A stretch of 64,000 nt of DNA from an uncultured Alphaproteobacteria bacterium. Lineage in GTDB: Bacteria; Pseudomonadota; Alphaproteobacteria; HIMB59; GCA-002718135. The translations under genes were made by a program, and so were the position numbers. The stretch's first letter is position 1, and the number at the start of each line of letters is the position of its first letter. The stretch covers positions 134,010 through 198,009 of the forward strand of contig CABZFN010000001.1 of assembly GCA_902525035.1 (NCBI GenBank). Reading direction: 5' to 3'. Positions 1 to 64,000 of this stretch are shown in pieces. Under the pieces are notes generated by a model. The model saw nothing but the letters and a program-made list of their open reading frames with translations. It had not been told where the DNA came from and made no database searches.

Positions 1-912
1 TAAATTATTCCTTCCTTGATTTACCATTTCTCCTAATGATGCTGAACCAGGTGGTAAACCAAAACCTAAAAAATCAAGACCTGATAAAGCTGTTACTGAT
101 GCGCTTAAACTGAATGGGAGAAAAGTTACAGTAGCAATAGTAGCATTAGGTAACATATGCCTTATCATTATTTTTATGTTCGAAACGCCTAGTGCTTTTG
201 CAGCTCTTATATAGTCAAAATTCCTTGCTCTTAAAAATTCTGCACGAACTACACCAACATAACCCATCCAACTAAAAAGCAATAAGATAATCAAAAGCCA
301 CCAAAAATTTGGCTGAATTACACTAGCTAAAATTATTAAAACATATAAAGTTGGTATTGCTGACCACACTTCCATAAATCTTTGGAAGAATAAATCAGTC
401 TTTCCACCAAAATAACCCTGTATTGCTCCAGCAGACACACCTATAATCATTGAAAAAAATGTTAAAGTAAATCCAAACAATACTGATATTCGAAAACCAT
501 AAATTAATCTTGATAGTACATCTCTTGCTTGATCATCAGTACCAAGCCAATTTTTATTTGAAGGTGGTGAAGGAGCTGGAGCAGATAAATCTCTTATTAT
601 TGTATTATATGAATATGGAATTATAGGCATAATCATCCATCCATTTTCTTCAATTAAGTTTTTAACATATGGGTCTTTATAATCTGCCTCTGTTTCAAAA
701 TCTCCTCCAAATGTTGTTTCTGAATAGAAAGAAAATATTGGATAATAAAAGTTTGAATTATATTTTACTAATAAAGGTTTTTCATTTGCAATAAAATTAG
801 CAAACAAAGAAATAATAAATAAAAAACTGAATATCCAAAAAGAATAATAACCTCTTTTGTTGTTCTTAAAATTATTTAGTCTTCTTTTATTTAATTTTGA
901 TAATTTCTTCAT
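1..912 (-). CDS. yejE: Microcin C/oligopeptide ABC transporter permease YejE (partial, 3' end outside window)
   Basis: Open frame on minus strand starting ATGAAGAAATTATC at 912 and running off the left edge; ATGA overlap with the yejB stop; follows yejA-yejB. Confidence 0.8.
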
Positions 913-2012
913 TGTCTTGATTCAAAATCTATGCGTGGATCAATAATTGAGTACATAAAATCGCCAATTATTCCCATAACCAACCCGAGTAGTGAGAAAA
1001 AATAAAGTGTTGCAAATATGACTGGATAATCTCTAGTCAGAGCAGCTTCGTATCCTAGTAAACCTAAACCATCTAAAGAAAAAATGACCTCAATGAACAG
1101 AGAACTTGAAAAAAGAATTCCAATAAATGCTGATGGAAAACCAGCAATTACTATTAACATTGCATTTCTAAATACATGACCATAAAGAACCTTTCTTTCA
1201 GTTAAACCCTTAGACCTTGCTGTAATTACATATTGTTGATTTACTTGATCAAGAAATGAATTTTTTGTTAAAAAAGTTAATCCAGCAAACCCACTTACAA
1301 GCATCGCAGTTAGAGGCAGTGCCAAATGCCAGAAGTAATCTATTATTTTTTGAAATAATGTTAACTCATCAAAATTTTCAGAAAATAAACCTCTTAGAGG
1401 AAAAATATCATAAAACCTTCCTCCTGCAAAAAATACGATTAGTATTACAGCAAATAAAAAATTTGGTATTGCGTAACCAATTGTTACAATTGAACTTGAT
1501 ACTATATCAAACTTCGATCCATCCTTTATCGCTTTTCTTATACCAAGAGGAATAGATATTAAATATACTAATAAAGTCGTCCATAAACCAAGTGATATTG
1601 AAACTGGCATTTTATCTAAAACGATAGAAGTAACTTTTTGATCTCTAAAAAAACTTTCTCCAAAATCAAAAGTTAAATAATCTTTTAACATTTTCATGAA
1701 ACGTTGATGTGCTGGTTTGTCCATTCCATACATCTTTTCTATTTCTTTTATAACATCTGGATCGAGACCTTGTGCTCCTCTATATTTGCTATCATTAACT
1801 GATGTAGAATTATCTTGATTAAACTCTAAAGTTTCACCCTCGCCACCACCAGAAAATCGAGCTGTTGATTCAACAGCTGTGCCAGTCATTTGTGCAATCA
1901 TTTGTTCTACTGGGCCTCCTGGAACAATTTGAATGACTGCAAAATTTATAATCATTATCCCAAAGAGAGTCGGAATAATTAAAAGAAGTCTTTTTATTAA
2001 GTAAGCACCCAT
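909..2012 (-). CDS. yejB: Microcin C/oligopeptide ABC transporter permease YejB
   Basis: 367 aa, [37 protein letters not shown]; long BPD_transp_1 permease adjacent to yejA. Confidence 0.9.
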
Positions 2013-2051
2013 ATTGTGCTATTTTATATTATTTCTAATAAACTTTAATAA

Positions 2052-3878
2052 TTAGTTTGATGTTCTATTTGATTGAATTGTTTCAAATTTATTCTGATTA
2101 ATCCACCATGTATCGAAGCCTAAAGAATATTTTGGTTTTATTTTTGGTTGATCAAAAAAATCCCAATATAGAACTCTGTATGAGGAGATATGCCATTGTG
2201 GAATAACATAATAATTCCATAGAAGAACACGGTCTAGAGCTTTGGTTATTGTAATTAATTCTTCTCTATCACTAGCATTAATCAGACTTTCAATTAATCC
2301 ATCCACAGCATAATTTTTTATACCAACAACATTTCTAGAGCCATTAGTATCTGCTGCATCTGAACCCCAAAAGTTTCTTTGCTCATTTCCTGGTGATAAT
2401 GATTGTCCAAATGTTTGAACGACCATATCAAAATCAAATGTTTCCATCCTTTTTTGATATTGTGCACTATCGATTGTTCTAACTTCTGCAGTTATACCCA
2501 ATTTTTCAAGATTATCTTTAAATGGAAAAACTATTCTCTCAAAAGCTGGTGATCGAAGTAAAATTTCAAATTCAAAAGGTTCTTTCGTGTTAGAATGTAA
2601 AAGTATTCCATCAACTAATTCCCATCCAGATTCTTCTAAAAGTTTTGAAGCTTCTTGCAATTGCATCCTCATATAACCTGAACCATCTGTGACTGGGTTT
2701 GTATATACTTCTTTAAATATTTCTTTTGGCAATACATCAAAATATGGATTTAAATAATTTAATTCTTCTTTTGAAGGAAGGCCTGAAGAAGCAAGTTCTG
2801 AGTTTTCAAAAAAGCTATCTGTTCTTTTATATGCATCAAAGAATAAATTTTTATTAGACCATTCAAAGTCAAAAGCATAAGAAAGAGCCTTTCTTACTCT
2901 TCTATCTTTAAATTTATCTTTTCTAATATTAAAAGCAAAACCCTGCATACCTTGTGGATTTTCATGACTTATTAATTCTTTTTTTATTAAACCTTCATTC
3001 ACAGCATTTATTTTATACGCAGTTGCCCATTCTTTTGATGAATTTTCAGAGAAGAAATCAATCTCACCAGATTTGAAAGCTTCTCTTTCAATACCTCTGT
3101 CTTTGTAATAATCATATCTAATTGTGCCGAAGTTATCTTTCCCAATTTTAATTGGTATTGATGCACCAAAACCCCAATAATTTTTATCTAATTCGTAAGT
3201 AATTGATCTTCCACTATCAAATGATTTAATTTTATATGGACCACTTCCAATTGGTATTTCCAGAGATGTTTCTTCAAAGTTTTTATTTTCCCAATAATGT
3301 TTTGGCAGAACAGGTAATTGACCAACAATTAATACTAATTCCTTATTCGTGTTTGTTGTAAAATTAAATCTCACTTTATTTTCTTGTTCTTTAATTACTT
3401 CTTTTACATCTCCATAGTAGTATTTATAAAATGGGTGCCCTTTTTCCATTAGGGTATTAAATGTCCAGACAACATCGTCAGCTGTAATTTTTTTCCCATC
3501 ATGCCAATAAGCTTCGTTTCTTAATGTAAATGAAACCCAAGATCTATCATCTGTCCATTCAATCGTTTCTGCCAATAATCCGTATTCCGTAAATGCTTCA
3601 TCACTTGATCCTGTTGTTAATGTTTCAAACAATCCTCCAATTCCAGCTGCCGAGGTGCCTTTTAAAATAAAGGGATTGAAGCTATCATAGGTTCCAATGG
3701 CACTTCTTACTATTGATCCACCCTTTATAGAATTTGGATTAATGTATTCAACATTTTCAAAATCTTTTGAGTATTTTGGCTCACCATGCATTGCAATTGC
3801 ATGTGATATATTAGTATTTGCTTGTACTTTTAATTGTAAAATTAGAGTAAACGTAAAGATCAAAGTGAGTATTTTCAT
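2052..3878 (-). CDS. yejA: Extracellular solute-binding protein family 5 (YejA-like)
   Basis: 608 aa, signal peptide, HAIAMHGEPKY...NPNSIKGGS SBP_bac_5 pattern; operon with yejB/E. Confidence 0.88.
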   Translation of the reverse strand: MKILTLIFTFTLILQLKVQANTNISHAIAMHGEPKYSKDFENVEYINPNSIKGGSIVRSAIGTYDSFNPFILKGTSAAGIGGLFETLTTGSSDEAFTEYGLLAETIEWTDDRSWVSFTLRNEAYWHDGKKITADDVVWTFNTLMEKGHPFYKYYYGDVKEVIKEQENKVRFNFTTNTNKELVLIVGQLPVLPKHYWENKNFEETSLEIPIGSGPYKIKSFDSGRSITYELDKNYWGFGASIPIKIGKDNFGTIRYDYYKDRGIEREAFKSGEIDFFSENSSKEWATAYKINAVNEGLIKKELISHENPQGMQGFAFNIRKDKFKDRRVRKALSYAFDFEWSNKNLFFDAYKRTDSFFENSELASSGLPSKEELNYLNPYFDVLPKEIFKEVYTNPVTDGSGYMRMQLQEASKLLEESGWELVDGILLHSNTKEPFEFEILLRSPAFERIVFPFKDNLEKLGITAEVRTIDSAQYQKRMETFDFDMVVQTFGQSLSPGNEQRNFWGSDAADTNGSRNVVGIKNYAVDGLIESLINASDREELITITKALDRVLLWNYYVIPQWHISSYRVLYWDFFDQPKIKPKYSLGFDTWWINQNKFETIQSNRTSN

Positions 3879-3919
3879 ACTTTTAATATATGTCTATTTA
3901 TTAAAAATTAAAATAAATT

Positions 3920-4693
3920 TTAGTTTATTAATTTAATTATTTCATCATGAAGAAAACTTGTACTGGAAGCAACTAAACTGCCATCTGAGTCTAGCGATAT
4001 ATCTTGTCCAGACTTATCCGTAATTACTCCACCAGCTCCTTCAATTACATTTACAAGGGCCATATAATCATGTACTTTTAATGTATCCTCTAAAACAATA
4101 TCAATTAGACCTGAGGCTAACATTCCATACATGTAACAGTCACCACCAAGTCTATAATATCTTGATTGTTCTTTTAGTAATTCTAATCCTTTTCTAATTT
4201 GAGGTTCATCAAAATATAATCCAGATGTAAAAAGATAGGCATCTTTAATTTGTTTAATTGCACTAGTTTGAACATCTTTTCCATTACATTTTGTCTGTTG
4301 GTTTTTTATTCCCATCCATCGCTCATCATGTGCAGGGCAATTAATAATTCCTAAAACTGGTTTTTTGTTATGAAGTAATGCAATTAAATTACCAAAATCT
4401 TTATGTCCGGCTACATAGCTTCTTGTGCCATCTATAGGATCTAATACCCATATAAATTCAGCATCTATTTTTTCATTTTCATACTCTTCACCTAAAATTC
4501 CATGATCAGGATATTCTTTTCTTATTCTCTCTCTTAATACTTGTTCTGTTTCTTTATCTGCTAGAGTTACAGGACTTTCATCATCTTTAATTTCTATTTC
4601 AATTTTGTTTCTAAAATAATGCATTGAAGTTTTAGATGCATTATCGGCTAAAGAGTTTGCAAATTTTGAAAACTCTTCTGTATCTAAGATCAT
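3920..4693 (-). CDS. hisN: Inositol monophosphatase family / histidinol-phosphatase
   Basis: WVLDPIDGTRSYVAGHKDFG and GILGEEYEN metal-site motifs. Confidence 0.8.
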   Translation of the reverse strand: MILDTEEFSKFANSLADNASKTSMHYFRNKIEIEIKDDESPVTLADKETEQVLRERIRKEYPDHGILGEEYENEKIDAEFIWVLDPIDGTRSYVAGHKDFGNLIALLHNKKPVLGIINCPAHDERWMGIKNQQTKCNGKDVQTSAIKQIKDAYLFTSGLYFDEPQIRKGLELLKEQSRYYRLGGDCYMYGMLASGLIDIVLEDTLKVHDYMALVNVIEGAGGVITDKSGQDISLDSDGSLVASSTSFLHDEIIKLIN

Positions 4694-4702
4694 TACTTTA
4701 GT

Positions 4703-5248
4703 TTATGGAAGTGGTGCTGGATTATCTGAGTGTTTTCTTAGGAAATAAACTAAGTCTGCTCTATCTTTTACTTTTTTCAAACCTGCAAAGTTCATTTTTG
4801 TACCTTTTATATATTTTTTTGGTTTATATAAAAATTCTGCTAATTCTTCAAATCCCCATTCTCCACCGTATTCAGCTAAAGCTTTAGAGTATGCAAAACC
4901 TTCAACATTTGCTTTTGGTCTATTTATAATGTTCCATAAGTGTGGCCCTACTTTATTTGCACTACCTTTTTCGTAATTATGGCAAGTAGCACATTTTTTG
5001 AATAATTTTTCTCCATTATCTAGAGAAGCACTTGCTAATAACAATGAAATTGGCTCAATTACCTCTTCTTTGTTTTCTACTACTCCAACGCTAGTAGAAT
5101 CCTCAGGAACATCTATTTTATAAGCTGTTTCTTTTTTTTCATCATGATCAATATCAATGACTAAATCTCCAAAATGCCCAATAAGGGTAACAATTAAGAC
5201 TGCTAATATAATTGATGCTAAAATTTTATTAACTTCAAGCCCAGACAT
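4703..5248 (-). CDS. Membrane-anchored cytochrome c (cytochrome c552/CycM-like)
   Basis: MSGLEVNKILASIILAVLIVTLIGHFG anchor then FKKCATCHNYEKG haem site; ORF-track start at 5530 overlaps kdsB, start at 5248 preferred. Confidence 0.82.
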   Translation of the reverse strand: MSGLEVNKILASIILAVLIVTLIGHFGDLVIDIDHDEKKETAYKIDVPEDSTSVGVVENKEEVIEPISLLLASASLDNGEKLFKKCATCHNYEKGSANKVGPHLWNIINRPKANVEGFAYSKALAEYGGEWGFEELAEFLYKPKKYIKGTKMNFAGLKKVKDRADLVYFLRKHSDNPAPLP

Positions 5249-5339
5249 GTATAAGTACATATACAGATTTTTTAGGAGAAAGAATATATTTGTCGTAAGT
5301 ATGAAATTTAAATTCTCTTGCTTAATTGTCGCATAAATT

Positions 5340-6074
5340 ATGAAAAATGTTGTAATTATACCTTCACGAATGGCTTCCACTAGACTGCCGGGCAAACCCT
5401 TAATGGCTATAGATGGTATTCCAATGATACAACGAGTATGGCAACAAGCAACTGAGTCTAATATTGGAGAAGTGTTTGTTGCATGCTCTGAAATTGAAGT
5501 GCACGATTTAATTGTAAGTAATGGTGGCAAAGCTATTATGACAGATCCAAATCTCCCTTCTGGGACTGATAGAGTTCACTCCGCTTTTTTAAAAATAAAA
5601 AATAACAAAGACATAGACATAATAATTAATCTACAAGGTGATATGCCTCTTATAAATCCAGAACATATTCTTAAAGTCATTGACCCAATAAAAAGAAATT
5701 TTACCATTGGCACACTCGCAACAAACTTAAATGATAATGAATTAAATAATCCCAATGTAACAAAAGTTGAAGTTGATTTTAAAAAAAATGAAATTGCTCA
5801 GGCGTTAAGTTTTTATAGAGAAGTTACGATAGAAAATAAAAACTTATACCATCATGTTGGTATCTATAGTTACACTCCAGATTCAATAAATACATTTATC
5901 AATCTACCTAAATCAAAAAATGAAATAGATCTAAGTTTAGAACAAATGAGAGCTATGGATTCTAACATTCCAATTGGAGTTACGTATGTTCCTGAAGTTC
6001 AAATGAGTGTAGATACAAAAGAGGATTTAATAAATATTGAAACTAATATAAGAGAGCACAATGATAAAAGTTGA
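5340..6074 (+). CDS. kdsB: 3-deoxy-manno-octulosonate cytidylyltransferase
   Basis: IIPSRMASTRLPGKPL, INLQGDMPLI motifs. Confidence 0.93.
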   Translation: MKNVVIIPSRMASTRLPGKPLMAIDGIPMIQRVWQQATESNIGEVFVACSEIEVHDLIVSNGGKAIMTDPNLPSGTDRVHSAFLKIKNNKDIDIIINLQGDMPLINPEHILKVIDPIKRNFTIGTLATNLNDNELNNPNVTKVEVDFKKNEIAQALSFYREVTIENKNLYHHVGIYSYTPDSINTFINLPKSKNEIDLSLEQMRAMDSNIPIGVTYVPEVQMSVDTKEDLINIETNIREHNDKS

Positions 6075-6903
6075 TAGTTTTTCATTTCAAGGTGTAAATG
6101 GTGCTTATAGTGAACAAGCTGGAAAAAATATTTTTCCAAACGCAACAAGTGTACCATGTGCAACTTTTGAAGATATGTTTGAACATGTTAGATCAGGAAA
6201 ATCTGAAGCAGCAATGGTTCCAATAGAAAACTCTCTTGCAGGAAGAGTGGCGGATACTCAAAGATTGATACCTGACTCTGATTTAAAAATAACTTATGAA
6301 TATTTTCATGAAGTAAATCATAACTTACTTGGAATTAGAGGTGCGAAAATCTCAGATATTAAAAGAATAAGAAGTCATGAACAGGGAATTGCCCAATGTC
6401 GAAACAAAATCTTAAAATTAGATAAGCAAATGATTGTTGAAGCTGATACAGCCGGATCAGCAAAATTAATTTCAGAGTTAAATAATATTGAAGATGCAGC
6501 TATCGCATCTGAACTTGCTGCTAATATATATGATCTTGATATATTGGAAAAAAATTTCCAAGATACTCTAAATAACGTAACTCGATTTCTTGTTATGCAA
6601 AAAAATTTATTAGATATAAATCGAGAAACAAAAGATATCCTTACAACATTAGTATTTACAGTTAGAAGTATTCCAGCAGTTTTGTACAAATGTCTTGGTG
6701 GATTTGCTAGTAATGGTGTTAATATAACCAAGCTTGAGAGTTACATTCACCCTCAGGGTTTTGATGTTGCGCAATTTTATATAGATTTTGAGGGACATCC
6801 TGAAAATACTTCTGTAGAATTAGCATTAGAAGAGATGAAATTTTTTTGTAAGAAGATAGAAATCCTAGGAGTATATGAGAAATCTTCATTCAGGAAAAAA
6901 TAG
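6061..6903 (+). CDS. pheA: Prephenate dehydratase
   Basis: FQGVNGAYSEQA, MVPIENSLAGRV, TRFLVM, C-terminal ACT (ESYIHPQ). Confidence 0.93.
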   Translation: MIKVDSFSFQGVNGAYSEQAGKNIFPNATSVPCATFEDMFEHVRSGKSEAAMVPIENSLAGRVADTQRLIPDSDLKITYEYFHEVNHNLLGIRGAKISDIKRIRSHEQGIAQCRNKILKLDKQMIVEADTAGSAKLISELNNIEDAAIASELAANIYDLDILEKNFQDTLNNVTRFLVMQKNLLDINRETKDILTTLVFTVRSIPAVLYKCLGGFASNGVNITKLESYIHPQGFDVAQFYIDFEGHPENTSVELALEEMKFFCKKIEILGVYEKSSFRKK

Positions 6904-6954
6904 GATTTTTTAAAAAGTCTATTTATATTTTATTTATATTAATGTTATATTGCT

Positions 6955-7046
6955 ACAGGGAGGATTGAGGGCAAATAAATTGCTAATCCAGTCAGATCTG
7001 AAAAGAAGCAGCTGTAACAATCTTGTTTGGGTCTCAACTCCTTCCA
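6955..7046 (+). ncRNA. ffs: Bacterial small signal recognition particle RNA (4.5S RNA)
   Basis: Conserved apical core CAGTCAGATCTGAAAAGAAGCAGC at ~6990-7012; 5' GGGAGGATTGAG complementary to 3' CTCAACTCC; sits immediately upstream of dnaX, a common location in alphaproteobacteria. Confidence 0.88.
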
Positions 7047-7055
7047 TTAATTATA

Positions 7056-8744
7056 ATGACAGAAGAAAAAAAATATAAAGTTTTAGCTAGAAAATACAGA
7101 CCTCAAAAATTTGAAGATTTAATTGGTCAAGAATTATTAGTAAAAATTCTATCAAACGCTATTAATAATGACCGGTTAGCTCACGCATATATTCTAACAG
7201 GTGTCAGAGGTGTTGGAAAAACCACCACTGCTAGACTTATAGCTATGAGTATTAATTGTAAGAATAGAGATAAAAAAAATTGTGAACCATGTGGAAATTG
7301 TGATTCATGCAAATCAACAACTTCGGATAGTAATCTTGATGTTATTGAGATTGATGCAGCTTCTAATACTGGCGTTGATGACATTAGAGAAATAATTGAC
7401 AATGTAAAATATAAACCTGTTATCGGTGATTATAAAATATTTATAATTGATGAAGTTCATATGCTTTCAAAAAGTGCATTCAATGCTCTGCTCAAAACTT
7501 TAGAAGAACCACCAGAACATGTTAAATTTATTTTTGCCACAACAGAAATTAAAAAAGTACCAATAACTGTTTTATCAAGGTGTCAGAGATTTGATTTACA
7601 TAGAATAGAAAATAGAATTTTATCAGATCATTTATTAAAAATTTCCAAACTAGAAAATATTGATATAGATTTAGATGCTATTTCTTTACTTGTAAGATCA
7701 GCAGATGGATCTGTAAGAGATGGTCTTAGTCTATTAGATCAAGCAATAACTAGTCCAAATGAAAAAGTTGACTCTCAAACTATAATAAGCATGCTGGGAT
7801 TAGCTGATAGAGAAAAAATATTTAACTTAATTGAAATTATTTTAGAAGGAGACGCCCTTGGTGCAATTAATAGGTATAAAGAGTTGTATGAGTTAGGGGC
7901 AGATATAGCAATGATATTTGATGAACTATTAAACGTAGTACATTTCCTTGTTCAAATAAAGATAGCAACGGATTTAAAAGATGACATTTATATTCCTGAA
8001 TTTGAAAGAAATAAAGGAGCTGAATTGTCATCAAAAATGACATTAAATAATCTAAATATTATATGGCAAATTTTATTCAAAGGTTATCAAGAATTACAAA
8101 ATACCTCTCATTTATACCAACATGGAGAAATGATTATTTTAAGAATTATTTATTTACATGATGGTCCAAGCCCAGAAGATCTAATTAAAAAAATGGACAA
8201 AGAAGTAGTAAAAAAAGAACCCTTAGAAAAAAATCTTGAACTACAAAATGAATCTAATGAAAGTAACAAAGTTCTAAACTTTAATGAAAATAAAAAAGAA
8301 ATTTCACCAAAAGAAAATATAAATATAATAGAGATTCAAGACTACAGACATTTTGTCGATATGTTTTTTAAAAATAGAGAAGGATTACTCCACACTAAGT
8401 TGTACAATGATGTGCAGGTAGTATCTTTTAAAAAAGGAGAAGTCACTTTAAATACATCTAAAATTAATGATACTGGCTTCAATAGAACTGTTGCGAAATT
8501 AATCTCAAAATGGACAGGAAGAATATGGCAGATACATTCATCTGCAAGCAATCTTGGAAAAAGTTTACACGATGAAGATATTATTAACCAACAAAAAGAA
8601 ATTGAAATAATGAAAAATCATCCAGAGGTAAAAAAAATATTAAAAGAATTTCCTGAAAGTAAAATTCACGCTATTACAGAACTAGGTGAAATAAATGATA
8701 ATGACGCAGATATAAATCAAACAAAGATGAAAAAGGAGAATTAA
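7056..8744 (+). CDS. dnaX: DNA polymerase III subunit gamma/tau
   Basis: MTEEKKYKVLARKYRPQKFEDLIGQ, GVRGVGKTTTARL, Zn motif C..C..C..C; start at 7056 because the track start 7023 lies inside the SRP RNA. Confidence 0.95.
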   Translation: MTEEKKYKVLARKYRPQKFEDLIGQELLVKILSNAINNDRLAHAYILTGVRGVGKTTTARLIAMSINCKNRDKKNCEPCGNCDSCKSTTSDSNLDVIEIDAASNTGVDDIREIIDNVKYKPVIGDYKIFIIDEVHMLSKSAFNALLKTLEEPPEHVKFIFATTEIKKVPITVLSRCQRFDLHRIENRILSDHLLKISKLENIDIDLDAISLLVRSADGSVRDGLSLLDQAITSPNEKVDSQTIISMLGLADREKIFNLIEIILEGDALGAINRYKELYELGADIAMIFDELLNVVHFLVQIKIATDLKDDIYIPEFERNKGAELSSKMTLNNLNIIWQILFKGYQELQNTSHLYQHGEMIILRIIYLHDGPSPEDLIKKMDKEVVKKEPLEKNLELQNESNESNKVLNFNENKKEISPKENINIIEIQDYRHFVDMFFKNREGLLHTKLYNDVQVVSFKKGEVTLNTSKINDTGFNRTVAKLISKWTGRIWQIHSSASNLGKSLHDEDIINQQKEIEIMKNHPEVKKILKEFPESKIHAITELGEINDNDADINQTKMKKEN

Positions 8745-9067
8745 TGGTTAATCTAGGTAATATGATGAAGCAAGCTCAACAGTTGCAAAAAAAAATGGCT
8801 GAAGCACAGAATAAATTAAATGATATTGAAGTTGAGGGTACTTCTGGAGGAGGTCTTATTAAAGTAACAGCTACAGCAAAAGGTATATTTAAAAGAATTT
8901 CAATTGATGACAGCTTGATCAAACAAGAGGAGAAAGAAATACTTGAAGATCTGATCGTCGCTGCAATAAATGATGCTAAAGAAAAAGGAGAAGCTGCAGC
9001 ACAAGAAGAAATGAAAAATCTTACAGGTGGCTTACCATTACCTCCAGGAATGAAACTTCCTTTTTAA
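8744..9067 (+). CDS. YbaB/EbfC family nucleoid-associated protein
   Basis: MVNLGNMMKQAQQLQKKM...GLPLPPGMKLPF, dnaX-ybaB-recR order. Confidence 0.94.
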   Translation: MVNLGNMMKQAQQLQKKMAEAQNKLNDIEVEGTSGGGLIKVTATAKGIFKRISIDDSLIKQEEKEILEDLIVAAINDAKEKGEAAAQEEMKNLTGGLPLPPGMKLPF

Positions 9068-9069
9068 AA

Positions 9070-9669
9070 ATGGAGCAATCGCCAATAGATAAGTTAATAA
9101 ACGATATTTCAAAACTTCCAGGATTAGGAAGAAGGTCGGCTCAAAGAATTGCTCTTTTTTTATTAAAAAATAAAGATAAAAATTTATCTCCTTTAATTGA
9201 GAGCTTAAACTTATCTTATAATAAAATTATTGAGTGCTCAGAATGCGGAAATATAGACATGGTAAATCCGTGCAATATTTGTGCAAATCCTAAAAGGGAT
9301 AAAACAACTATTTGCGTTGTTGAGGATGTATCAGATATGTGGACATTAGAAAAAGTAGGATTTTATCGTGGCCTCTATAATGTTTTAGGCGGTTCATTAT
9401 CTGCGATTCAAGGTATAGGAACTGATGAATTGAAAATAGAACATCTACTAAACAGAATTGAAACAAATAATATTAAAGAAATTATTCTTGCCTTAAGTAC
9501 AACTATGGAAGGACAAACAACATCTTTTGTTATTGCAGATAAGCTAGAAAAATTTAAAGATTTAAATGTGACAAGACTTGCACAAGGAATCCCTATGGGC
9601 GGAGAAGTACACTACTTAGATGAAAACACATTAAATACAGCATTTCAATCTAGAAAAAAAATTACTTAA
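9070..9669 (+). CDS. recR: Recombination protein RecR
   Basis: KLPGLGRRSAQRIALFLL, C4 zinc finger, TOPRIM. Confidence 0.95.
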   Translation: MEQSPIDKLINDISKLPGLGRRSAQRIALFLLKNKDKNLSPLIESLNLSYNKIIECSECGNIDMVNPCNICANPKRDKTTICVVEDVSDMWTLEKVGFYRGLYNVLGGSLSAIQGIGTDELKIEHLLNRIETNNIKEIILALSTTMEGQTTSFVIADKLEKFKDLNVTRLAQGIPMGGEVHYLDENTLNTAFQSRKKIT

Positions 9670-9674
9670 ATAAA

Positions 9675-10190
9675 ATGGATAAATTACTTTACGTCCCAAA
9701 TCCACTATTACGCCAAAAAGCAGAAAAAATTCAATTTGTTGGAATTAAGGAAAAAGAAATTGCCAAAAAAATGATGCAAATAATGATAAAAGCACCAGGT
9801 GTAGGTCTGGCGGCAAATCAAATTGGAATTCTGAAACGAATAGTGACTATATTTTTTGTAGATCAAGAGACTAAAAAAGAAACACAATATACATTATTTA
9901 ACCCAAATATTGTTTCATACTCTCAAGAAAAAATCGTTATGGAAGAGGGTTGTTTATCTCTTCCTGAACAATTTGCAGAAATTGAGAGACCTCAAAATAT
10001 AGTAGTCGAGTACTTAGATGAAAATAACAAACAAATAACAAAAGAAGTTAGTGGAGTGGAGTCAAGAATTTTACAACATGAAATTGATCATCTTTCTGGA
10101 AAGTTATTTGTAGATTATCTTTCTTCATTAAAAAGGAATATAATGATCAAAAAAGTACAAAAATTTTTAAAAAAAAAAAATAATGAATAA
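9675..10190 (+). CDS. def: Peptide deformylase
   Basis: GVGLAANQIG, EEGCLSLP, QHEIDHLSG. Confidence 0.95.
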   Translation: MDKLLYVPNPLLRQKAEKIQFVGIKEKEIAKKMMQIMIKAPGVGLAANQIGILKRIVTIFFVDQETKKETQYTLFNPNIVSYSQEKIVMEEGCLSLPEQFAEIERPQNIVVEYLDENNKQITKEVSGVESRILQHEIDHLSGKLFVDYLSSLKRNIMIKKVQKFLKKKNNE

Positions 10191-11106
10191 TAAAAAAATA
10201 ATTTTTATGGGTTCGCCTAAAATAGCTTCTGACTATCTTGAGGTTTTAATTAAAAGTAATGTCATTATTTCAGCAGTATTTTCACAACCCCCAAAAAAGA
10301 AATCTAGAGGAATGAAAATAATAGAATCTGAAGTCCATCAACTTGCAAATAAAAATAACATAGAAGTTTTTTGTCCAAATATATTTGATAAAGATACTAT
10401 TGAGACAGTGAAAAAATTAAATCCTGATTTAATTATTGTTATGGCATACGGTAAAATATTGCCAAAAGATATTTTAGATTTACCACCATTTGGTTGTATC
10501 AATATCCATGTTTCTTTGTTGCCTAGATGGAGGGGTGCAGCCCCAATAGAGTATTCTTTAATGAATGGCGATAAAGAGACTGGTATATCAATAATACAGC
10601 TAATCGAAAAATTAGATGCTGGACCAATTATTAATCAAAAAAAAGTAGATATAGAAGACGGTTGTAATAAAAATGAATTAAGTCAAAAATTAACAGAGGT
10701 TGGAATCAAATTATTAATGGAAACTATTCCTCTTATATTTGATAAAAAAATTTCTTATTCTGATCAGGATGATAATTATGCAACATATGCAAATAAAATT
10801 TCTTCACTAAACAGAAAAATTAATTTTAATAAATCTGTAAATGAAGTTTTAAATCTTATAAGAGCACATTCACCTAAACCTGGTGCTTGGTTTACTATAC
10901 AAAATGAAAGAATTAAAATCATTAAAGCAAGAAAATCAAACTCTAACGGTAATGCATCGACAATTCTTAACGAAACCTTTGATATTGGGTGCAATGACGG
11001 AAGTATTGAACCACTAATTTTACAAAGAGAAGGCAAAAATGCTATTTCTAAAGATGATTTTCTTCGAGGTTATAGCTTTAAGATTAATGATATAATAAAT
11101 GCCTAA
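10183..11106 (+). CDS. fmt: Methionyl-tRNA formyltransferase
   Basis: IFMGSPKIASDYL, INIHVSLLPRWRGAAPIEYSLMNGDKETGISI. Confidence 0.95.
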   Translation: MNNKKIIFMGSPKIASDYLEVLIKSNVIISAVFSQPPKKKSRGMKIIESEVHQLANKNNIEVFCPNIFDKDTIETVKKLNPDLIIVMAYGKILPKDILDLPPFGCINIHVSLLPRWRGAAPIEYSLMNGDKETGISIIQLIEKLDAGPIINQKKVDIEDGCNKNELSQKLTEVGIKLLMETIPLIFDKKISYSDQDDNYATYANKISSLNRKINFNKSVNEVLNLIRAHSPKPGAWFTIQNERIKIIKARKSNSNGNASTILNETFDIGCNDGSIEPLILQREGKNAISKDDFLRGYSFKINDIINA

Positions 11107-11833
11107 CTACAAGATAATATTAGAATACGACGGGACTAATTATGTAGGTTGGCAACGTCAAGAAAATGGTCCTTCTGTTCAGCAATTGGTTGAAGAGGCA
11201 ATAGAAAAACTTTCTAAACAAAAAATAACACTTTTTGGAGCTGGTCGAACAGATGCAGGTGTACATGCAAGAGGACAGGTAGCTAATTTTGAATTAGAGC
11301 AACATTTTGATACTGATACTATTAGAGATGGCATTAATCATTATCTAAGACCCCAACAAATATCTGTTTTACATGCTCAAGAAGTGGATAAAGATTTTAA
11401 TTCTAGATTTTCAGCAAAATTGAGATGGTATGAATACAAGATCTTAAATAGAAGATCACCAATTACGTTAGAGCAAAATAAAGTTTGGTGTGTACATAAA
11501 AAAATAGATACTGAAAAAATAATAAAACAATCACAACAATTTATAGGTAAATTTGATTTGTCTGCTTTTAGATCAATAAATTGCCAATCGAAATCTCCAA
11601 TTAAATCTATTAATTCACTGGATATAAATTTTAATCATGATGAAATAAATTTTTTAATATCAGCTAAATCCTTTTTACATTCTCAAGTTAGAATCATGGT
11701 CGGCACACTAGTCGACATAGGATTAAATAAAATAGAAAAATCTATTTTAGAAATTATTCAATCCAAAAAAAGAGAATTTGCTGGAGTTACTGCACCACCT
11801 GAAGGATTATATTTATTGAAAATAGATTATTAA
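11099..11833 (+). CDS. truA: tRNA pseudouridine(38-40) synthase
   Basis: YDGTNYVGWQRQ, GAGRTDAGVHARGQVANF. Confidence 0.95.
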   Translation: MPNYKIILEYDGTNYVGWQRQENGPSVQQLVEEAIEKLSKQKITLFGAGRTDAGVHARGQVANFELEQHFDTDTIRDGINHYLRPQQISVLHAQEVDKDFNSRFSAKLRWYEYKILNRRSPITLEQNKVWCVHKKIDTEKIIKQSQQFIGKFDLSAFRSINCQSKSPIKSINSLDINFNHDEINFLISAKSFLHSQVRIMVGTLVDIGLNKIEKSILEIIQSKKREFAGVTAPPEGLYLLKIDY

Positions 11834-12393
11834 TAAAAGCCAATTTCTGATAAGCAAATATCTGCTTGAAAATCTTTAAATCCAGCAACCAGCCCTAATG
11901 TCTTTATATTCTGACCAACTAATTTTTTAGGTTGATAAGCATTTGATTTTTTAAATTCACTAAACGGTGCTTTTATTACTGTCCACTCAGAATTAGTTTT
12001 AAAACTATATTTATAATATTGCCATGGAGCCATCGTTAGAGCGGTTCTTACATGAATTGAATACTCTTCATTATTGCCAAATACTTTGAAATAAACACCC
12101 TCAAACTCCTCTGTTGATATTGAAGGTCTTAATTGATTTCTTATTTGTATAAAGCCACCATTATTTTCAGTAGTTACATCTCCTGTCATATGATAACAAT
12201 TAACATCATTAACTTTTGATATGATCGCTTTACCTTGTGATAATCCACCCATTACGCCATCAGTAAAAAAGGCCCAATTTTGACCTTGAGAAGAAATTCC
12301 GGGTGTTTCTAAATTATCAAGTATCATTTTATTTTGAGATTGAAGATTGAATGAAAAAAATAAAATAAAAACAAAAATTATTAAACTTTTCAA
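11830..12393 (-). CDS. CIA30 family protein (NDUFAF1-like), secreted
   Basis: Signal peptide then WAFFTDGVMGGLSQGKA CIA30 motif. Confidence 0.8.
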   Translation of the reverse strand: MKSLIIFVFILFFSFNLQSQNKMILDNLETPGISSQGQNWAFFTDGVMGGLSQGKAIISKVNDVNCYHMTGDVTTENNGGFIQIRNQLRPSISTEEFEGVYFKVFGNNEEYSIHVRTALTMAPWQYYKYSFKTNSEWTVIKAPFSEFKKSNAYQPKKLVGQNIKTLGLVAGFKDFQADICLSEIGFY

Positions 12394-12674
12394 TTTTTAC
12401 GATTTTCTGCTAATTTTTTTTTGATAAGAGATAAACCTGTTTCAACTTTTGATTTATATGATTCTTCAAATGCCTTTAACTGCCAATCTGAAAATCTAGA
12501 TTTTAGTTCAGATAAATTATTTTGTTTCCATTCATTAGAAGTGTTTTCGTCTTTCCAAATATCTTTTTCTTCATTGGTTCTTCCACAACCGTAGCAATAC
12601 CCTGAGATTGGGTCAGTTTTACATACGCTAATGCAAGGCGAAGTTACTTTGTTATGTTCCATGATAATATACAT
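12390..12674 (-). CDS. DUF1289 domain-containing protein
   Basis: SPCISVCKTDPISGYCYGCGRTNEE Cys motif; MEHNKV start at 12662 is an alternative. Confidence 0.8.
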   Translation of the reverse strand: MYIIMEHNKVTSPCISVCKTDPISGYCYGCGRTNEEKDIWKDENTSNEWKQNNLSELKSRFSDWQLKAFEESYKSKVETGLSLIKKKLAENRKN

Positions 12675-12723
12675 ATATTTTTTTTTAGTTTATTCCATTA
12701 AAACGATGTAAAACTTTAAAATT

Positions 12724-13689
12724 ATGACTGATTTTAGCTATTTAAATGTTGATAATGCTTATAAATTAATCAACCAAAAGGTAACAAAAACTCCTTTGGT
12801 AACTAATGATTACATAAATAATCTTTTAGAAGCTGAAATTTATTTTAAACTTGAGAATTTACAAAATACTGGATCATTTAAACTACGTGGAGCTACACAC
12901 AAAATTACAAAATTAATAGGAACTGTAAAAGACTCAGGTGTAGTAGCATATTCATCAGGTAATCATGCACAGGCTGTTGCCTATGCATCTATGATTAATA
13001 CTATTAGTGCAAAAATAATAATGCCTAAAACTGCACCTCAAATAAAAATTGAAAATACAAAAAAATATGGAGCAGAGGTAATATTATATGACACTTACTT
13101 TCAAAGTAGAGAAGAGATAGGAAATGAAATTCAAAAGAAAGATAATAGAGCTCTTATTAAACCCTATGATGATGAAGATATAATTGCTGGTCAGGGAACT
13201 GCAGCTATCGAAATTGTAAATGATTTGAAAGAGCAATCAATTGAACCTGATCTGTATTTATGTTGTTGTGGAGGTGGAGGGCTTATTGCAGGAACATCAA
13301 CATACCTTAAACATATTTTCCCAAATATAAAATCATATTCTGTAGAGCCTGAAGAATTTGATGACACAAAAAGATCTTTAGAAGCTGGTAAACTTATAGA
13401 AAATAAAAAAAATGCTAAATCTTTTTGTGATGCACTATTGGCACCACAACCTGGTAATATAACTTTTCAAATTAATTCAAATACTCTTGAAGGAGGACTA
13501 AGTGTTTCTGATGAAGAAGTAACAAAAACTATAATTTTGCTAGCTGAACAACTTAAAATAGTTGTGGAGCCAGGAGGAGCAGTTGCAGCTGCAGCAGCAT
13601 TTAATAATAAAATTGATGTTAAAAATAAAAAAATTATAGTCATGATTTCTGGTGGTAATATTGATTTAAGTTTATTTAATAAGTTATGA
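12724..13689 (+). CDS. Threonine/serine dehydratase or serine racemase-like PLP enzyme
   Basis: ENLQNTGSFKLRGA PLP lysine, SSGNHAQAVAYA, CCCGGGGLIAG. Confidence 0.88.
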   Translation: MTDFSYLNVDNAYKLINQKVTKTPLVTNDYINNLLEAEIYFKLENLQNTGSFKLRGATHKITKLIGTVKDSGVVAYSSGNHAQAVAYASMINTISAKIIMPKTAPQIKIENTKKYGAEVILYDTYFQSREEIGNEIQKKDNRALIKPYDDEDIIAGQGTAAIEIVNDLKEQSIEPDLYLCCCGGGGLIAGTSTYLKHIFPNIKSYSVEPEEFDDTKRSLEAGKLIENKKNAKSFCDALLAPQPGNITFQINSNTLEGGLSVSDEEVTKTIILLAEQLKIVVEPGGAVAAAAAFNNKIDVKNKKIIVMISGGNIDLSLFNKL

Positions 13690-15458
13690 TCAATCAATCA
13701 AATTTAAAGAAATTACAAAATCTATTAAAAGAAAAAGATATCGATATTTTTGTCATTAATAGAAGTGATGAATATTTAAATGAGTATATTTCTCCAAATT
13801 CAGAAAGATTAAAATTTATAACAAATTTTTCTGGTTCAGCAGGAAGAGCAATTATAACACCAACAAATGCATTCTTGTATATTGATGGACGATATACTTT
13901 TCAAGCGAATACTCAAATTAATGCCAAAGAGATTCACGCAAAACATTTAAATAGCTTTTGGACAGATTTAGAAAAAATTTTATTACAAGAAGAATATAAA
14001 ATTGCATTAGATCCAACTCTTCATTCAATTATAGAAATTGAAAAAGTGGAAAAAATGTTAGAGAATTCAACATCACAACTCCAATTAATAGATAAAAATT
14101 TTGTTGATTTAATATGGGAAAATCAACCACAAACTCAGTATACAGATATATTTGATCACCCAACAAGTTTTGCTGGTCAGGGCAGAAGTGAAAAACTAGA
14201 TATTTTAAAAAAATTTTTAGATCAAAATGAGATTGATCATTACTTTGTTTCTGGGCTTGATAATATTGCTTGGCTATTAAATTTAAGAGCAGATGATATT
14301 AAATATACACCGCTGCTTTATTCTTATCTTCTAATTTCAAAAAATAATAAACACTCTTTGTATATTAAAGAGTCTGCAATGCCAGAAATACTGAAAAAAG
14401 AAATCCAAACATTAATAAATATTAATAATATTGAAAACATCAGATCAATTTTTAATAATATTAATTCATCTGAATCAATAGGTTTAGATTTTAATTCCAC
14501 CACTTATTATTTTTTAGATCTTTTAAGAAAACAAAAAATAAGTATTAAAAATTTAGCAAATCCATGTATTTTGTTAAAAGCTATCAAAAATGAAACTGAA
14601 CTAGATGGAGCCAAAAAAGCACATATAAGAGATGGTGTTAGTATTACCAAATATATTTATTGGTTAAAAAATATCATGGATCCCAAATCAAATGATGAAA
14701 TAAGTGTTGCACATCATTTAGAAAATCTTCGAAGAAAAAATAAATTATTTCATTCTCTATCTTTTGATACAATATCAGCAATTGATAAAAATGCAGCCCT
14801 TCCTCATTACCGTGTTACTGAAGAAGGTAAATCATCTTTCTCCAAAAATAATATTTACCTTGTTGACTCGGGGGGTCAATATTCTGATGGAACAACAGAT
14901 ATAACAAGAACTATAATTTTAGGTAAACCAACAACAGAACAAAGAGATAGATTTACGAGAGTTCTTAAAGGTCATATAGCCTTATCAAATCATGTTTTTG
15001 AAAAGGGAACAAAAGGAACTGATATTGATTATCTGGCAAGAAAAAGTCTGCAAGAAATTAATTTAGATTATGATCATGGGACAGGTCACGGTATTGGAAG
15101 TTTTTTAAGTGTACACGAAGGACCGCAAAGAATAGCTAAGAAATCAATGTTTGAAAGTATAGAATTAATACCTGGAATGATTATTTCAAATGAACCAGGA
15201 TATTATAAGGAAAATGAATATGGAATAAGAACAGAAAATCTAATACTTGTTAAAGAAAAATCTGATGGGAGATTGTTCTTTGAGAATATATCATGGTGCC
15301 CTATTGATAGAGATCTCATAAATATAGAGATGCTTAAATTTGATGAGTTAGAATGGTTAAACTCTTATCATTATAAAGTTTATCAGAAATTGAAGGATTA
15401 TTTAGACCAAAAAGAGCGTATTTGGCTTAAAGAAGTTACAGAGAAGTTAGATTATTAA
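13686..15458 (+). CDS. Xaa-Pro aminopeptidase (M24 family)
   Basis: VDSGGQYSDGTTDITRT, DHGTGHGIGSFLSVHEGPQ, NEPGYY. Confidence 0.92.
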   Translation: MINQSNLKKLQNLLKEKDIDIFVINRSDEYLNEYISPNSERLKFITNFSGSAGRAIITPTNAFLYIDGRYTFQANTQINAKEIHAKHLNSFWTDLEKILLQEEYKIALDPTLHSIIEIEKVEKMLENSTSQLQLIDKNFVDLIWENQPQTQYTDIFDHPTSFAGQGRSEKLDILKKFLDQNEIDHYFVSGLDNIAWLLNLRADDIKYTPLLYSYLLISKNNKHSLYIKESAMPEILKKEIQTLININNIENIRSIFNNINSSESIGLDFNSTTYYFLDLLRKQKISIKNLANPCILLKAIKNETELDGAKKAHIRDGVSITKYIYWLKNIMDPKSNDEISVAHHLENLRRKNKLFHSLSFDTISAIDKNAALPHYRVTEEGKSSFSKNNIYLVDSGGQYSDGTTDITRTIILGKPTTEQRDRFTRVLKGHIALSNHVFEKGTKGTDIDYLARKSLQEINLDYDHGTGHGIGSFLSVHEGPQRIAKKSMFESIELIPGMIISNEPGYYKENEYGIRTENLILVKEKSDGRLFFENISWCPIDRDLINIEMLKFDELEWLNSYHYKVYQKLKDYLDQKERIWLKEVTEKLDY

Positions 15459-15475
15459 AAAATCCACCTATTCTA

Positions 15476-15652
15476 TTATGCGGCTTTAGAGTTAGTATCA
15501 AAATCAGACTTTAAAAGGTATTTATCTAGTTCGATCTTCCATTCATTACCATACTCACTTTTGAAATACTTTATTAGTTCTTTATCAGTAGAACTATCAT
15601 TACTGTTTAATTCGTCATACATTTTGTTGAAAAATCCAAATACATTTAACAT
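15476..15652 (-). CDS. Uncharacterised 58-aa small protein
   Basis: Not in ORF track (<60 aa): MLNVFGFFNKMYDELNSNDSSTDKELIKYFKSEYGNEWKIELDKYLLKSDFDTNSKAA*, preceded by GAAAGGTAATTTATG (SD-like AGG). Confidence 0.6.
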   Translation of the reverse strand: MLNVFGFFNKMYDELNSNDSSTDKELIKYFKSEYGNEWKIELDKYLLKSDFDTNSKAA

Positions 15653-15812
15653 AAATTACCTTTCTAATAATAATTATTTAGTTAAAAATGACATGCAATT
15701 AAAGTATCAATAAATGAAAATAGATATGTTCTAAATGCATACACAAAAATATCTATTTTATAAGGAAATTAATGTTAATAACAAAACAGGTTAATTTAAA
15801 TATTATTTATCA

Positions 15813-16916
15813 ATGATTGTTATTCTAACTCAATGTTTTCCATCAAAAGTAGGAGGTATTGAAACATTAGTTTACAATATAGCCAAATTCCTTAGCAAAA
15901 ATAAAAAAGTGATTGTTTTAGCTGATACACAAAATATATCTAATGATAAAATTTTTGATATAAATGAAAAAAATTTTCAAATAAAAAGATTTCGTGGTTT
16001 AAAATTTTTACGAAAAAGAAAAAAATTAAAAGAATTAGTAAATATATTTTCTTTGAATCATATTGAGGCAGTTATAGGTGATAGTTGGAAAAGTCTAGAG
16101 TTGCCAATCATTTTTCTAAACAAAAATAAAATACCAACAATAAGTCTTATTCACGGAAATGAAATAATAATAAAAAATGAAAAACATAAAAAAAGAATTC
16201 AAAATATACTTGAGCTTACAAATGGTATTGTAACCAATTCTAATTTTACTACAAAACTTCTAAGTGAAATAAGTAATAAACTACAAAATATACATGTTAT
16301 ATATCCAGGTATTGATCTTACAAACAAATACACTGAGGAAAGAGTTAATCTGAATAAAGGAACACCTACTTTATTAACTTTAGCAAGGCTTGAAAAAAGA
16401 AAAGGTCATTCATTAATTTTAAGATCAATATATAATCTAAAAAATTTGTATCCTAAAATCCAGTATATCATTGCTGGTGAAGGATATGAATTAGATAATA
16501 TTAAAAAACTAATTAAAAAATATAGCTTAGAACAAAATGTTAATTTAGTTGGAACAATTAATGAGAATCAAAAAAATTATATATTTTCTAAAACTGATAT
16601 TATGGTTATGCCAACTTCAGATGAAATACATGAGAAGTCTATTGAAGGATTTGGTATATCATACATTGAGGCAGCTAAATTTGGGATACCATCAATTGCA
16701 TCAAATGTAGGGGGTACACCAGAAGCTGTATTACATAAAAATACTGGCCTAATTATTAATGAAATTAGTGAATTAGATGATGCAATACAAAAGCTGATCG
16801 AAGATAAAAACTTTAGATTTGAATTAGGCGAAAATGCAAAAATCCGAGCAGAAAAAGAACTAAATTGGGAGACTCAAATAAACAAATACAATAAATTAAT
16901 AACAAATATTCAATGA
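15813..16916 (+). CDS. Glycosyltransferase family 4-type
   Basis: TLARLEKRKGH, IAGEGYELDNIKKLI, EGFGISYIEAAKFGIPSIASNVGGTPEAV. Confidence 0.88.
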   Translation: MIVILTQCFPSKVGGIETLVYNIAKFLSKNKKVIVLADTQNISNDKIFDINEKNFQIKRFRGLKFLRKRKKLKELVNIFSLNHIEAVIGDSWKSLELPIIFLNKNKIPTISLIHGNEIIIKNEKHKKRIQNILELTNGIVTNSNFTTKLLSEISNKLQNIHVIYPGIDLTNKYTEERVNLNKGTPTLLTLARLEKRKGHSLILRSIYNLKNLYPKIQYIIAGEGYELDNIKKLIKKYSLEQNVNLVGTINENQKNYIFSKTDIMVMPTSDEIHEKSIEGFGISYIEAAKFGIPSIASNVGGTPEAVLHKNTGLIINEISELDDAIQKLIEDKNFRFELGENAKIRAEKELNWETQINKYNKLITNIQ

Positions 16917-17848
16917 GTATATTGTTCCATAATGTAACTTTCGACAATATTAATATTTATAAAAAAACTATAAAAAAATATTTTAAAGATGAAAAAATTA
17001 TTTCTATTAATGATTATAAAAAATTTAATGATGTAGAATATGCAATAATCTGGGATTTACCAGATACAGTTCTTTCTAAGCTAAAAAACTTAAAAGTTAT
17101 TTTCTCTATGGGCGCTGGAGTTGATCATATTTTAAAATTAAAAAATTATGATAAAAAAGTACCTATAATTAGAATAAAAGATCCTGAAATGGGCAAGAGA
17201 ATAGCAAATTACTCTTTGGCTCAAATATTAAACTACCAATTAAACTTTAAAATTTTTCAAAATTCTCAAAACAAAAAATATTGGTCTGGAGAAAGAACAC
17301 CTATCGATAATGAAAACTTAACTATAGGTATTCTTGGCTTAGGTTTTCTAGGAACTTATATTGCCAAAGTCTTAATCAAATTAAAATACAATGTAATTGG
17401 TTATAAAAAATCTATCGTTCGCTCTTCGAATATAAAAACATATTCAAAAAAAAACTTAAATAAATTTATCAAAAATTCAGATATTATTGTTTCGATTTTA
17501 CCTGCTACACCTCAAACAGACAATATTATAAACACATCATTCTTAAAAAAAATGAAAAAAAAATCTTGTTTAATAAATATTGGCAGAGGAAACGCTATAG
17601 ACGAAAACGCACTAATAAAACATCTAAAAAGAAACAAAGAGTTTTATGCTTATTTAGATGTATTTAAAAATGAACCATTAAAATCGTCAAGTAAACTTTG
17701 GACTTTACCAAATGTTACCATTACTCCACATGTAGCAGGAGTTACAGCAATAGAGTCTGCAATAAAATACATGTTTAAGAAATATAAAATGTATAAAAAA
17801 AATAATACATTAAAATCTGATGTTAAATCTATAAAGAATTTTTATTAA
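16913..17848 (+). CDS. D-2-hydroxyacid dehydrogenase (glyoxylate/hydroxypyruvate reductase A-like)
   Basis: GILGLGFLGTYIAKVL Rossmann, INIGRGNAIDENAL, TLPNVTITPHVAGVT. Confidence 0.85.
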   Translation: MSILFHNVTFDNINIYKKTIKKYFKDEKIISINDYKKFNDVEYAIIWDLPDTVLSKLKNLKVIFSMGAGVDHILKLKNYDKKVPIIRIKDPEMGKRIANYSLAQILNYQLNFKIFQNSQNKKYWSGERTPIDNENLTIGILGLGFLGTYIAKVLIKLKYNVIGYKKSIVRSSNIKTYSKKNLNKFIKNSDIIVSILPATPQTDNIINTSFLKKMKKKSCLINIGRGNAIDENALIKHLKRNKEFYAYLDVFKNEPLKSSSKLWTLPNVTITPHVAGVTAIESAIKYMFKKYKMYKKNNTLKSDVKSIKNFY

Positions 17849-17876
17849 AATTAGGGTTTATTAAAATTTGGAATAT

Positions 17877-19049
17877 TTACTTGAAATAATTTTCCAAAAT
17901 TTTAAAATATATTTTCTCAAGTTGTATGATATCTTCAATGTATACAAACTCATCAACCTTATGAAGAGTTTGATTTCTAAGACCAAACTCTACTACTTCA
18001 CAAAAGTTCTTTATATATCTTGCATCAGAAGTACCACCATCGGTTGCTTGCTCAGGTGGGCTATTTCTTCCTGTAACATCAGAAATTGATTGCGAAATAA
18101 TATTATATAAATCACCGGGTTTATTTAGAAATGACTCAGCCGTTGCATCATATGTATAAGTGCAACTAGCTTTTTCCAGTTTAGAGAAAATTTTTTCTAT
18201 TTTATTATCAATCCATTTTATAATTGAGTCAGATGAGTGCATATCATTAAATCTAATATTAACTGTTGCTTTAGCTAATTCCGGAATTACGTTTTGAACG
18301 GGGTTGCCAATATCAATAGTAGCGATTTGAACTGATGTTGGTAAAAAATTTTCATTACCTTCATCTAGCGGCTCTTCTAATATACTATTTAATAAATTCA
18401 CTAAGTGATGTGAAGAATTTTCAGCTAAATGAGAATTCGCAGTATGTCCTTGAATACCTTTTACTTGAAAAAAGAAACTAACTGATCCCCTTCTTCCAAT
18501 TTTTATTTTATCGCCAACCTCATTTTTAGAAGTTGGTTCACCAACAAGACAATGATCAAATTTATAATTTTGTTTGCTTGCCCATTCTAGCATTCTTGGT
18601 GTGCCATTTACAGAATCTCTTTCTTCATCACCTGTAATAATAAATGAAATTTTACCTGGAAGATTTTTATACTTATCTGCAAATCTTTTGGCGGCACTAA
18701 TAAAACATGCAACACTGCTTTTCATATCTTCACTTCCTCTTCCATAAAGTTTACCATCATCTATTTTTGCTGAAAAAGGAGGATATTTCCAAGAACTTTC
18801 ATTTCCTACTGGAACTACATCTGTGTGACCAGCATATACAAAATGCTTTCCTTCATTTCCTATCGTTGCAAATAAATTTTTTACTTCATAAGAATTGTTT
18901 CCAGAGAAAGTTAATGGATGACAGTCACATCCCATAGCATGTAGATGATTTGCTACGATTGTTAAAGCGCCTTCATCTTTTGGAGTTACACTTGCACATT
19001 TAACTAAGGATTGTGTAAGATTAACTGGATCAAAATTAATTTCTGACAT
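17877..19049 (-). CDS. dapE: Succinyl-diaminopimelate desuccinylase
   Basis: YAGHTDVVPVG, GRGSEDMKSSVACF, TGDEERDSVNGT. Confidence 0.93.
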   Translation of the reverse strand: MSEINFDPVNLTQSLVKCASVTPKDEGALTIVANHLHAMGCDCHPLTFSGNNSYEVKNLFATIGNEGKHFVYAGHTDVVPVGNESSWKYPPFSAKIDDGKLYGRGSEDMKSSVACFISAAKRFADKYKNLPGKISFIITGDEERDSVNGTPRMLEWASKQNYKFDHCLVGEPTSKNEVGDKIKIGRRGSVSFFFQVKGIQGHTANSHLAENSSHHLVNLLNSILEEPLDEGNENFLPTSVQIATIDIGNPVQNVIPELAKATVNIRFNDMHSSDSIIKWIDNKIEKIFSKLEKASCTYTYDATAESFLNKPGDLYNIISQSISDVTGRNSPPEQATDGGTSDARYIKNFCEVVEFGLRNQTLHKVDEFVYIEDIIQLEKIYFKILENYFK

Positions 19050-19873
19050 TAATCTCTTAAAAGATCATTGATTGATGTTTTACTTCTGGTCTTTTCATCA
19101 ACTCTTTTAACAATAACAGCACAGTATAAAGAAGGATTAATATACCCTTCTTTTTTTCCTGGTAACGTACCTGGTACCACAACTGAATACGCTGGAACTT
19201 TTCCCATATGAATTTCTCCAGTTGATCGATCGACTATTTTTGTAGACGCTCCAATAAATACACCCATTGATAAAACCGCACCTTCACCAACTATAACACC
19301 TTCAGCTACTTCACTTCTTGCTCCAATAAAACAATTGTCTTCAATAATTACAGGATTTGCTTGAATAGGTTCAAGTACACCGCCAATACCAGCACCTCCA
19401 GAAATATGACAGTTTTTACCTATTTGCGCACATGAGCCAACTGTTGCCCAAGTATCAATCATTGTTCCTTCATCAACATATGCACCAAGATTTACAAAAG
19501 AAGGCATTAAAACAACACCTTTAGCAATAAATGCAGATTTTCTTACAACAGCATCTGGGACATACCTAAATCCTGCTTTCAGATGATCATCTTTAGTCCA
19601 ACTTGCAGTTTTACTTTCTACTTTGTCAAACCAAGTAGCATGTGATGCTTTAAGAATGTCATTATCATTTAATCTGAAACTTAAAAGAATTGCCTTTTTA
19701 ATCCATTGATTAACTTGCCATTCATTATCAATTTTTTCGCAAACCCTTATGATACCACTATCGAGTTTGTTTAATGTGTCATCTACAGCATTTCTAATAT
19801 CCCCTGAAGTATTTACATTAATATTTTCTTTATCATCAAAAGCATCATTAATAATTTTTTCAAGATCACTCAT
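19049..19873 (-). CDS. dapD: 2,3,4,5-tetrahydropyridine-2,6-dicarboxylate N-succinyltransferase
   Basis: Left-handed beta helix repeats, [25 protein letters not shown]; overlap with dapE. Confidence 0.94.
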
Positions 19874-20544
19874 AATTTACCCTCATTTACATCTTTTAAA
19901 AATAAACTCAAATCTCTTGTTTTAAAATCTAAATATTCTTTCGATGCTGCAATATCATCTGAAAAATTCTCATAACCTGCATCCACCCAAACAGGGGTAA
20001 AGCCAACTTTCTTTGCGGGTACTAAATTTTTAGCTATATCATCAAACATAGCAGAAGAATTTGCATCTATTTTAAATAACTCAATAATTTGATTGTAAGG
20101 GTTGATTTCGGGTTTTGGAATATAATTTGCCATTTTTATATCAAAAATTTCATCAAAAAAATTTGTTAGATCAATTCTATCTAAAATATCTAAGGCATGT
20201 TTCTCATTAGCATTAGTATAAATAATTTTTCTACCCTCAAGTTTATGTAGTTCATAATTTAAATTTTTATTTGGACTAACTATGGAATAATCTAATTTAT
20301 GTACTTCTTCTAAAAAATAATCTGCTTCAACACCGTGATTATCCATTAACCCTCTTAAGGTTGTTCCATGTTGTTTATAATATTTTGATTGTAATTTCTT
20401 TGCATCAGATAAATTCATATCTAAATTTTTGGCAATAAATTCACCCATTAACTTATGAACTTGCTGAAAAATTCCACTATCAGCAGAATATAATGTGTTA
20501 TCCAAATCAAATATCCACGTATTTATTTTATCTCTAAATTTCAT
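19870..20544 (-). CDS. HAD-superfamily pyrimidine 5'-nucleotidase
   Basis: [36 protein letters not shown]. Confidence 0.88.
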
Positions 20545-21456
20545 TTAATTATTACTTATTTGTGTTCCAATACCATGTTCAGTGAATAGTTCTAGTATAA
20601 CTGAATGTGGAATTCTACCATCTAGAATTGTAGATTTAGAAACACCTTTTTCCATAGCATCAATGCATGTTTGAATTTTAGGTTTCATTCCCCCTGAAAT
20701 ATAATCCATACCAGATATTTCTATTGCTTCTTTTAATGTTAATGAGGATATTAATTTTTTTTCTTCATTAAAAATACCAGGAACATCAGTTAATAATAGT
20801 AGTTTACTTGCCTTCAATTCACCAGCAACAAAGCCAGCAACTGTGTCAGCATTAATATTATAAGTAAAATTTTGTTCATCTTTACCTAGAGGTGAAATAA
20901 CTGGTATTTGATCTTTTTTTATAAAATCTTCTAAAATATTTATATTTAAAGATTTTGGTTCTCCAACAAAACCAATATCAACAATTTTTTCAATATTTGA
21001 ATCACTATCTTTTAATTCTATGTTCAGTTTTGTTGCGGTAATTAAATTATCACTTCCAGAGATGCCAATTGCCTTCCCACCTGAGGTAGAAATAGAGTCA
21101 ACTATTTCAGAATTAATATCTTTTGACAAAACTTCTTCAACAACTTTAATTGTTTCCTTATCTGTAACTCTTAATCCCTCAACAAAATTAGAAGCTAAAT
21201 TTTTGGATTTTAATCTTTCACCAATTTGTGGTCCACCTCCATGAATTATTACAGGTGAAATGCCAACTTCTTTTAACAAACCAATATCTCTTGAAAAACT
21301 TTCAGAGAGTTTTTTATCTCCCATTGCATGCCCACCATACTTTATAACAATAGTATCTCCGCTATGTTCTCTTATGTAAGGAAGAGCTTCAACTAATGTA
21401 GAAGCTTTATGAATAAAATAAGCTTGATCACTTTCTGATAAAAAATCAAATTTCAT
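20545..21456 (-). CDS. argB: Acetylglutamate kinase
   Basis: IVIKYGGHAMGD, VIIHGGGPQIG, NINADTVAGFVA. Confidence 0.95.
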   Translation of the reverse strand: MKFDFLSESDQAYFIHKASTLVEALPYIREHSGDTIVIKYGGHAMGDKKLSESFSRDIGLLKEVGISPVIIHGGGPQIGERLKSKNLASNFVEGLRVTDKETIKVVEEVLSKDINSEIVDSISTSGGKAIGISGSDNLITATKLNIELKDSDSNIEKIVDIGFVGEPKSLNINILEDFIKKDQIPVISPLGKDEQNFTYNINADTVAGFVAGELKASKLLLLTDVPGIFNEEKKLISSLTLKEAIEISGMDYISGGMKPKIQTCIDAMEKGVSKSTILDGRIPHSVILELFTEHGIGTQISNN

Positions 21457-22079
21457 GATGATTGTGAAATCCCGTATATAGATCTTTGGATTTCAGTAAT
21501 ACCATTATTTTTCTTTGTTTCAGATTGATAGATATTTTCAAAAGAATCTTTATAATTTTTCATTAAACTCAGAATTGATTTCTTTTGGTAATCTAAATAA
21601 CTTTTAGAAACCTTATCGATTTTTGTTAAAATTATTGAGAATTTTCTAGAACAACTGCCTAATAAATCAAACATATCTATATCAGAATTTTTAATTCCAA
21701 CCTTTGAGTCTATTAGTAAAAAAACATGATCTAGTTTATCTCTATTTTCAATATACTCTTCTATAAGTGTCATTAGATTTTCTCTTGCAACTTTTGATAC
21801 TTTTGCAAAACCATAACCCGGTAAATCTATCATATTAATTTTTTCACTAATAACGAAAATATTTATCGCCTGTGTTCTTCCCGGTGTTTTACTTGTTTTA
21901 GCTAATTTTTTAGTTCCAGTTATTGAATTAATTAAGCTTGATTTTCCAACGTTTGACCTTCCTATAAAACAACATTCCCTTTTAATCTCTAAGTAAGGAA
22001 TATCTTTATACGAAGGAAATGAACCTACAAACTTATTGTTATTGAAAAACTTATTTAGATTTTTATTTAAGCTAGCCAT
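21453..22079 (-). CDS. engB: Ribosome biogenesis GTP-binding protein YihA/YsxC (EngB)
   Basis: GRSNVGKSSLIN, DLPGYGFAKVS, TKIDK. Confidence 0.94.
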   Translation of the reverse strand: MASLNKNLNKFFNNNKFVGSFPSYKDIPYLEIKRECCFIGRSNVGKSSLINSITGTKKLAKTSKTPGRTQAINIFVISEKINMIDLPGYGFAKVSKVARENLMTLIEEYIENRDKLDHVFLLIDSKVGIKNSDIDMFDLLGSCSRKFSIILTKIDKVSKSYLDYQKKSILSLMKNYKDSFENIYQSETKKNNGITEIQRSIYGISQSS

Positions 22080-23814
22080 TTTTGGCTAGTATTCTTCTTT
22101 GAATGAACCACTGTTGAGCAATTGATAAAATATTATTTACAGACCAATATAAAACTAGCCCAGCTGCAAATCCAGCTAGTACAAAAGTAAAAACAAAAGG
22201 AAGTAGTGCAAAAATTCTAGCCTGCGTTGGGTCAGTTGGAGCGGGATTAAGTTTTTGTTGTAACCACATAGTAAAACCCATAAAAATTGGAAGAATACCT
22301 ATATCAACTACATTTAACAACGACAGAAAACCTCTGGATGGAATTTTCCAATCAATTATTCCAAATAGTGTCATCAAACCTAATGGATCTGGTGCAGATA
22401 AATCATGAATCCATCCATAAAAAGGAGCGTGATACATCTCTATTGTAACGAACAACACTTTATATAAAGAGAAAAAAATTGGTATTTGAACTAAAATTGG
22501 TAAACATCCAGCAACAGGATTAGCCCCCTCTCTTTTATATAAAGCCATTAGTTCTTGCTGCATTTTCTGTCTATCATTAGGATAAGTTTCTTTTAATCTT
22601 TGCATATCTGGCTGAAGTTTTTTCATTTTTGCCATTGATTTGAAAGACGCTTGTGCGAGAGGGAATAAGATTAAACGCATTAAAATGGTAAAGGCAATAA
22701 TTGCTAAACCAAAATTTCCTGCATACCCAAAAAACCAATTAATTGCATATGAGACTGGTTTTGTTAAGAAACTAAACCATCCCCAGTCGATAGCATCTGT
22801 AAATCTTGGGATAGACAGATTTTCATCGTAAGCACTTAAAACATTTAATTTTTTTGCTCCTACAAATAATTTTCCACCGTATTCTAAACTTTCACCAGAA
22901 CTAACTTTGTATATTTGTCCTACATATCCAGCTCTGTAACTATCTCTTCCATTATTTCCATATCTATAATTAACATTAATTGACTGATCAGCATCAGGTA
23001 TTAAAGCGGACATCCAATACTTGTCTGTAAACCCTAACCAACCACCTTGCGCTTTGTTATCACAAAATTCCTTCTTAGTTGGCATTGATGAATTACAATC
23101 ATCACTAATATCATCATAATTTTTTTCTAACAATTCATCATTAATTAAACTTATAAAACCTTCATGAAGAATAAAAAAATTAATAGTGTCTGGAGTATTT
23201 ATTCTTTTAATTAATCGGTAAGGGAATACTTCAATATTAGTATTTCCTTTATTTTCAATTTCTTGAGTAATTGAAAACATATACTCATCATCAATCGTAT
23301 AATTAATTTTAAAAGTTATATTTTGATTATTTGTCCAACTTAATGTTACAGGGTTTGAGGGAGTTAAGTTAGTAGAGTTAGTTTTCCAAATTGTTTCTAA
23401 ATCTGGTAATTCCACCTCAGTATCTTTCAATTCTTTCCACCCAGTTTCAATATAATAAGGATTTGATGTTCCTTCTGGTAATAGAAGTTGAATATTATCA
23501 GAGCCAGGTTCTAAACTTGTTTTATATTTTGATAATATAAGATCATCAAGAATTGCACCTTTAAGATTAATGGAACCTTCTATTGATGAATTACTAAAAA
23601 TAATTCTATCTGTTTCAATTAAAGCCTCATCCCGACTTTTTATTTCTGAAATAGATTCATTACTTTGCTCATCAATTGACGTAGCAGGTTCTAAAACTTC
23701 ATCTTCTTCAAAGGATGTTGTTTGAATGGGTTGAGTTGGAAATAAAAATTGAAAAAAAATAATGATTGCAATTGAAATGCCAATAGCAAGATATAGATTT
23801 CGTTGTTCGTTCAT
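22072..23814 (-). CDS. yidC: Membrane protein insertase YidC
   Basis: [23 protein letters not shown], long periplasmic domain, [27 protein letters not shown]. Confidence 0.96.
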
Positions 23815-24056
23815 TTGTTCAAATCGGTTTTCTTTGGCACTGGATCAAAACCATGTGAACCCCAAGGATGACACTTTGAAATTCTCTTTATTGATAATAT
23901 TGATCCTCTAATTAAGCCATGTTCTTTTAATGATTTAACTGAGTATTCTGAACATGTAGGTAAATATCTACAGTTTTGACCAAGAAGGGGTGAAATAAAA
24001 AGCTGATATAATCTAATCATTAAAATTAAAGGGAATGAAATATATTTATTAATCAT
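23811..24056 (-). CDS. yidD: Membrane protein insertion efficiency factor YidD
   Basis: [29 protein letters not shown]...[17 protein letters not shown]. Confidence 0.95.
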
Positions 24057-24378
24057 TTGCTTTTTCTTTAAGTTCTAATAGCAGTTTTTCAAATTTTTCT
24101 TCAAGTAGTGAAGTTTTAGCTATTAACACATAATATGAATTTATTTTACTATTAATAAGTATTTTTCTGGCTAATTCTCTCATTATTCTTTTTGCTTTAT
24201 TTCTTTTAACTGCATTTCCAATTTTTTTAGATGCTGTGTATCCTATCCCAATAGAATTTTCTAGATTTTGATTATGTAAAATTTGAATATTCATATTTTT
24301 ACTTTTAACAAACTTTCCTTCATTTCGTATCATGACGAAAGTAGATCTTTTCTTAATTGTAAATATTTTATGGGCCAT
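24049..24378 (-). CDS. rnpA: Ribonuclease P protein component
   Basis: [24 protein letters not shown]; rpmH-rnpA-yidD-yidC order. Confidence 0.92.
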
Positions 24379-24386
24379 TAGGCCTA

Positions 24387-24521
24387 TTAAGCACTTAACT
24401 GAGCTCTTCCTTTTGCACGGCGTTTGTTAATAATCTGACGACCTGCCTTAGTAGCCATTCTAGCTCTAAAGCCATGTCTTCTTTTTCTAATTACTCTACT
24501 AGGTTGGTATGTACGTTTCAT
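24387..24521 (-). CDS. rpmH: 50S ribosomal protein L34
   Basis: Not in ORF track (44 aa): [44 protein letters not shown]. Confidence 0.97.
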
Positions 24522-24584
24522 ATTAAATCTTTGGGCCTAATACGAATTCATTATATATAAGTCAAATATTTACTTGAATATTCA

Positions 24585-25418
24585 ATGAAAATTATAAGAA
24601 AAACTAATGAATTAGAGCAAATCTTAGTTTTAATTAAAGACAAAGGTCAATCTATTGGTTCAGTTCTAACAATGGGTAATTTACATGACGGACATTTATC
24701 GCTAATCAAAGAAGCACAGTTAAATAATGATTTTGTTGTAACTTCAATTTTTATTAATCCAACACAATTTAATAATGAAACAGATTTCAGTTCTTATCCA
24801 AAAACAATAGATGATGACATCGCTAAATTAGAAAAAATAAGTTGTGATTTATTATTCTTGCCAGAGATACAAGAAATCTATCCAGGAGATTTACTAAAAC
24901 AAAATATTGTAAACAATTTTAGAGGTATTCTATGTGATAAATATAGACCAGGCCATTTTGATGGAGTTACTACAGTTGTAGATATTTTCTTTAGTATAAT
25001 TAAGCCGAATGTAAGTTACTTTGGTGAAAAAGATTTTCAACAAATAAAAATAATTCAAGAGTTAGTAAAAATTAAAAATCACAATATTAAAATTGTTTCA
25101 TGCCCTTCTATTAGAGATGATAAGGGTATGAGCTTATCCTCAAGGAATTCAAAATTTACCAATGATCAATCAAAAATATTTAATCAATTAGGAAGTAAAA
25201 TTTATGAATTTATAAATTTGTGTAAAAAAAATTCTAGTAATATTAATCTAGATAATTTTAAAAAACAAATATTAGAAAATAGTATTAACAAGATTGATTA
25301 TATTGAAATCAGAAATGAAAATAACTTAGAAATAACTGATGTTTCTTATGAGGCACGGCTTTTTATTGCTTTATATATTGGTGAGATAAGAATTATTGAT
25401 AACTTTAAAATATACTAA
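24585..25418 (+). CDS. panC: Pantoate--beta-alanine ligase
   Basis: VLTMGNLHDGHLSLI, GEKDFQQI, MSLSSRN. Confidence 0.94.
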   Translation: MKIIRKTNELEQILVLIKDKGQSIGSVLTMGNLHDGHLSLIKEAQLNNDFVVTSIFINPTQFNNETDFSSYPKTIDDDIAKLEKISCDLLFLPEIQEIYPGDLLKQNIVNNFRGILCDKYRPGHFDGVTTVVDIFFSIIKPNVSYFGEKDFQQIKIIQELVKIKNHNIKIVSCPSIRDDKGMSLSSRNSKFTNDQSKIFNQLGSKIYEFINLCKKNSSNINLDNFKKQILENSINKIDYIEIRNENNLEITDVSYEARLFIALYIGEIRIIDNFKIY

Positions 25419-26023
25419 GGTATTAACCAATCGTATTTCGGTTCATTATTAATAAATTTTAATCTCAATCTTCGATGACCTGAAATTTCTAAATATAACC
25501 AATCAATTTCGTCAATTTTATTTTCGACTACTGTAAAATTTTTATAACCTTGCTCACTTTCTTCAAGACTTGGTTCTTTCCCAGTCAGATGTTCTGGAAT
25601 TCCATCTTCTGGAAACTCGGTAACTGAACTTGGGTCTTTTAATGTTAAATAACATTTTCTACTAAACAGTCTTGTCTTATCCCACATTTCTCTAGCTCTC
25701 TCATTTTGATTATTAATTGAAGAAGTTGTTTTGATACGCAATTGAATTTTCAGTTTATGATCATAAAAAACAAAAAGAGATTTATTATTTTTTTGTAAAT
25801 TAAAAACTTTAGGGGATCTAAAATCTGTATGAAAATTTAGTATTAAATTAGTAGGATCGAATTTTCGTAAAACTACTACTCTCGAATCTATTCCGCCTTC
25901 AGCATCAACATTGCTAATTACAGGGGTGTGAAAGGCATGTTTTCTATCCTTTACCCCTCGGGTTAAATTTTTCTTTATATCTTCAAATATTTCTAGGGTA
26001 TTTTCTTTTGAAGAAGTCGACAT
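25415..26023 (-). CDS. Pyridoxamine 5'-phosphate oxidase family protein
   Basis: FMN-binding split barrel: SRVVVLRKFDP, FHTDFRSPKV, RRLRLKF...YDWLIP. Confidence 0.75.
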   Translation of the reverse strand: MSTSSKENTLEIFEDIKKNLTRGVKDRKHAFHTPVISNVDAEGGIDSRVVVLRKFDPTNLILNFHTDFRSPKVFNLQKNNKSLFVFYDHKLKIQLRIKTTSSINNQNERAREMWDKTRLFSRKCYLTLKDPSSVTEFPEDGIPEHLTGKEPSLEESEQGYKNFTVVENKIDEIDWLYLEISGHRRLRLKFINNEPKYDWLIP

Positions 26024-26061
26024 GGTTCCTGTAATATAAATTGTTTTGAAGAAATAGCTAG

Positions 26062-26859
26062 ATGATGGAAATAAATAAAATAGTGAATTTATTGAAACTG
26101 GAGCATGTTAAGTTTTTAATATCTATCTTTAAAGAAAATAATGTTGAAATCCGATTAGTAGGAGGATGTATACGAGACACTCTTCTTGAAAGAGAAATCA
26201 AAGATATTGATACAGCGACAACTTTGGAGCCACAGGATGTTTTATCATTATTAAATGAGAACAATATTGAGTATGATGATTTTGCTATACCTTATGGATC
26301 TATAATTGCTTACCCTCAAAATCGAAAAATACAAATTACAACATTACGTGAGGATGTTAACCAAATGGGTAGACATACAAATGTAATTTATACCAACAGT
26401 TGGAAAAAAGATTCAGCTAGAAGAGATTTTACTTTCAATGCTTTATATGTTGGAAATAATAATAAACTATATGATTATTATAATGGCCAATCAGATTTAA
26501 ATGAAAGTAAAATTAGTTTTATTGGTGAAATAGAGGATAGAATAAAAGAAGATTACTTAAGAATCTATCGATATTTTAGGTTTAGAGGTCTATTTAATTT
26601 ACCTAAAACATCTTTAAGTGATCAAAAAATTGTAGAAAAATATATTCATGAATCTTTAGCAGTGTTAACCAACGATGTAATAAGGCAAGAAATATTAAAA
26701 ATGTTTAATATGTCTTTTCCATTAAATTGTTTTTATACATCTCATCAAACGTTACAAAAATTTAAATGGGTTGAAATAGTTAAAGAGCATTTCATAAGAA
26801 CAAAATATGATCTTGGATTAAATAAATGTCTAGATAGAATTGATAATTTAATAAATTAA
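26062..26859 (+). CDS. CCA tRNA nucleotidyltransferase / poly(A) polymerase family, short form
   Basis: RLVGGCIRDTLLEREIKDIDTATT, ARRDFTFNALY, EDYLRIYRYFRF. Confidence 0.88.
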   Translation: MMEINKIVNLLKLEHVKFLISIFKENNVEIRLVGGCIRDTLLEREIKDIDTATTLEPQDVLSLLNENNIEYDDFAIPYGSIIAYPQNRKIQITTLREDVNQMGRHTNVIYTNSWKKDSARRDFTFNALYVGNNNKLYDYYNGQSDLNESKISFIGEIEDRIKEDYLRIYRYFRFRGLFNLPKTSLSDQKIVEKYIHESLAVLTNDVIRQEILKMFNMSFPLNCFYTSHQTLQKFKWVEIVKEHFIRTKYDLGLNKCLDRIDNLIN

Positions 26860-26864
26860 ATAAA

Positions 26865-27278
26865 TTAGTTTTTTAATTTGCAATTTTCACACAAACCAAA
26901 AATTTCAAGACAGTGTTTATTATATTTAAAATTATTTTTATCAGCTTGTTTAGAAAAATAAGAAAATAAATTGTTTCCAATTAACTCAGTAACATTATCG
27001 CATTTTTCACAAATTAAAAAAGATGTAGAAGTTTTTGCATTACATCCTTCATGTTTACAAGCAACATAAGAATTTCTACTTTCTATTTTATGAACTTTAC
27101 CAATTTCAATTAATTTATCGAGTGCTCTGTAAACTTGCAGAGGAGATTTTATTCCCTTTTTTTGTATATCATAAAGAATTGTATAAGCCTTCATCGGTTC
27201 AGAAGAGTTTTCTAAAACTCCAAGAACTGTTTTTTGATTTTTGGTTAAATTTTCTGATGCTAATGCCATAAATCTCAA
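26865..27278 (-). CDS. zur: Fur-family transcriptional regulator, probable zinc uptake regulator
   Basis: LTKNQKTVLGVLENSSEPMKAYTILYDI winged helix, CEKCDNVTEL, CLEIFGLCENC; next to znuBC. Confidence 0.88.
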   Translation of the reverse strand: MRFMALASENLTKNQKTVLGVLENSSEPMKAYTILYDIQKKGIKSPLQVYRALDKLIEIGKVHKIESRNSYVACKHEGCNAKTSTSFLICEKCDNVTELIGNNLFSYFSKQADKNNFKYNKHCLEIFGLCENCKLKN

Positions 27279-27292
27279 TTACCAAATTGTTT

Positions 27293-28096
27293 TCATTTTT
27301 GCAACTTACCTCTCAACTCTAGTGGAATTAGAGAAATGATAAATAATATCAGAGCTATAACAATAATTGAAGGTCCTGAAGAGGTATTTAATTCCAAAGA
27401 TGTAAATAAGCCAATTGTGACAGATAAAATACCAATTAATATAGCTACAAGTACCATTTGTTTTGGATTGTTAGTTATATTTCTTGATGCGGCAGCTGGT
27501 ATTATTAGCAGACCAGTAATTAAAAGAGTCCCAATCATTTTTATAGACAATGCAATAACTCCAGCAAGTAGTAGAGTAAAGATCATATTATATATGTTCG
27601 GTTTCATTCCTTCTGCTGAAGCAAGATCATAATTAACTGTAGCGGAAAATAATGATTTCCAAATAAAATATAAAATTCCTAAAATTATAAAACCACCAAT
27701 CCAAACTAAGGCAATGTCTTCAACAGTTACTGCCAAGATATCACCAAAAAGTAATCCCATAATATCAAAACGAATACTTGATAAAAAGCCGATTAAAACT
27801 AAGCCAATAGCTAAAGTAGAGTGAGCTAATAATCCAAGTAATGAGTCCCCGGCTAATCTAGTCCTCTTTTGAAGGTTGAGAAGAAGTAGAGCAATGACCG
27901 CAGATATTACAAACACGGAAAAGGCAATATTTAAACTAAAGGCATAGGCTAAAGTTACTCCTAATAAGGCAGAGTGTGCTAAGGTATCACCAAAATAAGA
28001 TAATCGTCTCCAAATTACTAAGCAACCTAACGGTCCTGTTATTATAGCAATACCAATACCGGCAACTAATGCTCTAGTAAAAAAATCATCAAACAT
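27293..28096 (-). CDS. znuB: Zinc ABC transporter permease
   Basis: ABC-3 permease: GPLGCLVIWRRLSYFGDTLAHSALLG. Confidence 0.93.
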   Translation of the reverse strand: MFDDFFTRALVAGIGIAIITGPLGCLVIWRRLSYFGDTLAHSALLGVTLAYAFSLNIAFSVFVISAVIALLLLNLQKRTRLAGDSLLGLLAHSTLAIGLVLIGFLSSIRFDIMGLLFGDILAVTVEDIALVWIGGFIILGILYFIWKSLFSATVNYDLASAEGMKPNIYNMIFTLLLAGVIALSIKMIGTLLITGLLIIPAAASRNITNNPKQMVLVAILIGILSVTIGLFTSLELNTSSGPSIIVIALILFIISLIPLELRGKLQK

Positions 28097-28836
28097 TAAC
28101 TAGACACACTTCCGTCAGAATTATGTGTGTGATCATGATCGTGCTGATAATATGTCAATGTTTTTGATCTATGTTCACCAAATAATTCTAAATAGGCTTT
28201 ATCTTTTATAACTGCACTTGGTTTTCCTGAACAACAGATATGTCCATTTAAACAGACTACATGATCTGTTGCAGACATTACAAAATGCAAGTCATGGGAG
28301 ACTAATAAAATTCCACAATTTAGGTTTGCTGAAATATTTTTTATAATATTATAAAGGTCAATTTCTCCATTAAAATCAACTCCCTGCACAGGTTCATCTA
28401 AAACTAGTAATTCTGGTTTTTTTGCAATAGCTCTCGCTAGAAGGACACGTTGAAATTCGCCACCAGATAGACCATGTATTTGCTCCTTGAAAAGTTTTTC
28501 TACACCAGTTTGATTTAAGGATTCAATAATTTCATTATTGCTGAGATTATTGGTTAATCGCATAAAATCTACAACACGTAATGGCATAGTCCAATCGATA
28601 TTAATTTTCTGAGGAACATATGCTATTTTATTTGTAAACCGTTTCAATGAACCTTCATCAGGTTCAAGAATATTAAGTACTATTTTAGCTGTTGTAGTTT
28701 TTCCAGAACCATTGGGTCCAATTAGGGTAACTATTTGACCACTTTTTACCTCAAGAGATACACCTCTTATTAACCATTTTGGTGACTTATAAATACCTGC
28801 GTTCTCTAAACTTACCAATAAATTATTTTTACTCAT
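28096..28836 (-). CDS. znuC: Zinc ABC transporter ATP-binding protein
   Basis: GPNGSGKTT, LSGGEFQRVLLARA, LVLDEPVQGVD; His-rich C-terminus YYQHDHDHTHNSD. Confidence 0.94.
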   Translation of the reverse strand: MSKNNLLVSLENAGIYKSPKWLIRGVSLEVKSGQIVTLIGPNGSGKTTTAKIVLNILEPDEGSLKRFTNKIAYVPQKINIDWTMPLRVVDFMRLTNNLSNNEIIESLNQTGVEKLFKEQIHGLSGGEFQRVLLARAIAKKPELLVLDEPVQGVDFNGEIDLYNIIKNISANLNCGILLVSHDLHFVMSATDHVVCLNGHICCSGKPSAVIKDKAYLELFGEHRSKTLTYYQHDHDHTHNSDGSVSS

Positions 28837-28856
28837 TTTTCTATTTACAATTCAAA

Positions 28857-28878
28857 ATGTAATATTATAACATTACAT
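28857..28878. promoter_or_regulatory. Candidate Zur operator
   Basis: ATGTAATATTATAACATTACAT, 10/11 paired inverted repeat, in the znuC/znuA divergent intergenic region. Confidence 0.78.
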
Positions 28879-28913
28879 CATTTAACAGACTTAATTCTAA
28901 TAGGAATACTTTT

Positions 28914-29981
28914 ATGAAACAAACGAACTTTTTTCTACATATTTCTAAGATTATTTTGTTTTCAGGAATTCTTGTTGCAACTGCATCTGCTAGAGCAGAG
29001 CTAAAAGTTGTTACCACAATTAAACCACTACATTCATTGATTTCAAATGTTATGGATGGAGTAGGTGAACCTGGACTTATAATTGATGGAAGTATATCAC
29101 CACACAGTTTTACAATGAAACCTTCTCATGCGAAAATGCTTGAGGAAGCAGATGTCATTTTTTGGATTGGAGAGGGTATTGAAACATCAATGGAAGAACC
29201 CCTAGACTCTATTGCAAAGGATGCAGAAGTAATTGAATTTATGGAACTTGATTCAATTGTTAAATTAAAATTTAGAGAAGAATCAATTTTTGGTGATCAT
29301 GATGACCACGACGATCACGATGACCACGACGATCACGATGACCACGACGATCACGATGATCATGACGATCATGATGACCACGATGATCATGACGATCACG
29401 ATGACCATGATGATCACGATGATCATGACGACCATGACGACCATGATGATCATGCTGGGCACGAAGGTCACAACCATGGAGAGTTTGATGCTCACATATG
29501 GTTAGATCCAAGTAATGCCAAAGAAATGGTTCATGAAATAGCTCATGAATTAGGTGATTTAGATCCCGCTAATAAAGACAAATATGAAGCAAATGCAGAA
29601 GCAACAATTAAAGCTTTAGATCAGCTTATTAGTGATGTTGGTACAGATATTAATTCTGATGCAAAATTTGTAGTGTTCCATGACGCCTACCAATACTTTG
29701 AAGAAAGATTTGGTGTAAGAGCTGCAGGAGCTTTAACATTGAATACTGATGTTTTACCGGGTGCAAAACAAATAGCTGATATTCAGGATGTTATTAAAGA
29801 CAAAGGAATAAAATGTATTTTCTCTGAACCTCAATTTAATCCAAAGATAATCACTACTATAGCTGAAGATATGAATATCAAAACAGGTGTCTTTGATCCT
29901 CTGGGTGCAAACATCGACCCTGGTAAGTCACTATACTTTAAGTTGATATCAAATCTCGGTAACGAGCTTAAAGGCTGTTAG
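28914..29981 (+). CDS. znuA: Zinc ABC transporter substrate-binding protein with long Asp/His repeat
   Basis: TTIKPLHSLISNVM, SPHSFTMKPSHAKML, FDAHIWLDPSNAK, VFHDAYQYFEERFG. Confidence 0.95.
   Translation: MKQTNFFLHISKIILFSGILVATASARAELKVVTTIKPLHSLISNVMDGVGEPGLIIDGSISPHSFTMKPSHAKMLEEADVIFWIGEGIETSMEEPLDSIAKDAEVIEFMELDSIVKLKFREESIFGDHDDHDDHDDHDDHDDHDDHDDHDDHDDHDDHDDHDDHDDHDDHDDHDDHDDHAGHEGHNHGEFDAHIWLDPSNAKEMVHEIAHELGDLDPANKDKYEANAEATIKALDQLISDVGTDINSDAKFVVFHDAYQYFEERFGVRAAGALTLNTDVLPGAKQIADIQDVIKDKGIKCIFSEPQFNPKIITTIAEDMNIKTGVFDPLGANIDPGKSLYFKLISNLGNELKGC
29295..29453 (+). repeat. In-frame 9-bp tandem repeat encoding (Asp-His-Asp)n
   Basis: 159 nt of GAT/GAC CAT/CAC GAT/GAC units, 53 residues = (DHD)x17 + DH. 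Confidence 0.95.
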
Positions 29982-29997
29982 TTTTTAATATTTAAAA

Positions 29998-30026
29998 AAA
30001 TTCCACCTTGTATTAAGGTGGAATTT
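29998..30026. terminator. Hairpin between znuA and the COG0523 gene
   Basis: AAATTCCACCTT-gtatt-AAGGTGGAATTT, 12-bp perfect stem with 5-nt loop and A/T flanks. Confidence 0.65.
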
Positions 30027-30053
30027 ATAAACTAATTAAAAAGGAAATTAAAA

Positions 30054-31025
30054 ATGGAAAATACTTCTCAGGTTCCAGTTACTGTTCTAACAGGGTTTCT
30101 TGGAGCAGGAAAAACAACACTTTTAAATCGAATATTAACTGAGCAACATGGCAGAAAATATGCCGTAATTGTAAATGAATTTGGAGAGCAGGGAATTGAT
30201 AATGACCTTGTTGTTGATGCAGACGAAGAAGTATTTGAAATGAATAACGGATGTATATGCTGCACTGTTAGAGGCGATTTAATTAGAATTCTAAGTGGAT
30301 TGATGAAACGTGCTGATAAGCTTGATGCAATTATTGTTGAGACAACTGGTTTAGCAGATCCAGCACCAGTAGCACAAACCTTCTTTGTTGATCAAGATGT
30401 TGCTGATCGTACAAAGTTAGATGCTATTGTTACAGTGGCAGATGCTGTTCATTTAAGTTCTCAATTAACAGAACATCATGAAGCGGAGGAGCAAATTGCT
30501 TTTGCCGATGTTATTTTATTAAACAAAGTTGATTTAGTAGATGAAAGTGGATTAGATCGGGTTAAAGATCGGATTAAAAAAATTAATCCTTTTGCCAAAA
30601 TAATTAATACAACTCGTTGTTCTGCTCCATTAGATGAAGTTGTTGGACTTAATGCTTTCAGTTTGGACCGTATCTTAGAAGTGGAACCTGATTTTTTAGA
30701 ATCAGATCATGATCATGAACATGATGATGATGTTACTAGCTTATCCTTTGTCTCTGATACACCATTAGATATGGATAAGTTCCAAGATTGGTTTGGAAAC
30801 TTACTAAGGACAAAAGGTCAGGACATACTTCGATCAAAAGGAATTTTGAACTTTAAAGGTGAAGAAGAACGATATGTATTTCAAGGAGTGCACATGCTTA
30901 TGGATGCTTCTCCAATGGGACCTTGGCCTAAAGGGAAAGACAGAAGTTCGCGAGTAGTATTTATTGGTCGTGATCTTGATAATATGAATCTTAAGGAAGG
31001 CTTTGATAATTGTAAATCAGCATGA
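30054..31025 (+). CDS. CobW/COG0523 family GTP-binding metallochaperone (probable zinc chaperone)
   Basis: [37 protein letters not shown], His/Asp-rich HDHEHDDD. Confidence 0.92.
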
Positions 31026-32059
31026 ACGCTGATTTAGAAAAACTTCAAGAATCAAATAAAACTGAACTTGAGCGAAGAGGTTCAATAATAAATACTGGTG
31101 CTCCGGTTACTGAAGCGATTACAATTCGCGATCACATAGCAGTTGGTTTTGGAGATGGTACAGTAAGATTTTTTCAATCTGGTTCTGAGCCTAAAGTAGT
31201 TAAAGCACATAAAGGTGTAGTCTTCAGCATGGCCCGTAATGGAGATCATGTTTTAACTGGTGGTGAAGATGGACGTTTTCTAAAAATTTCTTCTGAAGGA
31301 GATATTGATGAAATTGCTAACTTTGGCTCAAGATGGGTAGACTATGTAGCTTCCTATAAAGATTTTAAAGTTTGTTCATCAGGAAACACTGTTCACATTT
31401 GGTCAAAGAGTAAAGAAAAAATTAATTCTTTAGAACATCAAAGCACAGTTGGTGGTTTAACTTTTGATAACAAAGGTAAGCGTCTAGCTGTTTCACGATA
31501 TGGTGGAGTAACTGTATGGAAACAAAATAATAATAAATGGACATCTTCAAATTATTCCTGGAAAGGATCACATGGCAAAGTAACTTTTAGTCCAGATGGT
31601 AGATATCTAGTTAGCTCTATGCAAGAAAATCAAATTCACGGTTGGCGAATAAATGATAAAGCTGATTTAGCAATGTCAGGATATCCAGCAAAAATAAAAA
31701 GTTTTACTTGGGTTGGAGACACACCTTATTTAGTAACATCAGGATCAAGCGATGCAGTTTGTTGGCCATTTGATGGAAAAGAAGGGCCTATGGGACGCAA
31801 GCCAGTTTGTGTTGCAAATGGTGGCAAAGAACTTGCCACATTTGTAAAGGTTTTAGATGGAGAAAACGCAGTTTTTACTGGTTTCTCAGATGGATCTGTT
31901 CTCTTATCAGAAATAGATGAAAGTAAAAAACCAATTAGAATTAGAAATTCTACGGGCTCAGAAGTTACAGCAATAGCAGTATCTAGTAATCGTGAACAAG
32001 TATTAATCGGTGACTTGCAAGGAAATATTTTATTATCTTCGTTGTGGGCAGATAACTAG
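31022..32059 (+). CDS. WD40-repeat protein
   Basis: Repeated [33 protein letters not shown] blades; overlaps COG0523 gene (ATGA). Confidence 0.85.
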
Positions 32060-32068
32060 GCGCTAAAG

Positions 32069-32323
32069 ATGTTTAATCGTAAAACTCAAAATATTGAGAA
32101 AATAAGAAATCTAAAACATTTAATTTCTAATAAATATAAACTGTCAGATAATACTATCATTAGTATTGCTGAACTTAGTTGTCATGAACCTGACTGTCCT
32201 CCGATTGAAACTGTTATTACAGTAAGATATGAAAATGGATCTATGAAAAATCGGCGAGTAGCTAAACCAATTAGTGAAGTTGAGGAGACAGATATTTATG
32301 AACTAGAGGAACACTCTCACTAA
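32069..32323 (+). CDS. Conserved-looking 84-aa protein with SCHEPDCPPIET motif
   Basis: Directly downstream of COG0523-WD40; ELSCHEPDCPPIETVITV. Confidence 0.7.
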   Translation: MFNRKTQNIEKIRNLKHLISNKYKLSDNTIISIAELSCHEPDCPPIETVITVRYENGSMKNRRVAKPISEVEETDIYELEEHSH

Positions 32324-32414
32324 TTAATAAACTAGCAACACCCCCACCTTCACAAGTACAGCAACAGCTACAACTGCAACCACACTTTGGTGGGTTTGGA
32401 TTTTGATTTTTCAT
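32271..32414 (-). CDS. Short Cys-rich (metallothionein-like) peptide
   Basis: Not in ORF track: MKNQNPNPPKCGCSCSCCCTCEGGGVASLLISESVPLVHKYLSPQLH*, SD AGGTGA 4 nt before ATG (AGGTGAAATTATG). Confidence 0.55.
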   Translation of the reverse strand: MKNQNPNPPKCGCSCSCCCTCEGGGVASLLISESVPLVHKYLSPQLH

Positions 32415-32454
32415 AATTTCACCTATATATTTTTAATATAATTTTAAAACACAA

Positions 32455-33312
32455 ATGAGAAAAGCATTAGAAATTAAACAATGTATGAAGACTTTTGAGG
32501 GTGATGGAATCCCAGTTACCAGAGCTTTTCCAGTTCCAGGAATGAGAGAAAACGATCCATTCCTTCTTTTTGATCATTTTGGTCCAATTAATTATGAGCC
32601 TGGAGGTGCAACTGGTGTACCAGCTCATCCTCATTGTGGATTTGAGGCAATTACTTACATGCTTGGTGGTGAAGTAGAACACAGAGATTCATTTGGTGGA
32701 CAAGCAGAAATTGAAACTGGTGATGTACAATGGATGACAACTGGATCAGGTTTAATTCACTCTGAATTAGTAACGGAAAAATTTAAGAAGAGTGGTGGTA
32801 TCATGCAAGGATTACAAATTTGGGTTAACCTTCCACAAAAAAATAAAAAAGTTAAACCTTGGTATCAACACATTAAGAAAGATACTATTCCAACGGTGGA
32901 AGAAAATAAAAATATTGAAATTAAAGTTCTTGTTGGTGAAGTAAAAGGAACAAAATCTAAAATTCAAACTTATTCACCGGTATCTATATTTGATATTCAG
33001 TTTTCAAAACCTGATATGACAAAGTTTAATGTTGATAAAGAACAAAACTTAATGATTTATATTATTGAAGGTCAGTTACAATTTTCTGATCTTGATAAAA
33101 TTGCAAACAAAGGTGATATGATTTATTTTGATCAATTAAGTGATGAAATTCAACTTACATCAATATCTGAAAATGGATCTTATTTAATTTTAGCAGGTAA
33201 ACCTCTGCAAGAACCTGTTGCACGTTACGGTCCCTTTGTTACCAATACTGAGGGTGAAATTAAACAAGCTATGATGGACTATCAAGATGGCAAGATGGGA
33301 AGCTTAACTTAA
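32455..33312 (+). CDS. Pirin family protein
   Basis: DPFLLFDHFGP, HPHCGFEAITYMLGGEVEHRDSFG. Confidence 0.92.
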   Translation: MRKALEIKQCMKTFEGDGIPVTRAFPVPGMRENDPFLLFDHFGPINYEPGGATGVPAHPHCGFEAITYMLGGEVEHRDSFGGQAEIETGDVQWMTTGSGLIHSELVTEKFKKSGGIMQGLQIWVNLPQKNKKVKPWYQHIKKDTIPTVEENKNIEIKVLVGEVKGTKSKIQTYSPVSIFDIQFSKPDMTKFNVDKEQNLMIYIIEGQLQFSDLDKIANKGDMIYFDQLSDEIQLTSISENGSYLILAGKPLQEPVARYGPFVTNTEGEIKQAMMDYQDGKMGSLT

Positions 33313-33756
33313 TTTTAATTGCCTTAACATTTCACCCGCAACTATAGCCACAGAACTGCTAAGATTAATTGATCGTGGACCATCAATCATAGGTATGGTT
33401 AATCTCTCATTTACAGAGTCGTGAACATACTCAGGCACTCCTGCACTTTCTCTTCCAAATAAAATAATATCATTTGATTGAAATTTATAATCAAAGTAAC
33501 TTTTTTGACTTTTTGTTGTAAGTAAAATTAATCTATAAGAATTTTCTTTTGACCATTCTTTAAATTTATCCCAACTCAAATGTTTTGTAAGATCAAGATA
33601 ATCAAAATAATCCATCGAAGCTCTTTTTAGTCGTTTATCATCAATTATAAAACCTGCCGGCTCAATGATATCGATAGGTATTCCAAGACAAGCACCCAAT
33701 CTAAAAATGTTTCCAGCATTTTGAGGAATATCAGGTTCAAAGAGTGCAATTCTCAT
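33304..33756 (-). CDS. trmL: tRNA (cytidine(34)-2'-O)-methyltransferase
   Basis: LFEPDIPQNAGNIFRLGACLG, FGRESAGVPEYVH, RSINLSSSVAIV. Confidence 0.93.
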   Translation of the reverse strand: MRIALFEPDIPQNAGNIFRLGACLGIPIDIIEPAGFIIDDKRLKRASMDYFDYLDLTKHLSWDKFKEWSKENSYRLILLTTKSQKSYFDYKFQSNDIILFGRESAGVPEYVHDSVNERLTIPMIDGPRSINLSSSVAIVAGEMLRQLKLS

Positions 33757-33850
33757 AAATTTATACTATATTATTTAAACCTTGCGTCACGCTGGCACAC
33801 ATATATTCAGTATTTTTTTTATTAATTCATATATAACAAAAACATAAAAA

Positions 33851-34378
33851 ATGGCTAAAAAACCCAAAAATAAGAGAAGAGATTTCCTTCAACTAAGTAC
33901 TGTAACACTTGGTGCTGTAGGTACAGCTGCATTTATATGGCCATTTCTTAAAAGCATGAGTCCAGCAGAGGATACCTTAGCAGCGGGATCTACAGAAGTA
34001 GATATTAGTGCTATTGAAGAAGGTCAAAGTATAACAATAAAATGGCGTGGAAAACCAGTTTTCATAAAAAAAAGAACAAAAGAAGAGATAGATGCTGCAA
34101 AAATGGTTCAAGCTTCTGATTTAAGAGATCCACAAGATGATGCTGATAGAGTGCAAAAAGAGGAATGGTTAGTTTTAGTAGGAGTATGCACCCACTTAGG
34201 TTGTGTTCCACTTGGTCAGAAAGTTTCAGATATGAAAGGTGAGTATGATGGTTGGTATTGCCCATGTCATGGTTCACATTATGATACATCAGGAAGAATA
34301 AGAAAAGGACCAGCTCCAAAAAACTTGGACGTTCCGCCCTATTCTTTTTTAAATGATAACACTATAAAGATAGGATAA
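33851..34378 (+). CDS. petA: Ubiquinol-cytochrome c reductase Rieske iron-sulfur subunit
   Basis: [26 protein letters not shown]-like anchor, CTHLGC and CPCHGSHYD. Confidence 0.95.
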
Positions 34379-35673
34379 TGATGGATAAGAATAGAAAAGT
34401 ACACCAATTTAAAAATCCTGTCCTTAATTGGATAGAGTTTCGTTTACCAATTATTTCTTATTTCAAAAAAGAATACGGTGATTATCCAATGCCTAAGAAT
34501 TGTAATTATTTTTGGAGCTTTGGTGCATTAGCAACAATTACTCTTGTTACAATGATTGTGAGTGGAATATTCCTTGCAATGAATTACACACCACATACTG
34601 ATATGGCATTTGATAGTGTTGAAAGAATAATGCGAGATGTCAATTACGGTTGGTTAATGAGGTATATTCATTCTAATGGTGCAGCCTTTTTCTTTATTAT
34701 AGTTTATATTCATATTGTAAGGGCAATGTATTTTGGTTCCTACAAATATCCAAGAGAACTTAATTGGATTTTAGGTGTCTTCATATTTTTATTAATGATG
34801 GCAACTTCTTTTCTTGGTTACACATTACCATGGGGACAAATGTCTTATTGGGGAGCAACAGTTATAACCAATTTATTTAGTGCAATTCCATTTATCGGTG
34901 AAGGATTAAAAACATGGCTTCTCGGTGATTATAACGTTGGAAATGCTACTTTAAATCGTTTCTTTGCTCTTCATTACGTTTTACCATTTGTTATTTTTGG
35001 TGTTGTAGGTTTACACGTTGCAGCAGTCCACGTTCATGGTTCAAATAACCCTGATGGGATTGATATTAAAACTAATAACGACTCAGTAAACTTTTTTCCA
35101 TATATGTTAATAAAAGATACAGTAGCTATGTGTGCTTTTGGTGTCGCTATTTCTGCAGTAATATTCTTTGGACCAAATCTTATGGCCGAAGTTGATAATT
35201 ATATTCCAGCAGATCCACTTGTTACACCAGCTCACATTGTTCCAAACTGGTATCTTGCACCTTTTTACGCAATTTTAAGAGCAGTACCTGATAAATTGGG
35301 AGGAGTTCTTTTAATGTTTGGTGCGATAGTAATTCTATTCGTTCTACCTTGGTTAGATAGATCAAAAGTAAGAAGCTGTAACTATAGACCAATATATAAG
35401 TGGTTTATGATGGGCTTTTTTGTTAATTTTTTCGCATTAGGTTATGTTGGTATGCTTCCTGCTGAAGGTTTATATCTTTTAATTGCAAGAGTGGGTTTAC
35501 TTTACTACTTTGGTTTTTTCTTCATTATCACACCTTTTGTTGGTTGGATAGAGAAGCCAAGTAAGTTACCGCTCAGTATTAGTGATGTTTATGCTAAAAA
35601 CATAACCCCTAATATTGGTGGAGGAGAAAAAGGAATGCCTGCACCAGCAATGCAAAAAGATACCAATCTATAA
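34378..35673 (+). CDS. petB: Cytochrome b (bc1 complex)
   Basis: YGWLMRYIHSNGAAFFFIIVYIHIVRA, LPWGQMSYWGATVITNLFSAIP. Confidence 0.96.
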   Translation: MMDKNRKVHQFKNPVLNWIEFRLPIISYFKKEYGDYPMPKNCNYFWSFGALATITLVTMIVSGIFLAMNYTPHTDMAFDSVERIMRDVNYGWLMRYIHSNGAAFFFIIVYIHIVRAMYFGSYKYPRELNWILGVFIFLLMMATSFLGYTLPWGQMSYWGATVITNLFSAIPFIGEGLKTWLLGDYNVGNATLNRFFALHYVLPFVIFGVVGLHVAAVHVHGSNNPDGIDIKTNNDSVNFFPYMLIKDTVAMCAFGVAISAVIFFGPNLMAEVDNYIPADPLVTPAHIVPNWYLAPFYAILRAVPDKLGGVLLMFGAIVILFVLPWLDRSKVRSCNYRPIYKWFMMGFFVNFFALGYVGMLPAEGLYLLIARVGLLYYFGFFFIITPFVGWIEKPSKLPLSISDVYAKNITPNIGGGEKGMPAPAMQKDTNL

Positions 35674-36422
35674 TGCGCCTATTACTTATTTTTTTTATAT
35701 TCTTTTCTTCAAATATATTTGCCGCAGAAATGAGTACTGAAAAAATGCCAAAACACGATTGGTCTTTTAAAGGTGTAACGGGAACCTTTGATAGAGCTGC
35801 AATTCAAAGAGGTTACAAAGTCTACAGAGAAGTTTGCGCTGGATGTCATTCAATGAAATTACTTTACTACAGAGATCTAATTGATGTTGGTTTTTCTGAG
35901 GCTCAAGTCAAAGTAATTGCTTCTGAATATACTGTTTTAGATGGTCCAAACGACGATGGCGAAATGTTTGAAAGACCGGCTAGACCGGCAGATAGATTTG
36001 TTAATCCATATGCCAATGATAACGAAGCAAGAGCAAATAATAATGGGGCATATCCTCCAGATTTGAGTGTAATCACAAAAGCTAGAAAATATGGAGTTGA
36101 TTATATTTACAATCTTCTTCTAGGTTATGTTGAACCGCCAAAGGGAATGGAGGTTGGTAATGGAATGTGGTACAATAAATGGATGGCTGGAAATCAAATA
36201 GCTATGCCAGCACCTATAGCCGATGGAAGCGTAGATTATGATGATGGAACAGATAACAATGCGCAACAGTTATCAGCTGATGTAACACATTTTCTTCACT
36301 GGGCTGCTGAACCAGAAATGGAAGAAAGAAAAAATTTAGGAATTAAAGTAATCTTATTCTTTATTATTCTCGGAACGATTGTGTATTTAGCAAAAAATAG
36401 ACTCTGGCGAGACGTCACTTAG
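35673..36422 (+). CDS. petC: Cytochrome c1
   Basis: YREVCAGCHSMKLLYYRDL, PPDLSVITKAR, C-terminal TM. Confidence 0.95.
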   Translation: MRLLLIFFIFFSSNIFAAEMSTEKMPKHDWSFKGVTGTFDRAAIQRGYKVYREVCAGCHSMKLLYYRDLIDVGFSEAQVKVIASEYTVLDGPNDDGEMFERPARPADRFVNPYANDNEARANNNGAYPPDLSVITKARKYGVDYIYNLLLGYVEPPKGMEVGNGMWYNKWMAGNQIAMPAPIADGSVDYDDGTDNNAQQLSADVTHFLHWAAEPEMEERKNLGIKVILFFIILGTIVYLAKNRLWRDVT

Positions 36423-37519
36423 ACATTAAATAAAAAATTCATTACATCACCATCTTTGACGATATAATCTTTACCTTCTTGCCTTAACTTTCCTGAATCT
36501 CTACTCCCAGCATCACCATTATTTTCTATATAGTCATCATAAGAGACAGTCTCTGCTCTAATAAAACCTTTTTCAAAATCAGTATGAATTTTTCCAGCAG
36601 CCTGTGGAGCAAACGTTTCCATTTTTATTGTCCATGATCTTGTTTCTTTTGGACCGCATGTAAAATAGTTGATTAATCCCAAAAGTTCATATCCTGATTT
36701 TATTAATTTATTCAATGTTGTTTGATCTAAATTAAGCTCTTTTAGAAATTCAAGTTTTTCTTGCTCATTATCTAATTCTGCTATTTGTGCTTCAATTGAT
36801 GCAGAGATTAAAACTACAGAATGATTATTTTGTTTAGAAAACTCGATGACTTTATTTGATAATGCGTTTCCAGTATGAATAGACTCTTCATCTACATTAC
36901 ATATGTACATAGTAGGCTTTAGACTAATCAATTTAAGACTGTTTACAAAGTCAATTTCATTACTAGCAAACTCATCAATATTTAAAATGCTATTAGCATC
37001 TAGCATTTGTAAGATTTTATTTATTATATCAAATTGATGCTTAGCTTCTTTATCATTTGCTTTTAATTTTTTTTCTAAACTAGATTTTTTATTATTTAAG
37101 CTTTCGAGATCAGCCAATTGTAATTCTAAATTAATTGTTTCAATATCATCTAATGGATCAATTTTTGAAGATACATGAGTAATATTAGCATCTTCAAAAC
37201 ATCTCACAACATGTGCTATTGCATCAACTTCCTTAACATGTCCTAAAAATTTATTTCCTAAACCCTCTCCTTTTGAGGCTCCTTTTACTAATCCTGCAAT
37301 ATCAACAAAATCCATAAAAGAAGGAATTATTTTTTCACTTTTTCCAATAATTGCTAGTTTATCTAATCTATCATCAGGCACTGCAACTCTTCCTATATTT
37401 GGCTCTATAGTTGCAAATGGATAATTTGCAGCCTCTGCTTTATTTGATTGGGTTAGAGCATTAAATAAAGTAGATTTGCCAACATTTGGTAACCCAACTA
37501 TCCCGCACTTAAATCCCAT
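36419..37519 (-). CDS. ychF: Redox-regulated ATPase YchF
   Basis: MGFKCGIVGLPNVGKSTLFNALT, TGS-type C-terminus. Confidence 0.96.
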   Translation of the reverse strand: MGFKCGIVGLPNVGKSTLFNALTQSNKAEAANYPFATIEPNIGRVAVPDDRLDKLAIIGKSEKIIPSFMDFVDIAGLVKGASKGEGLGNKFLGHVKEVDAIAHVVRCFEDANITHVSSKIDPLDDIETINLELQLADLESLNNKKSSLEKKLKANDKEAKHQFDIINKILQMLDANSILNIDEFASNEIDFVNSLKLISLKPTMYICNVDEESIHTGNALSNKVIEFSKQNNHSVVLISASIEAQIAELDNEQEKLEFLKELNLDQTTLNKLIKSGYELLGLINYFTCGPKETRSWTIKMETFAPQAAGKIHTDFEKGFIRAETVSYDDYIENNGDAGSRDSGKLRQEGKDYIVKDGDVMNFLFNV

Positions 37520-37521
37520 AA

Positions 37522-38082
37522 CTAATTTTGTTCACTTATTTTTGTTAAAAATAGAGGAATATCTGAAAATATTAATTCTATATTTTTAACCATTTTATCA
37601 ATTTTTTTATTTATTATTTCTTCTTCTGATTTTAAAAATTTATTTAAAACATAACTTGAAACTAAATCTTTATGTCCAGGATGATCAATTCCAATACGTA
37701 TTCTAAAATAATTTTCTCCTATAAATTGGTCAATACTTTCCAATCCATTATGACCACCGTTTCCACCACCTTGTTTTATTTTTACTTTGGATAATTCTAA
37801 ATCAAGATCATCATGGATAATAAAAGTATGGTCTAATTTTATTTTATAAAAATTTACAATTTCTGAAACAGCTTTTCCAGATAAATTCATAAATGTGAGG
37901 GGTTTCAACACAAAGATTTTTTGATTATTAATCACACCTGAATATAATTCTTTTATTTTATCTTCTTTGATCTTATCTAAATTAAAATGCAATATTATAT
38001 TATCTGCTAAATGGAAACCTACATTATGTCTGGTATTTTTATAATTTATACCTGGGTTACCAAGTCCACAAATTAAAAACAT
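37522..38082 (-). CDS. pth: Aminoacyl-tRNA hydrolase
   Basis: CGLGNPGINYKNTRHNVGF, LTFMNLSGKAV, GGNGGHNGLESI. Confidence 0.95.
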   Translation of the reverse strand: MFLICGLGNPGINYKNTRHNVGFHLADNIILHFNLDKIKEDKIKELYSGVINNQKIFVLKPLTFMNLSGKAVSEIVNFYKIKLDHTFIIHDDLDLELSKVKIKQGGGNGGHNGLESIDQFIGENYFRIRIGIDHPGHKDLVSSYVLNKFLKSEEEIINKKIDKMVKNIELIFSDIPLFLTKISEQN

Positions 38083-38103
38083 ATAATGAAATATAAAGTA
38101 AAG

Positions 38104-38781
38104 TTACTTAGATTCTTTATTTTCTTCTTTATTATCAGAAGATTCTTCCTTCTTTTCCTCTGATTTTTCTTCACCGCCTTCTGCTGCACCTTCTTCAGTT
38201 GTTTCTTCAGTTTTAGTTTCAACTTCTACAGTTGGTGGAACTAATGTAGCTATTACGAAATCTCTATCTGATATAGTAGGAACAACTCCCTCAGGTAGTT
38301 CAATATTACTAATTTTAACTGCATCACCTATTTCACTTTCTATCAAATCAAATTCTAGTTTGCTAGGTATATTATTTGCATTACATGTTAGTTCAACAAG
38401 TCTTCTAACGGTATTTAAAACTCCACCTTTTTTCAAACCAGGACATTTATCTTGGTTTAAAAACTCAATGGGAATTTCAACATTTACTTTTGTATTTTCT
38501 TGAACTCTTAGAAAATCAAAATGTATAAGTTGATCACTTACCGGATGATATTGTAATTGCTTGGGAAGTATTTTTTCTTTCTTTCCATCAACATCAAGAT
38601 CGATAATTGTTGAATAAAAAGAACCAGTTCCCATTAATTTTTTGAGTATTTTATCTTCTAGAGCAATTTTCTTAGGCTCAGTTCCCTTGCCATAAATAAT
38701 ACCAGGGACCAATCCTTTAATTAAAAGATTATGATTTGAACCAATATCTTTATTTCTTTCTATCGCTTTAAAATCACTCAT
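38104..38781 (-). CDS. rplY: 50S ribosomal protein L25/general stress protein Ctc
   Basis: GLVPGIIYGKG, HPVSDQLIHFDFLRV, acidic/Lys C-tail; rplY-pth-ychF order. Confidence 0.94.
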   Translation of the reverse strand: MSDFKAIERNKDIGSNHNLLIKGLVPGIIYGKGTEPKKIALEDKILKKLMGTGSFYSTIIDLDVDGKKEKILPKQLQYHPVSDQLIHFDFLRVQENTKVNVEIPIEFLNQDKCPGLKKGGVLNTVRRLVELTCNANNIPSKLEFDLIESEIGDAVKISNIELPEGVVPTISDRDFVIATLVPPTVEVETKTEETTEEGAAEGGEEKSEEKKEESSDNKEENKESK

Positions 38782-38792
38782 AAAATAAAAAT

Positions 38793-39728
38793 TTAATCGA
38801 AAAGAGCCGACACTGAAGTATCAGTGTTAATCCTTTTAATTGCATCACCCATTAAAGGAGCGATACTAATATGTCTAATGTTTTTTGTGCTTTTTACCTC
38901 TTTAGAAGGCTCGATTGTATCTGTTAACACCAATTCTTTTATGCTTGAATTTTCGATCTTTTTAAGCGCATCTCCAGATAATACTCCATGTACAATATAA
39001 GAATAAATTTCTTTAGCCCCATTTTTACTTAAAGCTTCTGCGGCATTACATAGTGTGCCTGCAGAGTCAGCTATATCATCTAGTAAGATACAAGTTTTAT
39101 CTTTTACATCTCCAATAATATTCATTACTTCAGATTCACCAGCCTTTTCTCTTCTTTTATCAGCAATTGCTAGTCCAGCGTCTAATCTTTTAGCAAAAGC
39201 TCTAGCTCTAACAACACCACCAACATCAGGTGAAGCAACAACTAAATCTTTGTTTCCATTAAATCTTTCTTTAACATCATCTATTATTGGTCTTACAGAA
39301 AAAATATTATCCAAAGGAATGTCAAAAAAACCTTGAATTTGACCAGCATGCAAATCCATTGTTAAAACCCTATCAGCGCCAGCCGATGTAATTAAATTTG
39401 CAACAAGTTTGGCAGTGATTGGTGTTCTTGGTCCAGTCTTTCTATCTTGTCTTGCATATCCATAATATGGGATAACAGCAGTAATCCTTTTTGCCGAACC
39501 TCTTCTTGCAGCATCAATTGTAATTAAAAGTTCCATTAAATGGTCATTTGCTGGATGTGATGTGGATTGAATAATAAAAACATCTTCACCTCTAATATTT
39601 TCGTTTATTTCCACAAATATTTCCCTATCATTAAAAGTTCTAACAGAGGCATCTGCTAATGGAACATCGATATGTTTAGAAATTTTTTCTGCTAGGGATT
39701 TGCTACTATTACAAGCGATTATTTTCAT
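38793..39728 (-). CDS. prs: Ribose-phosphate pyrophosphokinase
   Basis: [48 protein letters not shown]. Confidence 0.96.
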
Positions 39729-39775
39729 ATAATCAAATTAGTTACTATATTAGAATAATAATAGATCAACTAAAA

Positions 39776-40540
39776 TTAATCATTAAATGCAATGATATTA
39801 AGCATTCTACCAGTATCTCTAAATTTTTGTGATTCCCTACGATGGCTAAAAAAAACTCTCTTATCTGAGAAGGTATCTTTGTTAATATTATATATATTTT
39901 TGATACCTAATTCCTTAAATTGGTAGTTAATCAATCTTCTTAAATTAAATAAATCTTTGTCTTTATTTTTGTATTTGAAGAAAATAGAATATTTTTTATT
40001 TTTGCTTATAAACTTACTTTTAAAGTCTTTTGATACTTCAAAGTTTTTAAAGCTCAAACAAGGACCAATAAGAACAATAATATTCTTTTTAATTATTTTT
40101 TGTTTAACAAAATATTCTATACCTTTAGCGGCTATATTTTTTAATGCACCTTTCCAGCCTGAATGAAGAGCGCAAATATATCTTTTATTTTTATCAAAAA
40201 TAAAAATTGGACAGCAATCTGCGGTTAAAACCCCTAAAGCTATTTGCTTATTACTAGTGATCAACCCATCTCCAGAATATTTATTACCTATATTTTTTTT
40301 ATTAATTTCTACAATCTTATTGGAGTGTATTTGACTGATAAATTTAATTTCTTTTTTGATATCTAAATTTTTTAGACAAATATCAATATTTTTATTTACA
40401 TTTACTTTAGTATCATTGCGGTTTAAGCTACAGTTTAATGAATAGTTTTCTTTTTTTGAAACTCCACCATTTCTAGTAAAAAAACCAGCTTTAACAAAAG
40501 ACTTAATGTTAGCATGTGTAAAATAATTTTTAGTAATCAT
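39776..40540 (-). CDS. pgeF: Polyphenol oxidase/laccase-domain (YfiH/PgeF) protein
   Basis: FFTRNGGVSK, LTADCCPIF, ALHSGWKGALKNI. Confidence 0.9.
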   Translation of the reverse strand: MITKNYFTHANIKSFVKAGFFTRNGGVSKKENYSLNCSLNRNDTKVNVNKNIDICLKNLDIKKEIKFISQIHSNKIVEINKKNIGNKYSGDGLITSNKQIALGVLTADCCPIFIFDKNKRYICALHSGWKGALKNIAAKGIEYFVKQKIIKKNIIVLIGPCLSFKNFEVSKDFKSKFISKNKKYSIFFKYKNKDKDLFNLRRLINYQFKELGIKNIYNINKDTFSDKRVFFSHRRESQKFRDTGRMLNIIAFND

Positions 40541-41589
40541 AAGTTAGAAACAACAAGACACTTAAATAAGTTTCCCATCCTATCAACATTAATTAATCTA
40601 TCCACTTCTTCATCTAATAAATTCTTATTCAAATTTGAATTTTTAGTTAGCAATTTTTTCTTTCGTTCTAATATTCCATATTTTATTAAAAAATCTCTTT
40701 GTGAAATAAATTCGTTGATATGTAGCTTGTTTTGTTTTGCTATTTCAATTAATTCATTGAAATTTACATGACTTGAAATGTCTTGTTGGCCTATATTTTC
40801 AAATATACTGGTTTTTTTATGATTATATATTGCTTGTAATGTAAAGTTTTTTATTTTTTTATTATATCCGTAATCAATCAAAACACAAATACCTCTATTT
40901 TTTTTTAGATATTTACAAATTTGCTCAAAGTATTTGTTTCTTGAATAAGAAACTTCATAAATTTTTTGTTTATTGTATTTATTTAAATAATCTAATATTT
41001 TTTTACTAATTACTCTTTTATTTATAGGATAAAATTTACTTTCGTTTTCATTAAATTTTACATATCTTTCAAACCATTGATTATTATTATTTAAAAATTG
41101 CCTTACAGGAAAACAATCAAAAAATTCATTTGAATATATAATTGAAGGCAGTTTAGATCTGAAATTAAAAACCTTAGACCATCTAATTTTTGATTTTCTA
41201 AAATAATTTAAATTCTTTTCTTGTATTCTTCTTAATTCTTTATTTATTTCTATTAAATTAACGTCAGCATTTTCAAAAAAATTTGGAAGTATCTTTGCGG
41301 TTCTTTCGATATCTTTTAATAAAGTTCCATTTCCTGGGCCTAATTCAATTAAATTAAATTTTGAGTTAATTTTTTCTTTCCAATTATAAAGTAAATATAC
41401 ACCAATAATTTCTCCAAACATTTGTGAAATTTCTGGCGATGTAACAAAGTCAAATTTTCTTCCTATGGGCTTTTTGCTTAAGTAATAACCATTTTTTTCA
41501 TACATAGCCATGTCAATAAATTTATCTAAACGCAAATTTTTTTTATTGTTAAGTAGTTTTATTTTATTAATTTTTCTTTTGCTTAACAT
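40537..41589 (-). CDS. SAM-dependent methyltransferase, MidA/NDUFAF7-like
   Basis: FDFVTSPEISQMFGEIIG, LIELGPGNGTLLKDI, YSNEFFDCFPVRQF. Confidence 0.9.
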   Translation of the reverse strand: MLSKRKINKIKLLNNKKNLRLDKFIDMAMYEKNGYYLSKKPIGRKFDFVTSPEISQMFGEIIGVYLLYNWKEKINSKFNLIELGPGNGTLLKDIERTAKILPNFFENADVNLIEINKELRRIQEKNLNYFRKSKIRWSKVFNFRSKLPSIIYSNEFFDCFPVRQFLNNNNQWFERYVKFNENESKFYPINKRVISKKILDYLNKYNKQKIYEVSYSRNKYFEQICKYLKKNRGICVLIDYGYNKKIKNFTLQAIYNHKKTSIFENIGQQDISSHVNFNELIEIAKQNKLHINEFISQRDFLIKYGILERKKKLLTKNSNLNKNLLDEEVDRLINVDRMGNLFKCLVVSNL

Positions 41590-42358
41590 TTTGAATTATC
41601 AATATTCCAAAAATAAAAAAAGGTATACATAGTATTTGACCCATGGAAACAAAATTAAAAAATAATCCTAGGTGCAAATCTGGTTCTCTGACGTATTCTA
41701 TTAAAAATCTAAATATGGAATATAATATTAAAAATAGACCACTAATTACTCCGTAAATTTTGTATTTTTTTATCTTATAAAAATAGATTAATAATATAAG
41801 AAATAATATAATTCCCTCAAAAAAAGCTTCATATATTTGAGAAGGATGTCTTGGTATATTATCTATTGATGGATAAATAACTGATATATAAAAATTGGTT
41901 GGTCTACCTATTAGCTCTGTATTAATAAAGTTTGCAATTCTACCAAAGAATAGTCCAATAGGAGCAACGATTGAAACTAAATCAGATAGGTAGAAAAAAC
42001 TTTTTCTATGAATTTTAGCAAATATTAAAGTACTTATTATTATACCTATCAATCCGCCATGAAATGACATACCTCCATTCCAAATTTCAAATAGATAAAA
42101 TGGATTAGTTAAAAATTCATTAAGTTGATAAAAAATAACATAACCTGTTCGTCCTCCAATAATTACACCTAATATTGCCCAAATAAGAAAGCTATCTATA
42201 TTTTTATTACTGTATTGATTTCCATAAATTGCGTTTAATCTCTTAATAATATAAATTCCTAATAGAAATCCCAAGATATATGCTAAACTGTACCATCTTA
42301 TCTCAATGAAACCGATTGATAAGATGACAGGATCTATTGAAGGTTGAATAAAATTCAT
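41567..42358 (-). CDS. lgt: Prolipoprotein diacylglyceryl transferase
   Basis: RWYSLAYILGFLLG, GGMSFHGGLIG, GRIANFINTELIGRPT, HPSQIYEAF. Confidence 0.95.
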   Translation of the reverse strand: MNFIQPSIDPVILSIGFIEIRWYSLAYILGFLLGIYIIKRLNAIYGNQYSNKNIDSFLIWAILGVIIGGRTGYVIFYQLNEFLTNPFYLFEIWNGGMSFHGGLIGIIISTLIFAKIHRKSFFYLSDLVSIVAPIGLFFGRIANFINTELIGRPTNFYISVIYPSIDNIPRHPSQIYEAFFEGIILFLILLIYFYKIKKYKIYGVISGLFLILYSIFRFLIEYVREPDLHLGLFFNFVSMGQILCIPFFIFGILIIQNVKQKKN

Positions 42359-42381
42359 TTATCTATATTTAATATTATAAC

Positions 42382-42672
42382 ATGGTTGATAGAAACAAAA
42401 TACTTTCCGATTTATCAAAATTTGCAGTTGATGCTATGAGCACTTTCTCAGGCGTTAAAGAGGAGATTGAAACAATTGTATCTTTACGAGTTAACAAAAT
42501 AATAAAAAAAATGAATCTTGTTAAAAAAGATGAATTTGATGTACTGAAAAAAATGGTGCAAAAAATGATGATGGAAAATGAAAAATCAAAAAAAACATAT
42601 TCAAGATCAGTAAAATCTAAGAAAAAAACAGTTAAAAAGAAAAAAACTATTAAAAAGAAATCAAAAACCTAG
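42382..42672 (+). CDS. Accessory factor UbiK family (BMFP) protein with Lys-rich tail
   Basis: ILSDLSKFAVDAMSTFSGVKEEIE then coiled coil and poly-Lys C-terminus; divergent from lgt. Confidence 0.75.
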   Translation: MVDRNKILSDLSKFAVDAMSTFSGVKEEIETIVSLRVNKIIKKMNLVKKDEFDVLKKMVQKMMMENEKSKKTYSRSVKSKKKTVKKKKTIKKKSKT

Positions 42673-42780
42673 GAAACCTCAATTAATTCACATTTTGTAT
42701 AGATTTTGCCTTGCAAAATACGTGTCCAATCTAGTAATCAATATATAGTACTAATTATTGGTGCCATGTCTATATAGTGT

Positions 42781-43269
42781 ATGGAAAATGAAAATATATT
42801 ATTAAATCCCATAGATATCATTGAAGATGTTATTCATCAAAAAAAATGGAATTTTAGTAGAGCCGCCGATCATGAATTAGTTGCTGAAATAGCATCTCCT
42901 TGGTGCGCTTACAGATTATATTTCACATGGTCTGAAAATATCAATGCCCTAAGTTTTTCAATAACCTTTGATATAAAGTTTCCTGAAACTAAACTCAATA
43001 AGGCGTATGAACTATTAGGACTCATAAATGAGAACTTATGGATTGGACATTTTGATATAACAAGTAAAAATGGTATCCCAGCTTTTAGACATACTTTGTT
43101 ATCAAATAATTCAACAGAAGCATTGCACAAAAAATTTGAAGATCTTGTTGATATCGGTATCTATGAATGTGAAAAATTTTATCCAAGTTTTCAACAAGTT
43201 CTCTTTGACGAGATTCCTCCTAAAGAAGCTATAAAATTTTCCAATTTTGAAGTTATTGGTAGAGCTTAA
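42781..43269 (+). CDS. YbjN domain-containing protein
   Basis: IIEDVIHQKKWNFSRAADHELVAEI...WCAYRLYFTW; LGLINENLWIGHFDI. Confidence 0.85.
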   Translation: MENENILLNPIDIIEDVIHQKKWNFSRAADHELVAEIASPWCAYRLYFTWSENINALSFSITFDIKFPETKLNKAYELLGLINENLWIGHFDITSKNGIPAFRHTLLSNNSTEALHKKFEDLVDIGIYECEKFYPSFQQVLFDEIPPKEAIKFSNFEVIGRA

Positions 43270-43301
43270 TTTTTATAATAAAACTGCTATATTATAAATA
43301 G

Positions 43302-44117
43302 ATGAAAAATATTTTATTAATTGGATGTGGTCACATGGGAGGATCTTTGATGTCTGGATGGTCTAACTCTAACAATTACACCATCAGTGTTTTAGATAAA
43401 AAAAAATATGCAATTCTTAAAAAAAGAAATAGAAATAAAAAAATAAAATTTTTTAAATCAATTGATGATATCAATAATCAAAATAATCTTGATTATATAA
43501 TATTTGCAATTCGACCTCTTGAATTAACAAATGTCTTTAAAGAATTAAAAAATGCTAATTTTAATAAAAAATCTATAGCAATAAGTGTAATAGCTGGAAA
43601 AAAAACAGAAATTTTTAAAAAAAATTTGTTAAATATTAGCAAAATTGTAAGAGTAATGCCAAACATGCCTGCATTAATAGGAGAGGGTATTCATTGCATT
43701 TATACAAATAAATCTATTAATAAAAAAGAAATGAAAGAGATTAATAAATTATTCTCTCTGAGTGGCAAAACTCTTTTTTTTAATAGTGAAACTTTTATAG
43801 ACAAAGCAACTGCTGTTTCAGGGAGTGGTCCAGGTTTTATATTTAAGATAATTGATATTATGGAAAAATCTGCAATTAATTTAGGTTTTTCAAAAAATAC
43901 AGCTAAAATTTTAATTAATGAAACTTTTAGAGGTTCTTTAAATCTATTAAACTCTAATAATATTTCTGCTGAAAAAATGGTTGAAACTGTTGCAACCAGA
44001 GGAGGTACAACCGAAGCAGGGATCAAGAAAATGAAAACAAATAAGGTTGATAATATTTTTAATCAAGTTTTTAAGGCAGCATACACAAGAGCAAAACAAC
44101 AAGGTGAAGGTAAGTGA
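43302..44117 (+). CDS. proC: Pyrroline-5-carboxylate reductase
   Basis: LLIGCGHMGGSLMSGW, VRVMPNMPALIGEGI, AVSGSGPGF, ATRGGTTEAGI. Confidence 0.94.
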   Translation: MKNILLIGCGHMGGSLMSGWSNSNNYTISVLDKKKYAILKKRNRNKKIKFFKSIDDINNQNNLDYIIFAIRPLELTNVFKELKNANFNKKSIAISVIAGKKTEIFKKNLLNISKIVRVMPNMPALIGEGIHCIYTNKSINKKEMKEINKLFSLSGKTLFFNSETFIDKATAVSGSGPGFIFKIIDIMEKSAINLGFSKNTAKILINETFRGSLNLLNSNNISAEKMVETVATRGGTTEAGIKKMKTNKVDNIFNQVFKAAYTRAKQQGEGK

Positions 44118-44647
44118 ATCAAAATAAAATATCTCTAGCAAAAAAGACTTTACAATATTTAGAGAAAAAAAAATTAAGAGACATTAATCTTAAAAATTTT
44201 TTATATAATACTAAAATGCCAAATATTAATAATAAAATTGATTTAATCATAAATATTAATAACTTCTTTGATTTTCAATTAAAAAAAAATCTTGTTAATA
44301 TAGAAAAGTCATCACAGAGAGATATGTTATTTGAAATTATGATGGCACGTTATGATATACTTAATGAATATAGAACTTCTGTAAAAAATATAATTAATTA
44401 TTTTATGTCTAGACCACAAGAAGTATTAAAACTTATTCCTAAATTAATTGAAAGCAAAATTTTAATAGCTACTTTTGCAAATATTAATCCTAGTGGTATT
44501 CAGGGTGTTATAAAAATAAAAATTATTTTTGCTTTTTATTATATAACACTATTTACTTGGTATAATGATGATAATGAAAGTTTAGAAAAAACAATGAGTG
44601 CCTTAGATAAATATTTAAACAATATTGAAAAATTTATAAAACTTTAA
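44114..44647 (+). CDS. COQ9/TetR-like family protein (divergent)
   Basis: GTG start overlapping proC; RDMLFEIMMARYDILNEYR resembles the COQ9 LFD.MM.RFD motif. Confidence 0.6.
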   Translation: MNQNKISLAKKTLQYLEKKKLRDINLKNFLYNTKMPNINNKIDLIININNFFDFQLKKNLVNIEKSSQRDMLFEIMMARYDILNEYRTSVKNIINYFMSRPQEVLKLIPKLIESKILIATFANINPSGIQGVIKIKIIFAFYYITLFTWYNDDNESLEKTMSALDKYLNNIEKFIKL

Positions 44648-44994
44648 TGAGTTCTCACAATTTTATAGATTACAAAGAATTTGAAAATGTAGATATAAGA
44701 ATAGGAACTGTTATTGAAGCATATGAATATAATGAGCTTAAAAAACCATCCATAATTTTGAAAATAGATTTTGGTGAAAAAATTGGTATAAAAAAAACTT
44801 CTGCACAGTTACAAAAATATTATAAAAGTAATGAATTAATTAATAAGCAAGTTATAGCTGTTGTAAACTTTGAGCCTAAACAAATTGGTAAAATTGTTTC
44901 AGAAGTATTAGTTCTTGGTGTGCCAGATTTAGAAAATGAGCCAGTTTTATTGTCTCCAGATAAATCTGTAAATAACGGGGGTAAATTATTTTAA
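44647..44994 (+). CDS. tRNA-binding (EMAPII/CsaA-like) protein
   Basis: VDIRIGTVIEAYEY, NKQVIAVVNFEPKQIGKIVSEVLVLG. Confidence 0.9.
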   Translation: MSSHNFIDYKEFENVDIRIGTVIEAYEYNELKKPSIILKIDFGEKIGIKKTSAQLQKYYKSNELINKQVIAVVNFEPKQIGKIVSEVLVLGVPDLENEPVLLSPDKSVNNGGKLF

Positions 44995-44996
44995 AG

Positions 44997-46289
44997 TCAA
45001 AGTGGAAGTAAAACTTTGAGTTGAAGACCTCCTAGATTTGAGTCGGATAGTTTAACATCTCCTCCATGTGATCTAATAATATCCCTTGTAATAGTTAATC
45101 CTAAACCACTTTCTCCTTTGAGCTTGTTCCTTGAGGGATCTAAAGTAAAAAAAGGTTTAAATACATCTTCATATTTATCTCTTGGTATACCCTCACCATC
45201 ATCGTTAAATTCAATGACACAATCTTTTTCATTTGTATAAAGAATTATTTCAATTTTTTTTGCATATCTTTGTGAATTATCAATTATGTTATTGAAAGCT
45301 CTTTTAAGTTGGATCTGTCTTCCAGAAGTTTGAATAGTATTTTTCTCTTTTACAGTTAATTCAAGATCATTTTTTTCAACAGGTTTAACAATATCTCCAA
45401 TTAATTCATTTATTATAATTGTTTCTATTGGTTCAGGTGATTCTGTTTTTACAAAACTAACATAACTATCTAACATTGAAGTCATTTCATTAATATCTAC
45501 TTCTAGTTCAGATTTTGCTTTCTCATCTTTCATTAATGAGACTTGCAATTTCATTCTTGTTAAAGGGGTTCTAAGATCATGGCTAACACCAGCTAGCATT
45601 TCAGTTCGTTGCTTTAAAAATCTTTTAATTCTTGTTCTCATCTGATTGAAAGCATTGGCAGTTTGCCTAATTTCATAAGCACCAGCAGTCTTAATATTTG
45701 GAGCATCTAAACCCCTTCCAAATGTCTCAGCAATGATTGCCAATCTTTTAAGGGGTCTTAATTGTCTACTCATTAAAAAGTAAGACATAAAAAAAAGAAT
45801 AATAGAAGCAAAAATCATCCAAAGCAGAAAGACAAAAGCAGATTCACTATATAGTCTATCTTTATCAACATTAATTTCTAAAATATCATCATCAATTTGT
45901 ATGTATATTAAAACACCTTCTTCAAGATTAGATAAATCATAATCAAATTTTTTTTTTAAATTACTTAAGGATTGATTTAGTCTATTAGATAATATTCCTG
46001 AATTTAAACTAAATTTTGAAGATAATAATTGTTTATCATTAATAATATTGATTTTCATTTTGAAATCCTGATTTGCTATATTAATCGCATTGTTAGTAAG
46101 ATCACTATCAATTAATTTTACTAAAACATTAATATCTGCAGCTACAGACTCAGTTAATCTTTTAGAGATAATACTCCAGGATGTTTGATAGAAAACAAAA
46201 GAAGTAAGTAGCACTATAATGATTATAGGAACAAAGATGATAATTATTGATCTTCCAATTAGCGTAGAAGGTATTATTTTTCTAATCAT
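44997..46289 (-). CDS. HAMP sensor histidine kinase (EnvZ-like)
   Basis: Two TMs, HAMP, GVSHDLRTPLTRMKLQ, GESGLGLTITRDIIRSHGG. Confidence 0.92.
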   Translation of the reverse strand: MIRKIIPSTLIGRSIIIIFVPIIIIVLLTSFVFYQTSWSIISKRLTESVAADINVLVKLIDSDLTNNAINIANQDFKMKINIINDKQLLSSKFSLNSGILSNRLNQSLSNLKKKFDYDLSNLEEGVLIYIQIDDDILEINVDKDRLYSESAFVFLLWMIFASIILFFMSYFLMSRQLRPLKRLAIIAETFGRGLDAPNIKTAGAYEIRQTANAFNQMRTRIKRFLKQRTEMLAGVSHDLRTPLTRMKLQVSLMKDEKAKSELEVDINEMTSMLDSYVSFVKTESPEPIETIIINELIGDIVKPVEKNDLELTVKEKNTIQTSGRQIQLKRAFNNIIDNSQRYAKKIEIILYTNEKDCVIEFNDDGEGIPRDKYEDVFKPFFTLDPSRNKLKGESGLGLTITRDIIRSHGGDVKLSDSNLGGLQLKVLLPL

Positions 46290-46969
46290 TAAATTTCATT
46301 ACAAATTAATTTATATCCTTTACCTCTAATTGTTTTGATAAATTGAGGCTGTTTTGCATTTGTTTCAATTTTTTGTCTTAAACGTGTAACTTGTACATCA
46401 ACTTTTCTAAGCTCAGTTTCATCAAATTCTTGATCTGCTAGTTCTTCCCTTAAAACAATATCATTTCTTTTATTAATTAATTTTACAAGTAAATTATTTT
46501 CTCCTTCTGTTAAATAAATTAATCGATCATTTTTTTGTAATTTAAAATTAGATGTATCAAAAGTAAATTCTCCAAAAGAAATCTTAATTTTTTTGTTTTT
46601 AAGGTTTTCAAATAAATCTAATAAATTTTTAATCCTTAAGAATAATTCTTCTGGTTCAAATGGTTTAGATAAATAATCATCAGCACCAATTTTTAATCCA
46701 TCGATTTTATCTTTGTCCTCTCCCATTGCTGTAAGCATAATTATTGGTGTATTAGAAAATTGTTTTACATGCTCAATAAGCTCTATACCATCTCCACTTG
46801 GCATCATTCTATCAAGAATAATTAAATCAAACAAAACAAGAGACAAAATTTCTTTCGCTTCATTGTAATCCTCACTTTGATAAACATGTAAATTTTTTTC
46901 TGTTAAATAATCTTTTAGTAGCTCCCTTAATCTTTTATCATCATCAACAATTAAGATATTTTTAATCAT
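46289..46969 (-). CDS. OmpR/PetR-family response regulator
   Basis: ILIVDDDKRLRELL, LDRMMPSGDG, winged helix VTRLRQKIE..IRGKGYKL. Confidence 0.93.
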   Translation of the reverse strand: MIKNILIVDDDKRLRELLKDYLTEKNLHVYQSEDYNEAKEILSLVLFDLIILDRMMPSGDGIELIEHVKQFSNTPIIMLTAMGEDKDKIDGLKIGADDYLSKPFEPEELFLRIKNLLDLFENLKNKKIKISFGEFTFDTSNFKLQKNDRLIYLTEGENNLLVKLINKRNDIVLREELADQEFDETELRKVDVQVTRLRQKIETNAKQPQFIKTIRGKGYKLICNEI

Positions 46970-46971
46970 TA

Positions 46972-47457
46972 TTATCTATTTATTTCATCAAACTTTTCTT
47001 TATTTTCATCATTCACCATCTCATACAATATTTTTTTAAAACCATTTATATCTATCTCACTAAATTTTAATAAAACATTGCGTATTTTTTTTATTTGAAT
47101 TTCAGATAATCTTTGTTCTAATTCTTGACCTTTTTTTGAAAGTATTAATTTTTTAGTACGCTTATCCACACCAACAGATAATATAACATATTTCTCGTTT
47201 ACAAGTTGGTTCAATACTCTAGACAAACTTTGTTTAGTTATTTTCAATATTGAAAGGAGTTCTTTAATTGTAAGATTTTTTTGTTTTCCAACAAAATATA
47301 TCACTCGATGATGCGCTCTACCAAAATTTATTTTTTCCAAAACTTTATCAGGACCTTCTGTAAAATCTCTATATGAGAAAAATAATAGCTCAATAATCTT
47401 TCTAATTTCGCTCCTATTTAAAAAAAGAGGTGTTAACAACTTATTTAGGTCAGCCAT
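46972..47457 (-). CDS. MarR-family regulator (PetP-like)
   Basis: wHTH LTIKELLSILKITKQSLSRVLNQLVNEKYV; operon with OmpR-family regulator. Confidence 0.85.
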   Translation of the reverse strand: MADLNKLLTPLFLNRSEIRKIIELLFFSYRDFTEGPDKVLEKINFGRAHHRVIYFVGKQKNLTIKELLSILKITKQSLSRVLNQLVNEKYVILSVGVDKRTKKLILSKKGQELEQRLSEIQIKKIRNVLLKFSEIDINGFKKILYEMVNDENKEKFDEINR

Positions 47458-47516
47458 ATTGACTTAATTATGCATCACTGATAGTCAATTGTCATTAAAA
47501 AAAGTTAATAAATAAT

Positions 47517-48401
47517 ATGTTTAAATCATTTGAAAACAGAGATGGATGGATATGGATGAATGGTAAAATAATTCCATGGCAGGATGCTAATTCCCATATA
47601 ATCTCGCAAGGTCTTCATTATGCGAGTGCAGTTTTTGAAGGGGAAAGAGCATATAATGGAAAGATTTTCAAATCAGATGAGCATACTAAAAGGTTTTTTA
47701 AATCTGCCGAAATAATTGGAATGGAAATTCCTTTTACACACGATCAAATTAATAAAGCAAAATACGAACTTATTGATAAAATGAATTATAAAAATTGTTA
47801 TGTAAGACCACTTGCTTGGAGAGGTGGAGATCAAATGGGTTTATCAACAGGTAAATCGAATATTAATGTGGCTATTGCTGTTTGGGATGATTGGGCGACT
47901 TATTTTAAAATTGAAGATCAAAAAGCAGGTTTGAGATTAATTACATCTCCTTGGAAAAGACCTGCACCAGATACTGCTCCATATGAAGCAAAAGCTTCTG
48001 GGCCCTATATTATTTGTACTCTGTCAAAAGAATTTGCAGAAAAAAAAGGCTATCACGATGCATTGATGCTAGATTATAGAGGTTATGTTGCTGAAGGCAC
48101 AGGAGCAAATATTTTTTTTATTAAAGATAACAATATCCATACACCTATTCCAGATTGTTTTCTTAATGGGATTACACGTCAAACAGTTATTGAAATGGCA
48201 ACTAATCAAGGTTTTGAAATAACAGAAAAACATTTAATGCCTGATGAAATTGGAAATTATGATGAAGCTTTTTTAACTGGAACTGCTGCAGAAATTACTC
48301 CTATTAAATCTATTGATGATTTTAAATATAATACTGGTGATAATACTACTACTTTTAAATTTATGAATGATTTTAGTGATATGGTTAAAAATGCTAGCTA
48401 G
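47517..48401 (+). CDS. ilvE: Branched-chain amino acid aminotransferase
   Basis: GLHYASAVFEGERAYNG, YVAEGTGANIFFI, FLNGITRQTVIEMA, TGTAAEITPI. Confidence 0.93.
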   Translation: MFKSFENRDGWIWMNGKIIPWQDANSHIISQGLHYASAVFEGERAYNGKIFKSDEHTKRFFKSAEIIGMEIPFTHDQINKAKYELIDKMNYKNCYVRPLAWRGGDQMGLSTGKSNINVAIAVWDDWATYFKIEDQKAGLRLITSPWKRPAPDTAPYEAKASGPYIICTLSKEFAEKKGYHDALMLDYRGYVAEGTGANIFFIKDNNIHTPIPDCFLNGITRQTVIEMATNQGFEITEKHLMPDEIGNYDEAFLTGTAAEITPIKSIDDFKYNTGDNTTTFKFMNDFSDMVKNAS

Positions 48402-48810
48402 AATTTTTTAACCATTCATCATCTTTATAATAAAATTCATTTTTCCAAAATGGTGCTTTCTTTTTTAAATAATCCATAATAAACTCACAAGCTTGAAAAC
48501 TATTTTTTCTATGATGTGAAAAACAACAAACTAAAACAATTTTTTCATTAACAATTAATTTTCCATATCTATGAATTATCAAAGTATCAATTAAACACCA
48601 TTTTTTAGTCGCGTTATATTCAATTTTTGATAATTCTTTAAATGCCATTTCTTCATAAACTTCTAAATTTAAATATTTAACATCTTTATTGTTATTTAAA
48701 TCCCTTACATAGCCAACAAAAGAAGTAAGAGCTCCTATGTCTGAATGTTTATTTTTAATTTTCTCAATTTCTTTTTCTAAATTAAAATTTTTTTTTTGTA
48801 TTTTTATCAT
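48394..48810 (-). CDS. moaE: Molybdopterin synthase catalytic subunit MoaE
   Basis: GALTSFVGYVRD, IIHRYGKLIVNEKIVLVCCFSHHRKNSFQA, PFWKNE. Confidence 0.92.
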   Translation of the reverse strand: MIKIQKKNFNLEKEIEKIKNKHSDIGALTSFVGYVRDLNNNKDVKYLNLEVYEEMAFKELSKIEYNATKKWCLIDTLIIHRYGKLIVNEKIVLVCCFSHHRKNSFQACEFIMDYLKKKAPFWKNEFYYKDDEWLKNSS

Positions 48811-49055
48811 TACCCACCACTAACTGGTGGAAAGATTGCAATTTCATCAATTGGTTTTAGATTCAAATTTTCTGAAACATATTCCTGATTAACTGCAAAT
48901 CTTAAAACATCTTGTAAAAAATGCTTTTTCAGCTCAGGATATAAATTTTCTAAATATTTTTTTAATTCTTGTATGGTTTTAGGATGATTTATTTCAATTA
49001 TTTCATCATCTTTATTTGTTATATCCTTAATCCAAGCAAAATATCGAATTCTCAT
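48810..49055 (-). CDS. moaD: Molybdopterin synthase sulfur carrier subunit MoaD
   Basis: 81 aa ubiquitin-like ending EIAIFPPVSGG; overlaps moaE. Confidence 0.93.
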   Translation of the reverse strand: MRIRYFAWIKDITNKDDEIIEINHPKTIQELKKYLENLYPELKKHFLQDVLRFAVNQEYVSENLNLKPIDEIAIFPPVSGG

Positions 49056-49056
49056 T

Positions 49057-49599
49057 TCAAAAGTGTTTTATTGATCCCTTTATATAATCATAAGCTGTAT
49101 AGAGGGTTAGCACTCCAGCAATCCATAGAAAAGTCTTACCTAAATAAATAATAAATAATAAATTTAGATTACCCTCAGATAATATAAGTAATCCAAGTGC
49201 AGCTAGTTGAAGAAAAGTTTTTGCTTTTGCAATTCTTGAAACGGGTATACTAATTTTTATTCCAGCTAAGTATTCCCTTAAACCTGATACTGTTATTTCT
49301 CTTAATAATATTATTAGGGCAGGAATAGTGTCCCAATCTTTTATTACACCTTTAGAAGTTAAAATAAGGATAACTGCTGCTACTAATAATTTATCTGCAA
49401 TTGGATCTAAAAATGTCCCGAAATTTGTTACTTCATTTCTTAGTCTTGCTAAATAACCATCAAAGTAATCTGTTATTCCAGCTAAACAAAATAATATAAA
49501 GGCAATCCAGCCAAAGTATGGATTTGTAAGATATATGCAAAGAACTATAATTGGTATTATAGCTATTCTAATTATTGTTAGAACATTTGATATATTCAT
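49057..49599 (-). CDS. pgsA: CDP-diacylglycerol--glycerol-3-phosphate 3-phosphatidyltransferase
   Basis: NVLTIIRIAIIPI, AGITDYFDGYLARLRNEVTNFGTFLDPIADK. Confidence 0.94.
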   Translation of the reverse strand: MNISNVLTIIRIAIIPIIVLCIYLTNPYFGWIAFILFCLAGITDYFDGYLARLRNEVTNFGTFLDPIADKLLVAAVILILTSKGVIKDWDTIPALIILLREITVSGLREYLAGIKISIPVSRIAKAKTFLQLAALGLLILSEGNLNLLFIIYLGKTFLWIAGVLTLYTAYDYIKGSIKHF

Positions 49600-49626
49600 T
49601 TATATACTTTGTAGATTAAGAATTTT

Positions 49627-51459
49627 TTAAACGCTATGAAAATATTCATAAATTTTTGTTAGAATTGACTCAGGTATAGATCTAACCTCTTTTAATTCAT
49701 CTAAACTAGCTAATTTTATTTTTTCCACTGTACCAAAGTGTTTTTTTAAAATTTTCTTTCTTTTAGGACCAACTCCTTCTATATCATCAAACACGGATTT
49801 GACGCTCATCTTTGCTCTTTTTGATCGATGTGTTGTTATTGCAAATCTGTGCACTTCATCTCTAATATTTTGTAAAAAGTGAAGAAGTGGATTATCTTCA
49901 TTTAATCTATGTGTAAATTTATCATGTATAAGAATTTCTCTACCTGAATCTCTATCCTCACCTTTTGCCATAGAGATAATTGGTATATCTATTTTTAAAC
50001 TATCTAAAACTTTTTTAGCAGAATTATATTGCCCTTTACCTCCGTCTATAAGTAATAAATTTGGCAAATCTAATTCGTCTTGAAATTTTAAATTATTAAA
50101 TCTCCTAGTTAGCATTTCTTTCATCATATAATTATCATCAACTTTATTTTTGTTGTCTTCAAGATCAAATCGAATATTAAATTTTCTATAATTTGATTTT
50201 ATAAATCCATTTTGATTATATGCAACCATTACACCTATAGGATATTTTCCAAATGTATGGCTATTATCATAAGCTTCTATTTTTATAATTTCATCTTTGA
50301 GTTTGAACATTTTTTTTATTTCCACATTAAAATTATCAAAAGATTTAAGTTTATTTAATTTAATATGTAAATTTATTTTAGAATTTTTTTCCGCAAATTT
50401 TAGTAAATTTTTTTTAGGTCCTTTTGATGGTTTAATGAATTTTGTTTTATCAAAATTTTTTCCTAAAATTTGTGAATTATTATCTTTATTAATAGCTATG
50501 TTTGTAATAATTATTTCCGGGATATCTTTTTCTACATAAAATATATTTAGGAAACCTAACATTATTTCCTCGTGATCCAATAAGTTGTCATGATCTGGAT
50601 AGAAAGCTTTGCCACCATATGATGTATTATTTCTAAAAAAACTTCCATAAATACATGTTTTTCCTTCATTTGATGTTATTGCAAAAATGTCAGCATTTTT
50701 TATATCCTTAATCTTAATTGAATTATTTTGTTCAATATGTCTTAAAGCTTTAAGTCTATCTCTTAAAGATGCTGCTAATTCGAAATTATTTTTTTTCGAT
50801 GCCTTATACATTTGATCTGTAAAATTTTTTTGTATTTTTTGAGAATTGCCACTGCTTAGAAAATCATCTGCTGCCTCAATTAATTTTGAATATGCTTCTT
50901 TCGTTATTTTTCCTCCGCAAGGACCAGAACATCTTTTAAGATAATAATTGAAGCACAATTTATTTCCTGCATTTACTTCTTTATCTGTGCATGACCTTAA
51001 AAGAAATATTCGTTGTATTGTATTAATAGTTCTATTTACTGCATCTGGACTTGCAAATGGTCCATAATATCTACCCTTTTTCTTTTGAGGACCACGATGT
51101 TTTTCAATTCTAGGAAAATCATGTTCTGATGAAATAAATATATAGGGGAATGATTTATCATCTCTTAAAAGAACATTAAATCGCGGCTTATGTTTTTTAA
51201 TTAAATTACATTCAAGGATAATTGCTTCTAACTCTGTATTTGTTACAAAGAAGTTCATTGATTTAGTTAGACTAACCATTCTTTGAATTCTTCTGGTTAA
51301 GTTATTTAAAGATAGATAATTCTTTACTCTATTAGATAATACTTTTGCTTTTCCAATATATAGAATGTTACCCTTTTCATCTTGCATTTGGTATACACCG
51401 GGTTGGTTTGGCAAAGTTTTAGATGTAGCCTTAATAATTTCTTGTCCAAGAAGCGTCAT
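49627..51459 (-). CDS. uvrC: Excinuclease ABC subunit UvrC
   Basis: PNQPGVYQMQDEKGNILYIGKAK GIY-YIG, YYGPFAS, DGGKGQ. Confidence 0.96.
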   Translation of the reverse strand: MTLLGQEIIKATSKTLPNQPGVYQMQDEKGNILYIGKAKVLSNRVKNYLSLNNLTRRIQRMVSLTKSMNFFVTNTELEAIILECNLIKKHKPRFNVLLRDDKSFPYIFISSEHDFPRIEKHRGPQKKKGRYYGPFASPDAVNRTINTIQRIFLLRSCTDKEVNAGNKLCFNYYLKRCSGPCGGKITKEAYSKLIEAADDFLSSGNSQKIQKNFTDQMYKASKKNNFELAASLRDRLKALRHIEQNNSIKIKDIKNADIFAITSNEGKTCIYGSFFRNNTSYGGKAFYPDHDNLLDHEEIMLGFLNIFYVEKDIPEIIITNIAINKDNNSQILGKNFDKTKFIKPSKGPKKNLLKFAEKNSKINLHIKLNKLKSFDNFNVEIKKMFKLKDEIIKIEAYDNSHTFGKYPIGVMVAYNQNGFIKSNYRKFNIRFDLEDNKNKVDDNYMMKEMLTRRFNNLKFQDELDLPNLLLIDGGKGQYNSAKKVLDSLKIDIPIISMAKGEDRDSGREILIHDKFTHRLNEDNPLLHFLQNIRDEVHRFAITTHRSKRAKMSVKSVFDDIEGVGPKRKKILKKHFGTVEKIKLASLDELKEVRSIPESILTKIYEYFHSV

Positions 51460-51592
51460 TTTATCAATCGCAAATAATTATTATTTCATTAAATAGGAAT
51501 TTTATAAAATTAATAAATAACTAACAAGATTATTGTAGTTCATTTTATAATTAATTTAATGTAGGTAAGAATAATATATTAAGGGATTTATT

Positions 51593-53362
51593 ATGGTAAA
51601 AATGACGACAGAAGAGGCTTTCGTAAAAGTTTTACAAAAACACGGTATTCAGCACGCTTTTGGAATAATTGGATCTGCATTTATGCCAATATCAGATCTT
51701 TTCCCTAAAGCTGGAATAACATTCTGGGATGTTGCTCACGAATCAAATGGTGGAATTATGGCTGATGGCTATACTAGATCAACTGGTAAAATCGCAATGT
51801 GTATTGCTCAAAATGGACCTGGTATAACTGGCTTGGTTACACCTATAAAAACTGCTTTTTGGAATCATACTCCAATGCTCTTAGTTACTCCTCAAGCAGC
51901 TAATAAAACTATTGGTCAAGGAGGTTTCCAAGAAGTCGAACAAATGAACTTATTTAAAGATATGGTGTGTTATCAAGAAGAAGTAAGAGATCCCTCTAGA
52001 GTTGCAGAAGTTTTAAATAGAGTTATTTCAAAAGCTATTAAAGGATCTGCTCCTGCTCAATTAAATATACCAAGAGATTTTTGGACTCAAGTTGTTGATA
52101 TTGATCTGCCACCTATAATTAAATTTGAAAGACCTTCAGGTGGAACTGAAGCAATTAAGGAAGCCGCAGATCTTTTATCTAATGCAAAATTCCCAGTCAT
52201 TTTATCTGGTGCTGGAGTGATTTTAGCTAACGCTATTGATGATTGCAAAAAACTTGCTGAAAAATTAAGTGCTCCAGTAGCTTGCGGATACCAACACAAT
52301 GATAGTTTTCCTGGCAAACATCCCCTTGCGGTTGGTCCTTTAGGATACAATGGATCTAAAGCAGCAATGGAAATAATATCTAAAGCAGATGTAGTTTTAG
52401 CACTTGGCACAAGATTAAATCCCTTCTCAACTTTACCAGGTTATGGAATAGATTATTGGCCAAAAAATGCGGATATTATTCAAGTTGATATCAATTCTGA
52501 TCGCATTGGTTTAACAAAAAAAATAAGTGTTGGTATTTGTGGAGATGCGAAACTAGTTGCACAACAAATTTTAGAAAACCTTAAAACAAATGCAGGTAAT
52601 AAAGATAGAACAGAACGAGAGAACTTAATTCATAAGACAAAGTCAGCTTGGCTTCAAACACTAACTGGCCTTGATCATGAAGAAGATGATCCTGGCACAT
52701 CTTGGAATAAAGATTCACGAGATAGAGAACCAGAAAAAATGTCACCAAGAATGGCATGGCGAGCTATTCAAGCAGGACTACCTGAAGATGCTATTATATC
52801 AAGTGATATAGGAAATAACTGTGCAATTGGTAATGCTTATCCAACATTTGAGAACGGTAGAAAGTATTTGGCGCCTGGTTTATTTGGACCATGTGGTTAT
52901 GGGTTTCCATCTGTAATTGGAGCAAAAATAGGTTGTCCTAATACACCAGTTGTTGGCTTTGCAGGTGACGGCGCATTTGGAATTAGTATGAGTGAAATGA
53001 CTTCTTGTAATAGAGAAGGTTGGCCAAATATAACAATGATAATTTTTAGAAATTATCAATGGGGAGCGGAGAAAAGAAATACTACACTTTGGTATAATAA
53101 TAATTTTATTGGAACAGAACTTGATCTTAAATTAAGCTATGCAAAGATTGCAGAAGCATGTGGATTTAAAGGTGTTAAAGTTTACTCTCAAGAGGAACTA
53201 ACAGAAGCTTTACAACAATCTTGCAAAGATCAAATGGAAGGTGTTACCACTTTTATAGAAGTTATGTTAAATCAAGAACTAGGAGAACCTTTTAGAAGAG
53301 ATGCTATGAAAGCACCAGTTGAAGTTGCTGGAATTGATCCTAAAGATACAGTAGTTCAATAA
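51593..53362 (+). CDS. xsc: Sulfoacetaldehyde acetyltransferase
   Basis: MTTEEAFVKVLQKHGIQHAFGIIGSAFMPISDLFPKAGI ThDP enzyme signature characteristic of Xsc. Confidence 0.93.
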   Translation: MVKMTTEEAFVKVLQKHGIQHAFGIIGSAFMPISDLFPKAGITFWDVAHESNGGIMADGYTRSTGKIAMCIAQNGPGITGLVTPIKTAFWNHTPMLLVTPQAANKTIGQGGFQEVEQMNLFKDMVCYQEEVRDPSRVAEVLNRVISKAIKGSAPAQLNIPRDFWTQVVDIDLPPIIKFERPSGGTEAIKEAADLLSNAKFPVILSGAGVILANAIDDCKKLAEKLSAPVACGYQHNDSFPGKHPLAVGPLGYNGSKAAMEIISKADVVLALGTRLNPFSTLPGYGIDYWPKNADIIQVDINSDRIGLTKKISVGICGDAKLVAQQILENLKTNAGNKDRTERENLIHKTKSAWLQTLTGLDHEEDDPGTSWNKDSRDREPEKMSPRMAWRAIQAGLPEDAIISSDIGNNCAIGNAYPTFENGRKYLAPGLFGPCGYGFPSVIGAKIGCPNTPVVGFAGDGAFGISMSEMTSCNREGWPNITMIIFRNYQWGAEKRNTTLWYNNNFIGTELDLKLSYAKIAEACGFKGVKVYSQEELTEALQQSCKDQMEGVTTFIEVMLNQELGEPFRRDAMKAPVEVAGIDPKDTVVQ

Positions 53363-54967
53363 TTATTTCTGATCGTTAATAATTAAGTCTGATGCTTTTT
53401 CAGCAATCATCATAGTAGGAGCATTCGTATTACCTGATGTTATAGTTGGCATCACAGATGCATCAACAACTCTTAAGTTATTTATTCCTTTTACTTTAAG
53501 ATTATCATTTACAACTGAGTCTTCATCATTACCCATTTTACACGTGCTTACTGGATGAAAAATAGTGTTTGCAAATTTACTAGCTTCTTTTGCTAGAGAT
53601 TGATTATCTTTATATTGTATTCCCGGCCTATATTCTTCTGGTTCATAATTTTTATATGCTTTTGATTCTAAAACTATTTTTCTTACAATTTTAATTGATT
53701 TTCCTGCAATTTCCCTATCTTCATCAGTAGATAAGTAGTTCATTTTTATTTGAGGATAAATTCTAGTATCTGAAGATTTAATTTCTATTGAACCTCTACT
53801 TGTAGGACGAATATTTGTTATTGTAGGAGTGAATGCTGGAAATTTATGCAGTCCTGCTTTTCCTAATAAATCAGTACTAGCTGGCGAGATATGAAATTGT
53901 AGATTAGGGTTTTCTAAATACGAATCACTTTTAATAAACCCACACAAGTAACTTGCCCCAACTGTTAATGGTCCTTTTTTATAAATTAAATAATTTAAAC
54001 CTGTTAAAAATTTTTTTGTAAAACTATGATATATGTCATTTAATGTTTCTAAGTTTTTAATTTTGTAAACTGGTCTTAACATCAAATGATCAGTTAAATT
54101 TCTCCCAACACTATTAATTTCTTTTACAATACTAATATTATTTTCATTTAAAAGTTTACCTGGGCCAATACCTGAAGCTTGTAATATATGTGGAGATCCA
54201 ATTGTTCCACCAGATAATAAAACTTCATTAATTACAGAATATGTAAATTCTTCGTTTCCTCTCCATACATTTACATTTTTTACTTTGAAGTTTTCAAAAG
54301 TTAAATTTTTAACATGCGCCTCAGTTATAATTTTTAAATTTTTTCTATTTTTGATAGGATTTAAGAAGGCAACTGCAGCACTACATCTATACCCTTTATC
54401 AATTGTCATAGGGAAATAACCCATTCCTTCGTTATCACCATCATTGAAGTCATTATTTTTTTTATAACCAAACTCTTGAGACGCTTCCAAAAATAAATCT
54501 AATAATTTAAATTTTGATCTAATTTTTTCAACTTTGATTGGGCCACCACTTCCATGAAAGTCACTTTTGGAAATTCTATAATCTTCTGATTTTTTAAAAT
54601 ACGGTAAAACATCTTCCCAAGACCATCCAACATTACCTAATTGTCTCCAATAATTATAATCATTCGCATGACCTCTTATATAAAGCATGCCATTAATTGA
54701 TGAACTACCACCTAAAGTTTTTCCTCTTGGGATGAGCATTTTTCTATTGTTGCAAAATTCCTCTTCTTCTGTTGTAAAACACCAATCAGTTTTAGAATTA
54801 TGCATAGTTTTAAAATAACCCCCAGGAATATGTATCCAAGGATTAGTATCTTTGCCCCCAGCTTCAATCAAAAGTACTTTGATATTTTCATTCTCTGATA
54901 GTCTATTTGCTAATATGCAACCTGCTGTACCTGCACCGATAATAATATAGTCAAAACTTTCGTTCAT
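53363..54967 (-). CDS. GMC-family FAD oxidoreductase (choline dehydrogenase-like)
   Basis: DYIIIGAGTAGCILANRLSE, GKTLGGSSSINGMLYIRG, HPVSTCKMG. Confidence 0.92.
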   Translation of the reverse strand: MNESFDYIIIGAGTAGCILANRLSENENIKVLLIEAGGKDTNPWIHIPGGYFKTMHNSKTDWCFTTEEEEFCNNRKMLIPRGKTLGGSSSINGMLYIRGHANDYNYWRQLGNVGWSWEDVLPYFKKSEDYRISKSDFHGSGGPIKVEKIRSKFKLLDLFLEASQEFGYKKNNDFNDGDNEGMGYFPMTIDKGYRCSAAVAFLNPIKNRKNLKIITEAHVKNLTFENFKVKNVNVWRGNEEFTYSVINEVLLSGGTIGSPHILQASGIGPGKLLNENNISIVKEINSVGRNLTDHLMLRPVYKIKNLETLNDIYHSFTKKFLTGLNYLIYKKGPLTVGASYLCGFIKSDSYLENPNLQFHISPASTDLLGKAGLHKFPAFTPTITNIRPTSRGSIEIKSSDTRIYPQIKMNYLSTDEDREIAGKSIKIVRKIVLESKAYKNYEPEEYRPGIQYKDNQSLAKEASKFANTIFHPVSTCKMGNDEDSVVNDNLKVKGINNLRVVDASVMPTITSGNTNAPTMMIAEKASDLIINDQK

Positions 54968-55041
54968 AATTTAGAATAATTTATTTATTATATACTATTT
55001 AATTTAAACATATAACTAACTTTAATAATTAAAAATTTTCA

Positions 55042-55953
55042 ATGGATATTTTATTTTCAATTATTGGATTAGGACTTCTAGTTTTAGGTGCTGAAATAAT
55101 TATTAGAGGTTCAGTTAGTTTTGGAAGAAAGATTAATATCTCATTGTTTGCAATTGGTGCTGTAATTGTAGCGGGGGGAACATCATTACCTGAATTGGCA
55201 AGCAGTATTAACGCAGTTCTTAATGATTTTTCAGATCTTGCTTTAGGCGCTGTAGTTGGAAGTAACATTGCAAACTTGATACTTGTAATGGCCACAACAA
55301 CATTAATTTTTCCAATTGTAAATATAAATAAAAATCAGATTAACCAAGCTTGGATAAATATTATTTTAGGAATTGTATTAATTATTATGACTTTTTTTTA
55401 TTTTAATTTTATTTTTGGACTAGTAGCAATTACATCATTAATCTATCTAATGTATGTTCAAATAAAAAAAGGAGAAATTGATAATTTAGAAATAGATAAA
55501 AATGATTATTCAATAACAATCTCATTAATATTAATTATAATTGGTATAGCATGTTTAGTATTTGGTGCAGATTTACTTGTTGATTCAGCAATTAAAATTG
55601 CAAGAACGTATAATGTTCCAGCTTCAGTAATTGGATTATCATTAGTAGCTTTTGGAACTTCTCTTCCAGAACTTGCAGTTGGTATTGTTTCTGCATTTAG
55701 AAAAAAGATTGATTTTGCTCTAGGAAATATTCTGGGGTCTAATATTTATAATGTATTAGGTGTTCTAGGTATTAGTTCATTTTTTGGTAATTTTAAAGTT
55801 CCTGCAATTTTAGCAAATCAAGACTTATACTTCATGCTATCAATTACAGCATTAATTTTAATGTTTATGATATTTGCAAAAAAAATTGGACGTATTTACG
55901 GAATTATCGGATTAACTTTGTATTTTGGATATATGTATTTCATTTACATATAA
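55042..55953 (+). CDS. Calcium/sodium antiporter (CaCA, YrbG-like)
   Basis: Two alpha repeats: GGTSLPELASSINAV..GAVVGSNIANL and FGTSLPELAVGIV..LGNILGSNIYNV. Confidence 0.93.
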   Translation: MDILFSIIGLGLLVLGAEIIIRGSVSFGRKINISLFAIGAVIVAGGTSLPELASSINAVLNDFSDLALGAVVGSNIANLILVMATTTLIFPIVNINKNQINQAWINIILGIVLIIMTFFYFNFIFGLVAITSLIYLMYVQIKKGEIDNLEIDKNDYSITISLILIIIGIACLVFGADLLVDSAIKIARTYNVPASVIGLSLVAFGTSLPELAVGIVSAFRKKIDFALGNILGSNIYNVLGVLGISSFFGNFKVPAILANQDLYFMLSITALILMFMIFAKKIGRIYGIIGLTLYFGYMYFIYI

Positions 55954-55987
55954 CTTTAATTAATAGAAAAATTCTATTAAAAGAATC

Positions 55988-56779
55988 ATGAATTTAGAAT
56001 TACATAAATCAAAAAATTTATTAAAAATGTTAAATACTGCTATAGATGCAGGTAAGGAAATTCAAAAAGTATATAAAAAATCTTTTAATGTAGAAATAAA
56101 AGATGATAATTCACCTATTACCGAAGCTGATATAAAATCAAATAATTTAATTTTAAATAGATTAAAATCATTTAATCCAAATGTTCCTATATTAAGCGAA
56201 GAAAGTCTAATTGAATGGAAAGAAAGAAAAACTTGGAATTCATACTGGTTAATAGATCCATTAGATGGAACTAAAGAATTTATAAAAAAAAATGGAGAAT
56301 TTACGGTTAATATTGCATTAATAAAAAATAACACACCAATATTTGGTATTATATATGCGCCTGCCAAATCTTTGCTATATTATGCATTAAAAAACTATGG
56401 CGCATATAAATTAATTACAGAGTCAAATATTGAATCAACTAAAGATTTTATAAAAATAAATTCAGTAAAAGACAAAAATAATTTAACAAAGGTTATTGGT
56501 AGTCGATCACATTCTAATAAAGATTTTGATAATTGGATAAATGATAATTGTAATAATTTTGAACTAATCCAAATTGGGAGCTCTCTTAAATTTTGTTACT
56601 TAGCTGAATGTAAAGCAAATATCTATCCAAGATTAGGACCAACCTCAGAATGGGATATTGCTGCGGGACATATTATTCTTGAAGAGGCTGGAGGATCAAT
56701 TAAAGATTTTAATGAAAATAAATTACTATACAACACAAAAGAAAGTGTTATTAACCCAAATTTTATCGCTAAAATTTAA
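55988..56779 (+). CDS. cysQ: 3'(2'),5'-bisphosphate nucleotidase CysQ
   Basis: SPITEADIKSNNLI, ILSEES, WLIDPLDGTKEFIKKNGEFTVNIALI. Confidence 0.9.
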   Translation: MNLELHKSKNLLKMLNTAIDAGKEIQKVYKKSFNVEIKDDNSPITEADIKSNNLILNRLKSFNPNVPILSEESLIEWKERKTWNSYWLIDPLDGTKEFIKKNGEFTVNIALIKNNTPIFGIIYAPAKSLLYYALKNYGAYKLITESNIESTKDFIKINSVKDKNNLTKVIGSRSHSNKDFDNWINDNCNNFELIQIGSSLKFCYLAECKANIYPRLGPTSEWDIAAGHIILEEAGGSIKDFNENKLLYNTKESVINPNFIAKI

Positions 56780-56790
56780 ATTATAAACAA

Positions 56791-57204
56791 ATGAAAATAC
56801 TTATTTTTGGTCTTCCTGGAGCTGGTAAAACTTGGTTAGCAGAAAGGCTTATTAAAGTAATAGATAATTGTGCTTGGTATAACGCAGATGTAGTGAGGAA
56901 GTCAGCAAACGACTGGGATTTTACTATGGAAGGTAGAATACGACAAGCCAATAGAATGAAAACATTTGCTGATTTCGAAAAACAAAATGGAAGATGGGTT
57001 ATTTGCGACTTTGTAGCTCCAACTGAAAAAGCAAGAGAAGCTTTTGAGCCCGATTTTATTATCTGGCTTGATACTATTAAAGAAGGTAGGTTTGAAGATA
57101 CCAATAAAATGTTTGAACAACCAAATAAAACTGACATTAAAATAACCAAATTTTTATCAGATGAAGAAATAGAAAATCTAGCAAAGGAGATTAAAAATGT
57201 TTGA
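56791..57204 (+). CDS. P-loop kinase, adenylylsulfate kinase (CysC)-like
   Basis: MKILIFGLPGAGKTWLAERL Walker A, WYNADVVRKSANDWDF, WVICDFVAP. Confidence 0.78.
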   Translation: MKILIFGLPGAGKTWLAERLIKVIDNCAWYNADVVRKSANDWDFTMEGRIRQANRMKTFADFEKQNGRWVICDFVAPTEKAREAFEPDFIIWLDTIKEGRFEDTNKMFEQPNKTDIKITKFLSDEEIENLAKEIKNV

Positions 57205-57592
57205 TTGGAAAAAACCAACAGTACAAATGTTAGGTAGATGGCAACCATGGCATGACGGACATACAGAATTATTTAAAAGAGCACTCCAGAAAACAGGTCA
57301 GGTATGTATTATGTATCGTGACGTGGGAGGTGTAGATGCAGGTGTAGAAGGTCAAGCTGACAATCCATTTCAATTTGAAGAAGTAAAAGCAAAAATTAAT
57401 GAAGGTTTAGCTCTACATGGTTTTACTGATGGCAAAGAATACGTAGTTGTTAAGGTTCCAAACATTATTGATATTTCTTATGGAAGAGGAGTTGGTTATT
57501 CGTTTACAGAACATGATTTAGGAAAAGAGATACATGATATCTCGGCGACAAAAATTAGAAATGAAATGAGAGTTAAAGGGGAATTAAAATAA
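57197..57592 (+). CDS. HIGH-motif nucleotidyltransferase (cytidylyl/adenylyltransferase-like)
   Basis: MLGRWQPWHDGHTELFKRAL, HDISATKIRNEMR (ISxTxIR). Confidence 0.8.
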   Translation: MFDWKKPTVQMLGRWQPWHDGHTELFKRALQKTGQVCIMYRDVGGVDAGVEGQADNPFQFEEVKAKINEGLALHGFTDGKEYVVVKVPNIIDISYGRGVGYSFTEHDLGKEIHDISATKIRNEMRVKGELK

Positions 57593-57593
57593 G

Positions 57594-58913
57594 CTAAATT
57601 TTCTCTCCTGCTGGTTTTCCATATCCAACATTTTTTTTCCCATATCGTCTTACTCTTACATTACATTGTTCTGCATGACCTATAAAACCCTCTAAATGTG
57701 AAAGTCTAGATCCATATTCCCCGATGAGAGTTGCAGCTTCATCAGTCGTAATTTTTTGATAAGTGTGGGTTTTAATAAACTTGCCAACCCATAAACCGCC
57801 AGTATATCTTCCAGCTTTTTTAGTCGGAAGTGTATGGTTAGTGCCTATCACTTTGTCACCATTTGCAACATTAGTTCTAGCACCCAAAAATAGAGCTCCA
57901 TAAGATGTCATATTTTCTAAAAACCAATCATCTTTTTTTGTCATAACTTGAACGTGCTCTGATGCTATTTCATTTGCTTTAGATAACATCTCCTCATAGG
58001 TATCACATAAAATAATTTCCCCATAATCTCTCCAGCTTATACTTGCTGTTTCTTTAGTAGGTAATATTTCTAAAATTCTATCAATCTCTTTAAATGTTTC
58101 TTCTGCAAGTTTTCTTGAGTTTGTTATCATTACAGCAGGAGAATTATATCCATGTTCAGCTTGTCCTAACAGATCAGTTGCACATATTTCACCATCAACA
58201 GTTTCATCAGCAATAACCATTGTTTCTGTTGGACCAGCAAATAAATCTATACCAACTCTGCCATACAATTGTCTTTTCGCTTCAGCAACAAATGCATTGC
58301 CAGGTCCAACAAGCATATCAACTGATTTAATAGTTTCTGTACCAATAGCCATTGCACCAACTCCTTGCATTCCACCTAAGACATAAATTTCGTGAGCACC
58401 ACCCATTTTCATTGCTGTTACAACTGCTGGATTTGGTTTACCTTTAAAAGGTGGAGTTGTGGCTACAATTCTTGGTACACCAGCAACAGAGGCAGTAACA
58501 ACTGACATATGTGCAGAAGCTACCATTGGAAATTTACCAGCCGGAACGTAGCAACCGACTGCTTGTACAGGTATATTCTTATGACCAAGAATAACACCTG
58601 GATGCGTTTCTACTTCTAGTTCGTTTAAAGTTTTTAGTTGTGCTTCAGCAAATGACCGTACTTGTTTTTGAGCAAATTTAATATCTTCTTTATCATCATC
58701 AGAGACTTCACTGATTAATTGATTAATTTGATCTTCATTTAATCTAAAACTATCTGGTGAATAGTTATCAAATTTTTGTGATAACTCTCTTATATGCTTA
58801 TCACCTTCCGACTCAATTTTACTTAATGTTTCCTCTACAATTTTTTTAACTTTATCATTGTCTTCAATTCTTTGTTTTTCATTTAAACCTTTTTTTAAAT
58901 ATGCAATTGTCAT
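57594..58913 (-). CDS. Histidinol dehydrogenase family; HpsN-like sulfopropanediol dehydrogenase candidate
   Basis: MTIAYLKKG..., [63 protein letters not shown]; no his biosynthetic neighbours. Confidence 0.82.
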
Positions 58914-58915
58914 AA

Positions 58916-60004
58916 TTATTTTTTATGAATTAATTTAAAGATATCAACACCTATTTGATCTAGTATATGTGCTATATCAATTGGAACCCAATTTTCACGA
59001 ATTAAACCTTCGTGATGTAAATAAAAATCCATTACTCTCATTTCTACCATGATATTATTTGGCTCAAAACCTAACCAATGATTAGAGCCGTACTTACTCT
59101 TAATACTATGCCATCCTCCAGTCATCGAATAATTACCATCTCCAATTTCAACATAATGACCGACTGTATTATAGTCTCTTTCTTTAAAAGTTAATCTAAA
59201 TGGTAGTTGATGATGATCAACAAAACCTCTCAGTCCTCTTGCTGTCCCAACTCCTGAAGGACCAAACCACATCATTTTAGGATGCCAATATTTTTTTTGT
59301 TCATGATCATTAATCAAATTATATCTTATATTATCGGTAGAAAATGTTGGTTCCATTTCAGGTTTAGTCCCTAAACTTATTTGCATTGTAAGTGATTGAT
59401 GCAAAGACTTTATAGATAATTTTTTGTCTAAATTTGTATTATTTTCACCATCTCCAGTTATTGGTGCAGGCCACATGCCCTCGGCTCCTAATGATTTGTG
59501 TAATGGCCAATAACCAGCTTGACGAATAAAATCCACAGTATCAATTAAAATATACGATTTAATAATTTTATTATTTGTTATTTGATGACAATGACATGTT
59601 CTAAGGTAAATTGTTTTATTTGTAGGTGGTACACCTAACCATTCGTTAATAAATGTTCCAGTAAGGTGACTTATGTAGGAAACAAAAATTTTATCTTCAT
59701 AAGCGCCACCAATTACTATATTATTTCTAATTTCTAGATCAGCAAATGCATTTTTAATAGGTTTCCAGAGTTTATTCTTAATTTCACCAATACCTTTTAT
59801 TTCATTAATTGGATAAAAAGCATTTAGCTCTGCATCTTTGTGATAAAACTTTTCTAATTCTTTCTCTAAATTTTCATTTGAAGACTCTACAATTTTTTTT
59901 AATAAATTTTTAAAATATATTTTATTTTTTATATTTTGTTGAAGATCTAGATCAATATGGAAAATAGATTCTCTTTTTTCAACAGCCTTTTCAAATGATT
60001 CCAT
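58916..60004 (-). CDS. Double NTF2/SnoaL-like domain protein
   Basis: [26 protein letters not shown]...[14 protein letters not shown] and second domain [22 protein letters not shown]. Confidence 0.82.
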
Positions 60005-60039
60005 ACTTACTGATTAATACCTTTAAATAATAATTGATT

Positions 60040-60065
60040 TATTCAATATATTGAATATTATTCAA
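60040..60065. promoter_or_regulatory. Operator-like palindrome in divergent promoter
   Basis: TATTCAATATATTGAATATTATTCAA: perfect 18-bp palindrome (60040-60057) plus overlapping TTGAAT-att-ATTCAA (60051-60065). Confidence 0.55.
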
Positions 60066-60092
60066 CAAAAATGAATAAAATAATCTAAAAAT

Positions 60093-61064
60093 ATGTCAAT
60101 TAATATTACATCAAGACTAGCTAAATTCGATGACTTAGTTCCAAGTAACATTCCTTTTGTTGAGGGTAAGTTAAAAGGCCATCAAGATAGAAAAAATTAC
60201 TCTGTTATTGGACCAGGGGTAAGTGAAGATGCAAAACAAAATGTAAAAATTGCAGAAGCCCATGGATTTAACATTGGTGCTGTAAGTGCGGCCCCTATGA
60301 ATGGTTCTGGTTTGCACAGTCACACAACAGCCGAAGTATTTATTATTCACTCAGGAGCCTGGCGCTTCTACTGGGGCGTAGATGGTACAGAAGGAGAAGT
60401 AATATTGTATAAAGGTGATGTAGCATCTTTTCCAACAAATATGTTTAGAGGATTTCAAAATGTTAGTGATGAGGAAGCTTTAATGTTTGTTGTTTTAGGT
60501 GAAAATGACCCAGGAGTGATTACATGGACTCCCAAATTATTAAAAGAAGCAAAAAAATCAGGAATGGTTCTGCTTGATGATAATTCTTTAATTGATACTG
60601 AAAAAAATAAAATTGCAGATGAAAATAAAATCATTCAACCATTACAAGATAAAGAACTTGAAAAATTTGATCATTACACATCTTCAGAAATTGAAAAATT
60701 TGTAATACGTTTAAGTGATAGGGATAAATATTTTACTGATGATGAGCATTTTAATTCTAATAAAATCATTAATTATCTCGATCAATTTAATATTCACAAT
60801 AAGTCATTTGATCCTTATATTCCTCATAAAACTGGCTTTAGTCTTTCTCTGCTGAATGGAAAAAATGCTCATGTTCATGAATATACACTTGAGAAATCAG
60901 AAGTATTTCATTGCTTGTCGGGCAGTTGGGAAATTAATTGTGATGGACAAAAAATTGTCATTAATTCAAGAGATACCTTTTCGGTACCAAAAGATGCATC
61001 AAGATCTATAAAACAGATAAGTGAAAATGATGGAAGCTTATTTATAATAAGACAAACCAATTAA
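60093..61064 (+). CDS. Two-domain cupin protein
   Basis: SGLHSHTTAEVFIIHSGAWRFYWG...GDVASFPTNMFRGFQN; second HVHEYTLEKSEVFHCLSGSWEI...FSVPKDASRSIKQ. Confidence 0.85.
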   Translation: MSINITSRLAKFDDLVPSNIPFVEGKLKGHQDRKNYSVIGPGVSEDAKQNVKIAEAHGFNIGAVSAAPMNGSGLHSHTTAEVFIIHSGAWRFYWGVDGTEGEVILYKGDVASFPTNMFRGFQNVSDEEALMFVVLGENDPGVITWTPKLLKEAKKSGMVLLDDNSLIDTEKNKIADENKIIQPLQDKELEKFDHYTSSEIEKFVIRLSDRDKYFTDDEHFNSNKIINYLDQFNIHNKSFDPYIPHKTGFSLSLLNGKNAHVHEYTLEKSEVFHCLSGSWEINCDGQKIVINSRDTFSVPKDASRSIKQISENDGSLFIIRQTN

Positions 61065-61076
61065 ATATTTTTACAT

Positions 61077-62069
61077 ATGAAGGGTTTTGATAATAAGTTT
61101 AAAGATTTACCTGATTATATCTTAAAAATAACATATGAAATTTGGGAAAATAATGATGTTGAGGCTATAAGAGATTATTATGCTGATACTCCTAAAGTTA
61201 GCCAACCCACTCCCACAAGATCTCCCTCAGGAGTAATTTATGGTGCTGAACCAGTAATTGAAAGCACTTATGCTAGTAAAAAACTTTTTCCAGACAGAAC
61301 TCTTTTAGGGGAGGATGTAATTTGGACTGGTAATGATGAAGAAGGATATTTTTCTTCTCATCGAATATTATCAACTTCTACCCATTCAGTTGACGGCATG
61401 TATGGTGAGGCAACTGGAAAAAAATTATATTATAGAACTATTGCTGATTGTGCTTGTATGAATAATCAGGTTTATGATGAGTGGCTTGTTAGGGACCAAG
61501 GGGCGATTGTTAGGCAAATTGGAATAGATCCTAAAGAGTTTGCCAATAATTTAATCAAAAATGAAGGTGGGTCAGAAAAAGCGAGTAAACCTTTTGATGA
61601 AAATACTCCTCTTAAATCAATTTACACATCACCCATATTAGCTTCTGGTAATTGTGGTGAAACTTATGCAAATCTTCTAACATCAATTATGAATATTAAT
61701 TTGGAGAAAACTATTAATGATAATTATGATAGAGCAGTTCAACAATTTCAACCTGGTGGTTACACTCACTATGGTAAAGATGAGGTTATTAAATTTTGGA
61801 AACAACTAAGAAATGCTTTTCCTAACTCTTTATTCTCTGTTGATCATATTGCTTTTACAGAAGAAATTGATCAACCTAAAAAAGCTTCAGTTAGATGGTC
61901 TTTAGTTGGAAAACATGAAGGTAATGGTATTTTTGGTAAAGCATCTGATGCAAAGATATATGTAATGGGCATTAACCATGTTGAATTTGGACCAAGAGGT
62001 ATTAAAAATGAATGGGTTTTGTATGATGAAACCATGATTTGGAAACAAATTTTATTAAAAACTGGATAG
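61077..62069 (+). CDS. Double NTF2/SnoaL-like domain protein
   Basis: IWENNDVEAIRDYYADTPKVSQPT..SGVIYGAEPVIEST; second copy INDNYDRAVQQFQPGGYTHYGKDEVIKFWKQLRNAFPNS. Confidence 0.82.
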   Translation: MKGFDNKFKDLPDYILKITYEIWENNDVEAIRDYYADTPKVSQPTPTRSPSGVIYGAEPVIESTYASKKLFPDRTLLGEDVIWTGNDEEGYFSSHRILSTSTHSVDGMYGEATGKKLYYRTIADCACMNNQVYDEWLVRDQGAIVRQIGIDPKEFANNLIKNEGGSEKASKPFDENTPLKSIYTSPILASGNCGETYANLLTSIMNINLEKTINDNYDRAVQQFQPGGYTHYGKDEVIKFWKQLRNAFPNSLFSVDHIAFTEEIDQPKKASVRWSLVGKHEGNGIFGKASDAKIYVMGINHVEFGPRGIKNEWVLYDETMIWKQILLKTG

Positions 62070-62075
62070 AATAAT

Positions 62076-63203
62076 ATGTCATCAATTCAAACAACACATG
62101 TAGGAAGTCTACCTCGATCAAAAGAATTATCTGAATTTTTATTTGCAAAAGATAAAGGTGAAAATTTTAATCAAAGTAATTTTGATAATATTTTAAAGGA
62201 CAATGTTGAAAAAGTTGTCAAACAACAAATTGATGTTGGAATTGATTTTATCAGTGATGGTGAAATGAGTAAAATTAGTTATGCTACTTATATTAAAGAT
62301 AGAATTGATGGATTTTCAGGAGAAAGTGAGAGAAGAGCACCCGCAGACCTTGATGACTTCCCTGAATATAAAGAAAAAATTGCTAAAAGTGGAGGTACTC
62401 CAACTTATACAAGGCCCTGCTGTACAAATGAGCTTAAGCTAAAAGATGAAAACTCCCTCATTAATGATTTAAATAATTTTAAAAGTTCACTCAATAAAAA
62501 TAATCATCACAAAGCTTTTATGAATGCTGCTTCCCCAGGAGTAATAAATGTCTTTATGCCGAACAAATTCTATAATTCTGAAGAAGAATATTTAGATAAG
62601 CTATCTAATATAATGGCCAAAGAATATGAAACAATTACAAAATCAGAAATCCTAGTTCAATTGGATTGCCCTGATCTTGCACTCGCTAGGCATATGAATT
62701 TTAAAGATTTATCTGAAGATGAATTTATTAAACGTGCAGAAATACAAATTGAATGTTTGAATGCAGCTTTGGAAAATGTAGATGTTGAGAAAACAAGAAT
62801 GCATATATGCTGGGGTAACTATGAAGGACCTCATACTCATGACATTGCTTTAGAGAAAATTTTACCTATTATTCTAAAATCTAAAATAAAATATTTCTTA
62901 ATTGAATCTTCAAACCCTAGACACTCACATGAATGGAAGGTTTTTCAAGATATCAAATTACCAAAAGATAAAATTTTAGTCCCAGGTGTTATTGATTCTA
63001 CCTCTAATTTTGTAGAACATCCTGAAGTTGTGGCTGATAGATTAATTCAATATTCTACGGTAATTCCTAAAGATCAATTAATGGCTGGTACAGATTGTGG
63101 TTTTAGTACATTTGCCGGCTTTGGAAAAATTGATGAAAAAATTTGTTACGAAAAGCTTCATGCATTAGTTGAGGGTACTAAACTTGCATCAAAAGTTATC
63201 TAA
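62076..63203 (+). CDS. Cobalamin-independent methionine synthase (MetE C-terminal/UROD-like) family protein
   Basis: TTHVGSLPRS, FISDGEMSK, MHICWGN and GTDCGFSTFAGF zinc-ligand motifs. Confidence 0.85.
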   Translation: MSSIQTTHVGSLPRSKELSEFLFAKDKGENFNQSNFDNILKDNVEKVVKQQIDVGIDFISDGEMSKISYATYIKDRIDGFSGESERRAPADLDDFPEYKEKIAKSGGTPTYTRPCCTNELKLKDENSLINDLNNFKSSLNKNNHHKAFMNAASPGVINVFMPNKFYNSEEEYLDKLSNIMAKEYETITKSEILVQLDCPDLALARHMNFKDLSEDEFIKRAEIQIECLNAALENVDVEKTRMHICWGNYEGPHTHDIALEKILPIILKSKIKYFLIESSNPRHSHEWKVFQDIKLPKDKILVPGVIDSTSNFVEHPEVVADRLIQYSTVIPKDQLMAGTDCGFSTFAGFGKIDEKICYEKLHALVEGTKLASKVI

Positions 63204-64000
63204 TTACTGATTTAAGAATTTTGCTCTTTCCAAAAGATCGACTCCTAGTATTTTTAAAAAATGTAAATGATCTATAAAAATCCAATTTTCAGCTAATTTA
63301 TCACCATCTCTTCGATACAAATCTACAACTCTCATTTCAGACTCAATTTTACTAGCATTTGTTAAGCCTAAATATTCTCCCTTAGGTTTCATAATCAAAT
63401 TTGGCCAGCCAAACCAACCACCTAAATCATCTTCAGCACTACTTAGTATATGTCCATTAAATCTTACAAATTCTAAGCCATCTTGAAATGGTTTAGTATG
63501 TCCTTTTTGATAACCATCGATTGTATATGATGCTCCAATACCTCCCGGCCCCCACCAAATCATATCATTATGCCAATCAAGTTCTAATTCTTCCTTATAA
63601 GATTGCATTTTAGACCCTTTTACAAGGCGGTCTCGCATTCTATGGATTAGATCTAACGTTTTTTGACTTTCATTTTGATTAGAAGTATTAAATTTTAAAC
63701 CTTTATGATTCATTGGGCCTGGTGTAACACAAACTAGACCTGAAGATTCAGGAATTACAGAAAGACCTAGTTGCTGCATAAAATTCATTACATCCAAAAA
63801 AATAGCTCCTTCAGTAATTTTATTATTTTCAACTTTATAAAATTCTGCAAATCGTAACAAAATAGATTTATAATTAGGGTTAAGACCTAAAAAAGATTTA
63901 TTAAATACACCCATGAAATGACCCATACTTGAGATCCATTTACTTTCATTCTTATCAAGCGAGTTTATACCTGCATAAAATATATCTAATCGACGTTGTA
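63204..64000 (-). CDS. NTF2/SnoaL-like domain protein (5' end beyond window)
   Basis: WHNDMIWWGPGGIGASYTIDGYQKGHTKPF; frame stays open upstream of the track ATG at 63926 (...QRRLDIFYAGINSLDKNESKWISS-M) to the window edge. Confidence 0.8.
   Translation of the reverse strand, partial: QRRLDIFYAGINSLDKNESKWISSMGHFMGVFNKSFLGLNPNYKSILLRFAEFYKVENNKITEGAIFLDVMNFMQQLGLSVIPESSGLVCVTPGPMNHKGLKFNTSNQNESQKTLDLIHRMRDRLVKGSKMQSYKEELELDWHNDMIWWGPGGIGASYTIDGYQKGHTKPFQDGLEFVRFNGHILSSAEDDLGGWFGWPNLIMKPKGEYLGLTNASKIESEMRVVDLYRRDGDKLAENWIFIDHLHFLKILGVDLLERAKFLNQ

Follow-up and report, generated by a model that had tools for sequence, protein, structure and literature searches.

Does the short, cysteine-rich reading frame on the minus strand at 32271-32414 of the window (the whole stretch of 64,000 nucleotides analyzed here) encode a real peptide, and if so, does that peptide belong with the zinc genes beside it? 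The first-pass annotation took it for an uncalled gene with a well-placed Shine-Dalgarno sequence, and suggested a metallothionein-like zinc buffer, a metal-delivery peptide, or the precursor of a modified peptide. Comparison with related genomes points to a separate small gene for a metallothionein-like peptide with nine cysteines, which would reside in the cytosol and act as a zinc buffer or bank together with the zur/znu island; judging from sequence, we put the probability of this reading at a little under 0.6.

The frame translates exactly as first quoted, AGGTGAAATTATG is present upstream of it, and residues C11 to C21 of the window ORF do contain seven Cys in eleven residues. Such density had been called very rare by chance, and simulation agrees: in 150 first-order Markov windows of the same composition, no ORF of 20 amino acids or more contained seven Cys in eleven residues, the highest count being five. 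The proposed length of 47 residues, on the other hand, has to be corrected from about residue 25 onward. Among 97 distinct homologous loci, 95 stop after 26-27 codons with frame and Cys codons intact (save a single Cys missing from one of them). Where the close relative L018 reads GAA GGT GGA GGT TGC TGT TAA, the window copy reads GAA GGT GGG GGT GTT GCT AG, and thus lacks one base near 32341-32348, within the glycine codons that precede the final CC. Because of this missing base, the last 22 residues of the longer form are a read-through into the end of the 84-residue protein gene on the opposite strand. Translation, the homologous loci and their codon columns place the conserved part of the peptide gene (beginning MKNQNPNPPKCGCSCSCCCTCEGG, codons 1-24 plus two bases of codon 25) at 32341..32414 on the minus strand. 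It is followed at 32332..32340 by TGT TGC TAG, which comparison with L018 and with the C-C ends of the relatives identifies as the canonical final Cys-Cys and stop, out of frame in the window, and at 32271..32331 by the read-through tail, which lies outside the canonical peptide and overlaps the 3' end of the 84-residue protein gene. We rejected the 47-residue form as the true product, its tail being absent from all relatives. The missing base reflects either a true frameshift or a sequence error, the genome being fragmentary (46 contigs, 78% complete). The second frame-broken copy, L337 in genome G446, has one extra base after an ACT codon, and one-base breaks of this kind may come from faulty assembly of single-cell genomes.

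The corrected consensus, M(K/D)xxxPxPxxCGCSCSCCCTC-xGxCC, has nine Cys, two more than the core first described, and is one third cysteine; the Cys pattern is CxCxCxCCCxC...CC, and in all intact relatives the final C-C either closes the chain or is followed by one more residue. Relatives fall into two families. The canonical form in the window's own family (f1) is MKNQNPNPPKCGCSCSCCCTCEGG(G/D)CC and then the stop codon, while that in the second family (f2) is M(D/E)(N/T)NKPKPDCGCSC(S/P)CCCTCG(D/E)GCC(Q/S/N), likewise ended by a stop. Two canonical peptides are MKNQNPNPPKCGCSCSCCCTCEGGDCC and MDNNKPKPDCGCSCSCCCTCGDGCCQ. Canonical sequences are 26-27 amino acids long with 9 Cys, and are free of F, Y, W and H.

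Selection acts on the protein sequence. By Nei-Gojobori proportions over related sequences, which are not a phylogenetic test, changes in f1 are overwhelmingly synonymous (pS 0.38 vs pN 0.028), and values for f2 are similar (pS 0.39 vs pN 0.023). In the Cys core of f1 the figures are pS 0.62 and pN 0.007, so that purifying selection on the Cys codons, which the first-pass annotation had proposed as a check, is indeed found. The non-Cys residues (NPxPPK, and those within CGCSCSCCCTC) are strongly conserved too. For Ser14, every f1 copy uses AGY and every f2 copy TCN; Ser16 shows the same division except for one copy with Gly and two with Pro. Exchange of AGY for TCN requires two base changes, yet Ser is retained, which means that the protein and not the DNA is conserved. 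An RNA element was rejected, given the synonymous drift and the lack of any Rfam match. The gene would appear to be translated.

A first search among relatives detected the peptide in 47 of 61 genomes, counting the window's own. Across the marine order HIMB59 it occurs in 110 of 162 genomes, belonging to two genera (of seven) in two families. Completeness is 50-90% for most of these genomes and, given such gaps, almost all members of many of these species probably carry the gene. A closed relative, G037, lacks the peptide, which counts against our reading. In a class-wide sample of 385 genomes the peptide is confined to this one order, by pattern and by profile alike; two marginal profile matches (G292 and G415), in GC-rich DNA with long overlapping frames, were judged to be chance. 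A pattern scan of a contig collection finds the true family, among the matches listed, only in contigs of uncultured Alphaproteobacteria (AG- isolates where titled), and the other matches listed are mostly poly-Cys frames. Viral carriage was rejected: among the matches listed for a loose pattern in viral contigs there are only poly-Cys-type frames, and a stricter pattern gives one match, of that same type. By inference, the order HIMB59 is the AEGEAN-169 clade of PMC10308909 and f2 is its subclade I; f1 is perhaps subclade II.

In the window, the peptide gene is convergent with the COG0523, WD40 and 84-residue protein genes and close to zur/znu, just as first described. Three genes of the island lie on the minus strand: zur, for a Fur-family zinc sensor (26865..27278; PF01475, with Zur as the best NCBIfam match, below cut-off), znuB, for the importer's membrane protein (27293..28096; PF00950), and znuC, for its ATPase (28096..28836; PF00005). 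On the plus strand are znuA, for the importer's zinc-binding protein with a long His-Asp repeat (28914..29981; PF01297), and then the rest of the zinc block, namely a COG0523/CobW GTPase (30054..31025; PF02492 and PF07683), a WD40-repeat protein (31022..32059; PF00400) and the 84-residue protein (32069..32323; no Pfam or NCBIfam family). The 84-residue protein carries the motif SCHEPDCPPIETVI, and in relatives its gene is often followed by one for a DUF1636 protein, which is absent from the window. The tandem repeat encoding the His-Asp stretch of ZnuA (29294-29452) can be described as 17.7 copies of a 9-bp unit or 8.6 copies of an 18-bp unit. Among relatives, ZnuA open frames are between about 340 and more than 400 amino acids long, which probably means that the length of the repeat varies.

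This arrangement is maintained in f1. In 72 of 73 further copies the convergent neighbor of the peptide gene is the last gene of a znuA(-COG0523-WD40-84aa-DUF1636) block, the exception lying at a contig end. That last gene may encode the 84-residue protein (30 copies), DUF1636 (20) or ZnuA itself (22), the linkage persisting with or without the genes from COG0523 to DUF1636. The opposite flank is pirin in 59 cases and murJ in 14, so the zinc block and the peptide stay together across differing chromosomal settings. Conservation, selection and linkage together uphold the original proposal of a real coding, Cys-rich peptide tied to a zinc island. Fifteen f1 genomes have no peptide, and twelve of these have no ZnuA match either, a pattern that fits joint loss or absence of the entire locus from incomplete assemblies. 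In G029, which has ZnuA and no peptide, the contig breaks off within DUF1636 and does not reach the place where the peptide would be. In G447 and G443, murJ comes next after znuA and the sequence between them shows no trace of the peptide; these two genomes count against our reading.

A predicted Zur box, AATGTAATATTATAACATTAC, lies between znuC and znuA (28856..28876, plus strand); it is the best site in the window, and its inverted repeat is conserved in relatives. The region upstream of the peptide gene (32415..32454, minus strand), which it has in common with a divergent pirin gene, has AGGTGAAATT before the ATG, and a Zur matrix scan found no Zur-box-like site there. This counts against our reading and makes simple repression by Zur unlikely; control by a nearby Zur box was accordingly rejected. 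A buffer role would be compatible with constant expression or with control by another sensor. Promoter and terminator scans gave results no better than shuffles. A weaker Zur-like site, TATTTAATATTATAACATGGT, at 42366-42386 between lgt and a 96-residue ORF, is probably a chance occurrence.

The second family presents a different neighborhood. Its znu block is found elsewhere in the genome, not adjacent to the peptide, which also counts against our reading and leaves a single family as the basis for the zinc link. The f2 peptide gene sits between a gene for an Anbu-type proteasome-related protein and one for a methyltransferase or an uncharacterized 306-residue protein, with SulP beyond; the Anbu gene in turn adjoins one for a circularly permuted ATP-grasp protein. 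Among 52 f2 genomes, 35 have both Anbu and the peptide, one (G519) the peptide only, two Anbu only (G520, and G524, whose contig stops at Anbu), and the remaining 14 have neither. The peptide can therefore persist without Anbu, as in G519, and no Anbu was found in the f1 genomes tested. Dependence on Anbu was rejected on these grounds, and we read the association as neighborhood. The pairing of Anbu with the circularly permuted ATP-grasp protein is seen in 37 of the 52 genomes and is absent from the others, closed G037 among them. In the one locus inspected, no large ORF was recognized as alpha-E or transglutaminase, the usual partners of Anbu. A distant ATP-grasp homolog (49% identity) does occur in f1, at another location and without Anbu (L371, at G000:C6:57441-58853; L372; L373). 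Upstream of the f2 peptide (at loci such as L025, L029 and L040) are conserved TTGTAA and GATATT-like hexamers, the second of which stops some 8 nt short of the ATG, a spacing that could produce a nearly leaderless transcript.

What might such a peptide do? Its N-terminus is short, polar and Pro-rich with no signal-like stretch, so that it should stay in the reducing cytosol. Nine thiolates with no other soft ligand suggest a metal cluster: the CxCxCxCCCxC run and the terminal CC would probably wrap a small one, and nine Cys could hold three Zn(II), or several Cu(I). Linkage to znuA suggests that the metal is zinc. Most likely, then, the f1 peptide would be an intracellular zinc buffer or bank working alongside zur/znu, in which zinc brought in by ZnuABC would be held safely and later given back. 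In its sequence the peptide resembles a metallothionein in the general sense, being very short and Cys-rich with CxC and CC motifs and no aromatic residues. It may work like one, while not being a member of the metallothionein families tested: neither canonical peptide has a Pfam match at E up to 10, the PF02069 profile included, which counts against our reading, and no NCBIfam or PDB relative was found.

Other explanations must be weighed against a zinc buffer. The thiolates could instead form a Cu(I) cluster that protects the cytosol, with proximity to znu incidental or a matter of mismetallation control. The absence of any His ligand favors a Cu(I)-thionein of this sort, as does the absence of any zinc gene adjoining the f2 peptide, and there are fungal precedents: the shortest known metallothioneins are Cu-thioneins (PMC4755600), and one fungal metallothionein bearing CCC forms a Cu4Cys8-9 cluster (PMC13107397). 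We nevertheless consider copper unlikely, while granting it real weight, as the sole recurrent metal context is the zinc block of f1 and the mapped neighbors include no identified copper gene. Rather unlikely as well is the first-pass suggestion that the peptide delivers metal to, or acts as an adaptor for, a specific protein (the COG0523 GTPase, ZnuA or Zur). The consistent association with the znuA block would suit such a role, and non-Cys conservation does exceed what the number of thiols alone requires. For the neighboring GTPase the idea is weakened, however, by the eight f1 genomes with znuA-only islands, none of which (8/8, in incomplete assemblies) has a COG0523 match; we rejected dependence on COG0523 for this reason. 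The peptide-bearing f2 genomes G038 and G042 also lack a COG0523 match, and delivery to importer components fits poorly with an f2 peptide remote from znu.

The suggestion of a modified-peptide precursor (for methanobactin, a bufferin or another RiPP) has lost ground, and we consider it improbable, together with its variant in which the peptide is a substrate of the f2 ATP-grasp or Anbu enzymes. The peptide is dense in Cys, Ser and Thr, and in f2 it adjoins both of those genes. Against this, neither MNIO/DUF692 nor YcaO was found in 12 genomes each, with control genomes positive, which led us to reject modification by either enzyme, and among the neighbors identified by homology there is no radical SAM, lanthipeptide or other biosynthetic enzyme; Anbu and the peptide, moreover, each occur without the other, in G520 and G519. 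A short ORF with a Cys run also brings to mind the cysteine-sensing leaders that control a downstream gene, and poly-Cys leader ORFs are known in mycobacteria. Here 72 of 73 f1 copies, and the f2 copies mapped, have a convergent gene as their nearest downstream neighbor, and conservation extends beyond the Cys residues. A leader or attenuator was rejected by this gene order, with no same-strand gene directly downstream, and we give it very little credence. Least probable of all, to the point of being negligible, is a chance reading frame that has no product. The broken frame of the window copy speaks for it, but the mostly synonymous change in two families and the simulated windows led us to reject it.

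Surface waters of the open ocean contain little zinc, and our literature search found no paper on zinc storage in the streamlined heterotrophs of the AEGEAN-169/HIMB59 clade. A peptide of 27 residues that is carried by the majority of genomes in two families, one of which keeps it linked to the zinc importer, offers a candidate that can be tested directly. It is possible, at somewhat less than even odds, that these peptides are zinc-thioneins of a new, ultra-small, nine-cysteine kind, carried by nearly all members of two families of an abundant open-ocean order and serving as the storage arm of a streamlined zur/znu economy. At 81-84 nucleotides including the stop codon, the gene falls below the 90-nt minimum gene length of Prodigal and so will normally be missing from annotations; comparable peptides elsewhere may escape in the same way. 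If metal binding is true, the peptide would tie the shortest metallothioneins described in length while having more Cys (9 vs 7).

Several known systems invite comparison. The nine-Cys beta domain of animal metallothioneins holds three Zn(II) in about 30 residues; ours is similar in Cys number and length, but is a stand-alone peptide with different Cys spacing, a CCC motif and no sequence match. Precursors of methanobactins and bufferins are likewise short, Cys-rich bacterial peptides that handle metal, but they need MNIO (PF05114), which was not found in any of the 12 genomes searched. The short metallothioneins of Neurospora crassa and Agaricus bisporus (26 amino acids, 7 Cys; PMC4755600) are equal in length, single-domain and built on CxC motifs; they differ in belonging to family 8, with the spacing CXC-X5-CXC-X3-CXC-X2-C in place of nine Cys with CCC and a terminal CC, and there is no detectable homology. 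In the fungal Cu4Cys8-9 cluster all Cys are used, and all three in the CCC motif coordinate Cu(I) (PMC13107397). SmtA/BmtA (PF02069), also small, Cys-rich bacterial peptides with CxC and CC motifs, are about twice as long and have His ligands and a zinc-finger-like part that ours does not, and the peptide shows neither a match to their profile nor a Zur box upstream. Bacterial metallothioneins bind zinc tightly enough for buffering at cellular levels (PMC10612145). In the marine Synechococcus WH8102, Zur represses znuABC and activates bmtA (PMC9337993), a marine precedent for joining zinc import with metallothionein storage that supports the reading of the peptide as a zinc buffer.
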